NCBI GenBank assembly: GCA_001910725.1
Contig: MJGA01000004.1
Coordinates: 1,302,001 to 1,366,000, forward strand
Source: Phanerodontia chrysosporium
Lineage: Eukaryota > Basidiomycota > Agaricomycetes > Polyporales > Phanerochaetaceae
Reading direction: 5' to 3'
DNA length: 64,000 nt
Part shown: positions 1 to 64,000 of the stretch, piece after piece
Position numbering within the stretch: position 1 is the first letter of the stretch
How the letters are laid out: each line of letters starts with the position of its first letter
Made by a program: the position numbers and the translations under genes
The notes under the pieces: model-generated
What the model saw: only the letters and a program-made list of their open reading frames with translations
The model's database searches: none
Told to the model about the DNA's origin: nothing

Positions 1-151
1 TGTGGAGGGATCGCACTGATCGGACAGAATAGCGACGACGAAAGAGAATGGATTGTCCACTACAATACAGATGTGAGACTAAGAGAGGTGTCAGATGAGT
101 CGCGTGTCAAGAGGGTTGTTGAACTCACAATGATAAGTACAACAGTCGACA

Positions 152-1784
152 CTACCGGTCTGCATGATGACAGATATTAGAGCCGATCCCTTGCAGATGA
201 GTACAAGATACGTACAGAAGTCGAGGGTATCGTCTGCCCTCTTGACGGTTTGCTGGATGGTGGTAGGAAAAAAGTCGCGTCAGAACGCTTTATAACCGAC
301 ATCATTGATCGACCAAACATGGCCAAACAACGCACCTTCCACGCTTCCTCGAAGTCGGCTGGCAGGATAACATACCGATTCTTGCGTACAGCTGTATTAC
401 GAATCTTGAGAAACATGTGCAAAAATAAACGACACATGCACTGACCTTGCAGGCCTGCGGCTTGCACGATCGAAGCAATCTCGGCTGATGACAGTCTGTC
501 TGGGCGAGAGACATCTAGAATGACGTTAGATACTGCTTGGGCTTATGCTGGCGTGCACCCACAGTCCTCGAGGTCGACATCTGGTCCCAAGTTCATCTTG
601 CTCGTGCATGTCTGGAAGATCAGTCGTCGCTCTCGGCGTGACGGCAGAGGGAACTCGATCTTGCGGTCAAGTCGGCCAGGACGAAGCAGCGCGGGATCGA
701 GAGTATCTGCACGATTTGTGGCCATGATGACCTGCACGGCAGGATTAGTCACAGCTGTACTGAGCTCGAGCACGCGACTCTAACCTTGACATTGCTGCCC
801 TGGTCGAAACCGTCCATCTGGTTTAGAAGCTCAAGCAGGATACGCTGCACTTCACGGTCGGCACCGGTCTGCGCGTCGAAACGCTTCGTCGCGATGGCAT
901 CGACCTCGTCAATGAAGACGATGGCAGGCGAGTTTTCCCTTGCGAGGCGGAAGACGTCGCGAACCATGCGTGGGCCTTCTCCGAGGTACTTCTGCACGAA
1001 TTCCGAGCCGTTTACTCGGATGAAGGCTGCTGTTGTGTGGTGCGCGACGGCCTTGACGAGCATCGTCTTACCGGTACCTGGGTGGGTCTATAAGCATGCA
1101 AGCGCAACGCGTTGGGCTCAATCATACCTGGCGGGCCGTAGAGCAGCACACCACGCGGCGGGTCGATACCAATCTTGCGATACAGGTCGAAGTGCGTCAG
1201 CGGCAGCTCCACCGCCTCCCGAATCTCCTGCTTCTGCGCGTCCATGCCACCAACATCCTGGTACGTGACGTCCGGTTTCTCCTCCTTGCCGAGCATCTGG
1301 ATAGACGAGTCCGCCTCTGGCGGCAGTATGTCCACGATGGCGTTCGAGTGCCGGTGCATTGCGACAGACGACGACGGCTTGAGGAGCTCGCGGTCGAGCG
1401 TGGAGAGAATGCGGACGATGTAGTTCGAGCCCGTTGTCGAGCCCGCGATGGCAGTGTTCTGGTCTATGGGCTCGAGGAACTGGCCGATGACGAGCGGGAC
1501 GGACTGGATGCGCTTGACCTCCTCCTGCGCACGGATGAGCTCGCGCTTGAGGTTGAGCTGCTCGTCCTTGACGTAGTTCTCCTGTATGTCCAGCATCTCG
1601 AGGTGTCTGCTGAGCTTCTTGTACTTTACGTAGAGATCCTCCTCCTGCAGCTCTTGCAACAGTGCGGTCTTTTCGGTGACCACCGACTCGAAGGTCGGGT
1701 CCTGCCGCACCGCAGTGAGCATGGGATATAGAGCAGAATCATGGCACGCACCTCCTTCTGCATCTCAATGCCAATTTCATCCAT
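152..1784 (-). CDS. RPT3: 26S proteasome regulatory ATPase subunit Rpt3
   Basis: AAA ATPase of the 19S base, which unfolds ubiquitinated substrates and opens the 20S gate in nucleus and cytosol. Eight exons: 1784-1752, 1701-1128, 1077-785, 731-563, 514-446, 391-336, 252-216, 159-152. Introns are 48-83 nt with GT-AG ends, and the joined frame gives 412 codons, the usual Rpt3 length. Visible are an N-terminal coiled coil (residues about 20-80), an OB region with [15 protein letters not shown], Walker A GPPGTGKT near residue 200 (rebuilt across the 1078-1127 intron), Walker B IVFIDEVD near 255 and the [22 protein letters not shown] block. The C-terminus ends LDFYR; the last coding exon is only 8 nt. 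The start at 1784 gives [11 protein letters not shown] and is the only ATG that splices in frame. The match to yeast Rpt3 is close throughout. Confidence 0.96.
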
Positions 1785-2009
1785 GGTTGGGAGTCGTTCT
1801 AGAGAATGTGGCGGGGAGGTGTACGCTGACGCGGCTTCGTGCAAGCTGCAATTGGCGGCGCGACGCGTACAGGCGCCATAGGCGCTGTACCCCCACTATG
1901 GTTAGGGTTTCCTGCGCTCACCCCGAACATCCCAACTTTCTTCCGTCCTTTGCTCAGTGCAGCCCTCGCCGCCTTCCTATATATCGCATTTACCAAGTCT
2001 ACAGTCGCC
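1785..2009. promoter_or_regulatory. Divergent promoter between RPT3 and CBC20
   Basis: 225 nt separate the two start codons. A TATA-like stretch (ctatatatcg) lies about 30 nt upstream of the CBC20 ATG, and one telomere-like ggttaggg motif lies at about 1900. No other recognised site. Confidence 0.5.
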
Positions 2010-2846
2010 ATGGCGCACGTCGTGCAGTCTCTTGACCAGCCGTCCAACTACAAAGACTCCCAAGCCCGCGTTGACAGAGCTAAGCAGGCGAGCTCCTCGC
2101 AAAATCGACTACGCTCTACGTGAGTTGCAACCTTATTTGAAGTCTACTGGCGCAATAACTCATTCCTCGGTGCGTTAGATTGGTAACTTGAGTTTCTTCA
2201 CAACAGAAGAACAGATCTACGAGCTTTTCTCCAAGTGTGCAAGCCCGGAAGAGGGTGGAGGCATCAAGCGCATCATCATGGGTTTGGACCGGAATACGAG
2301 GTACGTCTCAAGTGTCTCATCCACACTTCTCAAGGCTCACAATCGCGCCTCAGAACACCCTGCGGCTTCTGCTTCGTTGAATTCTACACTCACGCCGAGG
2401 CACTAGCATGCCTGCGGTACATCAGCGGCACCAAACTCGACGAACGTATCATTCGCTGCGACCTCGACCTAGGCTACAAAGAGGGACGGCAATTCGGACG
2501 GGGCAAGAGCGGTGGACAGGTAAGAGACGAACACAGAACCGACTACGACCCGGGACGTGGCGGGTGGGGTGCACAGGCGCAACGGCTGGAGATCGAGCGG
2601 AGAAGGGAGGTCGAGGAGCGGTACGCGGACGCCCAAGAGGGCCCTGGCGCGGTTGCTGGTGGTGGAGGAGACTGGAAACAGCCTGAAGCCGTGCAGGAGA
2701 AGCCGGATCTCAAGCGTGGCCGGTCGCCCGACGATGAGGCAGAGAACGAGAGAATGGTGCGTAGGGTTGCAAACGTGCCGAAGTACCGACTGACATCCTT
2801 CTAGGGTGCGCGCGCTCGCCTCGAGGATGACACTGAACGCATGTGA
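2010..2846 (+). CDS. CBC2: Nuclear cap-binding complex small subunit (CBP20)
   Basis: RRM protein that binds the m7G cap of nuclear transcripts with CBP80. Exons 2010-2119, 2179-2300, 2354-2756, 2805-2846. The N-terminus [32 protein letters not shown]1 CGFCFVEFY, and the Arg/Gly tail [18 protein letters not shown] are diagnostic of CBP20. Oddity: RNP2 (LYIGNLSF) lies across the first intron, but exon 1 reads out of frame with it by one base. A missing base near 2087-2090 would restore the frame; a downstream acceptor (before tttcttcac, about 2190) also keeps frame but drops RNP2. I favour a one-base consensus deletion. The C-terminus depends on the 2757-2804 intron; without it the ORF ends at 2804. 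Confidence 0.9.
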
Positions 2847-2918
2847 GGGTGGCTCGGGACCCGGTGTAGGATTATGTTGAGCTAGGATATATCGGTCTAA
2901 TGGAGAAAACCCGATAGT

Positions 2919-3741
2919 CTAGTATATTACGCGTGCCCTGACGCGGTACCGCTTGTCGAAAATCTCTGGCTCGTAGAACGTCTCGTGCAGCTTGCGGACT
3001 AACCGGTATGCTTCCGCCGAAGACGCAAGATGGACTAGGAATTTTGAGGTTATCGTCATGTTGCTCATACTGTACAGGCAATTAGGGCTTGTGCTGGGGA
3101 CCATGCAGAGCACGCACCTTTCCATCTTCAGGATAGACTTGTTGTCGGAAGGTACAGCGAGTTTGAAGCTTTTGAGGTAGTACCCCGCGGCTTCTGCACT
3201 CATCTTGCCAGGCAATCCGTACAGCACTACGTAGGTACCGCTGCCTGAAATTCCGCCGGATGGCCCAGTTCCCGTCAAGACACCCCGCTGAGCAGCCTCC
3301 TGCCGGCCTTTCAAACCGCGTGAGCGCCCCGGTAGCTCGTCGCCGTCACCTTGCGGTTGAATAGCAGTGACTTCGTGCCCTGCCATGATAGAACCATGGA
3401 GTGATTGCATGGCGCGACGGACGAAGGATTGGTCGGTGAAGGTGACCCAGGCGGAGCCGGTAGGATAAACCGCTTGTAGTCAATGTCGACTGGGAAGAGA
3501 GGTGAGGTACCGTACGCTCAAGATCACAGAAGACGCACCTCGAGAGACATTCTCTACCCCCGATTTCGCGAGCAGCCTGCGGATGTCCGTAGGGAGAGCA
3601 GTCTTTGGAACATCACGAAGTTGTAGCCGCCTCCGGATGTCATTCCCTGCGTACAAGTTTGAGCAAAATTGTGTGTGGAGCAGAATAAGGTACCGTACGG
3701 GCAGAGTTGACTACCGTCCGCAGTCTCTCCACGGTCGACAT
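2919..3741 (-). CDS. RRM-like RNA-binding protein
   Basis: Exons 3741-3699, 3646-3539, 3489-3118, 3069-2919 with 48-51 nt introns. Two RRM-like modules can be seen: an N-terminal one (LQLRDVPKTALPTDIRRLL ... GSAWVTFTDQSFVRRAMQ) and a C-terminal one (TYVVLYGLPGKMSAEAAGYY ... KFLVHLASSAEAYRLVRKLH). It is likely an RNA-binding protein; the style resembles fungal mitochondrial RRM proteins, but location and target are inference. In exon 3 the reading VDIDYKRF continues naturally only if one T is added to the T3 run at 3467-3469; otherwise a later acceptor must be used. An open frame without ATG extends upstream of 3741, so the N-terminus may be longer. Convergent with CBC20, 72 nt between stops. 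Confidence 0.7.
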
Positions 3742-5380
3742 GGCTTGCCCGAACGAAGTGTTGAAACCGCCCGGGATGAAGTGAAGGCGTGGGAATCGAC
3801 TTCCACGTCGGGCGGAACGTTAGCGCAGGTTAGCGCTCTCAGGCTCTCGAGGAACGACCACGACGTACTGTATTTTTGACGGACTGTTCTGAGGAGCTAG
3901 TTCTATAATTCGCGAGATATTGTGGACTATGCCGTTGTATATTACATCTTTGTACCGCATAACCTAGATTCTCTGAGCCTCCTTGTGTCTATTCACTTCT
4001 CATATTCAGCACCATAATAGACCAACAATGGTTCTCATCCGTAAAATGTTGCTCTTGCATGGTTTTCATAGGAACGCACGAAGAGTCAATGTTCTACCCA
4101 ATCTACTCAATCTGCACGTGGATAGCTGCGCACAGATCCCATCTGCTACTCCTCCCCTGTTGCCACTGCTGCCAAAGTGATGCGGCCTTCTCATGACTTA
4201 TGTTGAACATTCATCGTTGACGCATTTTGTTGGCGCACTCGCGATGTCATTTTTCCTTCTCATGATCGTCTACTAAACGTACGTTTTTGCGCTTCGCTGA
4301 ATATAGTTCACAGACGTGAAAGGGGCTGCTAACTCTAGGCGGCACAGCTAGACAGGCGCATTTGGCCCAGGTATTGGCGGGTGTCTTCCGCAGGTGTCCA
4401 CCGTCCCGGAACGCCACAAAGCTCGGAGCTTGGATGTGGGAACATGCGCACGTGGCGGCCGCAAACATCGGACGAGCGGAGGACTCTCGTCCACAGCCGC
4501 CTCGCTGACGCATCCGCCCTTCGGTCATCGGACGTCTCTCGCTCAGTAATCATCGCTTTGGCGAATAGCTCGTCCCGAGTTCTCTCCCGTCTGACGCTGT
4601 ACGCGCGCTGCGAACCGCCCTGAGGTCCCTCGACCCCTGCATCCTCCAGAAACCATCCCCCTTTACCAAGAATACACCCTTTGCGTCTTTCAGTCCGCGG
4701 GGTCGCGTGCATTATGAAACGCAGCCAGAAGTCGAACAACAATAGCGGCGCCCCTAGCTGCAGGCATGCCCTAGATGCACCATGAGAATAATCGGTGAAC
4801 GTCGGTCGAAGACGATTCTAGTACATTGCTAGACTAACGTCGACCCGGTCTCCGTGAGTTCTCGATGGATCGATATTGTTTCCTCTGTTTCGCCTTTGTC
4901 AGTCATACACGTCGTACAGCGCTCCGTCTTCCTAGTCTTCCCGAGGCCCTGCCCACGCACGGACCACGTCCGACGCACCGAGGCCTTGCCGCCGTCGGAT
5001 GAGCAGTGCAGGTGACGCAACAGACCGCCTCAAGACCGTTCTGCTGACCAATCCAACCTGTAGATCCCGCCGTCCAGCCTGTGCCGTGCAACGCCGCGTT
5101 CCATAGACGTCCTAGGCTGCACTAACACGACCTCGGACGTCACCCTAGCGTTCAATTCCGATAACGACCGTCGGAACGCATGCCTCGAGTGAGGCGCACC
5201 TCCGCAATATGATATCCAGCGTATATAAGCTCGTCAGCGGTCGGCCGGGAGTCCCCAGTGTTCGTCTATACATCGCCTCATAGCATACTCACTCCCCGAC
5301 AAGGCCTTCGCGCCACCTAATTACCAACTCTCTCGAGGCCCCAAGCTCTCACAGCCCCCCGAACAAGTTTCGTCTCCACC
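3742..5380. other. Intergenic, divergent promoters
   Basis: 1.6 kb between two divergent genes. Short ORFs here lack conserved features, codon bias or splice partners. I see no RNA gene. The right-hand part is the promoter of the opsin-like gene. Confidence 0.5.
5222..5228 (+). promoter_or_regulatory. TATA box of the opsin-like gene
   Basis: tatataa in the context gcgtatataagctcg, about 155 nt before the ATG at 5381. A pyrimidine-rich leader (cttcgcgccacc, ccaactctctcg) follows. Inferred from sequence only. Confidence 0.5.
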
Positions 5381-6403
5381 ATGGGCAACCACGCGCTTGA
5401 CCTCAACCCACCCAACGCCGACTACCACCTCACCACCCATGGCTCCGACTGGCTGTGGGCGGCGTTCAGCGTGTTCGCGCTGTCGCTGCTGATCATGGTC
5501 GTCCTCGATTTCATGGTGAGTAGCCCTCTCGCCGTTGCGAGTGCACAAGAGCTGACCGTGCGTGACAGCGGCCAAGAGGCACCCGGCTCTTCCACCAGCT
5601 CGCCATCATCATCCTGACCACGGCCTCGGTCTCCTATTTCTCCATGGCCTCCGACCTCGGTGCCACCCCTATCCGCGTCGAGTTCCGCGGCGACGGCACC
5701 CGCCAGATCTGGGTACGTGTTTCCGTGCCGTGCGCCTTTAAGCCGCTCCTGACTCCGCCCTGCAGTATGTGCGCTACATCCAGTGGTTCATCACCTTCCC
5801 GCTGCTGCTCCTTGAGCTGCTGCTCGCCACCGGGCTGTCGCTCTCGGACATCATGACCACGCTCTTCATGGGCATCGTCCTCGTTATCATGGGCCTCATC
5901 GGCGCCCTCGTGCACAGCACCTACAAGTGGGGCTACTACGTCTTCGGCGTCGCCGCGCTGTTCTATATCTGGTGAGTCCTCTTCGCCTGCACTACACATA
6001 ACGCTCGAGCTAACACGGCCTCAGGTACGTGCTCCTCTGGCACGCACCACGCGCGACGTTCGCGGATGCGCCGGGCCTGCGGCGCGCATACATGCTGAGC
6101 GCAGGCTGGCTCTCGTTCATGCTGATCACGTACCCGATCGCGTGGGCGTGCGCCGAGGGCGGGAACGTCATCTCGGTCACGTCCGAGATGATCTGGTACG
6201 GCATCCTCGACCTCCTCGCGGGCCCCGGCTTCCTCTTCTTCTTCCTCTTCATGCTCCGCGGCGTCGACTACCACGCGTTCGGCCTTCACTCCGGCAAGTA
6301 CACCGACGTGCATGGCCGCACGAGTGCCGTGCGCGCCGAGAAGGGCCTCCCCGTCCAAGACGCCCCCGCCGCGGCGCCAGCGCCCGCGACCGTGACGCAG
6401 TAG
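5381..6403 (+). CDS. Opsin-related membrane protein (Hsp30/Mrh1 type)
   Basis: Seven-helix membrane protein of the microbial rhodopsin fold. Exons 5381-5515, 5569-5712, 5766-5971, 6025-6403 give 287 residues, the family's usual length. Helix C reads YIQWFITFPLLLLELLLATG, so the positions of the proton acceptor and donor Asp residues of bacteriorhodopsin hold Gln and Glu. Helix G reads WYGILDLLAGPGFLFFF; the retinal-binding Lys is replaced by Gly. It is therefore unlikely to bind retinal as a Schiff base, as in yeast Hsp30, Yro2 and Mrh1, which act at the plasma membrane under stress. The Ala/Pro-rich C-terminal tail is cytosolic by family topology. Confidence 0.92.
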
Positions 6404-6832
6404 AGCGATCGCGGAAGACCGGATACGATACCTCATGACCTCCCTGCTTACGACCATAAAGTTTAAAATGACACGACCGCGATTCTCGCAAGTTCGACCT
6501 GCACCCTTTCCTTTTCTTGACGACTTGACGACTTACTTGTAATCGCCCATTGTAATCAACGTCCGGGTCTTCGTCTTCTCTCCGGAGTTGTACACTACAT
6601 TTGTTGTACCATTCGCTGTACTTATACCTGCTGTACACCAGCCAGACTGTACTTTCACCATTCTGCCTGCAGATTTACTGTAGCTTCTGTATTATTTTAA
6701 TACATACTTGCTAGCAAGAAACCTTTGTGTGAGCTTGAGATTCATTCATCGCTGGCCAGTATGGTGGGAATAGTCTTACATGTTCTTCGGGTATAACAGA
6801 TAGCATGTAGCAGTCTAGGCGACATCCGCATT
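6404..6832. other. Convergent 3' flanks
   Basis: 429 nt between the opsin-like gene and the methyltransferase stop. AT-richer than its surroundings, as expected for two 3' UTRs. No gene seen. Confidence 0.5.
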
Positions 6833-7962
6833 CTACTTCTTCTTCGCGATGACGACGTACGTCTTGTACGGATACTCAAACTCGCCCTTCTCCTTGTCCG
6901 TCCAGACGAGATCATCGCCGCGCGCCAGGATGCCCTTGATGTCCTCGACGACCTGCTTGCGCTCCTCCTCGGGGAGCACCGCGATGTAGCTCTTGCTGCA
7001 CGCGCGGTCGACGACGATGCGCTCGGTGCCGAGCAGCTGGTCGCTCCACTGCGTCTCCTCGGGCGGTGCGAAGAGCGCCTGGTAGCCCGGCGTGCCGAAC
7101 GTCGCGCGCCAGAGCCCGAGGCGGAACTGCGGCGTGCCGCCCTCGTGCCGCTCGATGCGGTCGCGCAGCTGCGCGACCCAGCGCGCGCCGTCGCGGTCCT
7201 CGAGGTTCCAGATGAGCGCGACGACGCCGTCCGGCTTGAGCACGCGCGCGAACTCGCGCGCCGCGGCGTCGTAGTCCGGGCACCAGTGGAACGCCTGCTT
7301 GTAGCGTCAGTGTGGGGAGTCCGGGGAGGTCGTGCAGTGCAGCGCGGGCGCGCGGGAAGGAAAAGCGCACCTGTGCGATAACGACGAGGTCTGCCCAGCC
7401 GGACGCGACGCCCGTGGCGTCGAACGTGCCCTCGGCGACGCTTACGCGCGGGTCGGAGACGGTCTTCGTGAACTGCTCGCGCATACCCGCGCTCGGCTCG
7501 ACTGCGCGCAGCTCCTTGATCACGTCGCGCCACTCGGGGTGCGCGAGCAGCGCGCGCGTAAAAATGCCTGTGCCTGCGCCGATTCTGGTGGCGGGGCGCG
7601 TCAGTGTGGATACCGCACGGCGCAATCGAGAGCGTACTCGACGACATTGAGCGGCGGCGAGCCGCGCACGGCGGTGCGGATATGGGAGATCGCCTCAGAT
7701 CGGTACGAAGGGCGAGCCCTGCAAGAGCCGGGGCAGTAAGCAGCAGCGAACATGTTCTCACAGCGCGGACGTGCCTGTCATAGAGCTCGTTCGTACCCGT
7801 CCCAAAGCCCTTCTGGGCGATCTGGTGCACTACGGGTGTTGAAGTCATCGCAGTAGAGGTAAAGCCCCTGTACAGACGGGGTCTAAGGAAAGATAGAGTT
7901 GGCACGAGAGGCCTCGCAGCGGGCCTGGCGACTCGTGCAAGTGGATAATGGACACGCAGCAT
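6833..7962 (-). CDS. SAM-dependent methyltransferase, probably mitochondrial
   Basis: Class I methyltransferase fold. Exons 7962-7775, 7718-7638, 7584-7371, 7294-6833 give 314 codons. Motif I is EIGAGTGIFTRALLAH; later blocks are RAVEPSAGMREQF, ADLVVIAQAFHWCPD and VLKPDGVVALIWN, typical of the small fungal family related to yeast Crg1 and Trm9. The first intron is GC-AG (AG|GCACGT, 7774-7719): only this splice yields YDRARPSYRSEAI in frame. Starting at 7962 gives a basic, acid-free leader (MLRVHYPLARVARPAARPLV) that looks like a mitochondrial presequence; the inner Met at 7848 would give a cytosolic form. Substrate unknown. Confidence 0.85.
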
Positions 7963-8243
7963 CTGATGACACAACGAAGCTCGCGCAAGGGCACGACACA
8001 TTCCGTCATGGGGGGCGCCGCCATCGGCCGTGTCGGCCGATCTATTTATGCGGATAGGACAAGGGCAGGAAACAGGTTTTCCAGTCACAGATGGTCAGTG
8101 TCACGCCGCCGGGGTTTGTTGGGTTTGTGTTGGGACGTCGTGGGAGCACTAGTGGTGCCGTGACGGCGAGCCGCGCAGCAGGCTCAGGTTGCGTGTCGTG
8201 CCAGTGAAAGGGGCGTCTGCCGAGGACCGGGGCCATGCGAGGG
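7963..8243. promoter_or_regulatory. Upstream half of a split divergent promoter
   Basis: Promoter of the methyltransferase gene. It ends at the LINE target duplication (8244). Before insertion this DNA joined directly to 13113 and faced the aprataxin gene. Confidence 0.5.
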
Positions 8244-8258
8244 CGAACAAGGGAGGAT
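8244..8258. repeat. Target-site duplication of the LINE, left copy
   Basis: cgaacaagggaggat, repeated exactly at 13098-13112. It abuts the T run that is the element's poly(A) tail on the minus strand. Confidence 0.93.
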
Positions 8259-11200
8259 TTTTTTTTTTTTTTTTTTTTTTTTAAATCTACAACTTTAGAG
8301 TGCGTACTAGGCAATACATGTGCACTTTACCTTACCCAACCACAGCGCCCCACCAACAACAAGAGACAAGAGGAGAAGAGGAAGAAGGAGAGGGAGAAGA
8401 GAAGGAAGAGAGGCGGCCCGACACCGCAGCGCCCGCCGGGCGCCATCACGCGTCATCAGCCTCCCTCAGATCTCGCAGAGGGCTGCCGCGCGCCTTGGCC
8501 GCCGGCAGGCCAAATTCCACCAGCAGCGCGGCGCGCGCCATGTCATCAAGCTCAAACAGGTGATCCAGAGCCAGGACGGCCCGTACGGCGTACCTCTCAG
8601 TGAACACGGCTAGCTGGCCGTCAGGGTGAGCTCGGGCCCACGCGTCATACGCAGCCTTCCGCCTAACGGTGTGCAGCTCCGCCCGCAGGACATTATAGGA
8701 GCGGTCGTCGCCGTCATCGAGGTCCGCCATGGCCGTGTCCACCAGCTCGATCCAAGAGAAGGTCCCCACAACCGGGTTCAACTGGAGGAACTCGGCCACG
8801 TCGTCCAGCAAGACGGGAGTGCCCCGCCACTCCTGCATCAGGTGCTCAAGTGGGTCCACCCCCTCCGGCACCGGGGTGAACAGGTCGAGGGCGCCCGGCA
8901 CAGGGCGTTCCCCGCCCCGCCGCCTCTCGACCTCCTCATCAGGCGGTTTATGCCTTTTAATCCAGAGATCGCAGTCGAACCAGATGTGGTCCCGCGTTTC
9001 AACGTCAGCGCCACCACACCAGCACCGCCGATTCCCGTCGAACCCGAACCTCTCGCGAAACGCTCCATGCGGGAAGTGCCCACTCACAAAGCGCACTAGC
9101 CTGGCCATGTACGGGGCGCTGTGCCCCGCGGTCTGTAAAAACCAGTTGGCCGCCGAGGGCTTGCACCGCCCGAAGTCTGCCGGCTGCACCAGAGAGTTGT
9201 GGCCGCGGTACTTCTGGGACTGCATGTCCTGCGCCCAGGCGGCCGACGCCTCAGCACCGATACACTGCCGTGCGAACGCAAACGAGACCTCTCCGGAGGG
9301 CTCCAACGCCCCCTCCCCAGCGGCGCGATCAACCACCGTGTTCCAATACACCCCGCGGTGCCCGGGGCACCACCATAAGTGGATGCGCCGCTCGTCTGAC
9401 GCCTCAAGCCAGGGCCGCACGGACTGACAGGCCGCCACGGACAGCATCTGCGACGGCCCTGGTCCCGCTGCCAGGATCGACGCGAGTGCCGCCTGGTTAT
9501 CCGCAAAAACGTGTATGTCGAGCACGCCCTCAGGAGAGTTACTGACAGCCTCACGCAGCCCCCGTGCCAGTGCAGCCATCTCCGCGTCATAAGGCGTGGC
9601 CTTGCCGCACCCAAACCGACCCCGCCGGACTGCCCCCCCACACTTAACGAGCCAAGCGGCCCCAGCGGAGAGACCATTCGGCACCCCGTCGCCCTTGCGC
9701 TGAGAGCCATCCGTGAAGACCACCGCACACGCGGGGTCATGCTCCACACGGGCGATAAGCGGCTTGAGCCTGCGAGAGATCCACTGCTCCAGGGCATCCT
9801 TCTGGGCCTTGGTAGGGGCAGTGTCCCCCTCAATAACCCGCCCGTGCACCACAACCTGGTCGCCGAACACGTCCCGGATGCGACTCCCAGGTCGGCACTC
9901 CTCATGGAGGACGTCGAAAGGCTCCGTGCACACGCGTCCCAGAACGTCAACATGTGACAGCGGGGTGACGCCGTCCCGGGCCTTAAGCCCAGTCAGCGGC
10001 AGTGGGGCCACCAGCGCCGACGGGCCAGCATGCCATGAGGGATGAAGAAGCTGCGCCCGCGTAGGGTGACCGCTATGCAGGGTGACGGTACGCAAACATG
10101 CCTTCTTCATGAGGCGGTCGACCTGATGCTGCAGCGGAAGCAGGCCCGCCGCCATCTCGAGAGCTCCCGTCGGCGTGGTGCGGAATGCACCAGTAATCCA
10201 CCGTGCCGCCCGGCTCTGCGCACGCTGCAGCGCGGCCTTCACCCACTTCTTTCCTCTCCACTGCGGGTGCCACCACAGCTGCGCCCCGTAGGTGAGGATT
10301 GGCAAGACATTGGAGATGTACAGGCGCCGCTTGTCCCTCGGCGTGAGTCCCCGGTTCGAGTTGCCCAGCATTTGCAGTGCGCTGACCGTGCTCGAGGCCT
10401 TGGTGGCGTAGTGACGAATGTGTTCGCGGAACGACAGCCTGGGGTCGAGGTAGAAGCCCAGATAGCGCATAACAGCCTTGGGGGCCACCACATGCCTGCG
10501 GCCGTCCACCTGGACTGTGAGCTTCGGACCAAGCGGCTCGCGCGGGCTCCAGTCCGCCTCCCGCGCACGTCGAAAGTGCATGAGCTTGAGCTTGTCAACC
10601 TCGACACCCAAGCCCAACCGCCCCAGGTTCGTGACAATCCGCTGGAACAGGTCGCTCACCACCCAATTATTATAGATAAGGCCGTCGTAGCGGTCATGAC
10701 GCGGGGCCAATTTGCCCGCCACATGGATGAGCCCATCATCCACATAGAAGGCGATAGAGGCATTCCCCTCTAAGGTGGAGCCCAGGGGGGCAACAATGTG
10801 CAAGACCGGTGCCACGTATAGCCCTGTAAGGATGGGAGACAGTGCAGACCCCTGCCCCACCCCGGTGGAGAAGTCTGTGGCGCCGGACTGGTGGCCATTG
10901 AACACGAACTCCGTCTGGCGGCCAACGAGGTAATCCTCAAAGTATGCACAGAGACTACCATGGAAACCCTGCCGCCGCAGTATAGCTGCCATCAACTCGT
11001 GGTTGACAGAGGGGAAGAACTGCGAGACATCCAACAGGAGGGCGGTGGAATCCACACCCTGCCTCCATGCCTGTTGGACGTTGTGGACCAGATGCACCCC
11101 GGCGTCCTGCGTGCTGTGTTGCAGAGCACCCCCGAACTGACAGGGGTGCATGATTCCAAACTTCTGTGCGTCAAACTGCATTCGACGTGCAACCATTTTC

Positions 11201-13097
11201 TCCATTAACTTCCCGAAGCAGTTAAGCAGGACAATGGGCCGGTAAGCCTTCGCTCGTGTGTAGTCCGGCTTCCCTGGCTTAGGAATGACCACAGTACGGG
11301 ACCGCTTGAACAAGGTCGGATGTATCCCATGCTCAATGCACGCGTTGTAAAAGGCAAGGGCCCCCACTTCCGTGTCATAGTGATCATGACCCGCTGACAT
11401 ATCGTCACAGGTGCACCCCGACTGGTCCTTGATAATGCGCTTGAGCCAGAACCAGCTCACATTGTCGGGCCCAGCCGCGGAGAAATTGCTGGTGTCACGG
11501 AGCGCCTCCTGCAGCTCCGCCCCCGCAAACGGGGGAAATGACCGCTCGGCATGTTGCGGCATCTCATCCAAGACAGTGGGGTCGACAGCCCTAGCCGTCG
11601 CAGGAGTGAACTGCTCCTGGAAGACCCCAGCCAGGCGATCCGGGTCGTCCACAGGCACCCCATCTGCGTCCACCAACCCTGTGGTGCAGGCGAGCCGCCT
11701 CGGCTTCGTCCATTCCACCAGGTCCCAGACGCGAGACGGGTGTACCTTAGCAATCAGACCGTCAAAATATGCTCGTTTCGCACGGCGCACCGCCCCCTTC
11801 ATGCGCCGCGTCACCCCGTCAATCTGCAGCGCGACCTTGGCCGCTTCTCGTGTGAGGCGCATGACCTCATTGTGCCATTCAGCATCAAAGGCAGGCCCCG
11901 CCTGAACGACGCGTGTCTGCCACACTTTCCGCTGCCGCAGCAGATCCTTCCGGAGAGCCCGCAGCTCCCGTACTTCCCGTACCAGGGCACTGCACTCAGC
12001 GCTCCACCAGGACTTCGACCGCCTCGTCACATTGGGCACTGTGGCGAATTCTGCCCACGCCTCCCCAAGCTTTCGCTCGAGCCACGTCCCCGCATGCTCG
12101 ACATGCTCCCGGGTCGCATACTCCCGGGGCAAGGCGTTGAACAACGCTCGACACCTTTGCACATAGGCCAGCCCCTCCTCAGAGCCACGTTTGACATTCG
12201 GAGTCACTACCGGCTCGCCGTCGCACGGCAATTCCCACCGCAAGACAGCGTGGTCACTGGCCTCACGGGCCAGGTCATCTACATGCAGCCCTGTCAGGGC
12301 ACCGAGCCGCGGGTCCACCCACACGAGGTCAAGAACGCCGTCACGTTCCGAAGCCTTCTTGGTAAGCCAGGTGGGTGGCCCATCAGGATCATTGATGAGG
12401 ACTAACCCCAGCTGCTCCTGAGCAAGCTCTTGCAGCTGCTCTCGCTCGGCAAGATGCCTCGAAACGGCCCCCGCCCTCCGCTGGCCGGGATCCCACTGCG
12501 GGTCGCGCAAGTTAAAGTCCCCCGCCATGAAGGAAATAGGTGGCAGCAACTCGACGCGGTCCAAGAGATGTCGCACCGCCTCGAAAGTCCGCGAGTCATT
12601 GTAGACATTGAGGAAGGACAGGTCCCGCCCCCCGATCCGCATGGTAACACATAACACGTCGTCGTGGCAGACAGCCGAGAGCCGCAGACGTGGGCTCGCT
12701 GACCGCCACCGGGTATGGACATACACGAGAACCCGTGTCGTAGGAGAGTACCCCAGGCAAATGAAATTCCTGTGCACCGATGTGTGATAGTATGCATCCC
12801 CGTCCGGGTTGGAACTGGACACCACCACCTTAATGCGGCCTTTGTAAGGCTCCTGGACAAGCACGATGTCTGCATCGCGGTGAGTGTTGAGCAGGCATCC
12901 TAGATTGTGCGCGCTCTTCTGTACATTCGCAGACACGCACTGCAACGGCCGCGCCCCATCCAGGGCTGCACCCTCCATACTGCCGCCGCGTGCATCCGGC
13001 CTACGGCGTTCCGCCTCTGCGCGAAGCGCGTCAAGGTCAAGGGGCGGTGGCAGGTCGGGAGAGGCACTGCGACTCGGCGATACAGCAGGCAAGCAGC
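8259..13097 (-). mobile_element. 5'-truncated Tad-like LINE (non-LTR retrotransposon)
   Basis: 4.84-kb insertion on the minus strand. It is bounded by a 15-bp target duplication and ends in a run of about 25 T (8258-8282), the 3' poly(A) tail. It encodes an apurinic-type endonuclease, reverse transcriptase and RNase H in one ORF, the arrangement of the fungal Tad clade, but no ORF1 is present and the 5' end starts inside the ORF2 leader. The long intact frame and perfect TSD suggest a recent insertion. The 3' UTR (8283-8445) is pyrimidine-rich on the sense strand. Confidence 0.93.
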
Positions 13098-13164
13098 CGA
13101 ACAAGGGAGGATGGCGTGCCAGCGAGCACCTTGGCATCCGAGAGAGGATCCAATCGGTGCTCAT
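8446..13164 (-). CDS. LINE ORF2: endonuclease, reverse transcriptase, RNase H
   Basis: 1572 codons with no stop. Endonuclease (residues about 75-300) shows VLVQEPYKG, FMAGDFNLRDPQWD and SDHAVLRWEL. Reverse transcriptase shows YRPIVLLNCFGKLMEKMV and the catalytic YVDD at 10746-10735 (residues 807-810). RNase H shows VFTDGSQRKGDG, ADNQAALASI and CPGHRGVYWN. A C-terminal zinc knuckle reads CWCGGADVETRDHIWFDC. The first 22 codons, including the ATG at 13164, lie in host DNA and the target duplication, so the annotated start is not the element's own; the frame happens to be open across the 5' junction. Confidence 0.93.
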   Translation of the reverse strand: MSTDWILSRMPRCSLARHPPLFGCLPAVSPSRSASPDLPPPLDLDALRAEAERRRPDARGGSMEGAALDGARPLQCVSANVQKSAHNLGCLLNTHRDADIVLVQEPYKGRIKVVVSSSNPDGDAYYHTSVHRNFICLGYSPTTRVLVYVHTRWRSASPRLRLSAVCHDDVLCVTMRIGGRDLSFLNVYNDSRTFEAVRHLLDRVELLPPISFMAGDFNLRDPQWDPGQRRAGAVSRHLAEREQLQELAQEQLGLVLINDPDGPPTWLTKKASERDGVLDLVWVDPRLGALTGLHVDDLAREASDHAVLRWELPCDGEPVVTPNVKRGSEEGLAYVQRCRALFNALPREYATREHVEHAGTWLERKLGEAWAEFATVPNVTRRSKSWWSAECSALVREVRELRALRKDLLRQRKVWQTRVVQAGPAFDAEWHNEVMRLTREAAKVALQIDGVTRRMKGAVRRAKRAYFDGLIAKVHPSRVWDLVEWTKPRRLACTTGLVDADGVPVDDPDRLAGVFQEQFTPATARAVDPTVLDEMPQHAERSFPPFAGAELQEALRDTSNFSAAGPDNVSWFWLKRIIKDQSGCTCDDMSAGHDHYDTEVGALAFYNACIEHGIHPTLFKRSRTVVIPKPGKPDYTRAKAYRPIVLLNCFGKLMEKMVARRMQFDAQKFGIMHPCQFGGALQHSTQDAGVHLVHNVQQAWRQGVDSTALLLDVSQFFPSVNHELMAAILRRQGFHGSLCAYFEDYLVGRQTEFVFNGHQSGATDFSTGVGQGSALSPILTGLYVAPVLHIVAPLGSTLEGNASIAFYVDDGLIHVAGKLAPRHDRYDGLIYNNWVVSDLFQRIVTNLGRLGLGVEVDKLKLMHFRRAREADWSPREPLGPKLTVQVDGRRHVVAPKAVMRYLGFYLDPRLSFREHIRHYATKASSTVSALQMLGNSNRGLTPRDKRRLYISNVLPILTYGAQLWWHPQWRGKKWVKAALQRAQSRAARWITGAFRTTPTGALEMAAGLLPLQHQVDRLMKKACLRTVTLHSGHPTRAQLLHPSWHAGPSALVAPLPLTGLKARDGVTPLSHVDVLGRVCTEPFDVLHEECRPGSRIRDVFGDQVVVHGRVIEGDTAPTKAQKDALEQWISRRLKPLIARVEHDPACAVVFTDGSQRKGDGVPNGLSAGAAWLVKCGGAVRRGRFGCGKATPYDAEMAALARGLREAVSNSPEGVLDIHVFADNQAALASILAAGPGPSQMLSVAACQSVRPWLEASDERRIHLWWCPGHRGVYWNTVVDRAAGEGALEPSGEVSFAFARQCIGAEASAAWAQDMQSQKYRGHNSLVQPADFGRCKPSAANWFLQTAGHSAPYMARLVRFVSGHFPHGAFRERFGFDGNRRCWCGGADVETRDHIWFDCDLWIKRHKPPDEEVERRRGGERPVPGALDLFTPVPEGVDPLEHLMQEWRGTPVLLDDVAEFLQLNPVVGTFSWIELVDTAMADLDDGDDRSYNVLRAELHTVRRKAAYDAWARAHPDGQLAVFTERYAVRAVLALDHLFELDDMARAALLVEFGLPAAKARGSPLRDLREADDA
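13098..13112. repeat. Target-site duplication of the LINE, right copy
   Basis: Exact copy of 8244-8258, at the truncated 5' end of the element. Confidence 0.93.
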
Positions 13165-13485
13165 GACCTGTAGTATTCCAACAGGTTATGAGCCCCGGTT
13201 GGCTCGGGATCCGTGCCAACGTGGCGGCGACTGCGGGTCGAGAAGGCCGAGTGCCACGAGCGAGCCAGAGTGCGGCGGCGGAAAATAGAGTGGTAGAGTG
13301 CGCTGTCAGTGTCAGCTCCTCCCGAGAGCCCGGGACGTGGGCGAATCGCCGTCCGCCCTGACCCCGCGGGGGCGCTGCACGTGATGCACTGCACGTGGCA
13401 CGGCGCGTCGCCCCGACGCGCGCCACAAAGCCGTCGGGAGCTTTTCCGCTGTCTTCTTGCTCCAGGACAAAGACGTGACACAGCG
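13113..13485. promoter_or_regulatory. Downstream half of a split divergent promoter
   Basis: Promoter and leader of the aprataxin gene. GC-rich, with repeated gcgcgtcg/gacgcgcg motifs near 13405-13425. It lost its partner promoter through the LINE insertion. Confidence 0.4.
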
Positions 13486-14541
13486 ATGGCGGACCCGGAC
13501 TGGAAGCTCGCCCTGCAGAAATACGCGACCAAGGCCCAGCCAGAGAAGATCCCGTGCGACGTCCGCCTCTGCCACACCGACACGTCGATCACCATATTCG
13601 ACTCCTACCCGAAGAGCATCTTCCACTTCCTCATCCTCCCCAGGCCTGTCCCCGGCGTCGTCGGCCTGGACGACCTCGAGGACCTCAGGACGCTCTTCAA
13701 GGCAGGCAAGGAAACGGCTCATACCGTGCTGCAAAGCCTGGCCAAGGATGCCCGCGAGGTCAAAGAGGAGATCGAGCAGGAGATGCTTCGCTTCCACAAG
13801 TTCAAGTGGGATGTCTGGATGGGCTTCCATCCCGTGCCATCGATGAAGTACGTCGCTCTCGTGGTATAGCTATAGACCAGCGTGTAACAACGCGTACAAC
13901 CCCCGCAGGCACCTCCACCTCCACGTCATGTCCGGCGACCTTTGTTCGGACAAGATGAAAAACAAGAAGCACTACAACTCCTTCCACCCCAAACTGGGCT
14001 TCTTCCTGCACCTCGAGGATGTTCTCTCCTGGTTCGAAGCCGAGCCGTCGTTCTACGCACGCGTACGTCTCCTCTCTCCCCTCCTTTGTTCTCCGCCGCT
14101 CACACCCAGCGCCTCGTCCGCCAGAAAGCCCAGGTGAGCCCGAGCACGTACGAGCCGCTCCTGAAGCACACGCTCGAGTGCTTCTGGTGCGAGGAGGAGT
14201 ACAAGACGATGCCCGCGCTCAAGGCGCACCTGCAAGCCGAGTTCGACGACGCCGCGCGCCGCGAGCGCCCCAAGTGGGAGCGCCAGAAGGAGGCGCGCCG
14301 CCGCGCCCTCCGCCAGAGGCTCGACGCGGAGCGGGCCGCGGCGGAGAAGGCCAAGGCGGAGACGCTGCCTGCGCTCGAAGGCGACGCGAAGCCAGCGGAC
14401 GACAAGGGCGAGGGCACGAGCCAGAAGCGCGCCCTGAAGGCGCACGACAGCATCGCTCCCGAACACAAGCGGGCGCGCACGAGCGAGTCGCTTCCTGAGG
14501 ACGACGACGACGGCTCTGCTACAGAACCCGAGGAATTTTGA
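13486..14541 (+). CDS. HNT3: Aprataxin-like DNA deadenylase (Hnt3)
   Basis: Removes AMP from 5' ends left by abortive DNA ligation; nuclear in other fungi. Exons 13486-13847, 13909-14062, 14110-14541 give 315 residues. The HIT motif HLHLHV is rebuilt across the first intron (K|HLHLHVMSGD). A C-terminal zinc finger reads CFWCEEEYKTMPALKAH. A charged tail follows with KRARTSESLPEDDDDG, probably containing a nuclear signal. Upstream blocks IFDSYPKSIFHFLILPR and WMGFHPVPSM fit the aprataxin branch of the HIT family. The second junction (R|RLVRQ) is the least certain. Convergent with the oxidoreductase gene. Confidence 0.92.
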
Positions 14542-14756
14542 TTATGTGTTTCTTAACGAATCCACAACCGGCACTCAAATTTTTTGGATATATCTTGGAC
14601 ATACCCCTCATGCACTCATCTCGATCCGAATCACATCACAATGTACAATTGCATCCATCTCTCCGCTACACTACACAATTGATCCCGCCGCATCTTTGCA
14701 TGTTGTACATACAATAATCTATTTCATTGGATACTAGCGAGAGTTTTGTCGCATGA

Positions 14757-16462
14757 TTACTTCCGCGCAGCTCGCGAGCGTTCGGCCGCTTCACGAATGG
14801 CCCATGTGAGTTCGTACGACTTGACGGCATCTATGCAAATGAGTCAGGCCAACAGCTAGGGCGCGTGGAGGTGTAAAAGACATACCCTCGAAGCTGGACA
14901 GGATCTGCGCGGTCTCCGGATTCTCCTCAATGTCCTCGATGTTGTCGACGAGGACGGAGACTTCCGAGAAGAACGGGTCGTCCTCCGAGAAGTGGTGGGT
15001 CTCCTCATGGTCGCTGCCGGGCCTGCGGACGTACAGCACGGGCGCGACGTACGGGTTGACGAGTCTGATACCCGAGTCTAAAGTCAGCCTCAGACCTTAG
15101 ACTGCAATGTGGCGGACGACGCACTTCAGCTGGTAGCCATCCGCGTACACCTCGAGCTCGCAGCTGTAGTCATGGCCTTGGAGCGCCGTGAGGTGCGTGA
15201 AGGTGCCGACGGCGCCGCTCTCGTACTTCCACGTCGCGGACGTGACGCGCGAGATGCGGTTCTCGGGCGCAATCTTGCTCTCGTCGATCTTCTGCTTCGA
15301 GAGCTTGCCTGCAGGCTCGTCCCACTCGAGCGAGTGCGCGACGACGGTCGAGATGTCGACGTCTCCGCCAAAGTACCGCGAGAGGTCGCAGAAGTGCGTG
15401 CCCTGCTCGATGATGGGGCCGGCGCTGCACAAGACGAGTAAGACGATGCGACAGGCAGGGCTGCGTACAAACTTGCCTCCTGGACTTGTCCCACCAGTCA
15501 AGCTTGGCAATGGCCTCGTAGGCTGCGGCGTACCGCGCGATGGTGGCCATCACAGTCAGGTTGTTCTCCTCGATGATCTGCTTCATCATCTGGACGGCGC
15601 GGAGATAGCGGAGCATGTATCTGTAAAATTGATACATATGATGACCAGACCAAGAGACGGGCGATGCTCACCCAACGGAGCAGATGGCGCCGCTCTTCTT
15701 GATCTCCTCGGCGACCTTGAACGCCTCGGTGAGCTCCTCCTTCGGGCCAGTCGCGACGGGCTTTTCGATGAAGAGCGCGACGCCGGGGAAGTTCTTGAGG
15801 ATCTGAAGCTCAATGTCGCGTCCGCTCTGGGTTGTGCCGCGGAACATCGGGGGCGAGCCGACGACGAAGGCGCGGGGCGCCATGTTCGGCGACATGTTCT
15901 TCACGAACTCGTCGAGCGTGCGGAAGACCTGCGTGTGCTCGTACGCGCTGCGCACGAACGTCTCGCACTTCTGCGCGAGCACGGCCTTGGCGCGCTCGAC
16001 GGCGGGGTCGATGACCGCGACGACCTTGAGGCGCGGGCCGAGCTTGCTGGACAGGGGCGTCAGCACACACCAGGGCCGCGCCGCGCACGCGGATCAGGGC
16101 ACGCACTGTTCGAAGCGGAAGGAGTGGTTCCACGGGCCCTCGTCCGACCCTGGCACGCGTCGTCAGTCCGGGTACAGGCGCCTCGGGACCGCATACACCC
16201 ACCGAACATGATGTTACCGGCTCCGACGAACACAACGTTGAAGTCGCCGACGCCGGACGACTGGTGCACCCTAGAAGCCGCGATCACGCGTCAGTCAGCA
16301 CGCTGCTCGCACACGCACACGCGCGGAGGAATGTCGGGGACGCGGAGGCGTGGCGAAAGCGCGCTCTCCGCGCCGCGCGCCGCGACAGACGTACTTGTGC
16401 ATGGGCGGGAGCTGCGACGGGTCAATGGACCCTCTGCGCGAACTGGGTTTCGAGCTCGACAT
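14757..16462 (-). CDS. Gfo/Idh/MocA-family NAD(P)-dependent oxidoreductase
   Basis: Exons 16462-16395, 16270-16203, 16149-16107, 16046-15672, 15620-15477, 15424-15125, 15064-14886, 14830-14757; 416 residues, normal for the family. N-terminal Rossmann motif VVFVGAGNIMFG; the LKVVAVIDPAVERA strand; the family signature FIEKPVATGP; C-terminal domain with GPIIEQGTHFCDLSRYFGG and VNPYVAPVLYVRRPG. The exon 5 to 6 intron is GC-AG with a perfect AG|GCAAGT donor (15476-15425). Substrate is unknown; relatives act on sugars, inositols or trans-dihydrodiols. Likely cytosolic. Confidence 0.9.
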
Positions 16463-16957
16463 TGTCTGGAGGGGCGGGGGCGGGGAGGCGGGGAAAGGCG
16501 TTCGTGGCGGTCTGGGTCAAAGAAAACGGGTCTGGGGGATCAGGCCGATCGCAAACGTTAGGAAAGAGGGTGCGTTTGTGGAGCAGGGCCTGTTTGCTTT
16601 TCCGTTTTAGCGGCTCCTCCGCCCGCGACGGCGCGGACTCGATATCAGACATCTCTGGCCGGATCCTGCGAGAGGGCCCTCGCAATTTATTGCAGCGTCG
16701 ACGGGCCAGCCAATGGCCACGCTCGAGGTGCGTCGTTGGCTCACAGCGGCGGCCCAACCCAGGCCCAGGGGTGGCTCTCAGCACATGGCACCATCTCATG
16801 ACGACGAATTATATGTTGTACAGGCCCAGGGGAACAAGCGGATGGAAAACGATTACTACACTTGCAGTATGCGACGGAATGATGCGGGGGGTATGGTATA
16901 TGAGTGTGAGGGGGTCCAATCCAAGTCTAGATCCGTTTCTCGTATCTTGTTGTGCAG
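16463..16957. other. Intergenic
   Basis: Promoter of the oxidoreductase gene and 3' flank of the coiled-coil gene. No coding signal. Confidence 0.4.
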
Positions 16958-17569
16958 TCAAGAATTATTCGCAGACTTTGTGGCACCTTGCAGCGCAGCC
17001 TCCCGCTGCCTGAGCTCCCGCTGTTTCCGTTCGGCCGCCTCGATCCGGGCATTCATCGCCGCGAGCTCCTCCTTGAGCTTCTCGTTTTCCTGGGCCAACT
17101 TTAGAACGTTGCTGGCGCGCTTGTGGACCTTGTCGAGTCTGTGTGCCAACGCATCGAAGGTTAATCATTGCGCACGGACGTGGAGGGTGGACAGGAGTCG
17201 GCACAGCAGCCGACAGACGGGTCGCACGCGGCGGAGAAGACGAGGACTTACTCGGGCTCCGTTTGGGCACTGGCGGAGGAGATGGACTCTGCCAGGATGG
17301 TCTCGAAGGTGGTGGTGAGATCAAGCTCGGACTGCGGCAAGTCAAGGTCTGGCAGTCGTGGCTCGGGCAGGGGCGCGATGACACTCTCGGCGATGGACGC
17401 TGTGTCGTCGAGCTGTGACGCTTCGAGGCTTCTTCTGGCGTTTCTGCTGGCAGAGGGCGAGGCCAACGTGGTGTCAGAGATGCAAACGGATGGACGAGTG
17501 ATGGCGGGAGACGAACCCCGAGTAATGGTGGTCGTAGCGGTTGCTGCCGGTGGCGTTGTGGGAGTTCAT
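16958..17569 (-). CDS. Small coiled-coil protein, unknown function
   Basis: Exons 17569-17517, 17446-17252, 17138-16958, 142 codons. The first intron (70 nt) is needed to connect MNSHNATGSNRYDHHYSG to the RNARRSLEASQLDD frame. The middle is acidic and Pro-rich (PEPRLPDLDLPQSELDLTTT). The C-terminal 50 residues form a clear heptad coiled coil (LAQENEKLKEELAAMNARIE). I do not recognise the family. Shape and size suggest a scaffold or kinetochore/cytoskeletal adaptor, but that is a guess. Divergent from the next gene. Confidence 0.6.
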
Positions 17570-18005
17570 TTTGGATGTGGCTTCTGGGGGTGGTGGTGGT
17601 GGTTAACGAGAGTGAGTTGGACGAGGCCGCTGCTGCTGCTGCACACGGCCTGGGACGTTGTCGGTTGCCGTGGCAGGGCGGGCGGCTGCGTGAAGCGCAT
17701 CGCGGGCGAGAGCCGAAAGGGGGTTAGGGTTTGTGATGTGGCAAGATGGGCGATGTTAGGACGATAAGAATGGGAGCGTGACAGGGTTTAGAAATGAAAT
17801 GAAGGGCGGTTGAAAGGACGTCACGATGACAGGGAAATCTTTGCGGGAATTTCCAAAGAGGGGGGCCGATGGGCGATCTGGCGCAGGGCAGCTGCCATTC
17901 TGGGACTTGGGCGCCTTGTGGAATTTGTGGGAGAACCAATTTCGGCCGGGATACATTTTGACCTTGGACTGCCCCTCGTGGTGGTCGAGCACAAAATACG
18001 CTGAG
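17570..18005. promoter_or_regulatory. Divergent promoter region
   Basis: 436 nt between two divergent starts; contains short CAG/CTG and GGTGGT runs. No gene seen. Confidence 0.4.
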
Positions 18006-20002
18006 ATGGCCGATGCGACTGAGCCTCCCTCGCCCAACCGTCCTGCCATGGACCACAACCACTACGACTACCGCATCATGCAGCCCCCGCCAGACTTTGC
18101 CGCGCACATGCAGATGCCCCACATCCCCCTCCCGCTCGACACCCCCCTCCCCCCGTCCTCCTACGACTTCACCGCCCACGGCGCGTTCCCCATCCCCCAC
18201 AACATCCATGGCCCCCAGGCCCACCCGCTCTTCGAGGGTGTCCTCGCCATGCACCAGATGCTCGGCCACGACCTGACTCTCTCCTGGCCAGATGTCGCAC
18301 AGTGCAACCAGCAACAGCAGCACCAGCAGCACTCCTACACCGACGACAGCAACGCACAGTACCCCTGCCCCCAGACCATCGACCAGCTTCAACAGTGGTC
18401 TACCCCGCCGCCCTCTATCATGGACCCGACCCCGTCCCCGCTCGAAGAGTCCCTGCCGCACACCCCAGAGCAGACGATCGAGCTCGTTCCCGAACCGGTC
18501 GTCCACCAGAAGGACCTCTCGCCATCGCCGCCACAGGCCCAGAACACCGGCTTTGCGATGTTTCCCCTCGTGGTCACCGGCGCAAAGACGCACGAGCACA
18601 CCATTGCTTTCCAAGCAGACGTACGCACAGCCCTCCGCCATTCAGTCGCGCAGATACTGACCCAGTGTTTCAGCGACAAAAGTCAGAGAAGGCCAGCTCG
18701 AAGCTTGACCCATACGCTGCCGACTTCATACGGGAGAAACTCGGCGAGCAGAGGTGGTACATCTTCTCTTCCCGGCTTGCCGAACGTCGCACAACGTCAC
18801 AGAAGACCAAGTCGCGAACAGACGCGAACGGCTCGGCAACCGACTCATTTGTAGTCAACAAGGGCGAGAGTGCCTCCGTTATCGACTTCCTTGTCAAGGT
18901 GGAAGTCGTGAAGAGCGTTCTTCGGACATTCGTTCCGTAAGTTCCCTTTCCTATGTCTCTGCTTATCCGCAGAGCATCGCTTCAACGATCACATTCTCAC
19001 CGCGAACATTCTTCCTACAGGCACCCGTACAATCCACTCAAGACGCTTTCCCATGCGTACGAGCCCGCACCTTCGGGGCAGGTGACGCTGAGTAGGACTA
19101 CGGTATTGACCTTGTCTGGCTGGTCAAACACGCAATTTTCCTACTGGGCGCGCCGAGCGGAGGCAATTTCGGTCCTCGGGATGCACGACGGACGTCTTCG
19201 GACGGTGGCGTTAGCGCTGCAGCGCCGGCTTCAATCTCAAGGGCTCCTCGAGGTCGTCGACGCGTCTGCCCCCTCGTCCTCGCAGCAGAGCCACCATCCC
19301 CGCGTTAACTTCGACGCATCCTCTCGCGAGGACCTCGACCCTGAGGAGTGGGTGAGGACCTACGTCACCGGCAAGGGTCTGGACGTGATCATCGACGAAG
19401 TCAAGAAACGCACGGGAGTCAGTCCCTTTTTGCGTGGGAAACACTCGAGTCTCGACCCGTTCGGCACAGTCAGCGTCGACGCCGAGGCGGATGGCAACGG
19501 ACGCAAGGCCGTCGTATACATGCCGACCTTCCAGGCCGAGAAATACGTCCACGAAGTGCCCGCCGAGGTCGATCCAAACGCGCTTTCGGGCATGATTGGC
19601 AGCAAGAAGGCCGGAAAGCGCAAGGCATCGAGTCCGTCGCGCACCGAAAGCGAGGGCGAGGACACCTGGCACTCCCCTGGCAGCGACCTCTCTGGCGAGG
19701 ACGCGATGTCCGTCAACACCGCGTCGTCTCGCATGCAGAGCGCCTCGCCTCCGCTGTACTCCACCGTCCAGGATCTCCCGGGCGGCCACTTCGCCGGCTT
19801 CGACATGCCCGTATCGCAGGCCCGCATGTACACGCTCGACGGCAGCGACCTGCAACGCTCCGCCCCGTCACACCCGCACTCGTCACCATACGCGCGGCCA
19901 CCCGCTAAGAAACGCAGACTAGCGCCGGCGCCGGACTCAATAACGAGGGACGTCGTCTCGGAACCTTTGCGAATATATCACAACCATCTCCAGACAGGCT
20001 GA
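18006..20002 (+). CDS. Large nuclear-type protein, unrecognised family
   Basis: Exons 18006-18620, 18674-18936, 19021-20002 give 619 codons, all in frame. The N-terminal 200 residues are low-complexity, Pro/His/Gln rich (NQQQQHQQHS). A central globular part contains SEKASSKLDPYAADFIREKL, VNKGESASVIDFLVKVEVV, and TLSGWSNTQFSYWARRAEAI. The C-terminus is Ser/Pro rich with two basic clusters (KKAGKRKASS and PPAKKRRLAP) that look like nuclear signals. The Gln-rich arm and basic clusters suggest a transcription or chromatin regulator; this is inference and I know no named family for it. Confidence 0.75.
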
Positions 20003-20455
20003 GCGTTTTGATCAACCACGCGCTAGGGATACATGCCACTTTCTGCCGCTATCTTCGACCCTTTCGACTTCATAATTGTAGCATATAGCGTGTAGTTCTC
20101 CCGGATACATGTATCGCTGGATTATAGCCCCTTTGTTTTTTCGTTATGTTTTCGGGACTGAATGGATGACCGCGCCAACACATTCCTAACATCGTACATC
20201 TACGCAGTGTGATCCCGGCATCGTTACTTGGCACTGAGACATCGAGGGTGGTTTGAGGTTCTAAACCACGCATGGCAAGGAACGTTCCATACGATTACAT
20301 TATGGTATCGACGACTGCGCGGACCGAAGCATAAGACTACAGCATAAATTCATCACGAACGCAAGGCCCGAAATACTCTACGGCAACCCCCATCCCTCTG
20401 GAACGTCGCCCGGCATCTGCCAGCGACGAACACCCTCTTGGCCCTCCGTCCCTCT
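20003..20455. other. Convergent 3' flanks
   Basis: 453 nt between two convergent genes. No gene seen. Confidence 0.4.
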
Positions 20456-22350
20456 CTACGTGAGCTCCAGAATGGACGTCTCGAGGACCCGGAATTGCGT
20501 CGGATCCTTGGAGAGCTCGGACCAACCGATCTGCTCGCGCCAGTTGACCTGGTTCGCCTCCTTCTCGCCGCGCCCCTCGAACATGGCGAGCTCGTCATCA
20601 GAAAGGCCGCGGAACATGAGGAAGACGCGCGTGAAGACGCAGGCCTCGACCGTGACCGAGATGTCGATCGCCGCCGCGATCTTGCTCGGCGACAGGAACC
20701 GGTACGCGATGTTCCTGTGCTGCGCGAACGCGCTCATGTTGTTGCTGAGGGGGCGCGCACGGACCGGGACACGCGGGCGGGGGCGGTTCTCGTTAGCGTG
20801 CGTAATTCCTCGATGGCTGAGACGCGCGCGCGCGCGTGGCGCACGCGAGACAGAAGGACGGGGGACTCACTTGATGAAGTTGGTCCGAGCATGGAGGGAC
20901 ATGCCAGCTGGTCGAGAACGTTGCCGAGGTGCGGGATGAAGTCCCGGAAAGACATGGCGAAGCCGTTGCGCGGCGCGATGAACTCCTGCGGGTCGACGTA
21001 CGCAGGGTCCGGTCTGGCGGGCACGGCCCGAGGGTCAGCAAGCAGCGTCGAAACGGACGAGCGAAGGAGAAGCGCACATCGCCTCGTAGTACAGTGATGT
21101 ACAGGTGATCTGGGTCTCGAAGTGCTCGGCCGCACCACCAGGGTGCACGCGCAAGAAGTATTTGACCTTGTTGTCCGCGACCGGCTCGGCGGTGGGCCAT
21201 GTCATTCCGAGCCTCCAGAGCGAGGAGCAGGATAGCGTCACATCGCAATATTGTGCACTGGGGGCGAGGATGCTCAGATGACATTTGGCTGTTGATGGCT
21301 TCGCTGCCGCAGCGAGCTTGGTGATGACCTTGGAATCGACGAGTAGATCTGGCGAGACCTCTTCCTCGTTGATGATCCTGGTACCGCTGAACTCCATAGT
21401 ATGGGTGTCGCCCTGATGGACAATGTTCAGCTTGCCCCAGAATTGACCATCGACTGTTGTCCCATCCTCCATGCGCGCCATGTCACATTCATCGGATGAT
21501 ATAGTGGTGTCTAGGGCTACATATTGTCCGGGGTTTAATTCTAGGTTGAAGGTCGCTGGCATTTCTAAGACTGGTGGCGGTCTACGACGGCAGACGGTCA
21601 GCCATTCAGTCGTTGCACCAGCGGTCAATATCAAACTTACGGAGGCGGGCTGCAGATATGCACAAGCGTCAGCGACAAATGCATAGTCAGAAATGCTCGC
21701 CACACTCACGGTGGTTCATCTGGCACCGGCGGGGGTCCATCGGACACGATTTCTACCCTTAAGCCCTGTACGCCAATTATTGCGATTTGGTAGGTATCGT
21801 CCCCAGATAACTGGGTCCACGGCGTCAGTAATCCAGAAATCTACATGGGTGGTGGCTGGGCTCACGTAGATATAAGGCGTAGAAACAAGCCGCTGCAGGA
21901 CAACAAGACAGTCAACGCAATGGCACGCATGGACGTACCAACACAGACTTACCGACGCAGCAAGAGACGCATACTCCACGGGAACACGCAAGCTAAACTC
22001 CGCATCCGGAGGGCCTTCACCCAATCGCGAGCGAGAGCCTCGAGTTCCTGCAAGAAGGTGAGTAACCACAATTTTGGTCATGACTGGCAGTCCTGACATA
22101 CTGCGTAGGTGGCAGGGAGCTGCATCCAGCACAGTTAGGTGTTACATCGCGAGTAGCGACAGGTGGCGAGACGCACCACCCGAATCGTCTCCATTTCGCC
22201 AAATGCGAGTGTCAATAGTCTCTGGCGAGCCAACGTCATGGGTGGCGGCGGCTGGGGAGGCTGCTCAAGCTTCATATCCTTGCCTCCTTTCGGGGACTTG
22301 AATCTTCCCCAGAAGCCGCCGCCTTGGGAGGGGAGGCTGGTATTAGACAT
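20456..22350 (-). CDS. Multi-exon protein of unknown function with micro-exons
   Basis: Exons 22350-22177, 22119-22102, 22047-21953, 21892-21866, 21810-21710, 21649-21641, 21581-21078, about 21013-20869, 20744-20456. Three exons are very small (18, 27 and 9 nt). The N-terminus is basic with FWGRFKSPKGGKD; the middle has STPYIYLSGDDTYQIAIIGV, ELNPGQYVALDTTISSDECD, TTVDGQFWGKLNIVHQGDTH; the C-terminus has MSAFAQHRNIAYRFLSP and EACVFTRVFLMFRGLSDDEL. Two one-base deletions are needed to keep the frame (GGG at 22020-22022, and 20904-20905). I do not recognise the family; no membrane helix or enzyme motif is evident. Confidence 0.6.
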
Positions 22351-22879
22351 ACTGGAAGACACAGTCAGAGAGGAACGGAGGGGTTGGATGAGGCGATCAC
22401 GCACGCAGGTGATGTCAACATGCTACACCAGGCAGCAGAAAGCGAGGAGGACGAGCCAGAGGACGTAGTACGAGTGGAAGTCTGGAAAAGAGCAGAGTCA
22501 AGGGCTCTGCTCGAAATGGGCAGGGACACGAGGCAGGTCGGAACACGAGGCGGCTGGGTCATCCAAGCTCAATTTATATGGGAGAAGATCATGGCGGTGC
22601 AGGAGGTGTTGTAGTAGCATGCATGGTTCGTATAGCATGCTGGTGATGTAGCAGCAGCATACACGGTGCTCTGTAGCTCGCCGTCGTCGACCACGGCGAC
22701 GAGCAGTACTTCCTATGAACAATCCTTCATGGGAGACGCGCAGGAGACACGAGTGAGGCAGAAATCAGGGAGACGTCATAAGTCCGTTCGCGCACGTGGT
22801 ATAGGCGCCACAACGCAGAACCTGCCCGGCTTCACTTCGTCCTCATCCAACATCCTCCAGACCACTTTGATCCTCGGCC
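22351..22879. promoter_or_regulatory. Divergent promoter region
   Basis: 529 nt between divergent starts. It contains a short gtagcag/catgc-rich stretch near 22610-22665. No gene seen. Confidence 0.4.
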
Positions 22880-23851
22880 ATGATACGACAAGCGTTCACC
22901 GCGAACCTCGCGCGCGTCGGCCAGCGACGCGGCTTTGTCTCCACCGTCCTACTCACCCGCGACTGGTCCAACGAAAGCGTCGGCGCATTGAAGAAGGAGG
23001 CAAAAAAGCGTGGGCTCCTGCAGTAAGTCTCCGCCCGTCCCGATTTGCAAGCCTGTGCCCACACCCTGTCCACCCTGCACAGGACCGGGAACAAGGCTAC
23101 TCTTATCACTCGCCTGCAAGAGTATGAGCGCGAGCAGGCCATGCAGAACCCTGCGCCCGTGCCTCAACACCAGCAGGTCCGACATGCCTCCACGGTCGAG
23201 GCATCGAGCACCCCGTCTAGCTCTCAGCCCGCACCCTCCTTCCCTAAGGAGTATCTGGACGTGAAGATCCCCGATGCATACCATCCCGTACCGGAAGCAC
23301 CGGTCGCAGTGGTAAGTCCGACGCGCCCATGTGCTACACGCGAAATTAACAACGGCCTTTAGCCTTTCGTGCCTGACCTCTGGGATTCTTCCAAGATCAA
23401 AGCCGAGTCTGCTCCTGCACCACCAGAGCAGCCCTCCACCCCCAAGGTGCTCGCAGTGGCTGGCACCGAAACAATGATCGCCGGAGGTCCCTCACATAAC
23501 CTCTACCCTGACACTCCAGCTCCCTCTGCCTCCTCAGAACCCGCGAAGAAGAAAGGAATGCTCATGGAGCTCATCAACGACCTCATTCCCGAGACTGCTT
23601 CGCTCTCGCTGCCGTCAAAGAAGGTGCCGGAGGAGCTCCTTGAAGGCGTTGCAGAGACCACCCAGACCTCGGGCGCGACAGAGCAGCACCACTCGCGCAC
23701 CCTCGACAAGGACGAGCGAAACGGAGTGCTTGCTCTACTCGGCCTGTTCGCAGGCTCGTGGCTGCTCGCGGGTATCTTCGCACCAAAACCTGCCTTCGTG
23801 GAGGAGCACGCCGAGAAGACCGTATCGGAGAAGGCTGCAGAGGGCCTCTAG
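22880..23851 (+). CDS. Mitochondrial SAP-domain protein (Aim34-like)
   Basis: Exons 22880-23022, 23083-23311, 23363-23851, 286 codons. MIRQAFTANLARVGQRRGF is a typical matrix-targeting presequence. A SAP motif follows (WSNESVGALKKEAKKRGLLQ then TGNKATLITRLQEYE), split by the first intron. One membrane helix near the C-terminus (GVLALLGLFAGSWLLAGIFA) would anchor it in the inner membrane. Yeast Aim34 has the same layout, so I infer a relative; its biochemical role is not established. The linker is long, Ala/Pro/Ser rich and acidic. Confidence 0.78.
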
Positions 23852-24133
23852 ATGGATACCTATCACTCCTACCCGCCCCACTCTCTGTACATGTTATACC
23901 TTCGTATTCTCTAATTTACTCATTGATATATGAAACGCGAGGATAGCCGTCCACATCGAGCACTTTCTGGTGAGTTTGATGTCCAAGATGTTGCTCCGAA
24001 CCTGCAGATGTAATGAGACAGTGTTATCCTTCGAGATTCCAGACAGCTTCACCCTTTGTCTTGTGGGTTGCGTCGTAAATACAATGATGCCAAAAATCTA
24101 TTATAGGTACATTAGAGCCCGCCCGACTTCCAT

Positions 24134-25501
24134 TTACTGAGTTGTGTTCTTGGTCTCCTCTGCAACGAAGGTGTTCATGTATTCAATCAGCTTGTCAACT
24201 TGTTCCTCGGTGATCGCGTTATAAAGCGAGATACGGATACCTGCGAGAGTATTGATCAGTAAATAGCTAGGATATTCCGGTTCAGGGATGTGTACATACC
24301 TCCTACAGATCTAGAAGGCAAAAAAGACATGAGCATGAGAACGTACAGCAAGAGTAGAGACGCACCTGTGGCCTTTAGGCCCGTCATACCCAGTGCTTTT
24401 GCGCCGTCCAAGAACCTCTTCTCCGCACCCTCACCGAGGACTTCGAATACGACGTTCATCCAGCTCTCCGCACCATCCCTTACCCTCTTCCTGAACACGC
24501 CCTTCTCTTGCCCCTCGTTGACGGCCGCATAGACCTTGAGCGCCTTCCTGCGGTTGAGCTCCTCGTAGTATGCAACGCCGCCCTGCTCCTTCATGCGCTC
24601 GAGGACGAGGCCGGTGATGTAGATCGAGAGCACGCTCGGCGTGTTGTACAGGCTCTGCGAGTCCGCGAGCGTCTTCCACGAGAACATCGTCGGCACGGGC
24701 AGCGCCCCGAGGCGCGCCGCCGCGTCGACGTCGACGAGGCAGTCCTGCCGCACGATCAGCACCGTCACGCCCGCGGGCCCGATGTTCTTCTGCGCGCCGG
24801 CGTAGATCACGGCGTGGTCCGCGAGGCGCGGGATCGCGCGGCACATAAACGACGACGAGTAGTCCGCGACGAGCGGCAGCAGCCGCGTCTCGCCCGCGGG
24901 GGCGAGCAGGTCGAACGGGAACGCCGCGGGCGCGCCCTCCTCGTGCGCGAACTCGACGCCGTCGACGGTCTCGTTCTCGCAGTAGTACACAAGCGCGGGG
25001 TCGCGCGAGAAGCGGTACGCGGCGCGCGGGGGGATGCTGTCGAAGGCCTTGCCGTCGTGCGAGTGCGCGCGTGCATCGGCAGCGACGTGCACCTGCGCGT
25101 GCCCGCCGACGACGAGCCGGCGCGCCTCGTCGCACGCCTTCTTGCTCCACGAGCCGGTGACGACGTAGTCGAGCACGGTCTCTGCGCCGCTGCGCTCGGG
25201 GTGCAGCAGTCGGTAGCGCGCGAGCATGTTCAGCACGACGGCCGCGAACTGCGCGGAGCCGCCGCCCTGCGTGAAGAGGATCGCGTGCGTCGGCGGCACG
25301 TCGAGCTGGCTGCGGATGTTGGCCTCGACGCGGCCGAGGAACGCGGTGAACTCGGGCGACCGATGGGAGATCTCGGCGATGCCGACGCCGGTGTTCTCAA
25401 ATTGAGGAGGCCCTCCCGGGACTGCTCGAGCACGGGCAGGGGCAGCGCAGAGGGCCCTGCGCCAAAGTTGATGACGCGGTTGTGGGAGTGGGGGTCGTCA
25501 T
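24134..25501 (-). CDS. SER1: Phosphoserine aminotransferase
   Basis: PLP enzyme converting 3-phosphohydroxypyruvate and glutamate to phosphoserine in serine synthesis. Exons 25501-24366, 24310-24300 (11 nt), 24240-24134. Diagnostic blocks: VINFGAGPSALP, ILFTQGGGSAQF, DYSSSFMCRAI, AGAQKNIGPAG (PLP lysine), LYNTPSVLSIYI, and a C-terminus ending in ISLYNAITEEQVDKLIEYM. The gene has three apparent one-base deletions, at 25490-25494 (C run just after the ATG), 25399-25401 (T run, splitting LLNFENTGVGIAEIS) and 24372-24373 (GG, before HRSVGG). Adding one base at each gives 418 residues, the family's length. The 11-nt exon carries part of the conserved RSVGG motif. Confidence 0.93.
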
Positions 25502-26946
25502 GTCTGCCAGTTTCGTGGTACCTAGACGGCTCGTAGGTTACATAGTCCACGCTTGAGACCGGGAGGACATACCAGGTCAATATCTCCTGTTTCCTTAAAG
25601 CAGCCGGGTCAGCACGCGCAGTCTGCAGTCATGAGACACCATACGCACCTTGGCGATTGCTACTTCCAGTGCGCTGCACGCACGGAATAAGACCAGAGGG
25701 CAGTGACTTCAGATGACTCGCGCGGGGGTGACGGCGAAATTGTGCGATGTGATGGGACGCAAGAGAAGTGAAGAGCCGGTCGAAGCGCTGCAGTCGGTGC
25801 CTTGGCTTCACGTCTGGGGTCGGAGGCATCGCCTAGGTCCTCTTCGATCTCCGTTCGATCGCTCTCGACTGACCCTCCGATAATTCTGCGTACATACTCA
25901 CAAACAGCCGCGGGATCATGGTCGCATTATTGCGCGTCGTAAACGGTACTACATACAGCAGGGAAGGCCAACTATCACTAAGGTACTAGGACGAGGAAGG
26001 ATACGCTACGAAACAGGAAGACGAAGTAAAGTGCCGAGGTTCTGTCAGAGACGGGAAACCATGCAAGGTCGTTACAGTAGGGCCAGGAGCTGAGGCACAA
26101 GTGCTAAAAGAGAGAGTCGTGGGTGGTAAATATGGCACAGCAGGAAGGACGAAGTAGGAGCGGAGGTCAAGCAGACGGTGCGACAGCAGAATATGCGCAA
26201 AGAACGCGAAAAGAACAGGACAGAAGCGGAACAGATGACGCAGATACCGCTGCCCTATTGAGCTGACTACGGCATGTCCAGATATAGTTGGAACATTTCG
26301 CGGACAAATAGGCGGGCCAGGGAACTTGGCATGAAAAGCAGCGGACGCGTAGGTGAGACAGCGGAGTGGAGCTGTGGCGGGGAGACCGAAGCCGGGGCTA
26401 ATGAGATCCAAAAGGGCGAACGTAAATGGAGCAACTGCGAACATCCGTCGTATTCACGGTTGTCGACAATGAAGCTGTCGTGGAAGGGTCCGTATTCCGA
26501 AAACGAGCTGACTGAAAAGGTTTGAAGGGCGCGACGCAGAGACTATCGTACAGTCTGGGATGGGTCCATGCTAAGCGGAGGTGTTGGTACATGCGTGTAA
26601 CGGAGCTGCGGTAACACGGATTGAGAAGAAGTACACTTTACGTCTCGAGGGAATGACGTACACAGTTGACTATGACCATGAGCTGTTAAGAGGGCGCTGT
26701 GGATCACAGGATTAAGGCGTTCCATTTGTTCGTGTGTGGAAGCCAAGACTGATACGTTTAAAAATCTTCTTGAGACATTGGGTGTGCAAAGAGGGTTATG
26801 CTGGTTATCGCTTGGTTCTGCGTGTTCCATTGTAAACGACAGGGCCGTTTGTCAAGATGCGGAGACTTGAAATAGGAATAGATAAGGAATTCTGCGATGC
26901 TGGCAGGGAGAGAGCCTCTGTGATTGCGGGGATGGTGCGGTCTTTT
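25502..26946. other. Long intergenic region
   Basis: 1.4 kb. Leftmost part is the promoter of the aminotransferase gene. Open stretches on either strand are short and show no domain, bias or splicing pattern I can support. No tRNA or repeat found. Confidence 0.45.
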
Positions 26947-27884
26947 TCACAGGGGTCGAGGCGTGGTGGGAGACTCGAATTCTGCGTTCAACGGCGGATA
27001 GTCGGGCTCGGCGGAGGAGAAGACCGGCATCAGGTTGCAGAACGACACGCTGTGGGGATCGAACTTGTAGGTCGGCGGGGGTGTGCGCGGGTCGAGAGTC
27101 GAACGCTCGATTTCTGCCGCCGGGAGAAGCTGCGTGGGGAAAGGTTCCTGTGGGAACTCCTGCAAAGGAGTACGGGGAGTAGACCGGACTGAGCGTGGCA
27201 CGCGCGATGAGAGGCCGTTGTCGATATCGATGGGCACCAGTGAGATGGGTTCTGTCGCGGCAACCCCGCTTACTGCTGCGCTAGAGCGCATGGAAGGCCG
27301 CCGGTGACGCACCGGACCGACACCTGACGAGGATTGAGACTGGGGCCTCCGTGGTTCGTCGGGGAGCAGTGACAGATCGGCTACGTCCCAGACATCGACG
27401 CGTTCCGGGGCGCACTCGACCTGTGAGATCCAGGGAAGGGAATCGAATACAGAAGAGCCAAAGGCCGTGGATATGTCTGGCCGAGCGTGCCGACGACGCG
27501 ACGAGCGCGAGGAAGTGGTGTGGGTGCGGCGACGCTTTGTAGAGCTACACGAGGACGAGGCTTTGGATAACTGTCAAAGCGAGGGGAGAGGGTGGGCGTC
27601 AGCGGTGCAAAGCGCGTCGCGCGACACAAGGAAAACGCACGTTAGACTTGTGGATGCCTGGAGCCGTGATATTAATCGGCGACAAGAGTCTAGGGGGGCT
27701 GAACATGCCCGTGGACTGGAAACACGCGGTAAGCACGAGAAACGGGACGAGAATGGAGGAGACTCACGCGGGGGATGTCTGTCGAGAGGTAGATGGGCGG
27801 GGAGAGGAGCGGGGGAGGCCTTTCGAGAGGCTGAGCGGGCTCAAAGGACGCTCGACGGGGGCGAGGGGAGACGATGGTGGACAT
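26947..27884 (-). CDS. Ser/Pro-rich protein of unknown function
   Basis: Exons 27884-27768, 27715-27641, 27570-26947 give 271 codons, all in frame with 52- and 70-nt introns. The sequence is rich in Ser, Pro and Arg, with repeated proline-directed motifs (RSTPRTPLQEFP, LDPRTPPPTYKFDP, FESPTTPRPL) that could be kinase sites, and an N-terminal MSTIVSPRPRRASFEP. FGSSVFDSLPWISQVE is the only hydrophobic patch. No known domain. Probably a disordered, phosphorylated regulator; inference only. Confidence 0.6.
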
Positions 27885-28679
27885 GGTGGTGGTCTGGAGG
27901 GAAGGGGGGAACGCTGCGGACGTGGGGTGGGCAGGGGATAGGCTGGAGTAAGCAGTGCGGAGAATTTGAAGAGTGATGTTGCGGAACGAAGAGGATAATG
28001 ATAGATGAAATTGGGGAGGACTAGCAACGCATTGTCTGCGGGGACAATGGAGGAAGGCAGACGATGGGACGGAAACGATTGTGAGGGGGCGGGGATCGCG
28101 ACGGCGCACGGGAGAGAGGGGAGATGATATTCACCACCCGACGCGCGGGGACATGAGGCCCCAGCAAGCCAGAAATGGGCCGTCCCGTGTCTCTGGCTCC
28201 CACCTGCCATATATGGCACGCACTAGCACCCGCCGCGAAAACTGTTTTCGTGTTTCTGCGCGTCGGCAAAGACGCGTCCCTCCTGACCGCACCCCACTTT
28301 CGCGTCTCCAAAGAATTCCCGCCGTGCATGGGCCTCCTCGGCGGGCCACCGCTGCGTCCGACGCCGCGTCGGGGCTCACCACTCCATTGTCCATTGTTCA
28401 CAATTAGCTGCGGGCAGATCCCACACCTCCCCGATGAGGAACAGCGTGGCGGCGGTGTGGCGATGTCTTGACTCTCCTTGAGAAACAGGGGCCAGTCCTC
28501 GGTGCACGGACCACCGTGACCGCCTGTCCAGACGAGCCTCGAGTACATATGGCCGATGTCGAGGAGTCAGGTCGAAATCTGCACCGTGTAAACGGGCATA
28601 TGCGCTGATTCAGCGTGTGCATCCAAAGCCTGATGAGAACACGTCCCCATCATTCAGAGTGTTTACACGTACTGTCATC
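27885..28679. promoter_or_regulatory. Divergent promoter region
   Basis: 795 nt between divergent starts. A 175-codon minus-strand open frame (28021-28548) overlaps it but has no conserved features. Contains ccatatatgg (28206-28215), a palindromic A/T core. Confidence 0.4.
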
Positions 28680-29775
28680 ATGCTGTCCCGTTGGGCCGTG
28701 GCCAGCCGCCTCCCCAAGCGACGCCTCCTCTCGACGACCTCTTCGCCTCTCAACCTAGATGCGTTGGACAGATGGATGGTCTCAGACAAGAAGCTCACCC
28801 TGTCCGATACTCTCCATCCTGAACATGTCTCTGATCTTCACATCACCCTCCCAACGCGCGACGGCACGCGCAAGCCCGCCAATGCACCCGTCCTGGGCAG
28901 CCCGTTGAGCTATGGCCATCACCTCGCCTTCTTCCACCCGCGCAACCCGGAGGGCGCCCTCCGCTGGGACGGGACAGATGCAGACTTCTGTCCCCCAGAG
29001 CCGTTCACCCGCCGGATGTGGGCCGGTGGCAGCATGCAATGGAAGGCGCCATTGCACATTGGGGACAGGGTCACGGCGTGCTCTGAGATGTTCGACGTGC
29101 AGAAGAAGGGGTTTGACAAGGGCATGCCATGGTCTTTGTGAAGCAGAAGATCGAGTACAAGCGCGAGGGGAGCTGCGAGGTCGCGATTGAGGAAGAGCGA
29201 TCTCATGTCTATCTGGCTGCTCCGGCGTACAGCAGAAGCGTGAAGCGAGGTGCGTATTCATGGAGATGGGTGATTGCGAGCGATGGTGTTTCACCACCGG
29301 AAGTCTATGGTGAAGCAGGCTTCACTCATGTTGGATGTCACAGTGACCGGTCTACCTGCCCCGGAGCTTTCATTTCGCTACCGCCCGAGTGCCACGACAC
29401 TATTCCGGTTCTCTGCCTTGACCTTTAATGGTCACTACATCCATCTTGATAAGGATTATGCACACGCCGAAGGGTACCCAGGTTTGTGCCGTCTAGGTTC
29501 GAAGATAGGTGTGCTCGATGATACTCATTCCTGGTGCGACAGAACGACTCGTACACGGACCCCTTACTGCGCTGTTGCTCTTGGACACAACCGTCTTCCA
29601 TTACCCTGACCTGCACCTTAAATCCTTCGAATATCGCGCTCTCAACCCTATGGTAGTGAACAAGGAAGTGACAATCCATGGGGCCTGGGAGACATCGACT
29701 CAGGAGAAGGCGCTAACTGTCTGGGCGATTGACGAGGACAACGTTGTTGGAATGAGAGGACGAATTGTAGTATGA
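28680..29775 (+). CDS. HTD2: Mitochondrial 3-hydroxyacyl-thioester dehydratase Htd2
   Basis: MaoC/hot-dog enzyme of the mitochondrial type II fatty acid synthase. Exons 28680-29249, 29344-29481, 29543-29775. MLSRWAVASRLPKRRLL is a mitochondrial presequence. Diagnostic stretches are GHHLAFFHP, RRMWAGGSMQW, TLFRFSALTFNGHYIHLD, the catalytic-region RLVHGPLTALLLLD and EYRALNPMVVNKEV. One base is missing at 29127-29128 (CC), where the frame must move from KGFDKGMP to MVFVKQKIEYK; with it the CDS is 942 nt, 313 residues. Apart from this the gene is intact. Confidence 0.9.
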
Positions 29776-30085
29776 CAGTGCTGTACGATAGCGGACTCGA
29801 CAATAGAGGATCTATGGAGGGTAGCATCGGAGGAAGCGACTCGAGGAAAGCTCACCACGTGCCGCGCGACGCGACGCGTCCGAGCGGCAAACAACAACTC
29901 ACGTGACAATCAACGTAGTACATAAACCTCGCGTCGCGCCTTGAATTTCGACCATCATCCCTCCGCCTCTTTCTCCCCTACCACAACCACCCAGCCCCCT
30001 CAGCCACTCAAAGGGTGTGTTAACTGACACTCATACTCATTGAACCCCATACTCATATTGAGAAATTTTCACTAGTTCACTCGAA
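29776..30085. promoter_or_regulatory. Histone H2B promoter
   Basis: 310 nt before the H2B ATG. Contains cacgtgcc near 29857 and tcacgtgac near 29900 (E-box-like), cataaacc near 29922, and a pyrimidine-rich leader (ccgcctctttctcccctacc). No divergent H2A gene is present here. Confidence 0.5.
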
Positions 30086-32320
<2,235 letters not shown>

Positions 32321-32496
32321 GGTGTAGAGAGTTAGGAATGCGTTCTTCCGCTCGTCACTTTGGGCTCCGGAGCTGCTTACGTCAGCAGCACATGCTTGGA
32401 CGCGTCGCGGGCGTCTGCTGAATTCTGTTGTTCCTCGCGTCCACCGGGCATCGGTGGCTCTCACTCAACCTTCCCCTCCTCGTATTTACCCACAAG

Positions 32497-35400
32497 ATGC
32501 AGGGCCTCGCATCGACGCCTGCCCCGAGGCGGACCGTCTACAAGCGGGCCGCGTCCCAGGAGCCCCCATCCCAGCCCGTCACTCGCCGACGCAGCCTCGT
32601 GCCGTCTGGAAGTAGGCCCGGCGGGAGCAAGCAGCAGTCGCGTTTCGGCACACCCGTGAGGGTCTTTGAGCGTCCCGCAGGCAACAGGGATGACCAAGGA
32701 AGCATACAAGACGGAATGGACGTGGACCAGGACGCAGTAGACGAGATCATTGTAGAGCGAGGACTCAAGTTTGAGACCATATTCGCCAAGTCGGACGAGT
32801 TGCAGGTCACATTCTATGCACACTTGCCGACGGAAGTGAAGCTTTTGCTGAGGAATGCCGGTATGCACACAGTAAATCATTACGGCCCAATATGCTGACC
32901 CCATTCCGCTGTGTAGATTTCTACCGCGATGCGTATACCGGGGAGGTCGACACCACGTCAGGTTTTGCGCTTGTGGCTTCAGCCGAGAAATGCTTTGTGT
33001 GGAACTACTCTCAAGTATGTGCACTCCTCACCTCTACGCTCTGTGATGTGTAACCAGCTTGTAGGCATTGACGGGTACACCCACCTGCTACATCTTTCCT
33101 TGCCCGCAAGACTTGGATCCGCTCTCTATGGATACACCCTTGCACGCACTAGTACCTTATGGTCCCACTCGCGAGCCTGGACTCATCCTCCTGACCCCTG
33201 GAGGTATCCTGCACTTCTGGGACAGCCTTGGCATGGGTTTAGCGGGGGTGAACCATCGTCGAGAAGCAACTTGCCTCTGACAGCTGACGAGAGAGTGACC
33301 ACCCTGACACGCGCAGATGTACGTGCTCTGTCAAGGTATCCATTTCTGCTCTCACCCCTTTGCTTGTCTGCACTAGCCCCAAACCTTCGTAGTGTCAACT
33401 TCAATAGGTCGCTTATTCCGCCTCGTCTTGGCCGCTTCCAGTGGGAAGTATTTGATCACATCTCGCGCCTTCAACCGTCCGACATCCCTTCTTTCGTTTT
33501 CACGCCTTCTTCCTACTTTCCTGGCCTCCGCTTCTCAGGGTACGGAAGTCGAGGCAGGAAATATCAACGCTGTTGCGTTGCGCGATCGTCCCGCAGACAA
33601 CACGGGCCGTGATGTGTGGACGCTCATTAACTGCCGCGTCCAGCGTTGGAATATGAGCAGTGAGGGCTGGGAGGAGCTACTAGTGGACGAAGATGTTTGG
33701 TCGCTCATTGGACCGTACGTGGTCAAGAAATTCGCTTCAAGCATCGCTGGAACAGAGCTGGATTTGGATCTGGAGCTGCTGGACATAAAGCACACGGGGT
33801 ACAGTGCATTTTACCCAGTTACTTCTACCAACGCTGACTGGATGAAAAGATCCGATGAACTTCTAATTTTGATTTCGTTCGCTGGCATCGAGGATCAGGT
33901 AGCGATGGATGTTACTCCCCAACCAAAGCGGATATACGCCATTGTCGGTCTGTCATATTCTTCAGGGACCTTCCAGGTCATCGAGAAGAAAATTCAGAAA
34001 GTGCCCTACCAGAGTGTGCGTGCTCTTCGATTTGCGTGACGTTCGTTGATAGCTCAAATGGAGGACAGACATCAAGCTCTGGTGCACCTATGCATCCGCG
34101 TATGCAGCTTCTTCTGGAAGGTAGCATGATTGCTATACAGTTCGGAGACACTGTTGTTCTTTGTGCACCAGGTGCGCGATTTACCTGTATCGCCACACCG
34201 ATCGAAGCTTTGACATCTCTTTCAGACACAGAGTACACTGATCGCCTGGAGCTGAAGTCAGCAAGCGATCGGACCCTTGGCATCGGTGTGCCTCAACTTG
34301 GAGATGAGAGCACGCTGATGGTGCTGACCGCTGCGACGCTCATGAAGGTATCCATCGATGCCGAAAAAGTCGCACAGTTCCAGGTCGCGTAAGTAGGTGC
34401 CGTCACTCATTGGCACAACATCTTACTCTTTGCACAGGACTGGGAAGGCCAACTTGATCAAATCGACCATGACGCAGGCAATTCTATACGGATCGCATCC
34501 TGAGGTATCCTCCTCTCAATTGTTGTGGTAGTGGGCTTGGCTTACTGGCGTTTTCAGAACCCATTACATTTTAGCTTCCCTCCGGACGTGGATGAGGAAG
34601 CTCTGATGTCAGGCGCTGAACAACTCAGCCAGGCTATCATGGAGTCCGGTACGGCCTCTCTACGTCCGTCATGCCGATCCTAATAAGATTCGCAGACATA
34701 AGCGTTGTTCGACCCAACCATGATCTTACTGCTCAGCTCACGCACCGCCGGGAGAGGCTGAGTTTCTTGATCAAATTCATCAACGACAATGGTGTCCTTA
34801 CAAAGGTAGAAACCACTTTTCTCGCTGAAACTTCGATAGCTAATACGGCTGGCTGTAGATGAGCCAACGGAGTCGCCAACGCCTTGCGACGGACGCCGAG
34901 AAGCTCTACGCTGCCTCGGAGTTGTGGTCGCGACACAACGAGATGCTTGCTGCAGGCCACACTCACAACGTCCTGACGGATGCAGTATATTCGTTCATGC
35001 ATGATGCAGGCGAAGGACACCACGAAGACTTCATGCGCGCCTTCTTCCGCTTGAAGGCCCATGAGCTGGGAGCATTGCTTCCGCGGGTGAACGACGTCAT
35101 CAAACGTTCTTCCTACGAAGTGACGCAGAGCCTCCAGCAGAATCTCCCTCAGGCGAACGATATCGTCCTGACACTTCTGCAAGGTGCGATGGAATATCGT
35201 GGCTTCAACCTCCGTGTATACGGCATCGATCTCCCATTGATCGAGCCCTGGACGTCGCAGCCACCAGTCATCGACATCGTCTCGCACCTCTTCGACCTTA
35301 CTTTCCGCCTCATCGACTCTCCATCATCGACTACTACTACATCAACTTCTTCCACGACACTTACCACCCTCCGCAGCCAGCTTCCTGAGCTCGCCGGGGT

Positions 35401-36996
35401 CCTTTTCGCTGCCTACGCCGAATGGTGTGCGTGGTTGGGTAGCCCGCTTGCAGCATCGGAGCCCTCGCACGCGCGAGCACAGACCGAGGTTAGCGAACGT
35501 TTTAGGCAGGCGCGCCCCGTCGTGCTTGACACGCTTCGGCGCGCGGGTTTCATCGACAATGCCTTCGCACTCGCAGAGCGCTACCGCGACTACCGTAGCC
35601 TTGCGGCGCTGTGCCACAGCGAGCGTGACAAGGTATACCCCCCTGAACAGAATCCGTACCAGCGTCGCATCTGGCAGTTTGTCGAAAAGTACAAAGAGAG
35701 CTTTGCAGAGGAGATGTGTGCTTGGTATATCGAGCACGGTGAGTGTCTCGCCTACGCAGGGGACTAATTACTGATTCAAATTGTTGTGCGCGCTAGGCGA
35801 GGTCAGAACGCTCTTCGCTCAGGAAGAAAGCAACGCAGTCCTCAGCGCATACCTCGACAAGTTCTTTGCAACCCATCGTTATCCCAGTGTATCTTGGCTT
35901 CATGATATCGGGAAAGGCCGGTATGGCATCGCGGCAAATTCATTGCTGGAAGAGGCAGAAGGTGCTGGAGAGTTAAGTGCCAAGCATGTAAGTCTTGATA
36001 TGGCTCTCGCGACATTGGAAGCTGGATTGTGCTGACCCTGTCGCAATGCAGTTGATGCTCAGTGTTGGCAAGCTGGCGTATCTCGCGGATGCAATGGAGA
36101 CAAACTCTGCGGTGGACGATCGCGTTCTTGATGGTGAGTATCATCTACTGCGTGTGGGAAGGCCACTCATGATATCGGTCGCTAGCATTCCACGACGGCC
36201 TTGACTTCGTGTCAGTTCACGGCTCCCTGCTCGACGATCTGAGGTCGGCGCTGTCCACTTCACGTAGCAGGCAGGGAATCGATCAGCAAGTCGAGGTCAT
36301 CACGAAAGCCAAGGCGATCAAGCTGGCTCGCACCGGGCAGCGAGCATTACAGGGCGTCTTCAAACAGCTGGTCAAAAAGCTGCTTCAGGGCAAGGCTCTC
36401 AGCATTGAGGATGCGGCTGACGCACTGTCCCTGAAGGACAATGTCGAAGAGGGACAGCTGGAGAACTACGTGATTGCGCTGCGTTTGCTAGTGCATGCAA
36501 AGGTGAGCTTCGATATTGGCTGCTGCGTACGATAATTGACACAGCTATGCCCAGATCCCGGAGGCCAGGAAACAAAATGCATTCAAGAGTGTCTGGAGAA
36601 GAATATATATGCACGATGAGTGCGTTTCCCAGCCCCTTTCGCGCAGCAAAGACTGAATAGTTCTCTAGCTGGGCAAGCATTCGCCACACCGTCAACGCTA
36701 CCGATGCTGAGATCACCAATCGGTACCGGCATACGGCTCTGTATCATGCATTGGCGTCAACCATCCACGCACAGCCCGAATACACGGCATGCGACGGGTT
36801 CATCATTGCCGACCCGAACGACGCGCTCACTACACCGACGCTATCGCAACTTCAATCCCGCTGGCCAGGCATGCCCGACGAGGACGTCGACGCATTGCTT
36901 CGCGACTATGAATGGGAGAGCGCGGCTTTGAAGGAGCTAAGCCTTGAGGATGTCGTTGACCGTATCAGGGAACTGGCGGAGAGCGATTGGGAGTAG
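32497..36996 (+). CDS. NUP133: Nucleoporin Nup133
   Basis: Y-complex scaffold nucleoporin. Fourteen exons: 32497-32860, 32917-33014, 33065-33318, 33377-34015, 34069-34388, 34438-34504, 34558-34648, 34696-34805, 34859-35738, 35797-35987, 36052-36133, 36186-36502, 36555-36619, 36669-36996. Introns are 47-63 nt. N-terminal beta-propeller (ALVASAEKCFVWNYSQ, GLILLTPGGILHFWDSLGMG, SIGRLFRLVLAASSGKYL), then an alpha-helical stack, ending in LSLEDVVDRIRELAESDWE. Lengths add to 1268 codons only if one G is added to the G5 run at 33244-33248. Identification rests on the propeller motif and the C-terminal domain; Nup155 fits less well. Confidence 0.88.
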
Positions 36997-37066
36997 AGCA
37001 CTTACGACATTCCTGGTGATCACTAAGCACAAAACATTGCTCCGCAAATCATGTATACTTCTTTTA

Positions 37067-37633
37067 TTATGTACTGCTGCCGAGCCCGAACCGCGCCATA
37101 AGTTTCTGGTACTTGACCCGGGCTTCTAGGACGATGACATCCCAGTTTCGTTTTCGCCAGTCTGCGTTGTACGCCTGCAAGCGTTCCTGTTCTTGCTCCA
37201 GCCAGGAGCCATAGAATGCCGACATGGCAAGTTCCTTTTCAAGCGCAGAGCAGTCTGCGGGAAGTGATGCAAGGCGAGCTTCAAGTGCCGCGTTGAAGCG
37301 GGAATTGCTCTGAGCCCTCGCGTTAGGAGGTCATACATTATGCAAGCAGGAAGAGCGACGTACGTCGGCCCAGAACTTGTGGTTGTACGCATCCAGCTGT
37401 TGCCTCTGCACTTTCCACTGATATTCTCGGGGGTCACCCGTGAACTCCTTCAGGGAGTAAGGATGGATGGTGTTCGTAGACTGTACGGGAAGGTCATCGT
37501 AGATCACTGGACGTAGATTGGAGACAGGATCAGGAGGGCCGACGAGGTCGCGGCAAGCTACTGATCTATGGAATGTGCGCCAGCGGGAGGCAGATGCATG
37601 AGCAGAACGAGTGGCTCTCGTGAGGGCGAACAT
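37067..37633 (-). CDS. COA8: Cytochrome c oxidase assembly factor 8 (APOPT1 family)
   Basis: Two exons, 37633-37364 and 37309-37067, 170 residues. Presequence MFALTRATRSAHASASRWRT; a second upstream Met (37672) would only lengthen it. The family core is clear: VGPPDPVSNLRPVIYD, HPYSLKEF, FWADSNSRFNAALEARL, AFYGSWLEQEQERLQAYNAD and WRKRNWDVIVLEARV. Human COA8 protects cytochrome c oxidase assembly in the mitochondrial matrix. Stop codon lies 71 nt beyond the NUP133 stop, convergent. Confidence 0.9.
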
Positions 37634-37730
37634 CGGCAACCTGGACTGCGTTGGGCGAGCGCAGGGGAACACTAAGTACCGCTACTGGCATGCTTCGAGC
37701 TGATGTAGAGTAAAGTATAGCTTACCAATA

Positions 37731-37815
37731 TCCCTGGTAGTATATCGGTTAGTACACGCGCCTGTCATCTTCGGAAGGTGCGCGCGAAAGCGGGGTTCGA
37801 CTCCCCGCCAGGGAG
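37731..37815 (+). tRNA. tRNA-Asp(GTC) with an 11-nt intron
   Basis: Acceptor stem tccctgg/ccaggga, T-arm cgggg-ttcgact-ccccg, anticodon stem cgcgc/gcgcg with loop CTGTCA. The intron (tcttcggaagg, 37768-37778) lies after the base 3' of the anticodon, the standard position. The B box is ggttcgactcc. A short T run (37818-37822) follows as a Pol III terminator. Confidence 0.92.
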
Positions 37816-37978
37816 TACTTTTTGTGCCTTGAAAACATGCTACCCGTCTGCATAGAAGACACACGGCTTGTTATTCTATTTTGCATAATCAGCAATCACG
37901 CACCTCATAATTGAATCGTCTGAACATCCAGATTCACTTGACAATCTGAGTAATTTGAACACCCTTCCTGTCATGGAT

Positions 37979-38516
37979 GTGTGTCACGAAGTTTTCTAAT
38001 TCCCGTACGGTTGTTAGTTCTCGCTAAGCGCCCAGTAGGCGCTAGGGGTTAGGGTTATGGACTAGGGTTAGGACAGGCACGCGTCAGAACGCGGTCACGT
38101 GTTGGTCACGTGCTGGGAATGAACTCAGAGTCATGTGAGGATCTTATCTTATCTTATCTATGATGTAGATGCTCTGGTACAAGGGTATAGTAGGTAGCCG
38201 GACCCAGGGTCCAGGTAGTGTATTCTAGAATAGCGTAGAAGGTTCCGGACATATCCGGTACTCGGCTTTAGACTTCGCCGAGCCGGAGTGTCTTGGCAAG
38301 TATCGCACCATCATCACGCCATCGCGCATGTGATGGGCAGTATCAAGGGTCTCGGGTAGTACCAGGGGTCCTCCCCTTCATGTATATATACCGGGCTCTG
38401 CTGGGCTTAAGTCCCCAGCATCATCTACCTCGTCTTTCACCCACTTCACTCGCACACTCGCAGTCAAGTCCAACCCCACTTAAGCTACTAAGGTAAGTAG
38501 CGGGGTTTACTTTGAC
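37979..38516 (+). repeat. LTR relic related to the E2 family
   Basis: Shares the layout of the E2 LTR but not its exact sequence: tgtcacgaag start, TTAGGG motifs (38049-38080), tandem gtcacgtg E-boxes (about 38093-38115), a heat-shock-like gaaggttccggac (38238-38250), tatatata TATA at 38382, and a promoter-proximal pyrimidine stretch. Begins 164 nt beyond the tRNA and is cut by the next LTR. Confidence 0.6.
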
Positions 38517-39190
38517 AATGTGACGGCGTAGCCCTATTTTTCGCCGATTTATAGCTGTTTTCCTCAATTAATCCAACGGGCAAGCAGCCCTCACGCCGTC
38601 TGGAGTCCTAGCCGCTCACACTCAGCACCTGGCCATTCAGCGCCAGCACCCTGATGACGCAGCACCCTAGATGCCAGCGCATCCTGCTGCGCGCTCAGAC
38701 ACTGCCCGGATCACCAGTCTGCCTTGCAACCGGTTCCCCGGATCGCCGAGGAGGTACTGTCATCCCTGATGACTCCCCTCGTCAAAATACTCCAAGTTGA
38801 TCAGCTGATGACATAGCCTCAGCCTGACACAGCCTTGGGACACAGCCAGCTAATGCAGCCTTATGACATAGCCCCAGTACAGCCTCGTATCACAGTCTCG
38901 CTGGCTATGCTGAGCACTACCCATCAGCTTATGTAGTCATACAGCTTGCCCTAGAGTACCACAGTATATAAGAGTAGCTCTCCTTGCTCCTGCCTGTCAT
39001 CTTGACCTTTTGGTCAATACGGACAGGTAAACCTCCATTTGTATAGTAGTTACAGCATTAATGTCATCTTGATCAATATGGACAGCTGCACAAGTTAGTT
39101 CATTGCCATGTGATTCACTCTGCTGCACCCAGTTGTCATCATCCCTGTTTGTCCTCCCTTGTGCAGTGTTGAGCCCTTGCTTTGTGATAA
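38517..39190 (+). repeat. Solo LTR, E1 family, degenerate
   Basis: Starts tgtgacggcgtagccctattttt, contains the TATA, the promoter-proximal repeat and the terminal ttgagcccttgctttgtga. Both ends are worn. Confidence 0.8.
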
Positions 39191-39223
39191 TAATATATTC
39201 TTTCCTCAGCCAAGCATGGATCC

Positions 39224-39934
39224 TGTCACAGATGTGACAGTGTAGCCCTAATTTTCGCCGATTTTTTTTTAGCTATTTTCCTTGATTAATCCAACGGGCG
39301 AGCAGCCCTCGCGCCGTCTGGAGTCCTAGCCGCCCACACTCAGCGCCTGGCCACCAGCGCCAGCGCCCTAATGGTGCATCATCCTTAGATGCCAGCGCAT
39401 CCTGCTGCGCACTCAGACACTGCCTGGATCACTGGTCTGCCTTGCAACCAGTTTCCCAGATCGCCGAGGAAGCACCGTCATCCCTGATGACTCCCCTCGC
39501 CGAGACACGCCAAGCTGATCAGCCTGATAACACAGCCTTGGTCTGACACAGCCTCGGAACACAGCCAGCTGATGTAGCCTCATGACGCAGCCTCATGACA
39601 CAGCCCCAGTACAGCCTCGCTGCGCAGTCCGCGTTGCAGCCTCGCCAGCTATGCTGAGCACTGCCAATCAGCTTATGTAACCGTACAGCCTGCCCTGAAC
39701 TCTTGTAGTATATAAGAGTAGCACTCCTCGCTCCTGTTCGTCATCTCGACCTCTTGGTCAATACGGACAGGTAAGCCCGTCGTTTGTATTGTAGCATACA
39801 TCACTAATATACCTTGGTCAATACGGACAGCTGAACAAGTTTGTTCGTTGCCGCGTGACCCGCTCTGCTGCGCCTCGTCATCGACCTCCCTATTCGCCCT
39901 CCCTCGTGCAGCGTTGAGCCTTTGCTCCGCAACA
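39224..39934 (+). repeat. Solo LTR, E1 family
   Basis: 711 nt from tgtcacagatgtgacag to gctccgcaaca. Contains tatataag, cgacctcttggtcaatacgg and the second copy of that repeat. No target duplication is visible. Confidence 0.88.
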
Positions 39935-40228
39935 GTGTTACCTTTCTTCCCTTTGTCCATACTATGGCCAAAGCTTGGATGTATGGCACCATATTTCTTG
40001 ATTGTGATGGGCCCGTGCTTAAGGTTCACTGTTTGAAATATGGCTAAGTACGTTCAGCACAATCCTAGCTTTGTGAGACGTTTATTATCCTTAGCCACAT
40101 GGGTTGTGTCAAATTGCACTGATGCCACATGGATTGTTTCGAATTGCGCTGATTATTACGTTCCGCAGACCATGCACCCAGCGAGTTTTTGGAGCACACA
40201 GTCTATTCGTTGGTAGTGGATTTTACCA

Positions 40229-41698
40229 GTGGCAACTAAAGAAATTCTGAACCATGAGCTGGACTGTGAGCTTCAGCAGGATGCGTCACCAATGCCAAAC
40301 GATGTGTCAGATGCTGTTGAATCTGACTCTGAAAATGCCTCATCGCATGAGAGCAACTGCAGCAGCAAGGGTGCTTCAGGTACGCAGCTGTCTGAGCAAT
40401 CTACTGCCCTGCCCACATGGAAGTGTCCCACCAATCAGCAGAAGGCTGTGTCTGCTGCTGTTGCCACTGCTGCTAGGAAGCGCAGCAACAAATCTCGATA
40501 TTACAGCCGGAAGGCCAAGTCTGCGACCTGCGCTGCAGAACGTACAGCTCAGTTTACCCCTGCCATGAAGTACTGGCTTCGTCTATCGCTGTCAAGAAGA
40601 TTTAAAGTTGTTGTTGTAGAGGACATTCAGGCTAACACTGGCGACTTGGGTACATGTAAGAGGGGGTGGTGTGCCTGGTACGAGAAGGAGGCTACATGTC
40701 TTGTGTCCCTTGAAAAGGCGTCGGGTCCCATGTGATTACACCTTATTAAATGGGATGGAATGTAAGCTGTCATGCCGTTGAATATGCTTGTACTGATTTG
40801 TCTCTCAGAAAGCCTGTCATCTTGGTTGACAAGCATAGGCACATTATCGGCATACTAGTTGGAAGACCTACTGAAGTTGAAGGTCGCGAGCCATGGACTG
40901 ACACACTGCAGCAAGTAGAGCGTGCGCTCGACCAATTACATGAAGAGTTCAAATGGGGCAACAACAAGGTGCTGCCCAAACTATCTTCCAAGCAAGAAAA
41001 CACAGTCAACTGATGGGGGAAGTATGCAACTGCCAGCAAAGGACCATCTTTTGGAGGCGGCCAGAGGGTATGTACATTTATATTTCCAGGTGATTCCCAC
41101 TGATCTCCTGTATAATAGAGACCAATGAATCTTTCCCATACGCCAAAGAACGAGGAAGTACTGTGTCGCTTTAATGAGAACCCTGCTGTTTAGCGCATGG
41201 GGTCAGTTGCAAATGGTAAGGGCTGCCGTTTCTTGTATGCAATACTGTGCCTTATGATGTGGATGTCTGGTAGGTGCTTTTGTGTTTTATGCGCCAAAGC
41301 TCTACAAGTACTATGTCGACACACTTCAGAAGCTGTACGACCACGACCCCAACCTGGTGCTGCCATTCTATGGTGCAATCTGGGCAAACAAAACCAATAG
41401 TACAGGCAAGCAGTGTGTGTCGTACAAGCATAATGACCACAATAACCTGGCGTTCGGATGGTGCGCAATTCAATCCCTAGGGGAGTTCGACCACAGGGCT
41501 GGTGGCCACCTCATCCTCCAGCAGTTTGGAGTGGTCGCTGATTTTCCTGCTGGATCAACGATTCTCCTACCATCTGCTGTAGTCAGGCATGGCAACACAC
41601 CCATTGCAGAGAGTGAACGGCGTCGTTCCCTGGTGTATTACACAGTCGGGGGCTGTTTCGATGGGTGGAATATGGCTTTCGCACGGAGGGGAAGTTGA
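40229..41698 (+). pseudogene. TET/JBP-like 2OG-Fe(II) dioxygenase pseudogene
   Basis: Matches the basidiomycete dioxygenase family in order: LIKWDGIKPVILVDKHRHII, GILVGRP, a GPSFGGGQRRPMNLSHTP block, VFYAPKLYKYYVDTLQKLYD, HNDHNNLAFGWCAI (H-x-D iron ligands), GGHLILQQFGVVADFPAGST, the distal His in VVRHGNTPI and ESERRRSLVYYTVGG. Introns 40762-40808, 41068-41118 and 41216-41273 are needed. In-frame stops at 40733-40735 (TGA), 41011-41013 (TGA) and 41191-41193 (TAG) break it. In basidiomycetes such genes expanded together with KDZ-type DNA transposons; no transposase is seen here. The N-terminal end is not defined. Confidence 0.72.
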
Positions 41699-43722
41699 AG
41701 AAGACAAATCCAGCTCTTTTCTGTAAGTTGTGGATGGAGCATAAAACAAAGCGTCTCAATTTTGCCTTGGGTCTCTTTTCTCATGTAGACGAACTTGTTC
41801 AGGATCATGTCACTGTTTTTGGTGCTTAGCATACATAAATTCAGCCATTCTAGAGCTTTGTTGTGCATGCTTCTTCGGTTACTTGACTGGATGGCTATGC
41901 AGACTGTGGGCGCAGCCTCAGCAAGGTTGTCAACTTCGCCCTCATGCTCACAGAGGTTGAGGAGCTCCAGTGTCAGCACAGGCCGTGTAAGTGCGCAGCA
42001 TCAAGTGCGGGCATGGAGGGGCAAAAGCAGGATAACAATAGAACGGTACAGAGCTGTACAATTCGTGGTGGTGTCTAATCTACAACACAGGGAGATGAGA
42101 GGAAACGAGAGTTATAGGATTATATAATGGTTCATGCGAGTCTGAAGATGGTGACTCTGCAGGAAGCAGGGTTACCCGGGTATGTTGTATAACACCTAGT
42201 TCCCGCCTTGTGATGGCAGGCACCGTCATAACTAGAATCCTTCTTGGTGCGTTTTCTGCGCGGTGGCATGTTGACCATTTCTACTGTGGGGCTTCGTTTC
42301 GCGCGTCTCTGGAGTTTAGCATTGAGCAACTATCAGCCCGTCTGAGCTCGTAGCTGACCTTGCCTTCACGGCGTGCACTGTGGTGGTCCCTGGTGCTTGG
42401 TGTGCCCCTGGGCGGGGTGCTGAGGATTTCCACGCTGGGACTTCGTTCGGCTGGCCTCTGAAATTGAACATTAAGTGGGAATTAACCGTGCAGGATGACC
42501 ATCTACCTTGCGTGCATGACATCCAGCATGCTCAATATAGTCTGGGGCGCAATCACCACTGCCTGTGGTCTTTTCGGGGGTCAGTGTCTCGGGGAGAAAC
42601 AATGGTGTCTGCTGTCGAGAGTTGGACCACAACGCCAAAAATACATGCATATAATCACCTTTCGGGCAGGCGCCGCACTGTTTGATGGAGCGACTATCAC
42701 ACCGCAGCCACCTGCCGATGCCACTTGAAGCTCGGGTGAGTCCTCCGTTGCTGCAAGGTGTAAGTTCTTCGTAGAAGAGTTCGCGTTTGCTGAACATGTA
42801 ACTTCCTGTTCAGCGAGGATTCTTCGTTGAGTATGGAGGCTACACACCTACTACATCGTTATGCAGGCAAGATGGCGTGCCAAATAGTGATGATTCGGCG
42901 TGAATCATGGCTCTCCGAGTTGGACGAGAAAGGTCTCGTGAGGGTAAGTGGGATGCGAGATGGGCGTCACATTCATAGCGTGCGAAGGCCTACTCTGGGG
43001 TTAGGGTAGGTCATGCTGAAGCGCCCTAACGTATGATCCGCCGGTGGGAATTCTTGCTCGGAGAGCCCAGCAAATTTGACCAGCGCCTGAAGCTTTATTT
43101 GGCTCTGTTTGTTCTTTTTCCAAAAACATCAAACCTCCCCCTTTGTTCGTCCCACTCCCGTCCTCGTCCTCCGGAAGCGATGTAGGAAGAGAGCGCATGG
43201 GCGCCAGCAGCCAAACTGAGAACAAGCTCTCCTCCACTATCTCGACATTCGACTGAATACACCACTCGAAATTCCTAGGAGATGCGCCGAAAATTCCCCA
43301 CCAGCGAAGACGGTCCTCACACAGATTCTATTCTCGACACCGGGCCGTGAAGACATCGAGATTAGGCCCATGTGAGCGAATTTCCTCGGCATAAGTTGTG
43401 AGAAGCGGCCAGAGTCGTGCTGGGAACCTCCCTCAACCATTCACAGCACCTCCTCCAGGCCATTGTTATGACCTTTGCCAGTTTGGCAAGTCTATACTGC
43501 AAGTCCTGGAGGAAGTCTACCACTAGCAGCTGAGAAACATTTGCAAGTAATTGAGGATGATTGCATGTGATTCCTCTCAGCAAGCTACCTTGCACGTTAT
43601 GCCATCCCCTACCAAGATGGCACAACCTACACTTATGTCAAGGTGTGGAATGGAAACAGGTTAGAGAGGCAGAGTTATGGGTCAGAGGAGCAGAGTTTGG
43701 GGGTTGGATGGCAATTGGCTTC
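41699..43722. other. Unassigned stretch
   Basis: 2 kb without a gene I can support. It contains a weak direct repeat (about 42276-42335 versus 42427-42476; cttcg plus a ctctg-a-ttgaacatt-like core). Probably degraded repeat or dioxygenase-locus remnant. Confidence 0.4.
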
Positions 43723-44331
43723 TGTTGTGGAGCGAAGGCTCAATGCTGCATAAGGAGGGCGAATGGGGAGGTCGACGACGAGTCACAGTGGAGCGAGTTA
43801 TGCAGCAACAAACAAACTTGTTCAGCTGTCCATATTGACCAAGAGGTCGAAATGACAGATAGAAGTGAGGAGTGCTACTCTTATATATAACAGGACTTCA
43901 GGGCAGGCTATACGATTATATAAGCTGATGGGCAGTGCTCAGCATAGTTGGTAAGGCTATACTGGGACTGTATCATGAGGCTGCGTCAGCTAGCTGTGTT
44001 CCGAGGTTGCATTGAGCCGAGGCTGTGTTATCAGGCTGATTAGCTTGGAGTGTCTCGGCGAGGGGAGCCATCAGGGATGACAGTGCCTCCTCAGCCATCT
44101 GGGGGACCAGTTGCAGGATAAACTGGTGATCCGGGCAGTGTTAAAGCGCACAGTGGGATGTTCTGGCACCTAAGGGTGATGTGCCATCAGGCCACTGGCG
44201 CTGAGCGAACAGGGGCTGAATGTGGGCAGTTAGGACTCCAGACAATGTGAGAGCTGCTCATTCGTTGGATTAATCGAGGAAAATAGTCAGAAAATAGGCG
44301 AAAAATGGGCTATGCTGTCACATCTGTGACA
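43723..44331 (-). repeat. Solo LTR, E1 family
   Basis: 609 nt. The sense strand begins tgtcacagatgtgacagcat and ends near gctccacaaca. AT-richer and more diverged than E1's LTRs. No clear target duplication. Confidence 0.82.
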
Positions 44332-44676
44332 GAAGGCAACCTATGCAATGGCTATCAGAAATTTAAGCTCCTTACTACTAGTTGTATCATCCCCTACCTA
44401 ATGTGTTTTCCACCAGACTATTGCTAGATGCATCATCGAGCATGGTCTCAAGATGGTTAACAGACTGAAGACTGTCTTTGGCCTAGCAGAGGCCACTATC
44501 ATGGCACACACAAACTGTCAATATTCTGATATAGTGTGTACTCACCATTCCAAGTGCATGTCACCATATTGAAGATATGTTAGGTCTTTTATCATTGTCT
44601 AGCATAGGCCATCCTCATGAACACGGGTCATTGCTTATCCACAATTGCAGATGGTGATACCACAAAGGCCGATTTC
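44332..44676. other. Short gap between LTRs
   Basis: 345 nt, AT-richer, with no recognised gene or repeat. Confidence 0.4.
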
Positions 44677-45294
44677 TGTCAGGGGTGTGATGGTGTAGCC
44701 CTATTTTTTACCTTGTTTTTGGCTATTTTTCTCAATTAATTCAATGGATGAGCAGCCCTCGCACTGTCTGGAGTCCTGACTGCCCACACTCAGCGCCTGA
44801 CCATTCAGCACCAGCACCCTGATGGCACATCACCCCTAGACACCAGCACATCCGCTGCATGCTCTGACACTGCCCGGATCACTGGTCTGCCTTGCAACCG
44901 GTTCCTGAATGGCCGAGGAGGCACTGTCATCCCCGATGACTCCCTTCGCTGAGACACGCCGAGCTGATCAGCCTGATGACACAGCCTCGGCCCGACGCAG
45001 CCTCGCTGGCTATGCTGAGCACTGCCCATCAGCTTATGTAATCGTACAGCCTGCCCTGAACTCCTGCAGTATATATAGGTAGCATCTCTCGCTCCTGTCC
45101 GTCATCTCGACCTCTTGGTCAATACGGACAGGTAAGCCCTCGTTTGTAAAGTAGAATAGCTCACTAATACACCTTGGTCAATACGGACAGCTGAACAAGT
45201 TGTACGTCGCTGCGTGACTCGCTCTGCCGTGCCTCGTCGGTCGTCCTCCCCATTTGCCCTCCCTCGTGCGGCGTTGAGCCTTTGCTCCGCAACA
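44677..45294 (+). repeat. 5' LTR of E3
   Basis: 618 nt, from tgtcaggggtgtgatgg to ctccgcaaca. Shorter than E1's 695 nt because part of the U3 repeat array is missing. TATA atatatag at 45071, predicted RNA start at about 45104. Confidence 0.85.
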
Positions 45295-45296
45295 TT

Positions 45297-45306
45297 AGGT
45301 CGAGAT
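45297..45306 (+). promoter_or_regulatory. Self-priming site of E3
   Basis: aggtcgagat, complementary to atctcgacct at 45104-45113 at the predicted RNA 5' end. Two nt from the LTR. Confidence 0.7.
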
Positions 45307-45426
45307 CCTTTGGGTGCCCTAGGCATTTTTCCCTATCGCTCCCCCCATACCACCGTTTAAAAAAGTTTATCCCCTCCGATTAAAGCGAGTACGTCATAGT
45401 CGAGCAGCCCGCTCACTCCGTACACG

Positions 45427-46026
45427 TTGCTAAGGCTTGCTTTTGCAGTGCCAAAAGACGTTCGTCGAAGCGCGGCCTCTCCGCCCCTGAACGCACCCGT
45501 CCTCAAGGATCACATCCCCCAGCGCATTTTCGACCGCCTCCAACGTCGTCGCAAGGCTGGCAACCCTGTCAAGTGGACTGACCGCAAAGTCAAAGCGGTC
45601 ATCAAGTACGTGTCCACGCTTCCCCAGCCTCCGCCCTCTGTCCCCTCCATCAACTGGACTGCCGTCCGCAAGGCTCGCGAAGCCGAACAACGCGTAGGTA
45701 ACCGCATCCGCGAACAACGCGTAGGCAACCGCATCCGCGAACAGCGCCAACGCGAGGCGCAAGAAGCCCAGGCCGCCGTAGCCGCCTCGTCCTCGAAGCT
45801 CAGTTTGGCAGAGCGCCTCAGCGCCGCCCCAACGTACGAGCCCATCGCCCGCAAGCCCATCGGTATCGACATCCCCAAGTTCTCCCCCACCGATCTCGTC
45901 GGCATCTTTACGCCTAAGCTCGACGCCACCATCAAGCGTCTCAAGGCCGTCGAGGAAGTTGATCTGTTCCACCTCGTCAACAGCGACCACGCACGTGGCG
46001 TCTGCCAGCTGATCGAGCGCCTCCAG
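45427..46026 (+). pseudogene. ORF-A of E3, first part (continues at 61835-62008)
   Basis: Frame runs from a likely 3' splice site (ttttgcag at 45449) with no ATG. Same protein as E1 ORF-A, including IGIDIPKFSPTDLVGIFTPK. Carries a 27-nt tandem duplication of VGNRIREQR at about 45691-45744. Joined to the right part across E2 it continues QQIRAEL in frame and ends AGYFE at 62008. Contains no Met codon. Interrupted by E2, so inactive. Confidence 0.8.
46022..46026. repeat. Target duplication of E2 (tccag), left
   Basis: tccag repeated at 61830-61834. Confidence 0.9.
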
Positions 46027-46626
46027 TGTCACAGTTTGTCGTCTCAACCCTTAGGGTTAGGGGCAGCAGGTGACAAAAGCGACTACTCCGAACTGTGACA
46101 TGCAGAAGCGCTGGAGTGACAGCCCTAGGCTCGGGGCCGGTCACGTGATACGGCGGTCACGTGATGCGCACACGTGCGGTATCCCAGGGTCACATGGTCG
46201 AAGGTCTAGAAGCAGGCAAGGGTCTGGAAGCGCTGAGACACTCCGGAATGGACTAGAAAGTCCTGGAGGTCTCTGGACAGGTCCGGACAGTGCTGGAACG
46301 TTCTGGAGGTTTCTGGGACATCATAGGAACATTTAGGAACGTGTAGGAGAATGTAGAAATGCCTGTAGGGCACTAGCCAATAGCGTAGTAGGTATTAGAT
46401 AGCTAGGACCCTGAACACCGGTCCCTGGGGACCTGGTGCACATGTATATAAACCCTGAGGGCTGGGGGTGCCTCCCCAGCTTCAATCTCATCGCATCTCA
46501 CCTCTCTAGTCTCTATACCTCGTTTTCAAGCTTGGCTACACCCTTTGTAGTCCAAGTAAACCTTTGCCAGTGAGTATTGCTGGTTGGTTTGGTGTATAGG
46601 CGCTAGGGCAGCGCATTTTTGTGATA
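46027..46626 (+). repeat. 5' LTR of E2
   Basis: 600 nt. Ends are tgtcac...gtgata, so the right terminus is TA, not CA. U3 holds TTAGGGTTAGGGG (46051-46063), tandem gtcacgtg E-boxes (46140-46166), a heat-shock-like array (46296-46313) and a TATA (46445-46450). Predicted RNA start at agcttcaatc, 46478. Confidence 0.92.
46296..46313 (+). promoter_or_regulatory. Heat-shock-element-like array in the E2 LTR
   Basis: GAAcgTTCtgGAGgtTTC: alternating five-base units with one imperfect unit. Repeated in the right LTR at 61499-61516. A shorter related array (38238-38250) occurs in the LTR relic. Function is inferred only. Confidence 0.5.
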
Positions 46627-46629
46627 GAA

Positions 46630-46639
46630 GATTGAAGCT
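46630..46639 (+). promoter_or_regulatory. Self-priming site of E2
   Basis: gattgaagct, three nt inside the LTR, complementary to agcttcaatc at 46478-46487, which lies 33 nt from the TATA box start. Tf1-type self-priming arrangement. Confidence 0.75.
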
Positions 46640-46932
46640 AGCCAACCTACTCCACCTTTGGTGGCCTAGGTTATTGCTTTGGGTTCTGGGGGCTTGTTTG
46701 AACAAGTGCTTTTGCGCTTTGTTCAGTTTTCTGCCGATCCACAGGCGTAAGTGGGCACTATAGTACCTTTTTAGGTACAGACAGGGGAACGTGGTGTAAC
46801 CCACCTCAGAGGGCTTTGCCTGCGGACGAGTAACCCCTGTTGTAGTGCTGGACCAAGGGTGTAATACCCTGTCCAACCAGTTTTAGCTGTGTGGCGTGGA
46901 AACCCACAGTAATACCCCTTTCTCTTCGTTGA

Positions 46933-47748
46933 GGGTTGGCTGACAGGAAAGCATTGTGCTTTGCCTGTGTGGAGAAGTTTTCTGGCTTGTGTACACAGGC
47001 TGACCCGTGTTTACTAGTGCCTAAAGCTGCTAAGAACCGTTTTGTCCTTGCTAAGGACGAGAGCTCTGGCAAACCCTTGCTTGAGCGCATCAAGATCTCG
47101 AACCTTCACTGCTTCAAAGACGTTGGGAAGCCACGCCCTGCGTACAAACCTCGCACTACACCCTACACCCCTGTCCCCGGTCGTCGTGAAAGGCTTGCTC
47201 GTGAAGCAGACTTGAACGACTTCAAGCACCAGCTTCAGCTCGAAGACTATCGCAACGAACAGCGCAAGCGCCGCCTACTTGATCGCATCGCGAACGCCCC
47301 TCCCCCTCTCCCCCTCATCAAGCGTATTGAACCTCCCCCTACTCCCCCTATCGAAGTCAAACCCATTCCCAAGGACCTTCGCTTTCACACCAACACTCAG
47401 GTCCATCAGCTGCGCGACTACGGACGAAAGTTCAACGGCGCCCTTAACCACTTGGGTCCGTTCTTTCAGAAGCTAGACGAGCAGCGTTTTCGAGTTGGGT
47501 TGACTGAACACGAGCTCTACATCTTGGGCTTGTTCAAGGAGAGGTTCGACAACATTCGCAAACACCTTCAGACCATCGTCGAGACGAAGGAGTACACCAC
47601 GAGGGAGTGGAAGAAGATTTCGAGGGATTTGAAGAAGGCAGGCGCACATAGCTTCGCTGAGCTTAAGCCACGCTTCGCCGAGCATTGCAGGGAGCTGATT
47701 CAGGAGTTGGGTGAAGATTGGTTGTTTTTGGAGAAGAACCTCGATTAG
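46933..47748 (+). CDS. ORF-A of E2, unknown product, no AUG
   Basis: Open from 46933 (after TGA) to TAG at 47748, about 270 codons, with no ATG in any position. A good 3' splice site (ctgacag at 46946) lies at the start. The product is basic and helical, with a Pro stretch (PPPLPLIKRIEPPPTPPIEV). Its last third aligns loosely with E1 ORF-A: IRKHLQTIVETKEYTTREWK against IRNELSRLAPTTTFKEWHQY, then SFAELKPRF against SFIGLRRNF. A near-cognate start (TTG 46936, or another) is required if it is made. Function unknown. Confidence 0.7.
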   Translation, partial: GLADRKALCFACVEKFSGLCTQADPCLLVPKAAKNRFVLAKDESSGKPLLERIKISNLHCFKDVGKPRPAYKPRTTPYTPVPGRRERLAREADLNDFKHQLQLEDYRNEQRKRRLLDRIANAPPPLPLIKRIEPPPTPPIEVKPIPKDLRFHTNTQVHQLRDYGRKFNGALNHLGPFFQKLDEQRFRVGLTEHELYILGLFKERFDNIRKHLQTIVETKEYTTREWKKISRDLKKAGAHSFAELKPRFAEHCRELIQELGEDWLFLEKNLD

Positions 47749-47777
47749 TTTTTGTATCTGCGCGTTTTTGAATCAAG

Positions 47778-49358
47778 ATGTCGCTCAATTCAAATCCTGT
47801 TGACTTTGGTTTGCGTTCTGCTTCGAGTTCAAGTGGCATGGACCCTTGGGGAGCGTTAGAACTTGGCTCTATAGCTGAGGGAGGCCCCACCCCAGTTTTG
47901 GCCGCTGCGCCGCTTTCGACCTCTTACGAAGAGTACAGCCAGTCATGGGTACAAGCCGCTCAGGAAGGACTGACTCCTGGCGACTTTAAGGCCCTTGTTG
48001 ACAGCCTGGGTAACTGGGTAAAGGCTGAGATAGCTCAAGTAAGGTCGGAAATGGGTTCAGAAGTCCTTCGCTTGAAGGAAGCCCTTCGCAAACGCAAAAC
48101 CGAGGCCAAAACACTTCAGGAGCAGATAGACACTCTTGAGCAGACTAGACAGCACTTGTCTGCGCAGATAGCAGAGGCTCAGAACCAAAATCGCATTTTG
48201 CAGAACGCTATGCAGGTGCTGAAGCAGGAGAACGAGAGCTTAAAAGTGTTGGTTCAGCAAGGCACTAGTGGAGGCAACGTTGGGTTGTCTCAGTCTTTGT
48301 TCCCTACCATGAAGGAGCCTGACACCTTTAATGGTGATAAGGCTAGCAAGCTGGATGACTGGCTCGAGTCGATGGCACTCTGGTTGCGCCACCGTGGCGT
48401 AATGGACGACGAAAAGAAGATAGAGATGGCGATGACTTACCTGCGAGGTTCAGCAAAGAAGGTCATGCAAGAGTACTTCGACAAGGTGGCAGACTCAAAG
48501 CCCCTTGGTACTTGGACCAACTTTGTGAACGAACTCCAGAAAGGATTCCAACAGACCGACAAGAAGGACAGGGCAAGGGCAGAGTTTGAGCAGCTGGTCA
48601 GCAAGAAAGGAACGAACGAAAAGACTTTCAACGAGTTTGCTGCTCGTTTCCGTTCGCTGGCTCGCCAAACTGGCTTCTCCAACGAAGAACTGTTGGTCAA
48701 AGCCTATGCCCATACCCCTCGTGCCGCTGCCGATGTACTGGCAGCCCGTGGTCGCGCTCAGTGGGCTACGACCTGGGATGGTTGGTTGAAGGATGTTCAG
48801 GAGATTCTGCAGGATCAACGTCTCTTGACGGGCACCGTACTTTCTGGACAGCCTCAGTCGTCGAAAGACCCTGACGCTATGGATGTCGACGCCTTGAAGA
48901 AGGGCTCAGCCCAGGGCAAAGGCAAGACAGTCAAAGTTCAGAAGGTTGCCATGTCGTTCGAGGAGGCGAAGAAGAAAGGCTGCTGCGCTCAGTGTGGAGG
49001 CAAAGGCCATATTGCCAAGGAGTGTCCATCGAAGAAGAACAACTCAGGTTCTTCGACGTCGTCGAGTAAAACCACCAATGCACTGGTGGCCAGTTCATCA
49101 AAGGCTTCGCCTTCAAAGGGAAAGGAGAAGGATAAGGGCTCTCGCCACACGAAGAACAGTGTGCGCGAGGTGTACGCCAGCGACTCGGAGAGATTCCAGG
49201 AGGTAGCCTCTGACGAGGAGTCGAGCTCGGACAGCTCAGAAGAAGAAGATACCCCCAAGACCAAGCAAAAGAAGAAGTCGTCTTCGAAGGAGAAGGCGCA
49301 GAAGATTAACCGCATGGTGTTCTCAGACGATGAGGATTTTCTGCAGGGACCGATGTAG
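47778..49358 (+). CDS. gag: E2 Gag
   Basis: 526 codons. The ATG at 47778 is the first ATG after the predicted RNA start. Central coiled coil (LQEQIDTLEQTRQHLSAQIA), the retrotransposon gag helical domain (FNGDKASKLDDWLESMALWL), CCHC zinc knuckle CAQCGGKGHIAKEC and an acidic Ser tail. Ends with TAG at 49356-49358. Confidence 0.95.
   Translation: MSLNSNPVDFGLRSASSSSGMDPWGALELGSIAEGGPTPVLAAAPLSTSYEEYSQSWVQAAQEGLTPGDFKALVDSLGNWVKAEIAQVRSEMGSEVLRLKEALRKRKTEAKTLQEQIDTLEQTRQHLSAQIAEAQNQNRILQNAMQVLKQENESLKVLVQQGTSGGNVGLSQSLFPTMKEPDTFNGDKASKLDDWLESMALWLRHRGVMDDEKKIEMAMTYLRGSAKKVMQEYFDKVADSKPLGTWTNFVNELQKGFQQTDKKDRARAEFEQLVSKKGTNEKTFNEFAARFRSLARQTGFSNEELLVKAYAHTPRAAADVLAARGRAQWATTWDGWLKDVQEILQDQRLLTGTVLSGQPQSSKDPDAMDVDALKKGSAQGKGKTVKVQKVAMSFEEAKKKGCCAQCGGKGHIAKECPSKKNNSGSSTSSSKTTNALVASSSKASPSKGKEKDKGSRHTKNSVREVYASDSERFQEVASDEESSSDSSEEEDTPKTKQKKKSSSKEKAQKINRMVFSDDEDFLQGPM
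49334..49340 (+). promoter_or_regulatory. Candidate -1 frameshift site, E2 gag-pol
   Basis: G GAT TTT read in the gag frame, 15 nt before the gag stop. The pol frame (-1) opens directly here after TGA at 49331-49333. GGAUUUU is the shifty heptamer used by a dianthovirus. Confidence 0.65.
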
Positions 49359-51035
49359 AGTCTGCGACATCTGGTCCGTTTTTAGATTTTCTTTACCCTC
49401 CCGACTCAGTAGAATGTATTAGATCAGTTTTGGAATCGAGAAAAGTCTCTAGTTTACCCTCTAAATCGAGCTTTATCGTTCCAGTAACTTTGAGTCAGGG
49501 TAAGGAAATCAGAGTGCAGACTACCGCGCTGGTTGATTCGGGGGCCTATGCTGTGTTCATTAGCCATCGCTTCGTCAAGAAGCATAAGCTGAAGACGAAC
49601 CAGCTGGCCAGGGAGATACGCGTTTATAACACAGATGGCTCCAGGAACAAGTGTGGCAGTATTGAGGAGTATGCTTGGCTCGACATAGCCGTAGGGGACC
49701 ATGTCTCCAGACAAGCATGCCTCATTACAGATCTGGGTGGAAAGGACATGTTCCTCGGCTTTAGCTACTTGAAGAAGCATAATCCTGAGATAGATTGGGA
49801 TAAGGGCGAGTGGAAGTACTCCAGATGCCCAGATTCTTGTCGCTTTACCAGCCACAAGGCTCAAGTAGCACAAGCAGAGCTCGAAGAACCTATGGATGAG
49901 GACTTCGAGGAGGAAGAAGAGGAGCCTTGGCTTCAGTGGGTCGACCCTTCCACTCCAGATGGCTGCGTTTTGGCAGTAACCTGCCGGAAGATCGCAGCGA
50001 TGTGCAGTATTCGTTCGCTGGAGGGAATCGAGGGCTGGGAGCAGCTTGTCCCTGCACAGTATCAGGACTACGGGGACGTGTTTTCGAAGCGTGCAAGCGA
50101 ACGGCTACCCGTACGAAAGCCTTACGACCACGCTGTCGAGTTCATCGATGGAGCTACCCTACCTCAATCAGCTCGTAATTACTCGCTGTCGCCAGAAGAG
50201 AGGAATTCTCTGGACGAGTGGATTCAGGAGAATCTCGCCAAGGGATACATCAGACCGAGTAAATCCCCGCTGGCAGCACCAGTCTTTTTCGTGAAGAAGA
50301 AGGATGGTTCATTGCGCTTGGTGCAAGATTACAGAAAGCTGAACGAAGTCGTCAAGAAAGACCGCTTCCCTATACCCAAGATCTCAGACCTTATAGATCG
50401 ACTATCTAAGGCCAGTATATACACCAAGATTGACCTTAGATGGGGGTATAACAACGTCAGAATCAAGGAAGGAGACGAGTGGAAGCTGGCCTTCATCACA
50501 CCCTTTGATTTATACGAACCTACAGTGATGTTCTTCGGCCTCAGCAATGCACCAGCAACCTTTCAGCGCATGATGAACCATATTCTCGATGATCTGATTC
50601 GAGAAGGGCATGTCATGGTCTACTTAGACGACATTCTCATCTTCATGAATGACTTGGACCACCATCGGCGATTAGTTCGCGAGGTATTGCAGTGACTACG
50701 CGACAACGACCTGTTCGCTAAGCCAGAAAAATGCTTCTTCGAGACGGATAGCATTGAATACCTCGGAATGATCATCAGCAAGGGGTCGGTTCAGATGGAT
50801 CCATCGAAGGTAGATGGCGTTTTATCTTGGCCCATACCCAAAAGGGTCAAAGATGTCCAGGCTTTCCTGGGTTTTGCCAACTTCTACCGACGGTTTATTC
50901 GAGACTTTGGCAAGGTTGTTCGCCCATTGTCAGAGCTTACCCGCAAAGGCAAAGAGTGGGAATGGGGGCCTGAGCAGCAGGATGCCTTCGAGACGCTCAA
51001 GAGAGCGTTCACTACTGCGCCTATTCTCAAGATTC
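49341..51035 (+). pseudogene. pol: E2 Pol, first part: protease and reverse transcriptase
   Basis: Pol frame continues from the slip site with no needed ATG. Aspartic protease DSGAYAVFI; RT with YIRPSKSPLAAPVFFVKKKD and the catalytic YLDD (MVYLDDILIFMND); RNase H starts. TGA at 50693-50695 replaces an expected Arg codon (EVLQ-stop-LRDNDLFAKPE), then the frame stays open to the E1 insertion at 51035. Continues at 58739. Confidence 0.9.
51031..51035. repeat. Target duplication of E1 (gattc), left
   Basis: gattc repeated at 58734-58738, in E2 pol. Confidence 0.9.
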
Positions 51036-51730
51036 TGTCGCGGAGCGAAGGCTCAACGCTACACGAGGGAGCACGAATGGGGAGGTCGACGAGATGGCGC
51101 AGCGGAGCGGGTCACGCAGCGACGAACGGTTTGTGCAACTGTCCGTATTGACCAAGTTGTATTAGTGTTTGTATGCTACAGTACAAACGACGGGCTTACC
51201 TGTCCGTATTGACCAAGAGGTCGAGATGACGGACAGGAGCGAGGAGTGCTACTCTTATATACTACAGGAGTTCAGGGCAGGCTGTACGATTACATAAGCT
51301 AATGGGCAGTGCTCGACATAGCCGACGAGGCTGCGACGCGGGCTGCGCGGCGAGGCTGTGCTGGGGCTATGTCACAAGGCTGTATCAGCTGGCAGTGTCT
51401 CGAGGCTGCGTCGGGCCGAGGCTGTGTCATCAGGCTGATCAGCTCGGCGTGTCTCGGTGAGGGGAGTCATCAGGGATGACAGTGCCTCCTTGGCGATCCG
51501 GGGAACCGGTTGCAAGGCAGACCGGTGATCCGGGCGGTGTCTGAGCGCGCAGCGGGATGCGCTGGCGTCTAGGGGTGATGCGCTATCAGGGCGCTGGCGC
51601 TGAGTGGCCAGGCGCTGAGTGTGGGCGGCTAGGACTCCAGACGGCGCGAGGGCTGCTCGCCCGTTGGATTAATCGAGGAAAATAGCCAAAAATCGGCGAA
51701 AAATAGGGCAGCACCGTCACATCCGTGACA
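51036..51730 (-). repeat. 3' LTR of E1
   Basis: 695 nt, sense strand tgtcacggatg...gctccgcgaca. Differs from the 5' LTR at tens of positions, concentrated in the U5 end. Confidence 0.93.
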
Positions 51731-51733
51731 TTA

Positions 51734-51743
51734 CCCCCCTCCT
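51734..51743 (-). promoter_or_regulatory. Polypurine tract of E1
   Basis: aggagggggg then taa before the LTR (read on the minus strand). Confidence 0.7.
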
Positions 51744-51768
51744 AAAACCGAGCGTCCTCGCGAGGTCG

Positions 51769-54700
51769 TCAGATGTGGCGCCCCTCTTCCCAATCGAGAT
51801 CGGCCTTAGCGCGATCGGAGGCAGGAAGGAGAGAGACGTCGACTTCGGTGACGAACGGGCGAAAAGAGGCGGCAAGGGCTTCGAAGGCGGTGGCAGCGAG
51901 CTTGCGGGGCACTTCCGGATTTTTGCGATGGAATTTGTTGACTAGGGCCTTGGCGTGCTTGAGGTTGTCTGCCTTTTCCCACGTGTCGCCGACTTGGCCG
52001 TAGCCTTTCCAGCGGACCTTATACTGCAGTTGGCGGCGGTATATGCGGCTGTCGAGGATCTTCTCGACGACGTATTCTTCTTCGCCGGCAACCTTGACAG
52101 GTTTGGGAGGCAGAGGCTTCTCGACGCCCTGATCGTGCCACGGGCTGAGGCGGTTGACGTGGAAAACCGGGTGGATTTTCAGCCAGCTCGGGAGCTCGAG
52201 CCGATAGTCCAGATCGCCGATCTTTTCCAGAACCTTAAACGGGCCCAGCTGGCGAGGGCCGAGCTTGGGCGAAGGCTGATCGATGCTGAGGTCCTTCGTG
52301 CTGAGCCAAACCTGATCGCCGACTTTAAAGGAGTGGGCGCGTTTCTTTGCGGCCTCGTACTCTTCTTTCATGCGGGCTTTGGTTAGGCGCAGGGCAGCTT
52401 CGGCCTCTTTGCGAACGTGAGCCATGCGATCCAGGCGCTCATCGAGGGCGGGGACCTTGGTGTGTTTTCCGGCCGGGATCGTGAAGTCCGGCGTGTAGCC
52501 GTAAATAATCTCGAAGGGCGTGCGCTCGGTAGCACTGGACACGTGTGAGTTCAGGGTGAACTCGGCCATCGGGAGCCAATCGACCCAGTCGTCTTGGCGC
52601 TGGGAGACGAAGAGACGCAGGAATTTCTCGACTTCCTGGTTCTTGCGCTCGACCTTGCCGTTGCCTTCGGGGTGATATGCCGTGGTGAGACCAGTAGCGA
52701 TGCCGAGGCGCTTGTATAGCGCTCGCATGTACTGAGCTGCAAACTGTGGCCCGCGATCGGAGAAGATCTTGCGCGGGAGTCCGTGGAGGCGAAAGATGTC
52801 GGTATAATGGACGTCGCCCATGCCGGCAGCGGTGATCGTCGAGTCGACCGGCACAAGGTGGCACTGATCAGAATAGTGGTCCACGTAGACCGCGATCGAG
52901 TCCTTCTTGGTCTTGGCGTCACGTGGGAGCTGCGTGATGAGATCCACGCCGACGTGTTCCCAAGGCCCTGAAGGGACGTCGTGGGGCTGTAGGGTGGCTT
53001 TCGGATGCGGGGCGGACTTGTACCGTTGGCATTGATCGCAGCCGAGCACGTAGCGGCTGACGTCGGCGGAGATGCGCGGCCACCAATAGTACCGAGAGAC
53101 CAACTCGAGGGTGGTGTGCTTCCCAGGGTGTCCGGCAGTCGGCGCGTCATGGCAAGACTTGATGACGTCGTTGCGCAGCGCGGCACTGTTCGGCACGTAG
53201 ACTTTCCCATGGTAGTACAGAAGGCCGTTGTCTTCTTCCCATTCGAGAACGCCGTTGCGCAGCTTGCGGGGCCCCTTGGTCCGGAGAACCTGCAGAGCGT
53301 CTGCGACTTCCTTTTCCTTTTCGGAGCAGTCGCGAATGCACTTCTCGAGGGGGGAGGGGTTCGCGAAGACCGCCGTGGCGGCTATTTTAAACAGCTCTGG
53401 CTTCAATACTACCTGCGAGCGATTGTCTTCTTCGTCCGAGACGTGCAGCGAGGAGGGCCGGGAGAGCGGATCAGCGAGGAGATGCGTTTTGCCGGGGCAG
53501 TGGATGATGCGGAAGTCATACTCGGCGAGATAGGAGGCCCATCGGGCTTGTCACCGTGTGAGATTCTGCGCAGTCTTCCAATACTGGAGATTCTGATGAT
53601 TGGTCCAGATCTCAAAAGGCTCCGGGAGACCTTCGAGGAACTGGCGCCAGTCCTTGAGAGCTTCGATGATTGCAAGCATCTCACGGTCCCAGATCTCGTA
53701 GTTCCGCTCGGCGGGGCTCATGGTCTGCGAGCGATACGCGATTGGATGCCAGAGACCATCTTCAGGGTTGCGTTGGGCTATGACTCCTCCGGTGGCGTAG
53801 CCAGAAGCATCGGTCTCAACGCGAGTTGGCCGATCAATGCTCCACATGGCGAGCACGGGCTGAGTCGTGAAAGCGCGCTTGAGCGTCTCGAAGGCTTCTG
53901 CCTGTGCGGGACCCCAATTAAACGGAGTATCCTTCTTCGTCAGATCGTGCAGCGGGCGGCAGATCTTTGAGAAGTCTTTGATGAAACGGCGATAGAAGTT
54001 GGCGAACCCGACAAAGCCTCGTACGTCTTTGAGGTTCTTCGGGGTCGGCCACTCGGCTACTGCCTTAACCTTGCCGGGATCCATGCCGACTTGTCCTTCG
54101 CTGATGAGGAGCCCAAGATACTCGATCTCCGAGCGCTCGAACTCGCACTTTTCGGGCCGAAGGTACAGATCGTATTTAGCGAGGCGTGCCAGGACCTCGT
54201 GAACAATCTTCCGATGCGAAGCAAGATCGTTCGACCAGATGAGGATGTCGTCGAGGTAAACTGCGACCTTGCTCTCGGCGATGAGATCGGCGAAGATGTG
54301 GTTCATAAGGGCCTGGAACGTGGCGGGGCTGTTGCACAGACCGAAGTACATGACTCTGGGCTCGAAGAGACCGCGGTTGGTGACGAAGGCGGCTTTCCAC
54401 TCGTCACCTTCCTTAATCCGGACGTTGTTGTAGCCCCAACGGACGTCGAACTTGGTGAAGATTTTAGCGCCCTGGAGCTTCCCGATGATGTCGGAGGCGA
54501 GGGGAAGGGGGTAGCGATTCTTCACAGTGATGTCGTTGAGCTTGCGGTAATCCTGGATGAACCGGAGCTTGCCGTCCTTTTTCTTGATGAAGAAGACAGG
54601 GGAAGCGATCGGAGACTTGCTGGGGACGATGTAGCCCTTGGCGAGTGCGTCGTCGATGAACCGCTGTAGTTCCTCATTCTCGATTGGGGACATGGGGTAG

Positions 54701-55533
54701 ACCTTCGATTTGATCGATGCCGGAGCGTCCGGGACGAGATCTATCGCGTGGTCCCAGGGCTGATGCTTCGGAAGGCGGTGCGATTCTTCTTTGGAGAACA
54801 CCTTCTTGTGTCGGTGGTACTCCTTGGGGACCAGCTCTTCAAACGTCTTGGCGTACTTCTCGCGGTTGGCTTCGACAGCGATCGCTTGCGAGTAAGTGTA
54901 GCCGGCGAGGATCCAGACTTCGTCCTTGGCGTCCTCTACAATGCCTGTTCGAAGCCATTCACGGCGCTCGGAGCGATTGGCGTCAATCTGGTGGATACCG
55001 AAAACCGGGGTGTCCTCAGCTCCGCCGCGGAGCTGAAACTGGACATCTCCCGTTTCCCAGTCGATGTTCGGATTCCATTTCTTGAGCCACGGAAGTCCGA
55101 GGATGACGTTCTCGGGACCAATGTTCGTGACAAGAAACTCCTCCTTAAACGTGTATGAACCGACAGTCAGCTGGAGTCTGGCGCGATGCGTGATAGACCC
55201 TGCTTCGTTCCTAGTTCCGTCGATGTTGTACAGTGTGATTTCCCTTTTGAGCGGTACCGTGAGAATCTTGTGTTGCTTACAGAAATCCTCGTGGATGAAC
55301 AACGAAGTCGCACCGGAGTCAATCATTGCAGGTGTGCGAATAGTCTTATTGATCCCGGTGACCTTTATTGGTACACGATAGTGATTCGAAAAGGGGTCTA
55401 ATACTGATATGGTACATGAGCGGATGGTATCGGAAGTGTCCTGTGGTTCTACAGAAGGCGCCGGAGTTGAATCCGGGCTTGACGAAACGGGGACCGACGA
55501 TGCGGCGTCACTCCGGCCCCTTAAGCAAAACCC
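51769..55533 (-). pseudogene. pol: E1 Pol: protease, RT, RNase H, integrase, chromodomain
   Basis: -1 frame from the slip site at 55527-55533. Protease with MIDSGATSLFI; RT with YRKLNDITVKNRYPLPLASD and YLDDILIWSND; RNase H; integrase H-H-C-C (HDAPTAGHPGKHTT ... CDQCQRYK) and DDE parts (ISDRGPQF is here FSDRGPQF); C-terminal chromodomain VEKILDSRIYRRQLQYKVRW, GDTWEKADNLKHA. A single TGA at 53553-53551 lies in LTR-stop-QARWASY, where an Arg codon is expected; the frame is open on both sides. About 1250 codons overall. Confidence 0.92.
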
Positions 55534-56771
55534 CCGAGCTGCTTTTGTATCAGAGCCAGCTGATCATGGAGGGCGGCGAGCGCGGCGGCTTGGTCGTGAG
55601 ACGAGCTGCCAGAAGACGAGGAGGCTGGAGACGAGGAGTCCTGTGACGAGGTATCCGAAGACGAGGCGCGGACAGCGGCAGTAGCGGAGGCGGTTCTCGG
55701 CTTGCCCTCGAGGCGGGCACGACAGACGCGGGACCAGTGACCCTTTTTGCCGCAGTGGTTGCAAACCGAGTCGCGGTGCACGGGGTCCGTGGACTTGTGG
55801 GACTTCGAGCCGCAGACCTTGCAGCGATCCTTCATGACGGCGTCGAACTGGCGCTTGAGATCCGTGCCGGTGAGACACTTAAACAGCTCGTCGATGTTCG
55901 CGGCGTCGATGTCCATCGCGTTCGGGTCGCGGAAGGCGCGCGCCAACGAGCTAGCCGGAGTCGAGGACGTCTTGCCTTGCTGTGCCAAGAGATCCTGCGA
56001 GAGCTTGTCCTTTGACCGATCGACGGCGAAACCAGCGTTCTTGAGCTCGTCGTACGTCTCGGGGCCTTTGCCGGTGCTGGGGTTGACCATGTACGAGATC
56101 CGCTCGAGGTAGTCCTTGTTAAACTTCGTCCGTAGCCGGGCTGCCAGGTCTTCCGGAGTGAGCTTCGTGCGGCCGGCGAGGGCTTGGAACTCCGCAAAGA
56201 ACTCTGCGAACCGACGGTTGCCTTGCGTACATGCCTGCAGCTTGCTGAGAGCCTCGGCCTTCTCGTCCATGGGCTCGAACCGGTTCTTGAAAGCCTCCCA
56301 GAACGTAGCGCGAGAGCCGTCGAATATCTGAGTGCCGTCTGCCGCTTGCTCGATGTACTGCCGGGCCCATTCGGCCGCTTCATTCTGCATGAAGGAGAGA
56401 GCGCCGACGATCCACTTCTGGCCGTCTACCAAGATCTTGCCGGATTCGGGGTCCCGCTGGAGGTTGCCGTTGACGTCGCGCTTGCCGAATTTCTCCGGCT
56501 GTCCATCGGCGTAGATGCGATAGGCAGCGCGGAAGAGATGGGCCGTGTCCGAACCTTTTCCTTTGAATGGGACGGGCTTTTCGACGAAGGGGAGCTCCTT
56601 GTTGGCGTTGACCGTTGCGTTGACCGTTGACCGATTGGCGCCAATAGTTTGGGCCAGAGTGTTAATCGTGTTTGTGAGCTGCGTCATCGCCTGGGCCATT
56701 TGCAGGAGAGCAGCGGAGATGGGGTCGGGGGGAGCCGGGCCAGGAGGCGCTCCGTCGGGAGTGCTCGACAT
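55521..56771 (-). CDS. gag: E1 Gag
   Basis: 416 codons from ATG 56771, the first ATG after the predicted RNA start. Contains VPFKGKGSDTAHLFRAAYRI, the gag helical domain (FWEAFKNRFEPMDEKAEALS) and a zinc knuckle CNHCGKKGHWSRVC, preceded by a CKVCGSKSH half-knuckle. Ends in a Ser-rich tail and TAA at 55523-55521. Confidence 0.95.
   Translation of the reverse strand: MSSTPDGAPPGPAPPDPISAALLQMAQAMTQLTNTINTLAQTIGANRSTVNATVNANKELPFVEKPVPFKGKGSDTAHLFRAAYRIYADGQPEKFGKRDVNGNLQRDPESGKILVDGQKWIVGALSFMQNEAAEWARQYIEQAADGTQIFDGSRATFWEAFKNRFEPMDEKAEALSKLQACTQGNRRFAEFFAEFQALAGRTKLTPEDLAARLRTKFNKDYLERISYMVNPSTGKGPETYDELKNAGFAVDRSKDKLSQDLLAQQGKTSSTPASSLARAFRDPNAMDIDAANIDELFKCLTGTDLKRQFDAVMKDRCKVCGSKSHKSTDPVHRDSVCNHCGKKGHWSRVCRARLEGKPRTASATAAVRASSSDTSSQDSSSPASSSSGSSSHDQAAALAALHDQLALIQKQLGGFA
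55527..55533 (-). promoter_or_regulatory. Candidate -1 frameshift site, E1 gag-pol
   Basis: GGGTTTT, in frame G GGT TTT GCT TAA, a classical shifty heptamer a few bases before the gag stop. The -1 frame runs into pol without a stop. Confidence 0.8.
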
Positions 56772-57195
56772 ATTGGGGGGACGGGGAGTGTTGGCTCCTG
56801 ATTGAGCGCGGGAGAGATTAAACGGTGAGGGAGCGGGTTCGTGGTCGGAGAGGACGGAGCCGAGCGATGTCTCGGGGGACGAGTGGTGGCTGCTGTCCGG
56901 GGGACTGTGATCGGGAGTATTCGGAGTAGTGGCAGAGGCGCGGGCGAATTCTAGCCGTTGCGCGAAATGAGGGCGTTCGAACTGTGTTTCTCGGTTGCTG
57001 GGCGGAACCGGGAGTAGCGGAGGGGCAGTCTCTCGATAAGGGCAGGGCTGCTGACTGCACTCCCTGGCTTCTCGAGACCCGTTATTCTCCTCGACGTGGA
57101 GATCAGCAGGAGCAGTGACACCGTTCTCTGTAGTTCGCCCAAAGAAGTGCGGGCAGTTCGAACAATCGAAATCCAGAGCGACAGAAATGTATTAT

Positions 57196-57885
57196 TTAAT
57201 CAAAGTAGCCAGCCCGGTACACGATGTCTAATTCTCCCACGATGCGGCGGAAGTTGCGCCTTAAACCGATAAACGAAATGTCACCGATCTGAGCAAGTCC
57301 AAGCTCGTACTGGTGCCACTCCTTAAACGTGGTCGTGGGGGCAAGGCGGCTGAGCTCGTTGCGGATCTGCCGAAGACGCTCGAGTAGCTGGCAGACCCCG
57401 CGCGCACGGTCGCTGTTGACGAGGTGGAATAAGTCGACTTCCTCGACGGCCTTGAGACGCTTGATGGTCGCGTCGAGCTTGGGCGTGAAGATGCCGACGA
57501 GGTCGGTGGGGGAGTACTTGGGGATGTCGATACCGATGGGCTTGCGGGCGATAGGCTCGTACGTCGGGGCGGCGCTGAGGCGCTCTGCCAAACTGAGCTT
57601 GGAGGAGGAGGCGGCTACAGCAGCCTGGGCTTCTTGCGCCTCTCGTTGGCGCTGCTCGCGGATGCGGTTGCCTACGCGTTGTTCGGCCTCACGAGCCTCG
57701 CGAACGGCAGTCCAGTTGATGGAGGGGACGGAGGGTGGAGGCTGGGGGAGCGTGGACACGTACTTGATGACCGCCTTGATTTTGCGGTCCGTCCACTTGA
57801 CGGGGTTACCGGCCTCGCGACGACGTTGGAGGTGGTCGAAGATGCGCTGGGGGATGTGGTCCTTGAGCCGGACGTCTTTCGGCAC
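57196..57885 (-). CDS. ORF-A of E1, unknown product, no AUG
   Basis: About 229 codons, from the vicinity of a 3' splice site (gctttgcag|tgc) to TAA. There is no ATG on the sense strand anywhere in it. Basic, Arg/Lys/Ala-rich. Motifs VKWTDRKIKAVIKYVSTLPQ, IGIDIPKYSPTDLVGIFTPK, TTFKEWHQYELGLAQIGDIS. The same protein occurs in E3 and E4 and a distant version in E2. GTG at 57885 or another near-cognate codon could start it. Function unknown; positive charge suggests nucleic acid binding (inference). Confidence 0.75.
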   Translation of the reverse strand: MPKDVRLKDHIPQRIFDHLQRRREAGNPVKWTDRKIKAVIKYVSTLPQPPPSVPSINWTAVREAREAEQRVGNRIREQRQREAQEAQAAVAASSSKLSLAERLSAAPTYEPIARKPIGIDIPKYSPTDLVGIFTPKLDATIKRLKAVEEVDLFHLVNSDRARGVCQLLERLRQIRNELSRLAPTTTFKEWHQYELGLAQIGDISFIGLRRNFRRIVGELDIVYRAGYFD

Positions 57886-58026
57886 TGCAAAGCAAGGGCC
57901 TTAGCAACGTGTACGGAGTGAGCAGGCTGCTCGACTACCACGTACTCGCTTTAAACGGAGGGAATAAACTTTTTAAACGGTATTTGGGGGAGCGGTAGGG
58001 AAAGAATTGCCTAAGGCACCCAAGAG

Positions 58027-58036
58027 ATCTCGACCT
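58027..58036 (-). promoter_or_regulatory. Self-priming site of E1
   Basis: aggtcgagat on the minus strand, two nt inside the LTR. Complementary to atctcgacct, at 58230-58221 in the LTR just downstream of tatataag. Confidence 0.75.
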
Positions 58037-58038
58037 AA

Positions 58039-58733
58039 TGTCGCGGAGCTAGGGCTCAACGCTACACGAGGGAGGGCGGATGGGGATGACGACGACGAGG
58101 TGCAGCGGAGCGAGTCACGCGGCGACGCACAACTTATACAGCTGTCCGTATTGACCAAGTTCTATTAGTGTTTGTATGCTACAATACAAGTGACGGGCTT
58201 ACCTGTCCGTATTGACCAAGAGGTCGAGATGACGGACAGGAGCGAGGGGAGCTACCCTTATATACTACAGTACTCTAGGGCAGGCTGTACGATTACCTAA
58301 GCTGATGGGCAGTGCTTGGCATAGCCAGCGAGGCTGCGACACGGGCTGCGCGGCGAGGCTGTGCGGGGGCTATGTCACGAGGCTGTGTCAGCTGGCAGTG
58401 TCTCGAGGCTGCGTCGGGCCGAGGCTGTGTCATCGGGCTGATCAGCTCGGCGTGTCTCGGTGAGGGGAGTCATCAGGGATGACAGTGCCTCCTCGGCGAT
58501 CCGGGGAACCGGTTGCGAGGCAGACCGGTGATCCGGGCGGTGTCTGAGCGCGCAGCGGGATGCGCTGGCGTCTAGGGGTGATGCGCCATCAGGGCGCTGG
58601 CGCTGCATGGCCAGGTGCTGAGCGTGGGTGGCTAGGACTCCAGACGGCGCGAGGGCTGCTCGCCCGTTGGATTAATCGAGGAAAATAGCCAAAAATCGGC
58701 GAAAAATAGGGCAGCACCGTCACATCCGTGACA
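58039..58733 (-). repeat. 5' LTR of E1
   Basis: 695 nt. Sense order: U3, TATA, predicted RNA start at 58230, a 16-18-nt repeat (cttggtcaatacggacag) occurring twice with a gtaagc after the first copy, then gctccgcgaca. Confidence 0.93.
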
Positions 58734-58738
58734 GATTC
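58734..58738. repeat. Target duplication of E1 (gattc), right
   Basis: Second copy of 51031-51035. Confidence 0.9.
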
Positions 58739-61194
58739 CAGACGACGAGCACCCTTTTAGGCTCGAATGTGATTCGTCAGACTTTGCTACGGGGGCTGTA
58801 CTTGAGCAACTGGGTGAAGATGGCCTTTGGCACCCTGTCGCATTTTACTCCAAGGCGCTAGGCGTACACGAGCGCAACTACGAGATATACGACAAGGAGA
58901 TGCTAGCCATCATCCGCGCGCTGAAGGAATGGCGCCACCACTTGGAGGGACACCCTCTACCGTTCGAAATATGGTCAGATCACCAGAATTTGACCTATTT
59001 CCGCAAGGCACAAGACTTAACGCGACGTCAAGCACGATGGAGTCTTTTCCTCACACGTTTCCACTTCAAGTTGGAGCACAAGCCTGGAAAGACAATGAAG
59101 CGGGCTGATCCAATGTCCAGGAGGCCAGATCATGAATTGGGGGTGGATTGCGACAATCGTGAAAAAGTCCTTTTGAAGCCAGAATATTTCGCGATTCGAG
59201 CCATGCAACCAACCCATTCATCGATAGTGGACGATAGCAAACTGCTAGAAAGGATCAGAAAAGCCCTGCTGGACGACGAAGTCACCAAGTCGTACAAAGA
59301 CCTGATGTTGAAAGGACCAAGAGAGTTCGGGAAGGACTTAGCGGAATGGCACCTCGAGGATGGGCTACTACTGCACCGAGGCAAGGTGTATGTGCCCAAG
59401 GACGACAAGATTAGGGCAGATCTACTCAAGTTACACCACGACTTCCCTGGGGCTGGACACCCTGGACGATGGAAGACGTTGGAGTTGCTGTCGCGCAATT
59501 ACTGGTGGCCAGGAATGTCAGTTTACGTCAAGAAGTACGTCGCAGATTGCGAAGTCTGCCAGTCGCATAAAAACGTCAACCAGAAGCCTGCTGGCCTGCT
59601 ACAACCGAACGAGGTTCCGTCGGAACCCTGGGAGATAATCTCGTGCGATATGATCACGGACTTGCCTGAGTCGGACGGTTACAACGCTATCTTCGTAGTC
59701 GTTTGCCGCTTAACCAAGCGAGCACATTTCCTCCCCATCACCAAGGAGTTTTCAGCCAAGGATCTGGGAAATTTGCTCTATGAGCGTGTTTGGCCTTTGC
59801 ACGGCCTACCCAAACAGATCATTTCGGATAGAGGAACGCAGTTTGCCGCGAAACTCTTCCAGGAATGGTGCAGACTCTTGGGGATCAAGTCAGCGATGAC
59901 TACAGCGTTTCACCCTCAGGCAGACGGTCAGACTGAGCGAGTTAATCAGTCATTGGAGCAGTATCTGCGCTGCTACACAAGCTTTAGACAGGACGACTGG
60001 GCGTACCTTTTGCCCTCTGCCGAGTTTGCGTACAACAACCAGGCGCATGAAAGCACCAAGAACTCGCCATTCTTCGTCGAATATGGCCGTCATCCACGCA
60101 TGTTCCCAGAGTAGGACCGTGTTACAAGGTTGTCAGAACTGGACGACTGGACGAAGCTCAGACAGGAGGCCCAAGATCAGGCGAAAGCCGCGCTCGTGCT
60201 GGCTGCAGAGCGAATGAAGTGGTATTACGACCAGGGTAAATCAGAACCCTTGTTCAAGGTCGGAGACCGTGTTTGGCTTGACGCAAAGGATCTGAACCTT
60301 CGGGTTCCCTCTAAGAAACTGGCACCAAAGCGAGTAGGCCCTTACGAGATCGTAGAGCAGCTGGGACCGGTCACCTTCAAGCTGAAGTTACCAGCCCACG
60401 TGAAGATTCACCCGGTCTTCCACGCAAGCAAGCTCACGAAGCACGTCGAGGATGAGGTTGCCAATCGCACGCGCAAACCCCTACCACCCATTCGTGTGGG
60501 TGATGACGAGGAGTACGAGGTCGAGCAGATCGTAGATGCACAGCCAAACTCTAAAGGCCGTGTCATGTACCGAGTACGGTGGAGAGGCTACGACGAGCAT
60601 AGCGACACATGGGAGTACTTGCCCAATCTCAAGCACGCTATGGCGAAGGTCAAACAATTCCACAAGAAATACCCAGATGCGCCGAAAGCAATTTCCCTTC
60701 TGCAACGCCACCACAATGAGGAGGATGAGTTTTTTGTGCGCGAACTCGCGCTATTCCAATCTTGGGGAGCAGACGACCAGTTCGAGGTCGAGCTCATGAA
60801 CAAGGACGCAAAACTCCCCTCACGTGGCTCGCCAGAAAGCGCAGGGTTGGATCTTTTCATCACGGAAGACCTTACGCTCAAGCCCCATGATCGCAAGCTA
60901 GCGCCAACTGGCCTTCGAATGTGTACTCCACCAGGTACCTACGCTCGAGTCGCACCACGGAGTGGCCTCAGCCTCAGAGGCATCGACATAGGAGCAGGCG
61001 TTATTGACCGAGATTATCGAGGAGAGCTCAAAATTCTACTCATCAACAACTCGCCCGACACCTTTACATTCCACAAGGGTGATCGTGTCGCTCAACTCGT
61101 GCTCGAAAGAATCTCCTACGCCGAACCAACTCCAGTCTCTCGCCTCGACTCAACCATTCGCAGCAGCGATGGTTTTGGCTCCACTGGTATTTAG
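58739..61194 (+). pseudogene. pol: E2 Pol, second part: RNase H, integrase, chromodomain, dUTPase
   Basis: In frame with 51035 across the E1 TSD (KI-PDDEHPFRLECDSS). RNase H to about 59100, integrase with H-H-C-C (LHHDFPGAGHPGRWKT ... CEVCQSH) and the DDE core (CDMITDLP, ISDRGTQFAAKLFQEW), a TAG at 60112-60114 after HPRMFPE, then a chromodomain (YEVEQIVDA ... MYRVRWRGYDEHSDTWEYLP). The C-terminus is a full dUTPase (60781-61191). Normal for Ty3/Gypsy chromoviruses apart from the last domain. Confidence 0.92.
60781..61191 (+). other. dUTPase domain at the end of E2 Pol
   Basis: All five trimeric-dUTPase motifs in order: ESAGLDLF, PRSGLSLRG, GVIDRDYRGELKILLINNS (catalytic Asp), GDRVAQLVLERI and the Arg-containing RSSDGFGSTGI. 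It would keep dUTP low during reverse transcription. Similar domains have been described in LTR elements of Phanerochaete chrysosporium, as I recall. Confidence 0.9.
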
Positions 61195-61215
61195 GCTTCA
61201 CCAGGAGGTTCAGCT

Positions 61216-61229
61216 AGAATTGGGGGTAA
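61216..61229 (+). promoter_or_regulatory. Polypurine tract of E2
   Basis: agaattgggggtaa immediately before the 3' LTR. The gggggtaa|tg arrangement is the same in E1. Confidence 0.7.
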
Positions 61230-61829
61230 TGTCACAGTTTTTCGTCTCAACCCTTAGGGTTAGGGGCAGCAGGTGACAAAAGCGACTACTCCGAACTGTG
61301 ACATGCAGAAGCGCTGGAGTGACAGCCCTAGGCTCGGGGCCGGTCACGTGATACGGCGGTCACGTGATGCGCACACGTGCGGTATCCCAGGGTCACATGG
61401 TCGAAGGTCTAGAAGCAGGCAAGGGTCTGGAAGCGCTGAGACACTCCGGAATGGACTAGAAAGTCCTGGAGGTCTCTGGACAGGTCCGGACAGTGCTGGA
61501 ACGTTCTGGAGGTTTCTGGGACATCATAGGAACATTTAGGAACGTGTAGGAGAATGTAGAAATGCCTGTAGGGCACTAGCCAATAGCGTAGTAGGTATTA
61601 GATAGCTAGGACCCTGAACACCGGTCCCTGGGGACCTGGTGCACATGTATATAAACCCTGAGGGCTGGGGGTGCCTCCCCAGCTTCAATCTCATCGCATC
61701 TCACCTCTCTAGTCTCTATACCTCGTTTTCAAGCTTGGCTACACCCTTTGTAGTCCAAGTAAACCTTTGCCAGTGAGTATTGCTGGTTGGTTTGGTGTAT
61801 AGGCGCTAGGGCAGCGCATTTTTGTGATA
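61230..61829 (+). repeat. 3' LTR of E2
   Basis: 600 nt, matching 46027-46626 except for one base that I saw near its start. Confidence 0.93.
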
Positions 61830-61834
61830 TCCAG
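61830..61834. repeat. Target duplication of E2 (tccag), right
   Basis: Second copy of 46022-46026. Confidence 0.9.
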
Positions 61835-62008
61835 CAGATCCGCGCCGAGCTCGTCCGCCTCGCCCCAACCACCACGTTTAAGGAGTGGCACCAATACGAG
61901 CTAGGTCTCGCTCAGATTGGTAACATTTCGTTTGCCGATTTAAGGCGCAACTTTCGCCGCATCGTGGGAGAACTAGATATTGTGTATCGGGCTGGATATT
62001 TTGAGTAG
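61835..62008 (+). pseudogene. ORF-A of E3, second part
   Basis: Frame after the target duplication: TTFKEWHQYELGLAQIGNIS, RRNFRRIVGELDIVYRAGYF, stop at 62006-62008. Matches E1 and E4 ORF-A. Confidence 0.85.
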
Positions 62009-62421
62009 TCTATAAAATACATCTCGTGTCGCTCTGGATTCCGATTGCTCGAATCGACCGCACTTCTTTGCGCGAAATCTCGAGGATCGTACAGTTCGCG
62101 ATAGCCACCTCATCGATCGAGGGGAAGATTGGCAATTCGCTCTCTGTGACGAACAACCCTGTCCACATCGAGAAAGTGCTCCAGCGGCCCCACAACTCCC
62201 ACCGAGCACTCCAGAAATCCAATTCGAGCGCCCTCGTTTCGCGCAGTGGCTAGAATTTGCCCGCGCTTCCGCCACTACTCCGAACACTCCCGACCGCAGT
62301 CCCCCGGACAGCAGCCACCACTCGTCTCCCGAGACATCGCTCGGCTCCGTCCTCTCCGACCACGAACCTGCTCCCTCGGCGTTTAATCTCTCCCGCGCTC
62401 AATCAGGAGCCAACACCCCCC
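62009..62421 (+). other. E3 leader between ORF-A and the gag site
   Basis: Non-coding leader without ATG on the sense strand; aligns with E1 57186-56772. Its last bases precede the gag ATG position in E1. Confidence 0.7.
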
Positions 62422-63117
62422 TGTCACGGATGTGACGGCGCAGCCCTATTTTTCGCCGATTTTTGGCTATTTTCCTCGATTAATCCAACGGACGAGCAGC
62501 CCTCGCGCCGTCTGGAGTCCTAGCCGCCCACACTCAGCGCCTGGCCACCCAGCGCCAGCGCCCTGATGGCGCATCACCCCTAGACGCCAGCGCATCCCGC
62601 TGCGCGCTCAAGACACTGCTCGGATCACCGGTCTGCCTTGCAACCGGTTCCCCGGATCGCCGAGGAGGCACTGTCATCCCTAATGACTCCTCTCGCCGAG
62701 ACACGCCGAGCTGATCAGCCTGATGACACAGCCTCAGCCCGACGCAGCCTCGAGACACTGCCAGCTGACACAGCCTCGTGACATAGCCCCCGCACAGCCT
62801 CGCCGCGCAGCCCGCGTCGCAGCCTCGCTGGCTATGCCAAGCACTGCCCATCAGCTTAGGTAATCGTACAGCCTGCCCTAGAGTACTGTAGTATATAAGA
62901 GTAGCACTCCTCGCTCCTGTCCGTCATCTCGACCTCTTGGTCAATACGGACAGGTAAGCCCGATGTTTGTATTGTAGTTACAGTGCTAATATAACCTTGG
63001 TCAATACGGACAGCTGTACAAGTTTGTTCGTCGCCGCGTGATACGCTCCGCTGCGCCTCGTCGTCGACCTCCCCATTCGCCCTCCCTCGTGTAGCGTTGA
63101 GCCTCTGCTCCGCGACA
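62422..63117 (+). repeat. 5' LTR of E4
   Basis: 696 nt, tgtcacggatgtgacgg to gctccgcgaca. TATA 62892, predicted RNA start 62926. Direct repeats of cttggtcaatacggacag at 62936-62953 and 62996-63013. Confidence 0.92.
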
Positions 63118-63119
63118 TT

Positions 63120-63129
63120 AGGTCGAGAT
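63120..63129 (+). promoter_or_regulatory. Self-priming site of E4
   Basis: aggtcgagat, complementary to 62926-62935. Confidence 0.75.
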
Positions 63130-63248
63130 CCTTTGGGTGCCCTAGGCATTTTTCCCTACCGCTCCCCCAAACCCCGTTTAAAAAAAGTTTATCCCCACCG
63201 ATTAAAGCGAGTACGTCGTAGTCGAGCAGCCCGCTCACTCCGTGCACG

Positions 63249-63959
63249 TTGCTGAGGCTTGCATTTGCAGTGCCGAAAGACGTCCAGCTCAAGGACCACA
63301 TCCCCCAGCGCATCTTCGACCGCCTCCAACGTCGTCGCGAGGCCGGTAATCCTGTCAAGTGGACGGACCGCAAAGTCAAGGCGGTCGTCAAATACGTCTC
63401 CACGCTCCCGACGCCTCTGCCCTCCGTCCCCTCCATCAATTGGACTGCCGTCTGCAAAGCCCGTGAAGCTGAACAACGCGTAGGCAACCGCATCCGCGAG
63501 CAATGCCAGCGCGAAGCCCAAGAAGCCCAGGCCGCCGTAGCCGCCTCGTCCTCGAAGCTCAGTTTGGCAGAGCGCCTCAGCGCCGCCCCAACGTACGAGC
63601 CCATCGCCCGCAAGCCCATCGGCATCGACATCCCCAAGTACTCCCCCACCGACCTCATCGGCATCTTCACGCCCAAGCTCGACGCCACCATCAAGCGTCT
63701 CAAGGCCATCGAGGAAGTCGACCTGCTCCACATCGTCAACAGCGACCACGCCCACCACTTTCACCTCCTGTTCGAGCGACTTCGCCAAATCCGCGCCGAG
63801 CTCAGCCGTCTCGCCCCCATCACCACGTTTAAGGAGTGGCACCAATACGAGCTCGGTCTCACTCAAATTGGTGACATTTCGTTCATCGGTTTAAGGCGAA
63901 ACTTCTGCCGTATCGTGGGACAGTTGAACATTGTGCACGAGGCTGGCTATTTTGATTAG
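63249..63959 (+). CDS. ORF-A of E4
   Basis: Open to TAG at 63957-63959. Same protein as in E1 and E3, with TTFKEWHQYELGLTQIGDIS at the C-terminal part. The frame opens after a TAG; no in-frame ATG. One out-of-frame ATG occurs at 63503. Confidence 0.75.
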   Translation: MLRLAFAVPKDVQLKDHIPQRIFDRLQRRREAGNPVKWTDRKVKAVVKYVSTLPTPLPSVPSINWTAVCKAREAEQRVGNRIREQCQREAQEAQAAVAASSSKLSLAERLSAAPTYEPIARKPIGIDIPKYSPTDLIGIFTPKLDATIKRLKAIEEVDLLHIVNSDHAHHFHLLFERLRQIRAELSRLAPITTFKEWHQYELGLTQIGDISFIGLRRNFCRIVGQLNIVHEAGYFD

Positions 63960-64000
63960 TTTATAAATACACTTGCTGTCGCTCTGGATTTCGACTGTTC

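What the first reader, a model, noticed from the sequence alone, without database searches (positions are those of the whole stretch)
46478..47777. E2: 1.3-kb retrotransposon leader with no ATG in any frame
From the predicted RNA start (46478) to the gag ATG (47778) I found no ATG on the sense strand, while CAT occurs about 13 times in the same 1300 nt. About 20 ATG are expected by chance. Yet the leader contains an open ORF of about 270 codons. The simplest reading is selection so that scanning ribosomes reach the gag AUG, with ORF-A started at a non-AUG codon. I know of no description of this.
Basis: partly seen in the sequence, partly recalled or inferred. Interest (0 to 1): 0.93.

Follow-up and report, generated by a model that had tools for sequence, protein, structure and literature searches.

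The report
Start codon assembled by RNA splicing
A fungal jumping element seems to keep its long RNA leader free of start codons so that unspliced RNA makes its capsid protein, while splicing the same RNA stitches an A to a TG and so creates the start codon of a second, conserved protein of unknown function.

Summary
In detail: no ATG from 46442 to 47778; 0 in the 1300-nt leader against a shuffle mean of 9.7 (0 of 2000 shuffles reach 0). Forty-two of 43 copies examined share it. A second chromovirus family in the window (E3, minus strand) has a 1459-nt ATG-free leader with a homologous ORF-A. ORF-A is under purifying selection (dN/dS 0.05-0.18), so it is a real protein.

The non-AUG start proposed for ORF-A is probably wrong. 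In both families the first ORF-A codon is split by predicted splice sites: E2 GCCA|GTGAGT...CTGAC...CTAG|TGCCTAAA, E3 GCGA|GTACGT...CTAAG...GCAG|TGCCGAAA. Splicing would join A to TG and make AUG. Shuffled leaders give such a junction in 12 of 3000 (E2) and 8 of 3000 (E3) trials. Best reading: unspliced, AUG-free RNA is the gag mRNA; spliced RNA gains one AUG and makes ORF-A. A separate intron in the E1/E3 LTR tolerates ATG (at least 120 of 297 places), as a removed stretch should. No transcript was available, so splicing is inferred. ORF-A's function is unknown; a Rev/CERV-like role is a guess.

The parts
46027..46626 (+). E2 5' LTR, 600 bp, TGTCAC...GTGATA; its 3' partner is 61230-61829; target site duplication TCCAG
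46445..46452 (+). TATA box (TATATAAA) 26-33 nt before the predicted RNA start
   Evidence: read from the sequence
46478..46488 (+). predicted RNA 5' end; 11 nt complementary to 46629-46639 (self-primer)
46629..46639 (+). predicted self-priming site just after the LTR; lies inside the predicted intron, so the spliced RNA would lack it
46570..47017 (+). predicted retained/alternative intron of E2 (448 nt): donor GCCA|GTGAGT (in the LTR), branch-like CTGAC, acceptor CTAG|TG
   Evidence: donor ranks first in the leader, acceptor is the only YAG with a branch-like motif in the stretch scanned (scoring weights from recall)
46569..46569 (+). last base of exon 1: A of the AUG made by splicing
47018..47748 (+). 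exon 2: TG of the AUG, then ORF-A (M)PKAAKNRF..., 242 codons after the start, stop TAG 47746-47748, no Met codon
47778..49358 (+). E2 gag, first ATG of the unspliced RNA; Retrotrans_gag, weak zinc knuckle match
49430..51035 (+). E2 pol, first part (protease, RT), interrupted by the E3 insertion; ORFs with RNase H, integrase, chromodomain and dUTPase follow at 58900-61194
58039..58733 (-). E3 5' LTR, 695 bp; partner 51036-51730; target site duplication GATTC
58221..58230 (-). E3 predicted RNA 5' end; 10 nt complementary to 58036-58027
58142..58202 (-). E3 intron I (61 nt, in the LTR): ACAG|GTAAGC...CTAAT...ACAG; tolerates ATG in many copies
57885..57945 (-). E3 intron II (61 nt): GCGA|GTACGT...CTAAG...GCAG|TG; exon before it ends in A57946
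57196..57884 (-). E3 exon: TG of the AUG, then ORF-A (M)PKDVRLKDH..., no Met codon
56772..57176 (-). E3 Gag N-terminal extension, ATG-free, in the gag frame, conserved as protein; conserved CTG at 57176 as possible start
55524..56771 (-). E3 gag from its first ATG

Best explanation
E2 is a Ty3/gypsy chromovirus whose single primary transcript serves two uses chosen by splicing. Unspliced RNA has no AUG before gag, so scanning ribosomes start at the gag AUG; the same RNA keeps the priming site and is the replication template. Splicing from the donor in the LTR to the acceptor before ORF-A joins A to TG, creates the only upstream AUG and yields ORF-A, a conserved protein; the spliced E2 RNA loses the priming site and so should not be copied. 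Shown by sequence: the AUG desert, ORF-A conservation, splice signals, and the in-frame AUG that they would make in two diverged families. Inferred: that splicing occurs, that it is partial, and that gag is read from unspliced RNA. ORF-A acting on the fate of the unspliced RNA (as CERV or Rev do) is a guess.
For: ATG 0 in 1300 (E2) and 0 in 1459 nt (E3); 0 of 2000 shuffles reach 0 in each. 42 of 43 E2 copies examined without leader ATG. ORF-A dN/dS 0.05-0.18 in nine E1/E3 comparisons and 0.09-0.16 in six E2 comparisons. Splice-made in-frame AUG in both families; 12 of 3000 and 8 of 3000 shuffles give one with the top two donors. In the genome, donor A|GTACGT in 44 of 44 places where it was left free; acceptor CAG|TG in 98 of 99, one CAG|TA (by eye), while the tract before it varies in length and letters; joint pattern 106 places, control 0. 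ATG tolerated in intron I: at least 120 of 297; in 12 loci held, 4 ATG in 599 nt of recognised intron I against 1 in 11785 nt of the rest (L062 lacks intron I and that of L068 was not recognised and counts with the rest). The E2 intron itself is ATG-free (15 of 2000 shuffles reach 0), as expected if it stays in the gag mRNA.
Against: No transcript, RACE or ribosome data. No genomic match to either spliced junction was found (up to 2 mismatches); this fits E2, whose spliced RNA lacks the priming site, but E3's spliced RNA would keep it, so there it needs poor packaging, rare splicing, or no splicing. GTG stands at the same codon unspliced, so a GTG start would fit the ORF-A alignments as well. 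A second good E2 donor at 46747 would give no AUG, and with only the single best donor E3 gives no AUG, because that donor is intron I's. Four of the 100 listed intron II copies carry an ATG (by eye). Copies are related, so counts are not independent. E3 Gag extends upstream of its first AUG, so 'gag starts at the first AUG' is incomplete for E3.
Confidence: 0.72

Rival explanations
1. Splicing makes the ORF-A AUG, but gag is translated from the same spliced RNA by leaky scanning past that AUG or by reinitiation after the ORF-A stop (29 nt before the gag AUG in E2); the unspliced RNA is only the genome.
For: Short ORF-A to gag distance in E2. Leaky scanning would also demand few AUG inside ORF-A.
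Against: The E2 intron would then be free to hold ATG but has none (15 of 2000 shuffles reach 0), whereas intron I of E1/E3 does hold ATG. Reinitiation would not select against AUG inside ORF-A. In E3 the frame relation between ORF-A and the gag extension differs among copies.
Confidence: 0.15
2. One reading: no splicing; ORF-A starts at a non-AUG codon (GTG at 47017 in the unspliced RNA, or another) and the desert lets scanning ribosomes reach gag.
For: GTG lies at the conserved first codon in both families; relatives start there; spliced junctions were not found in the genome.
Against: It leaves the donor, branch and acceptor signals and their A|TG phase in two families unexplained, and the near-invariance of CAG after a variable tract.
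Confidence: 0.1
3. Composition or chance: the ATG-free run is a by-product of codon usage and recent expansion of one copy.
For: E2 copies are 98-99% alike over the full-length matches, so they count as few events; E3 ORF-A alone lacks ATG in 919 of 2000 synonymous shuffles.
Against: Whole-leader shuffles never reach zero, CAT is common, and the second family repeats it.
Confidence: 0.03

Closest known systems
Cer1 and its CERV protein (C. elegans Ty3/gypsy element; PMC10309623, passages seen, among them part of the abstract)
   Same: Accessory protein made from a spliced mRNA while unspliced RNA makes Gag; a legend mentions a splice acceptor before the predicted initiator ATG
   Different: CERV exons 1-3 are in the gag frame; no AUG desert or splice-made AUG appears in the passages seen; homology to ORF-A was not tested
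Ogre (550-codon ORF upstream of gag) and Diaspora (PMC1142308, passages seen)
   Same: Long region before gag, in Ogre with an ORF of unknown function
   Different: That paper (2005) says that no intron upstream of gag had been reported in any LTR retroelement; here introns are predicted exactly there
Retrosat2 / RIRE3 / RIRE8 ORF0 (PMC3485330, passages seen)
   Same: Extra ORF upstream of gag-pol, function unknown
   Different: Plant elements; the words intron and start codon do not occur in the held main text; homology not tested
BARE and EVADE copia elements (PMC3735527 outline with abstract; PMC8892269 passages)
   Same: Splicing divides the RNA of one element into pools with different uses
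   Different: There splicing yields a Gag mRNA; here it would yield a different protein and create its AUG
Tf1/sushi-type chromoviruses (recalled; self-priming in general is named in PMC2864245, passages seen)
   Same: Chromodomain integrase; RNA 5' end complementary to a site next to the LTR
   Different: Tf1 has, as I recall, one ORF and no leader ORF or intron
Additional ORF of unknown function and dUTPase in fungal Gypsy elements (PMC2864245, passages and a figure legend seen)
   Same: Fungal elements with an extra ORF; some with a dUTPase, as E2 has
   Different: The passages do not say where the extra ORF lies, and mention no splicing

Membership tests
Ty3/gypsy chromovirus | protease-RT-RNase H-integrase order | tested here: met
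   (E2 in two pieces around E3; E3 in two ORFs)
Ty3/gypsy chromovirus | chromodomain at integrase C terminus | tested here: met
   Chromo E 5.1e-14 in E3, 2.4e-12 in E2
Ty3/gypsy chromovirus | paired LTRs and short target site duplication | tested here: met
   (TCCAG; GATTC)
Tf1/sushi group | RNA 5' end complementary to the priming site next to the LTR | tested here: met
   11 nt in E2, 10 nt in E3; the RNA 5' end itself is predicted, not mapped
Tf1/sushi group | RT falls inside the Tf1/sushi clade | not tested
   no tree was built
Tf1/sushi group | primer made by cleavage of the RNA 5' end | not testable with these tools
   needs biochemistry
Element with spliced-mRNA regulator (Cer1 CERV, Rev) | protein made only from spliced RNA | tested here: inconclusive
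   splice sites and phase predicted, no RNA data
Element with spliced-mRNA regulator (Cer1 CERV, Rev) | needed for export of unspliced RNA | not testable with these tools
   needs experiment
Ogre/Retrosat2-like upstream-ORF elements | conserved ORF between LTR and gag | tested here: met
   dN/dS
Ogre/Retrosat2-like upstream-ORF elements | homologous upstream protein | not tested
   plant proteins were not compared

The most novel reading that the evidence does not exclude
A conserved two-state leader in fungal chromoviruses: splicing assembles the start codon of ORF-A, an AUG-free retained intron lets unspliced RNA make Gag, and ORF-A feeds back on splicing, export or packaging of the unspliced RNA, a fungal counterpart of Rev or CERV. 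In the E3 lineage Gag itself begins at a non-AUG codon upstream of its first AUG.
Probability: 0.25. Interest if true: 0.88.

Novelty: new variant of a known kind. Interest (0 to 1): 0.72.

Why it matters
It would give LTR retroelements a very economical switch: one splice both makes the start codon of an accessory protein and (in E2) removes that RNA from replication, while purging AUG from 1.3-1.5 kb keeps the unspliced RNA readable. It is testable with one RT-PCR, it would explain leader ORFs without ATG that gene finders miss, and it bears on how elements balance translation against replication. In the listings of ten literature searches I saw no such case in an LTR element; I opened six of the listed papers, in abstract or passages only, and most subscription papers are not in that library.

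Full report
What is there. E2 (46027-61829) is a chromovirus with 600-bp LTRs, gag, pol interrupted by E3, chromodomain and a terminal dUTPase. E2 sits inside an element of family E1, and E3, a complete-looking member of that same family (E1 leaders are 86-88% identical to it), sits inside E2 on the minus strand with its own duplication GATTC. The host is an unnamed 39-Mb genome; three of the 14 Gag relatives are named from Phanerochaete sordida, so a related basidiomycete is likely, but this was not tested.

The desert. 46478-47777 has no ATG. Shuffles that keep dinucleotides average 9.7 (minimum 2 in 2000), and ATG is the only absent trinucleotide; for E3's 1459-nt leader the mean is 8.7 (minimum 2), and ATG is again the only absent one. 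These are the two longest ATG gaps in the window, one per strand. In the genome, 42 of 43 E2-family loci held and aligned lack leader ATG; one search lists 128 matching stretches in all, so 43 is a part. The copies are 98-99% alike, so this is little independent evidence. Family E1/E3 is the independent replicate: its ORF-A is 24-26% identical to those of E2 and P0003. In six copies followed from RNA start to gag ATG (E3, L061 with L070, L068, L071, L072, L073) there is no ATG; L062 and the E1 leader at 45104, held only in part, have none in that part; L066, L067 and L069 have one, inside intron I; the E1 leader at 62926 has one in intron I and one in ORF-A.

RNA 5' ends. The first 11 nt from 46478 are complementary to 46629-46639 right after the LTR, and 10 nt from 58230 in E3 to 58036-58027. 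That is the Tf1 type of self-priming (recalled) and places both starts 26-34 nt after a TATA box. The starts are predicted, not mapped.

ORF-A is real. dN/dS is 0.05-0.18 between E3 and nine other loci (two of them near-identical), 0.09-0.16 between E2 and six others. Relatives exist in public data: two for E2 and ten for E3; nine of those ten are shown starting MP, and P0003 starts MPP. P0002 is shown as VPK, so GTG at this place is what unspliced DNA reads; the M of the others may come from the caller's habit.

The splice-made AUG. In E2 the top-ranked donor of the leader is GCCA|GTGAGT (A46569) and the only YAG with a branch-like motif is CTAG|TG (T47018); joined they read GCC ATG CCT AAA, the first codons of ORF-A. 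In E3 the two best donors are ACAG|GTAAGC (intron I) and GCGA|GTACGT (intron II), and the two branch-supported acceptors are theirs; intron II joins GCG ATG CCG AAA. Dinucleotide shuffles of the same stretches yield an in-frame, open, AUG-making pair with the top two donors in 12 of 3000 (E2) and 8 of 3000 (E3); with only the top donor E3 does not score, because that donor is intron I's. Across the genome the donor, with its twelve bases left free, is A|GTACGT in 44 of 44 places; the acceptor, left free, is CAG|TG in 98 of 99, after a tract that varies in length. Both patterns are anchored on nearby bases, so strongly decayed copies are not seen.

Why unspliced RNA is the gag mRNA. Intron I is a natural control: same leader, same family, but it is variable and holds ATG in at least 120 of 297 places (both LTRs of an element count; a lower bound, since the pattern misses ATG close to the donor). 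In the 12 loci held, recognised intron I has 4 ATG in 599 nt and the rest 1 in 11785 nt. If all predicted introns were removed from the gag mRNA, intron II and the E2 intron would be equally free; intron II has ATG in 4 of 100 listed copies (by eye; 106 in all) and the E2 intron has none (15 of 2000 shuffles reach 0). The simplest reading is that intron I is removed from gag mRNA and the others stay. Reinitiation after ORF-A would not select against AUG inside it.

Consequence for replication. The E2 intron starts inside the LTR and removes the priming site, so spliced E2 RNA should not be copied; no spliced junction is found in the genome. E3's spliced RNA would keep its priming site, and no junction is found either, which is the main result against the model for E3. 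Intron I is missing, with exact borders, in nine of the ten hits of a pattern for intron-less LTRs (the tenth, ending GGTG, may be a donor variant); two of the nine lie 6.9 kb apart around the element of L062, as paired LTRs would. But an 18-nt direct repeat at its borders would allow slippage to do the same.

A second surprise. In E3 the 135 codons between 57176 and the first gag ATG (56771) are conserved as protein in the gag frame (dN/dS 0.04-0.32 in eight comparisons), resemble the N terminus of other Gags (C-x-x-QPCP in P0020, and in P0026, by eye) and hold no ATG. A CTG with G at -3 and G at +4 is kept in 8 of 8 copies. A non-AUG start of Gag is the likely reading there.

Limits. No RNA or protein data exist here; ORF-A's fold and function are open.

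Noticed in passing
57176-56772 (-): E3 Gag has a conserved N-terminal extension without any ATG; a conserved CTG in good context may be the start codon.
   Followed up: partly
58202-58142 (-), and 297 places in the genome: The E1/E3 LTR carries a variable 60-nt intron-like stretch (GTAAGC...CTAAT...CAG) flanked by an 18-nt direct repeat; nine LTR hits lack it exactly.
   Followed up: partly
60130-61194 (+): E2 ends its pol with a dUTPase after the chromodomain, as reported for some basidiomycete elements (PMC2864245 passages).
   Followed up: no
L063, L064, L065 and about ten further places: A group of E2 copies has ORF-A broken into two frames near its proline-rich middle, yet these copies multiplied, which hints that ORF-A may act in trans.
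   Followed up: no
45104-46026, 46027-61829, 51036-58733: Nested insertions: E2 inside an E1-family element (in its ORF-A), E3 inside E2 pol.
   Followed up: partly
50693-50695 (+): The E2 RT frame of this copy has one in-frame TGA.
   Followed up: no
62926-63960 (+): A further E1-family leader with ORF-A, one ATG in intron I and one in ORF-A.
   Followed up: partly
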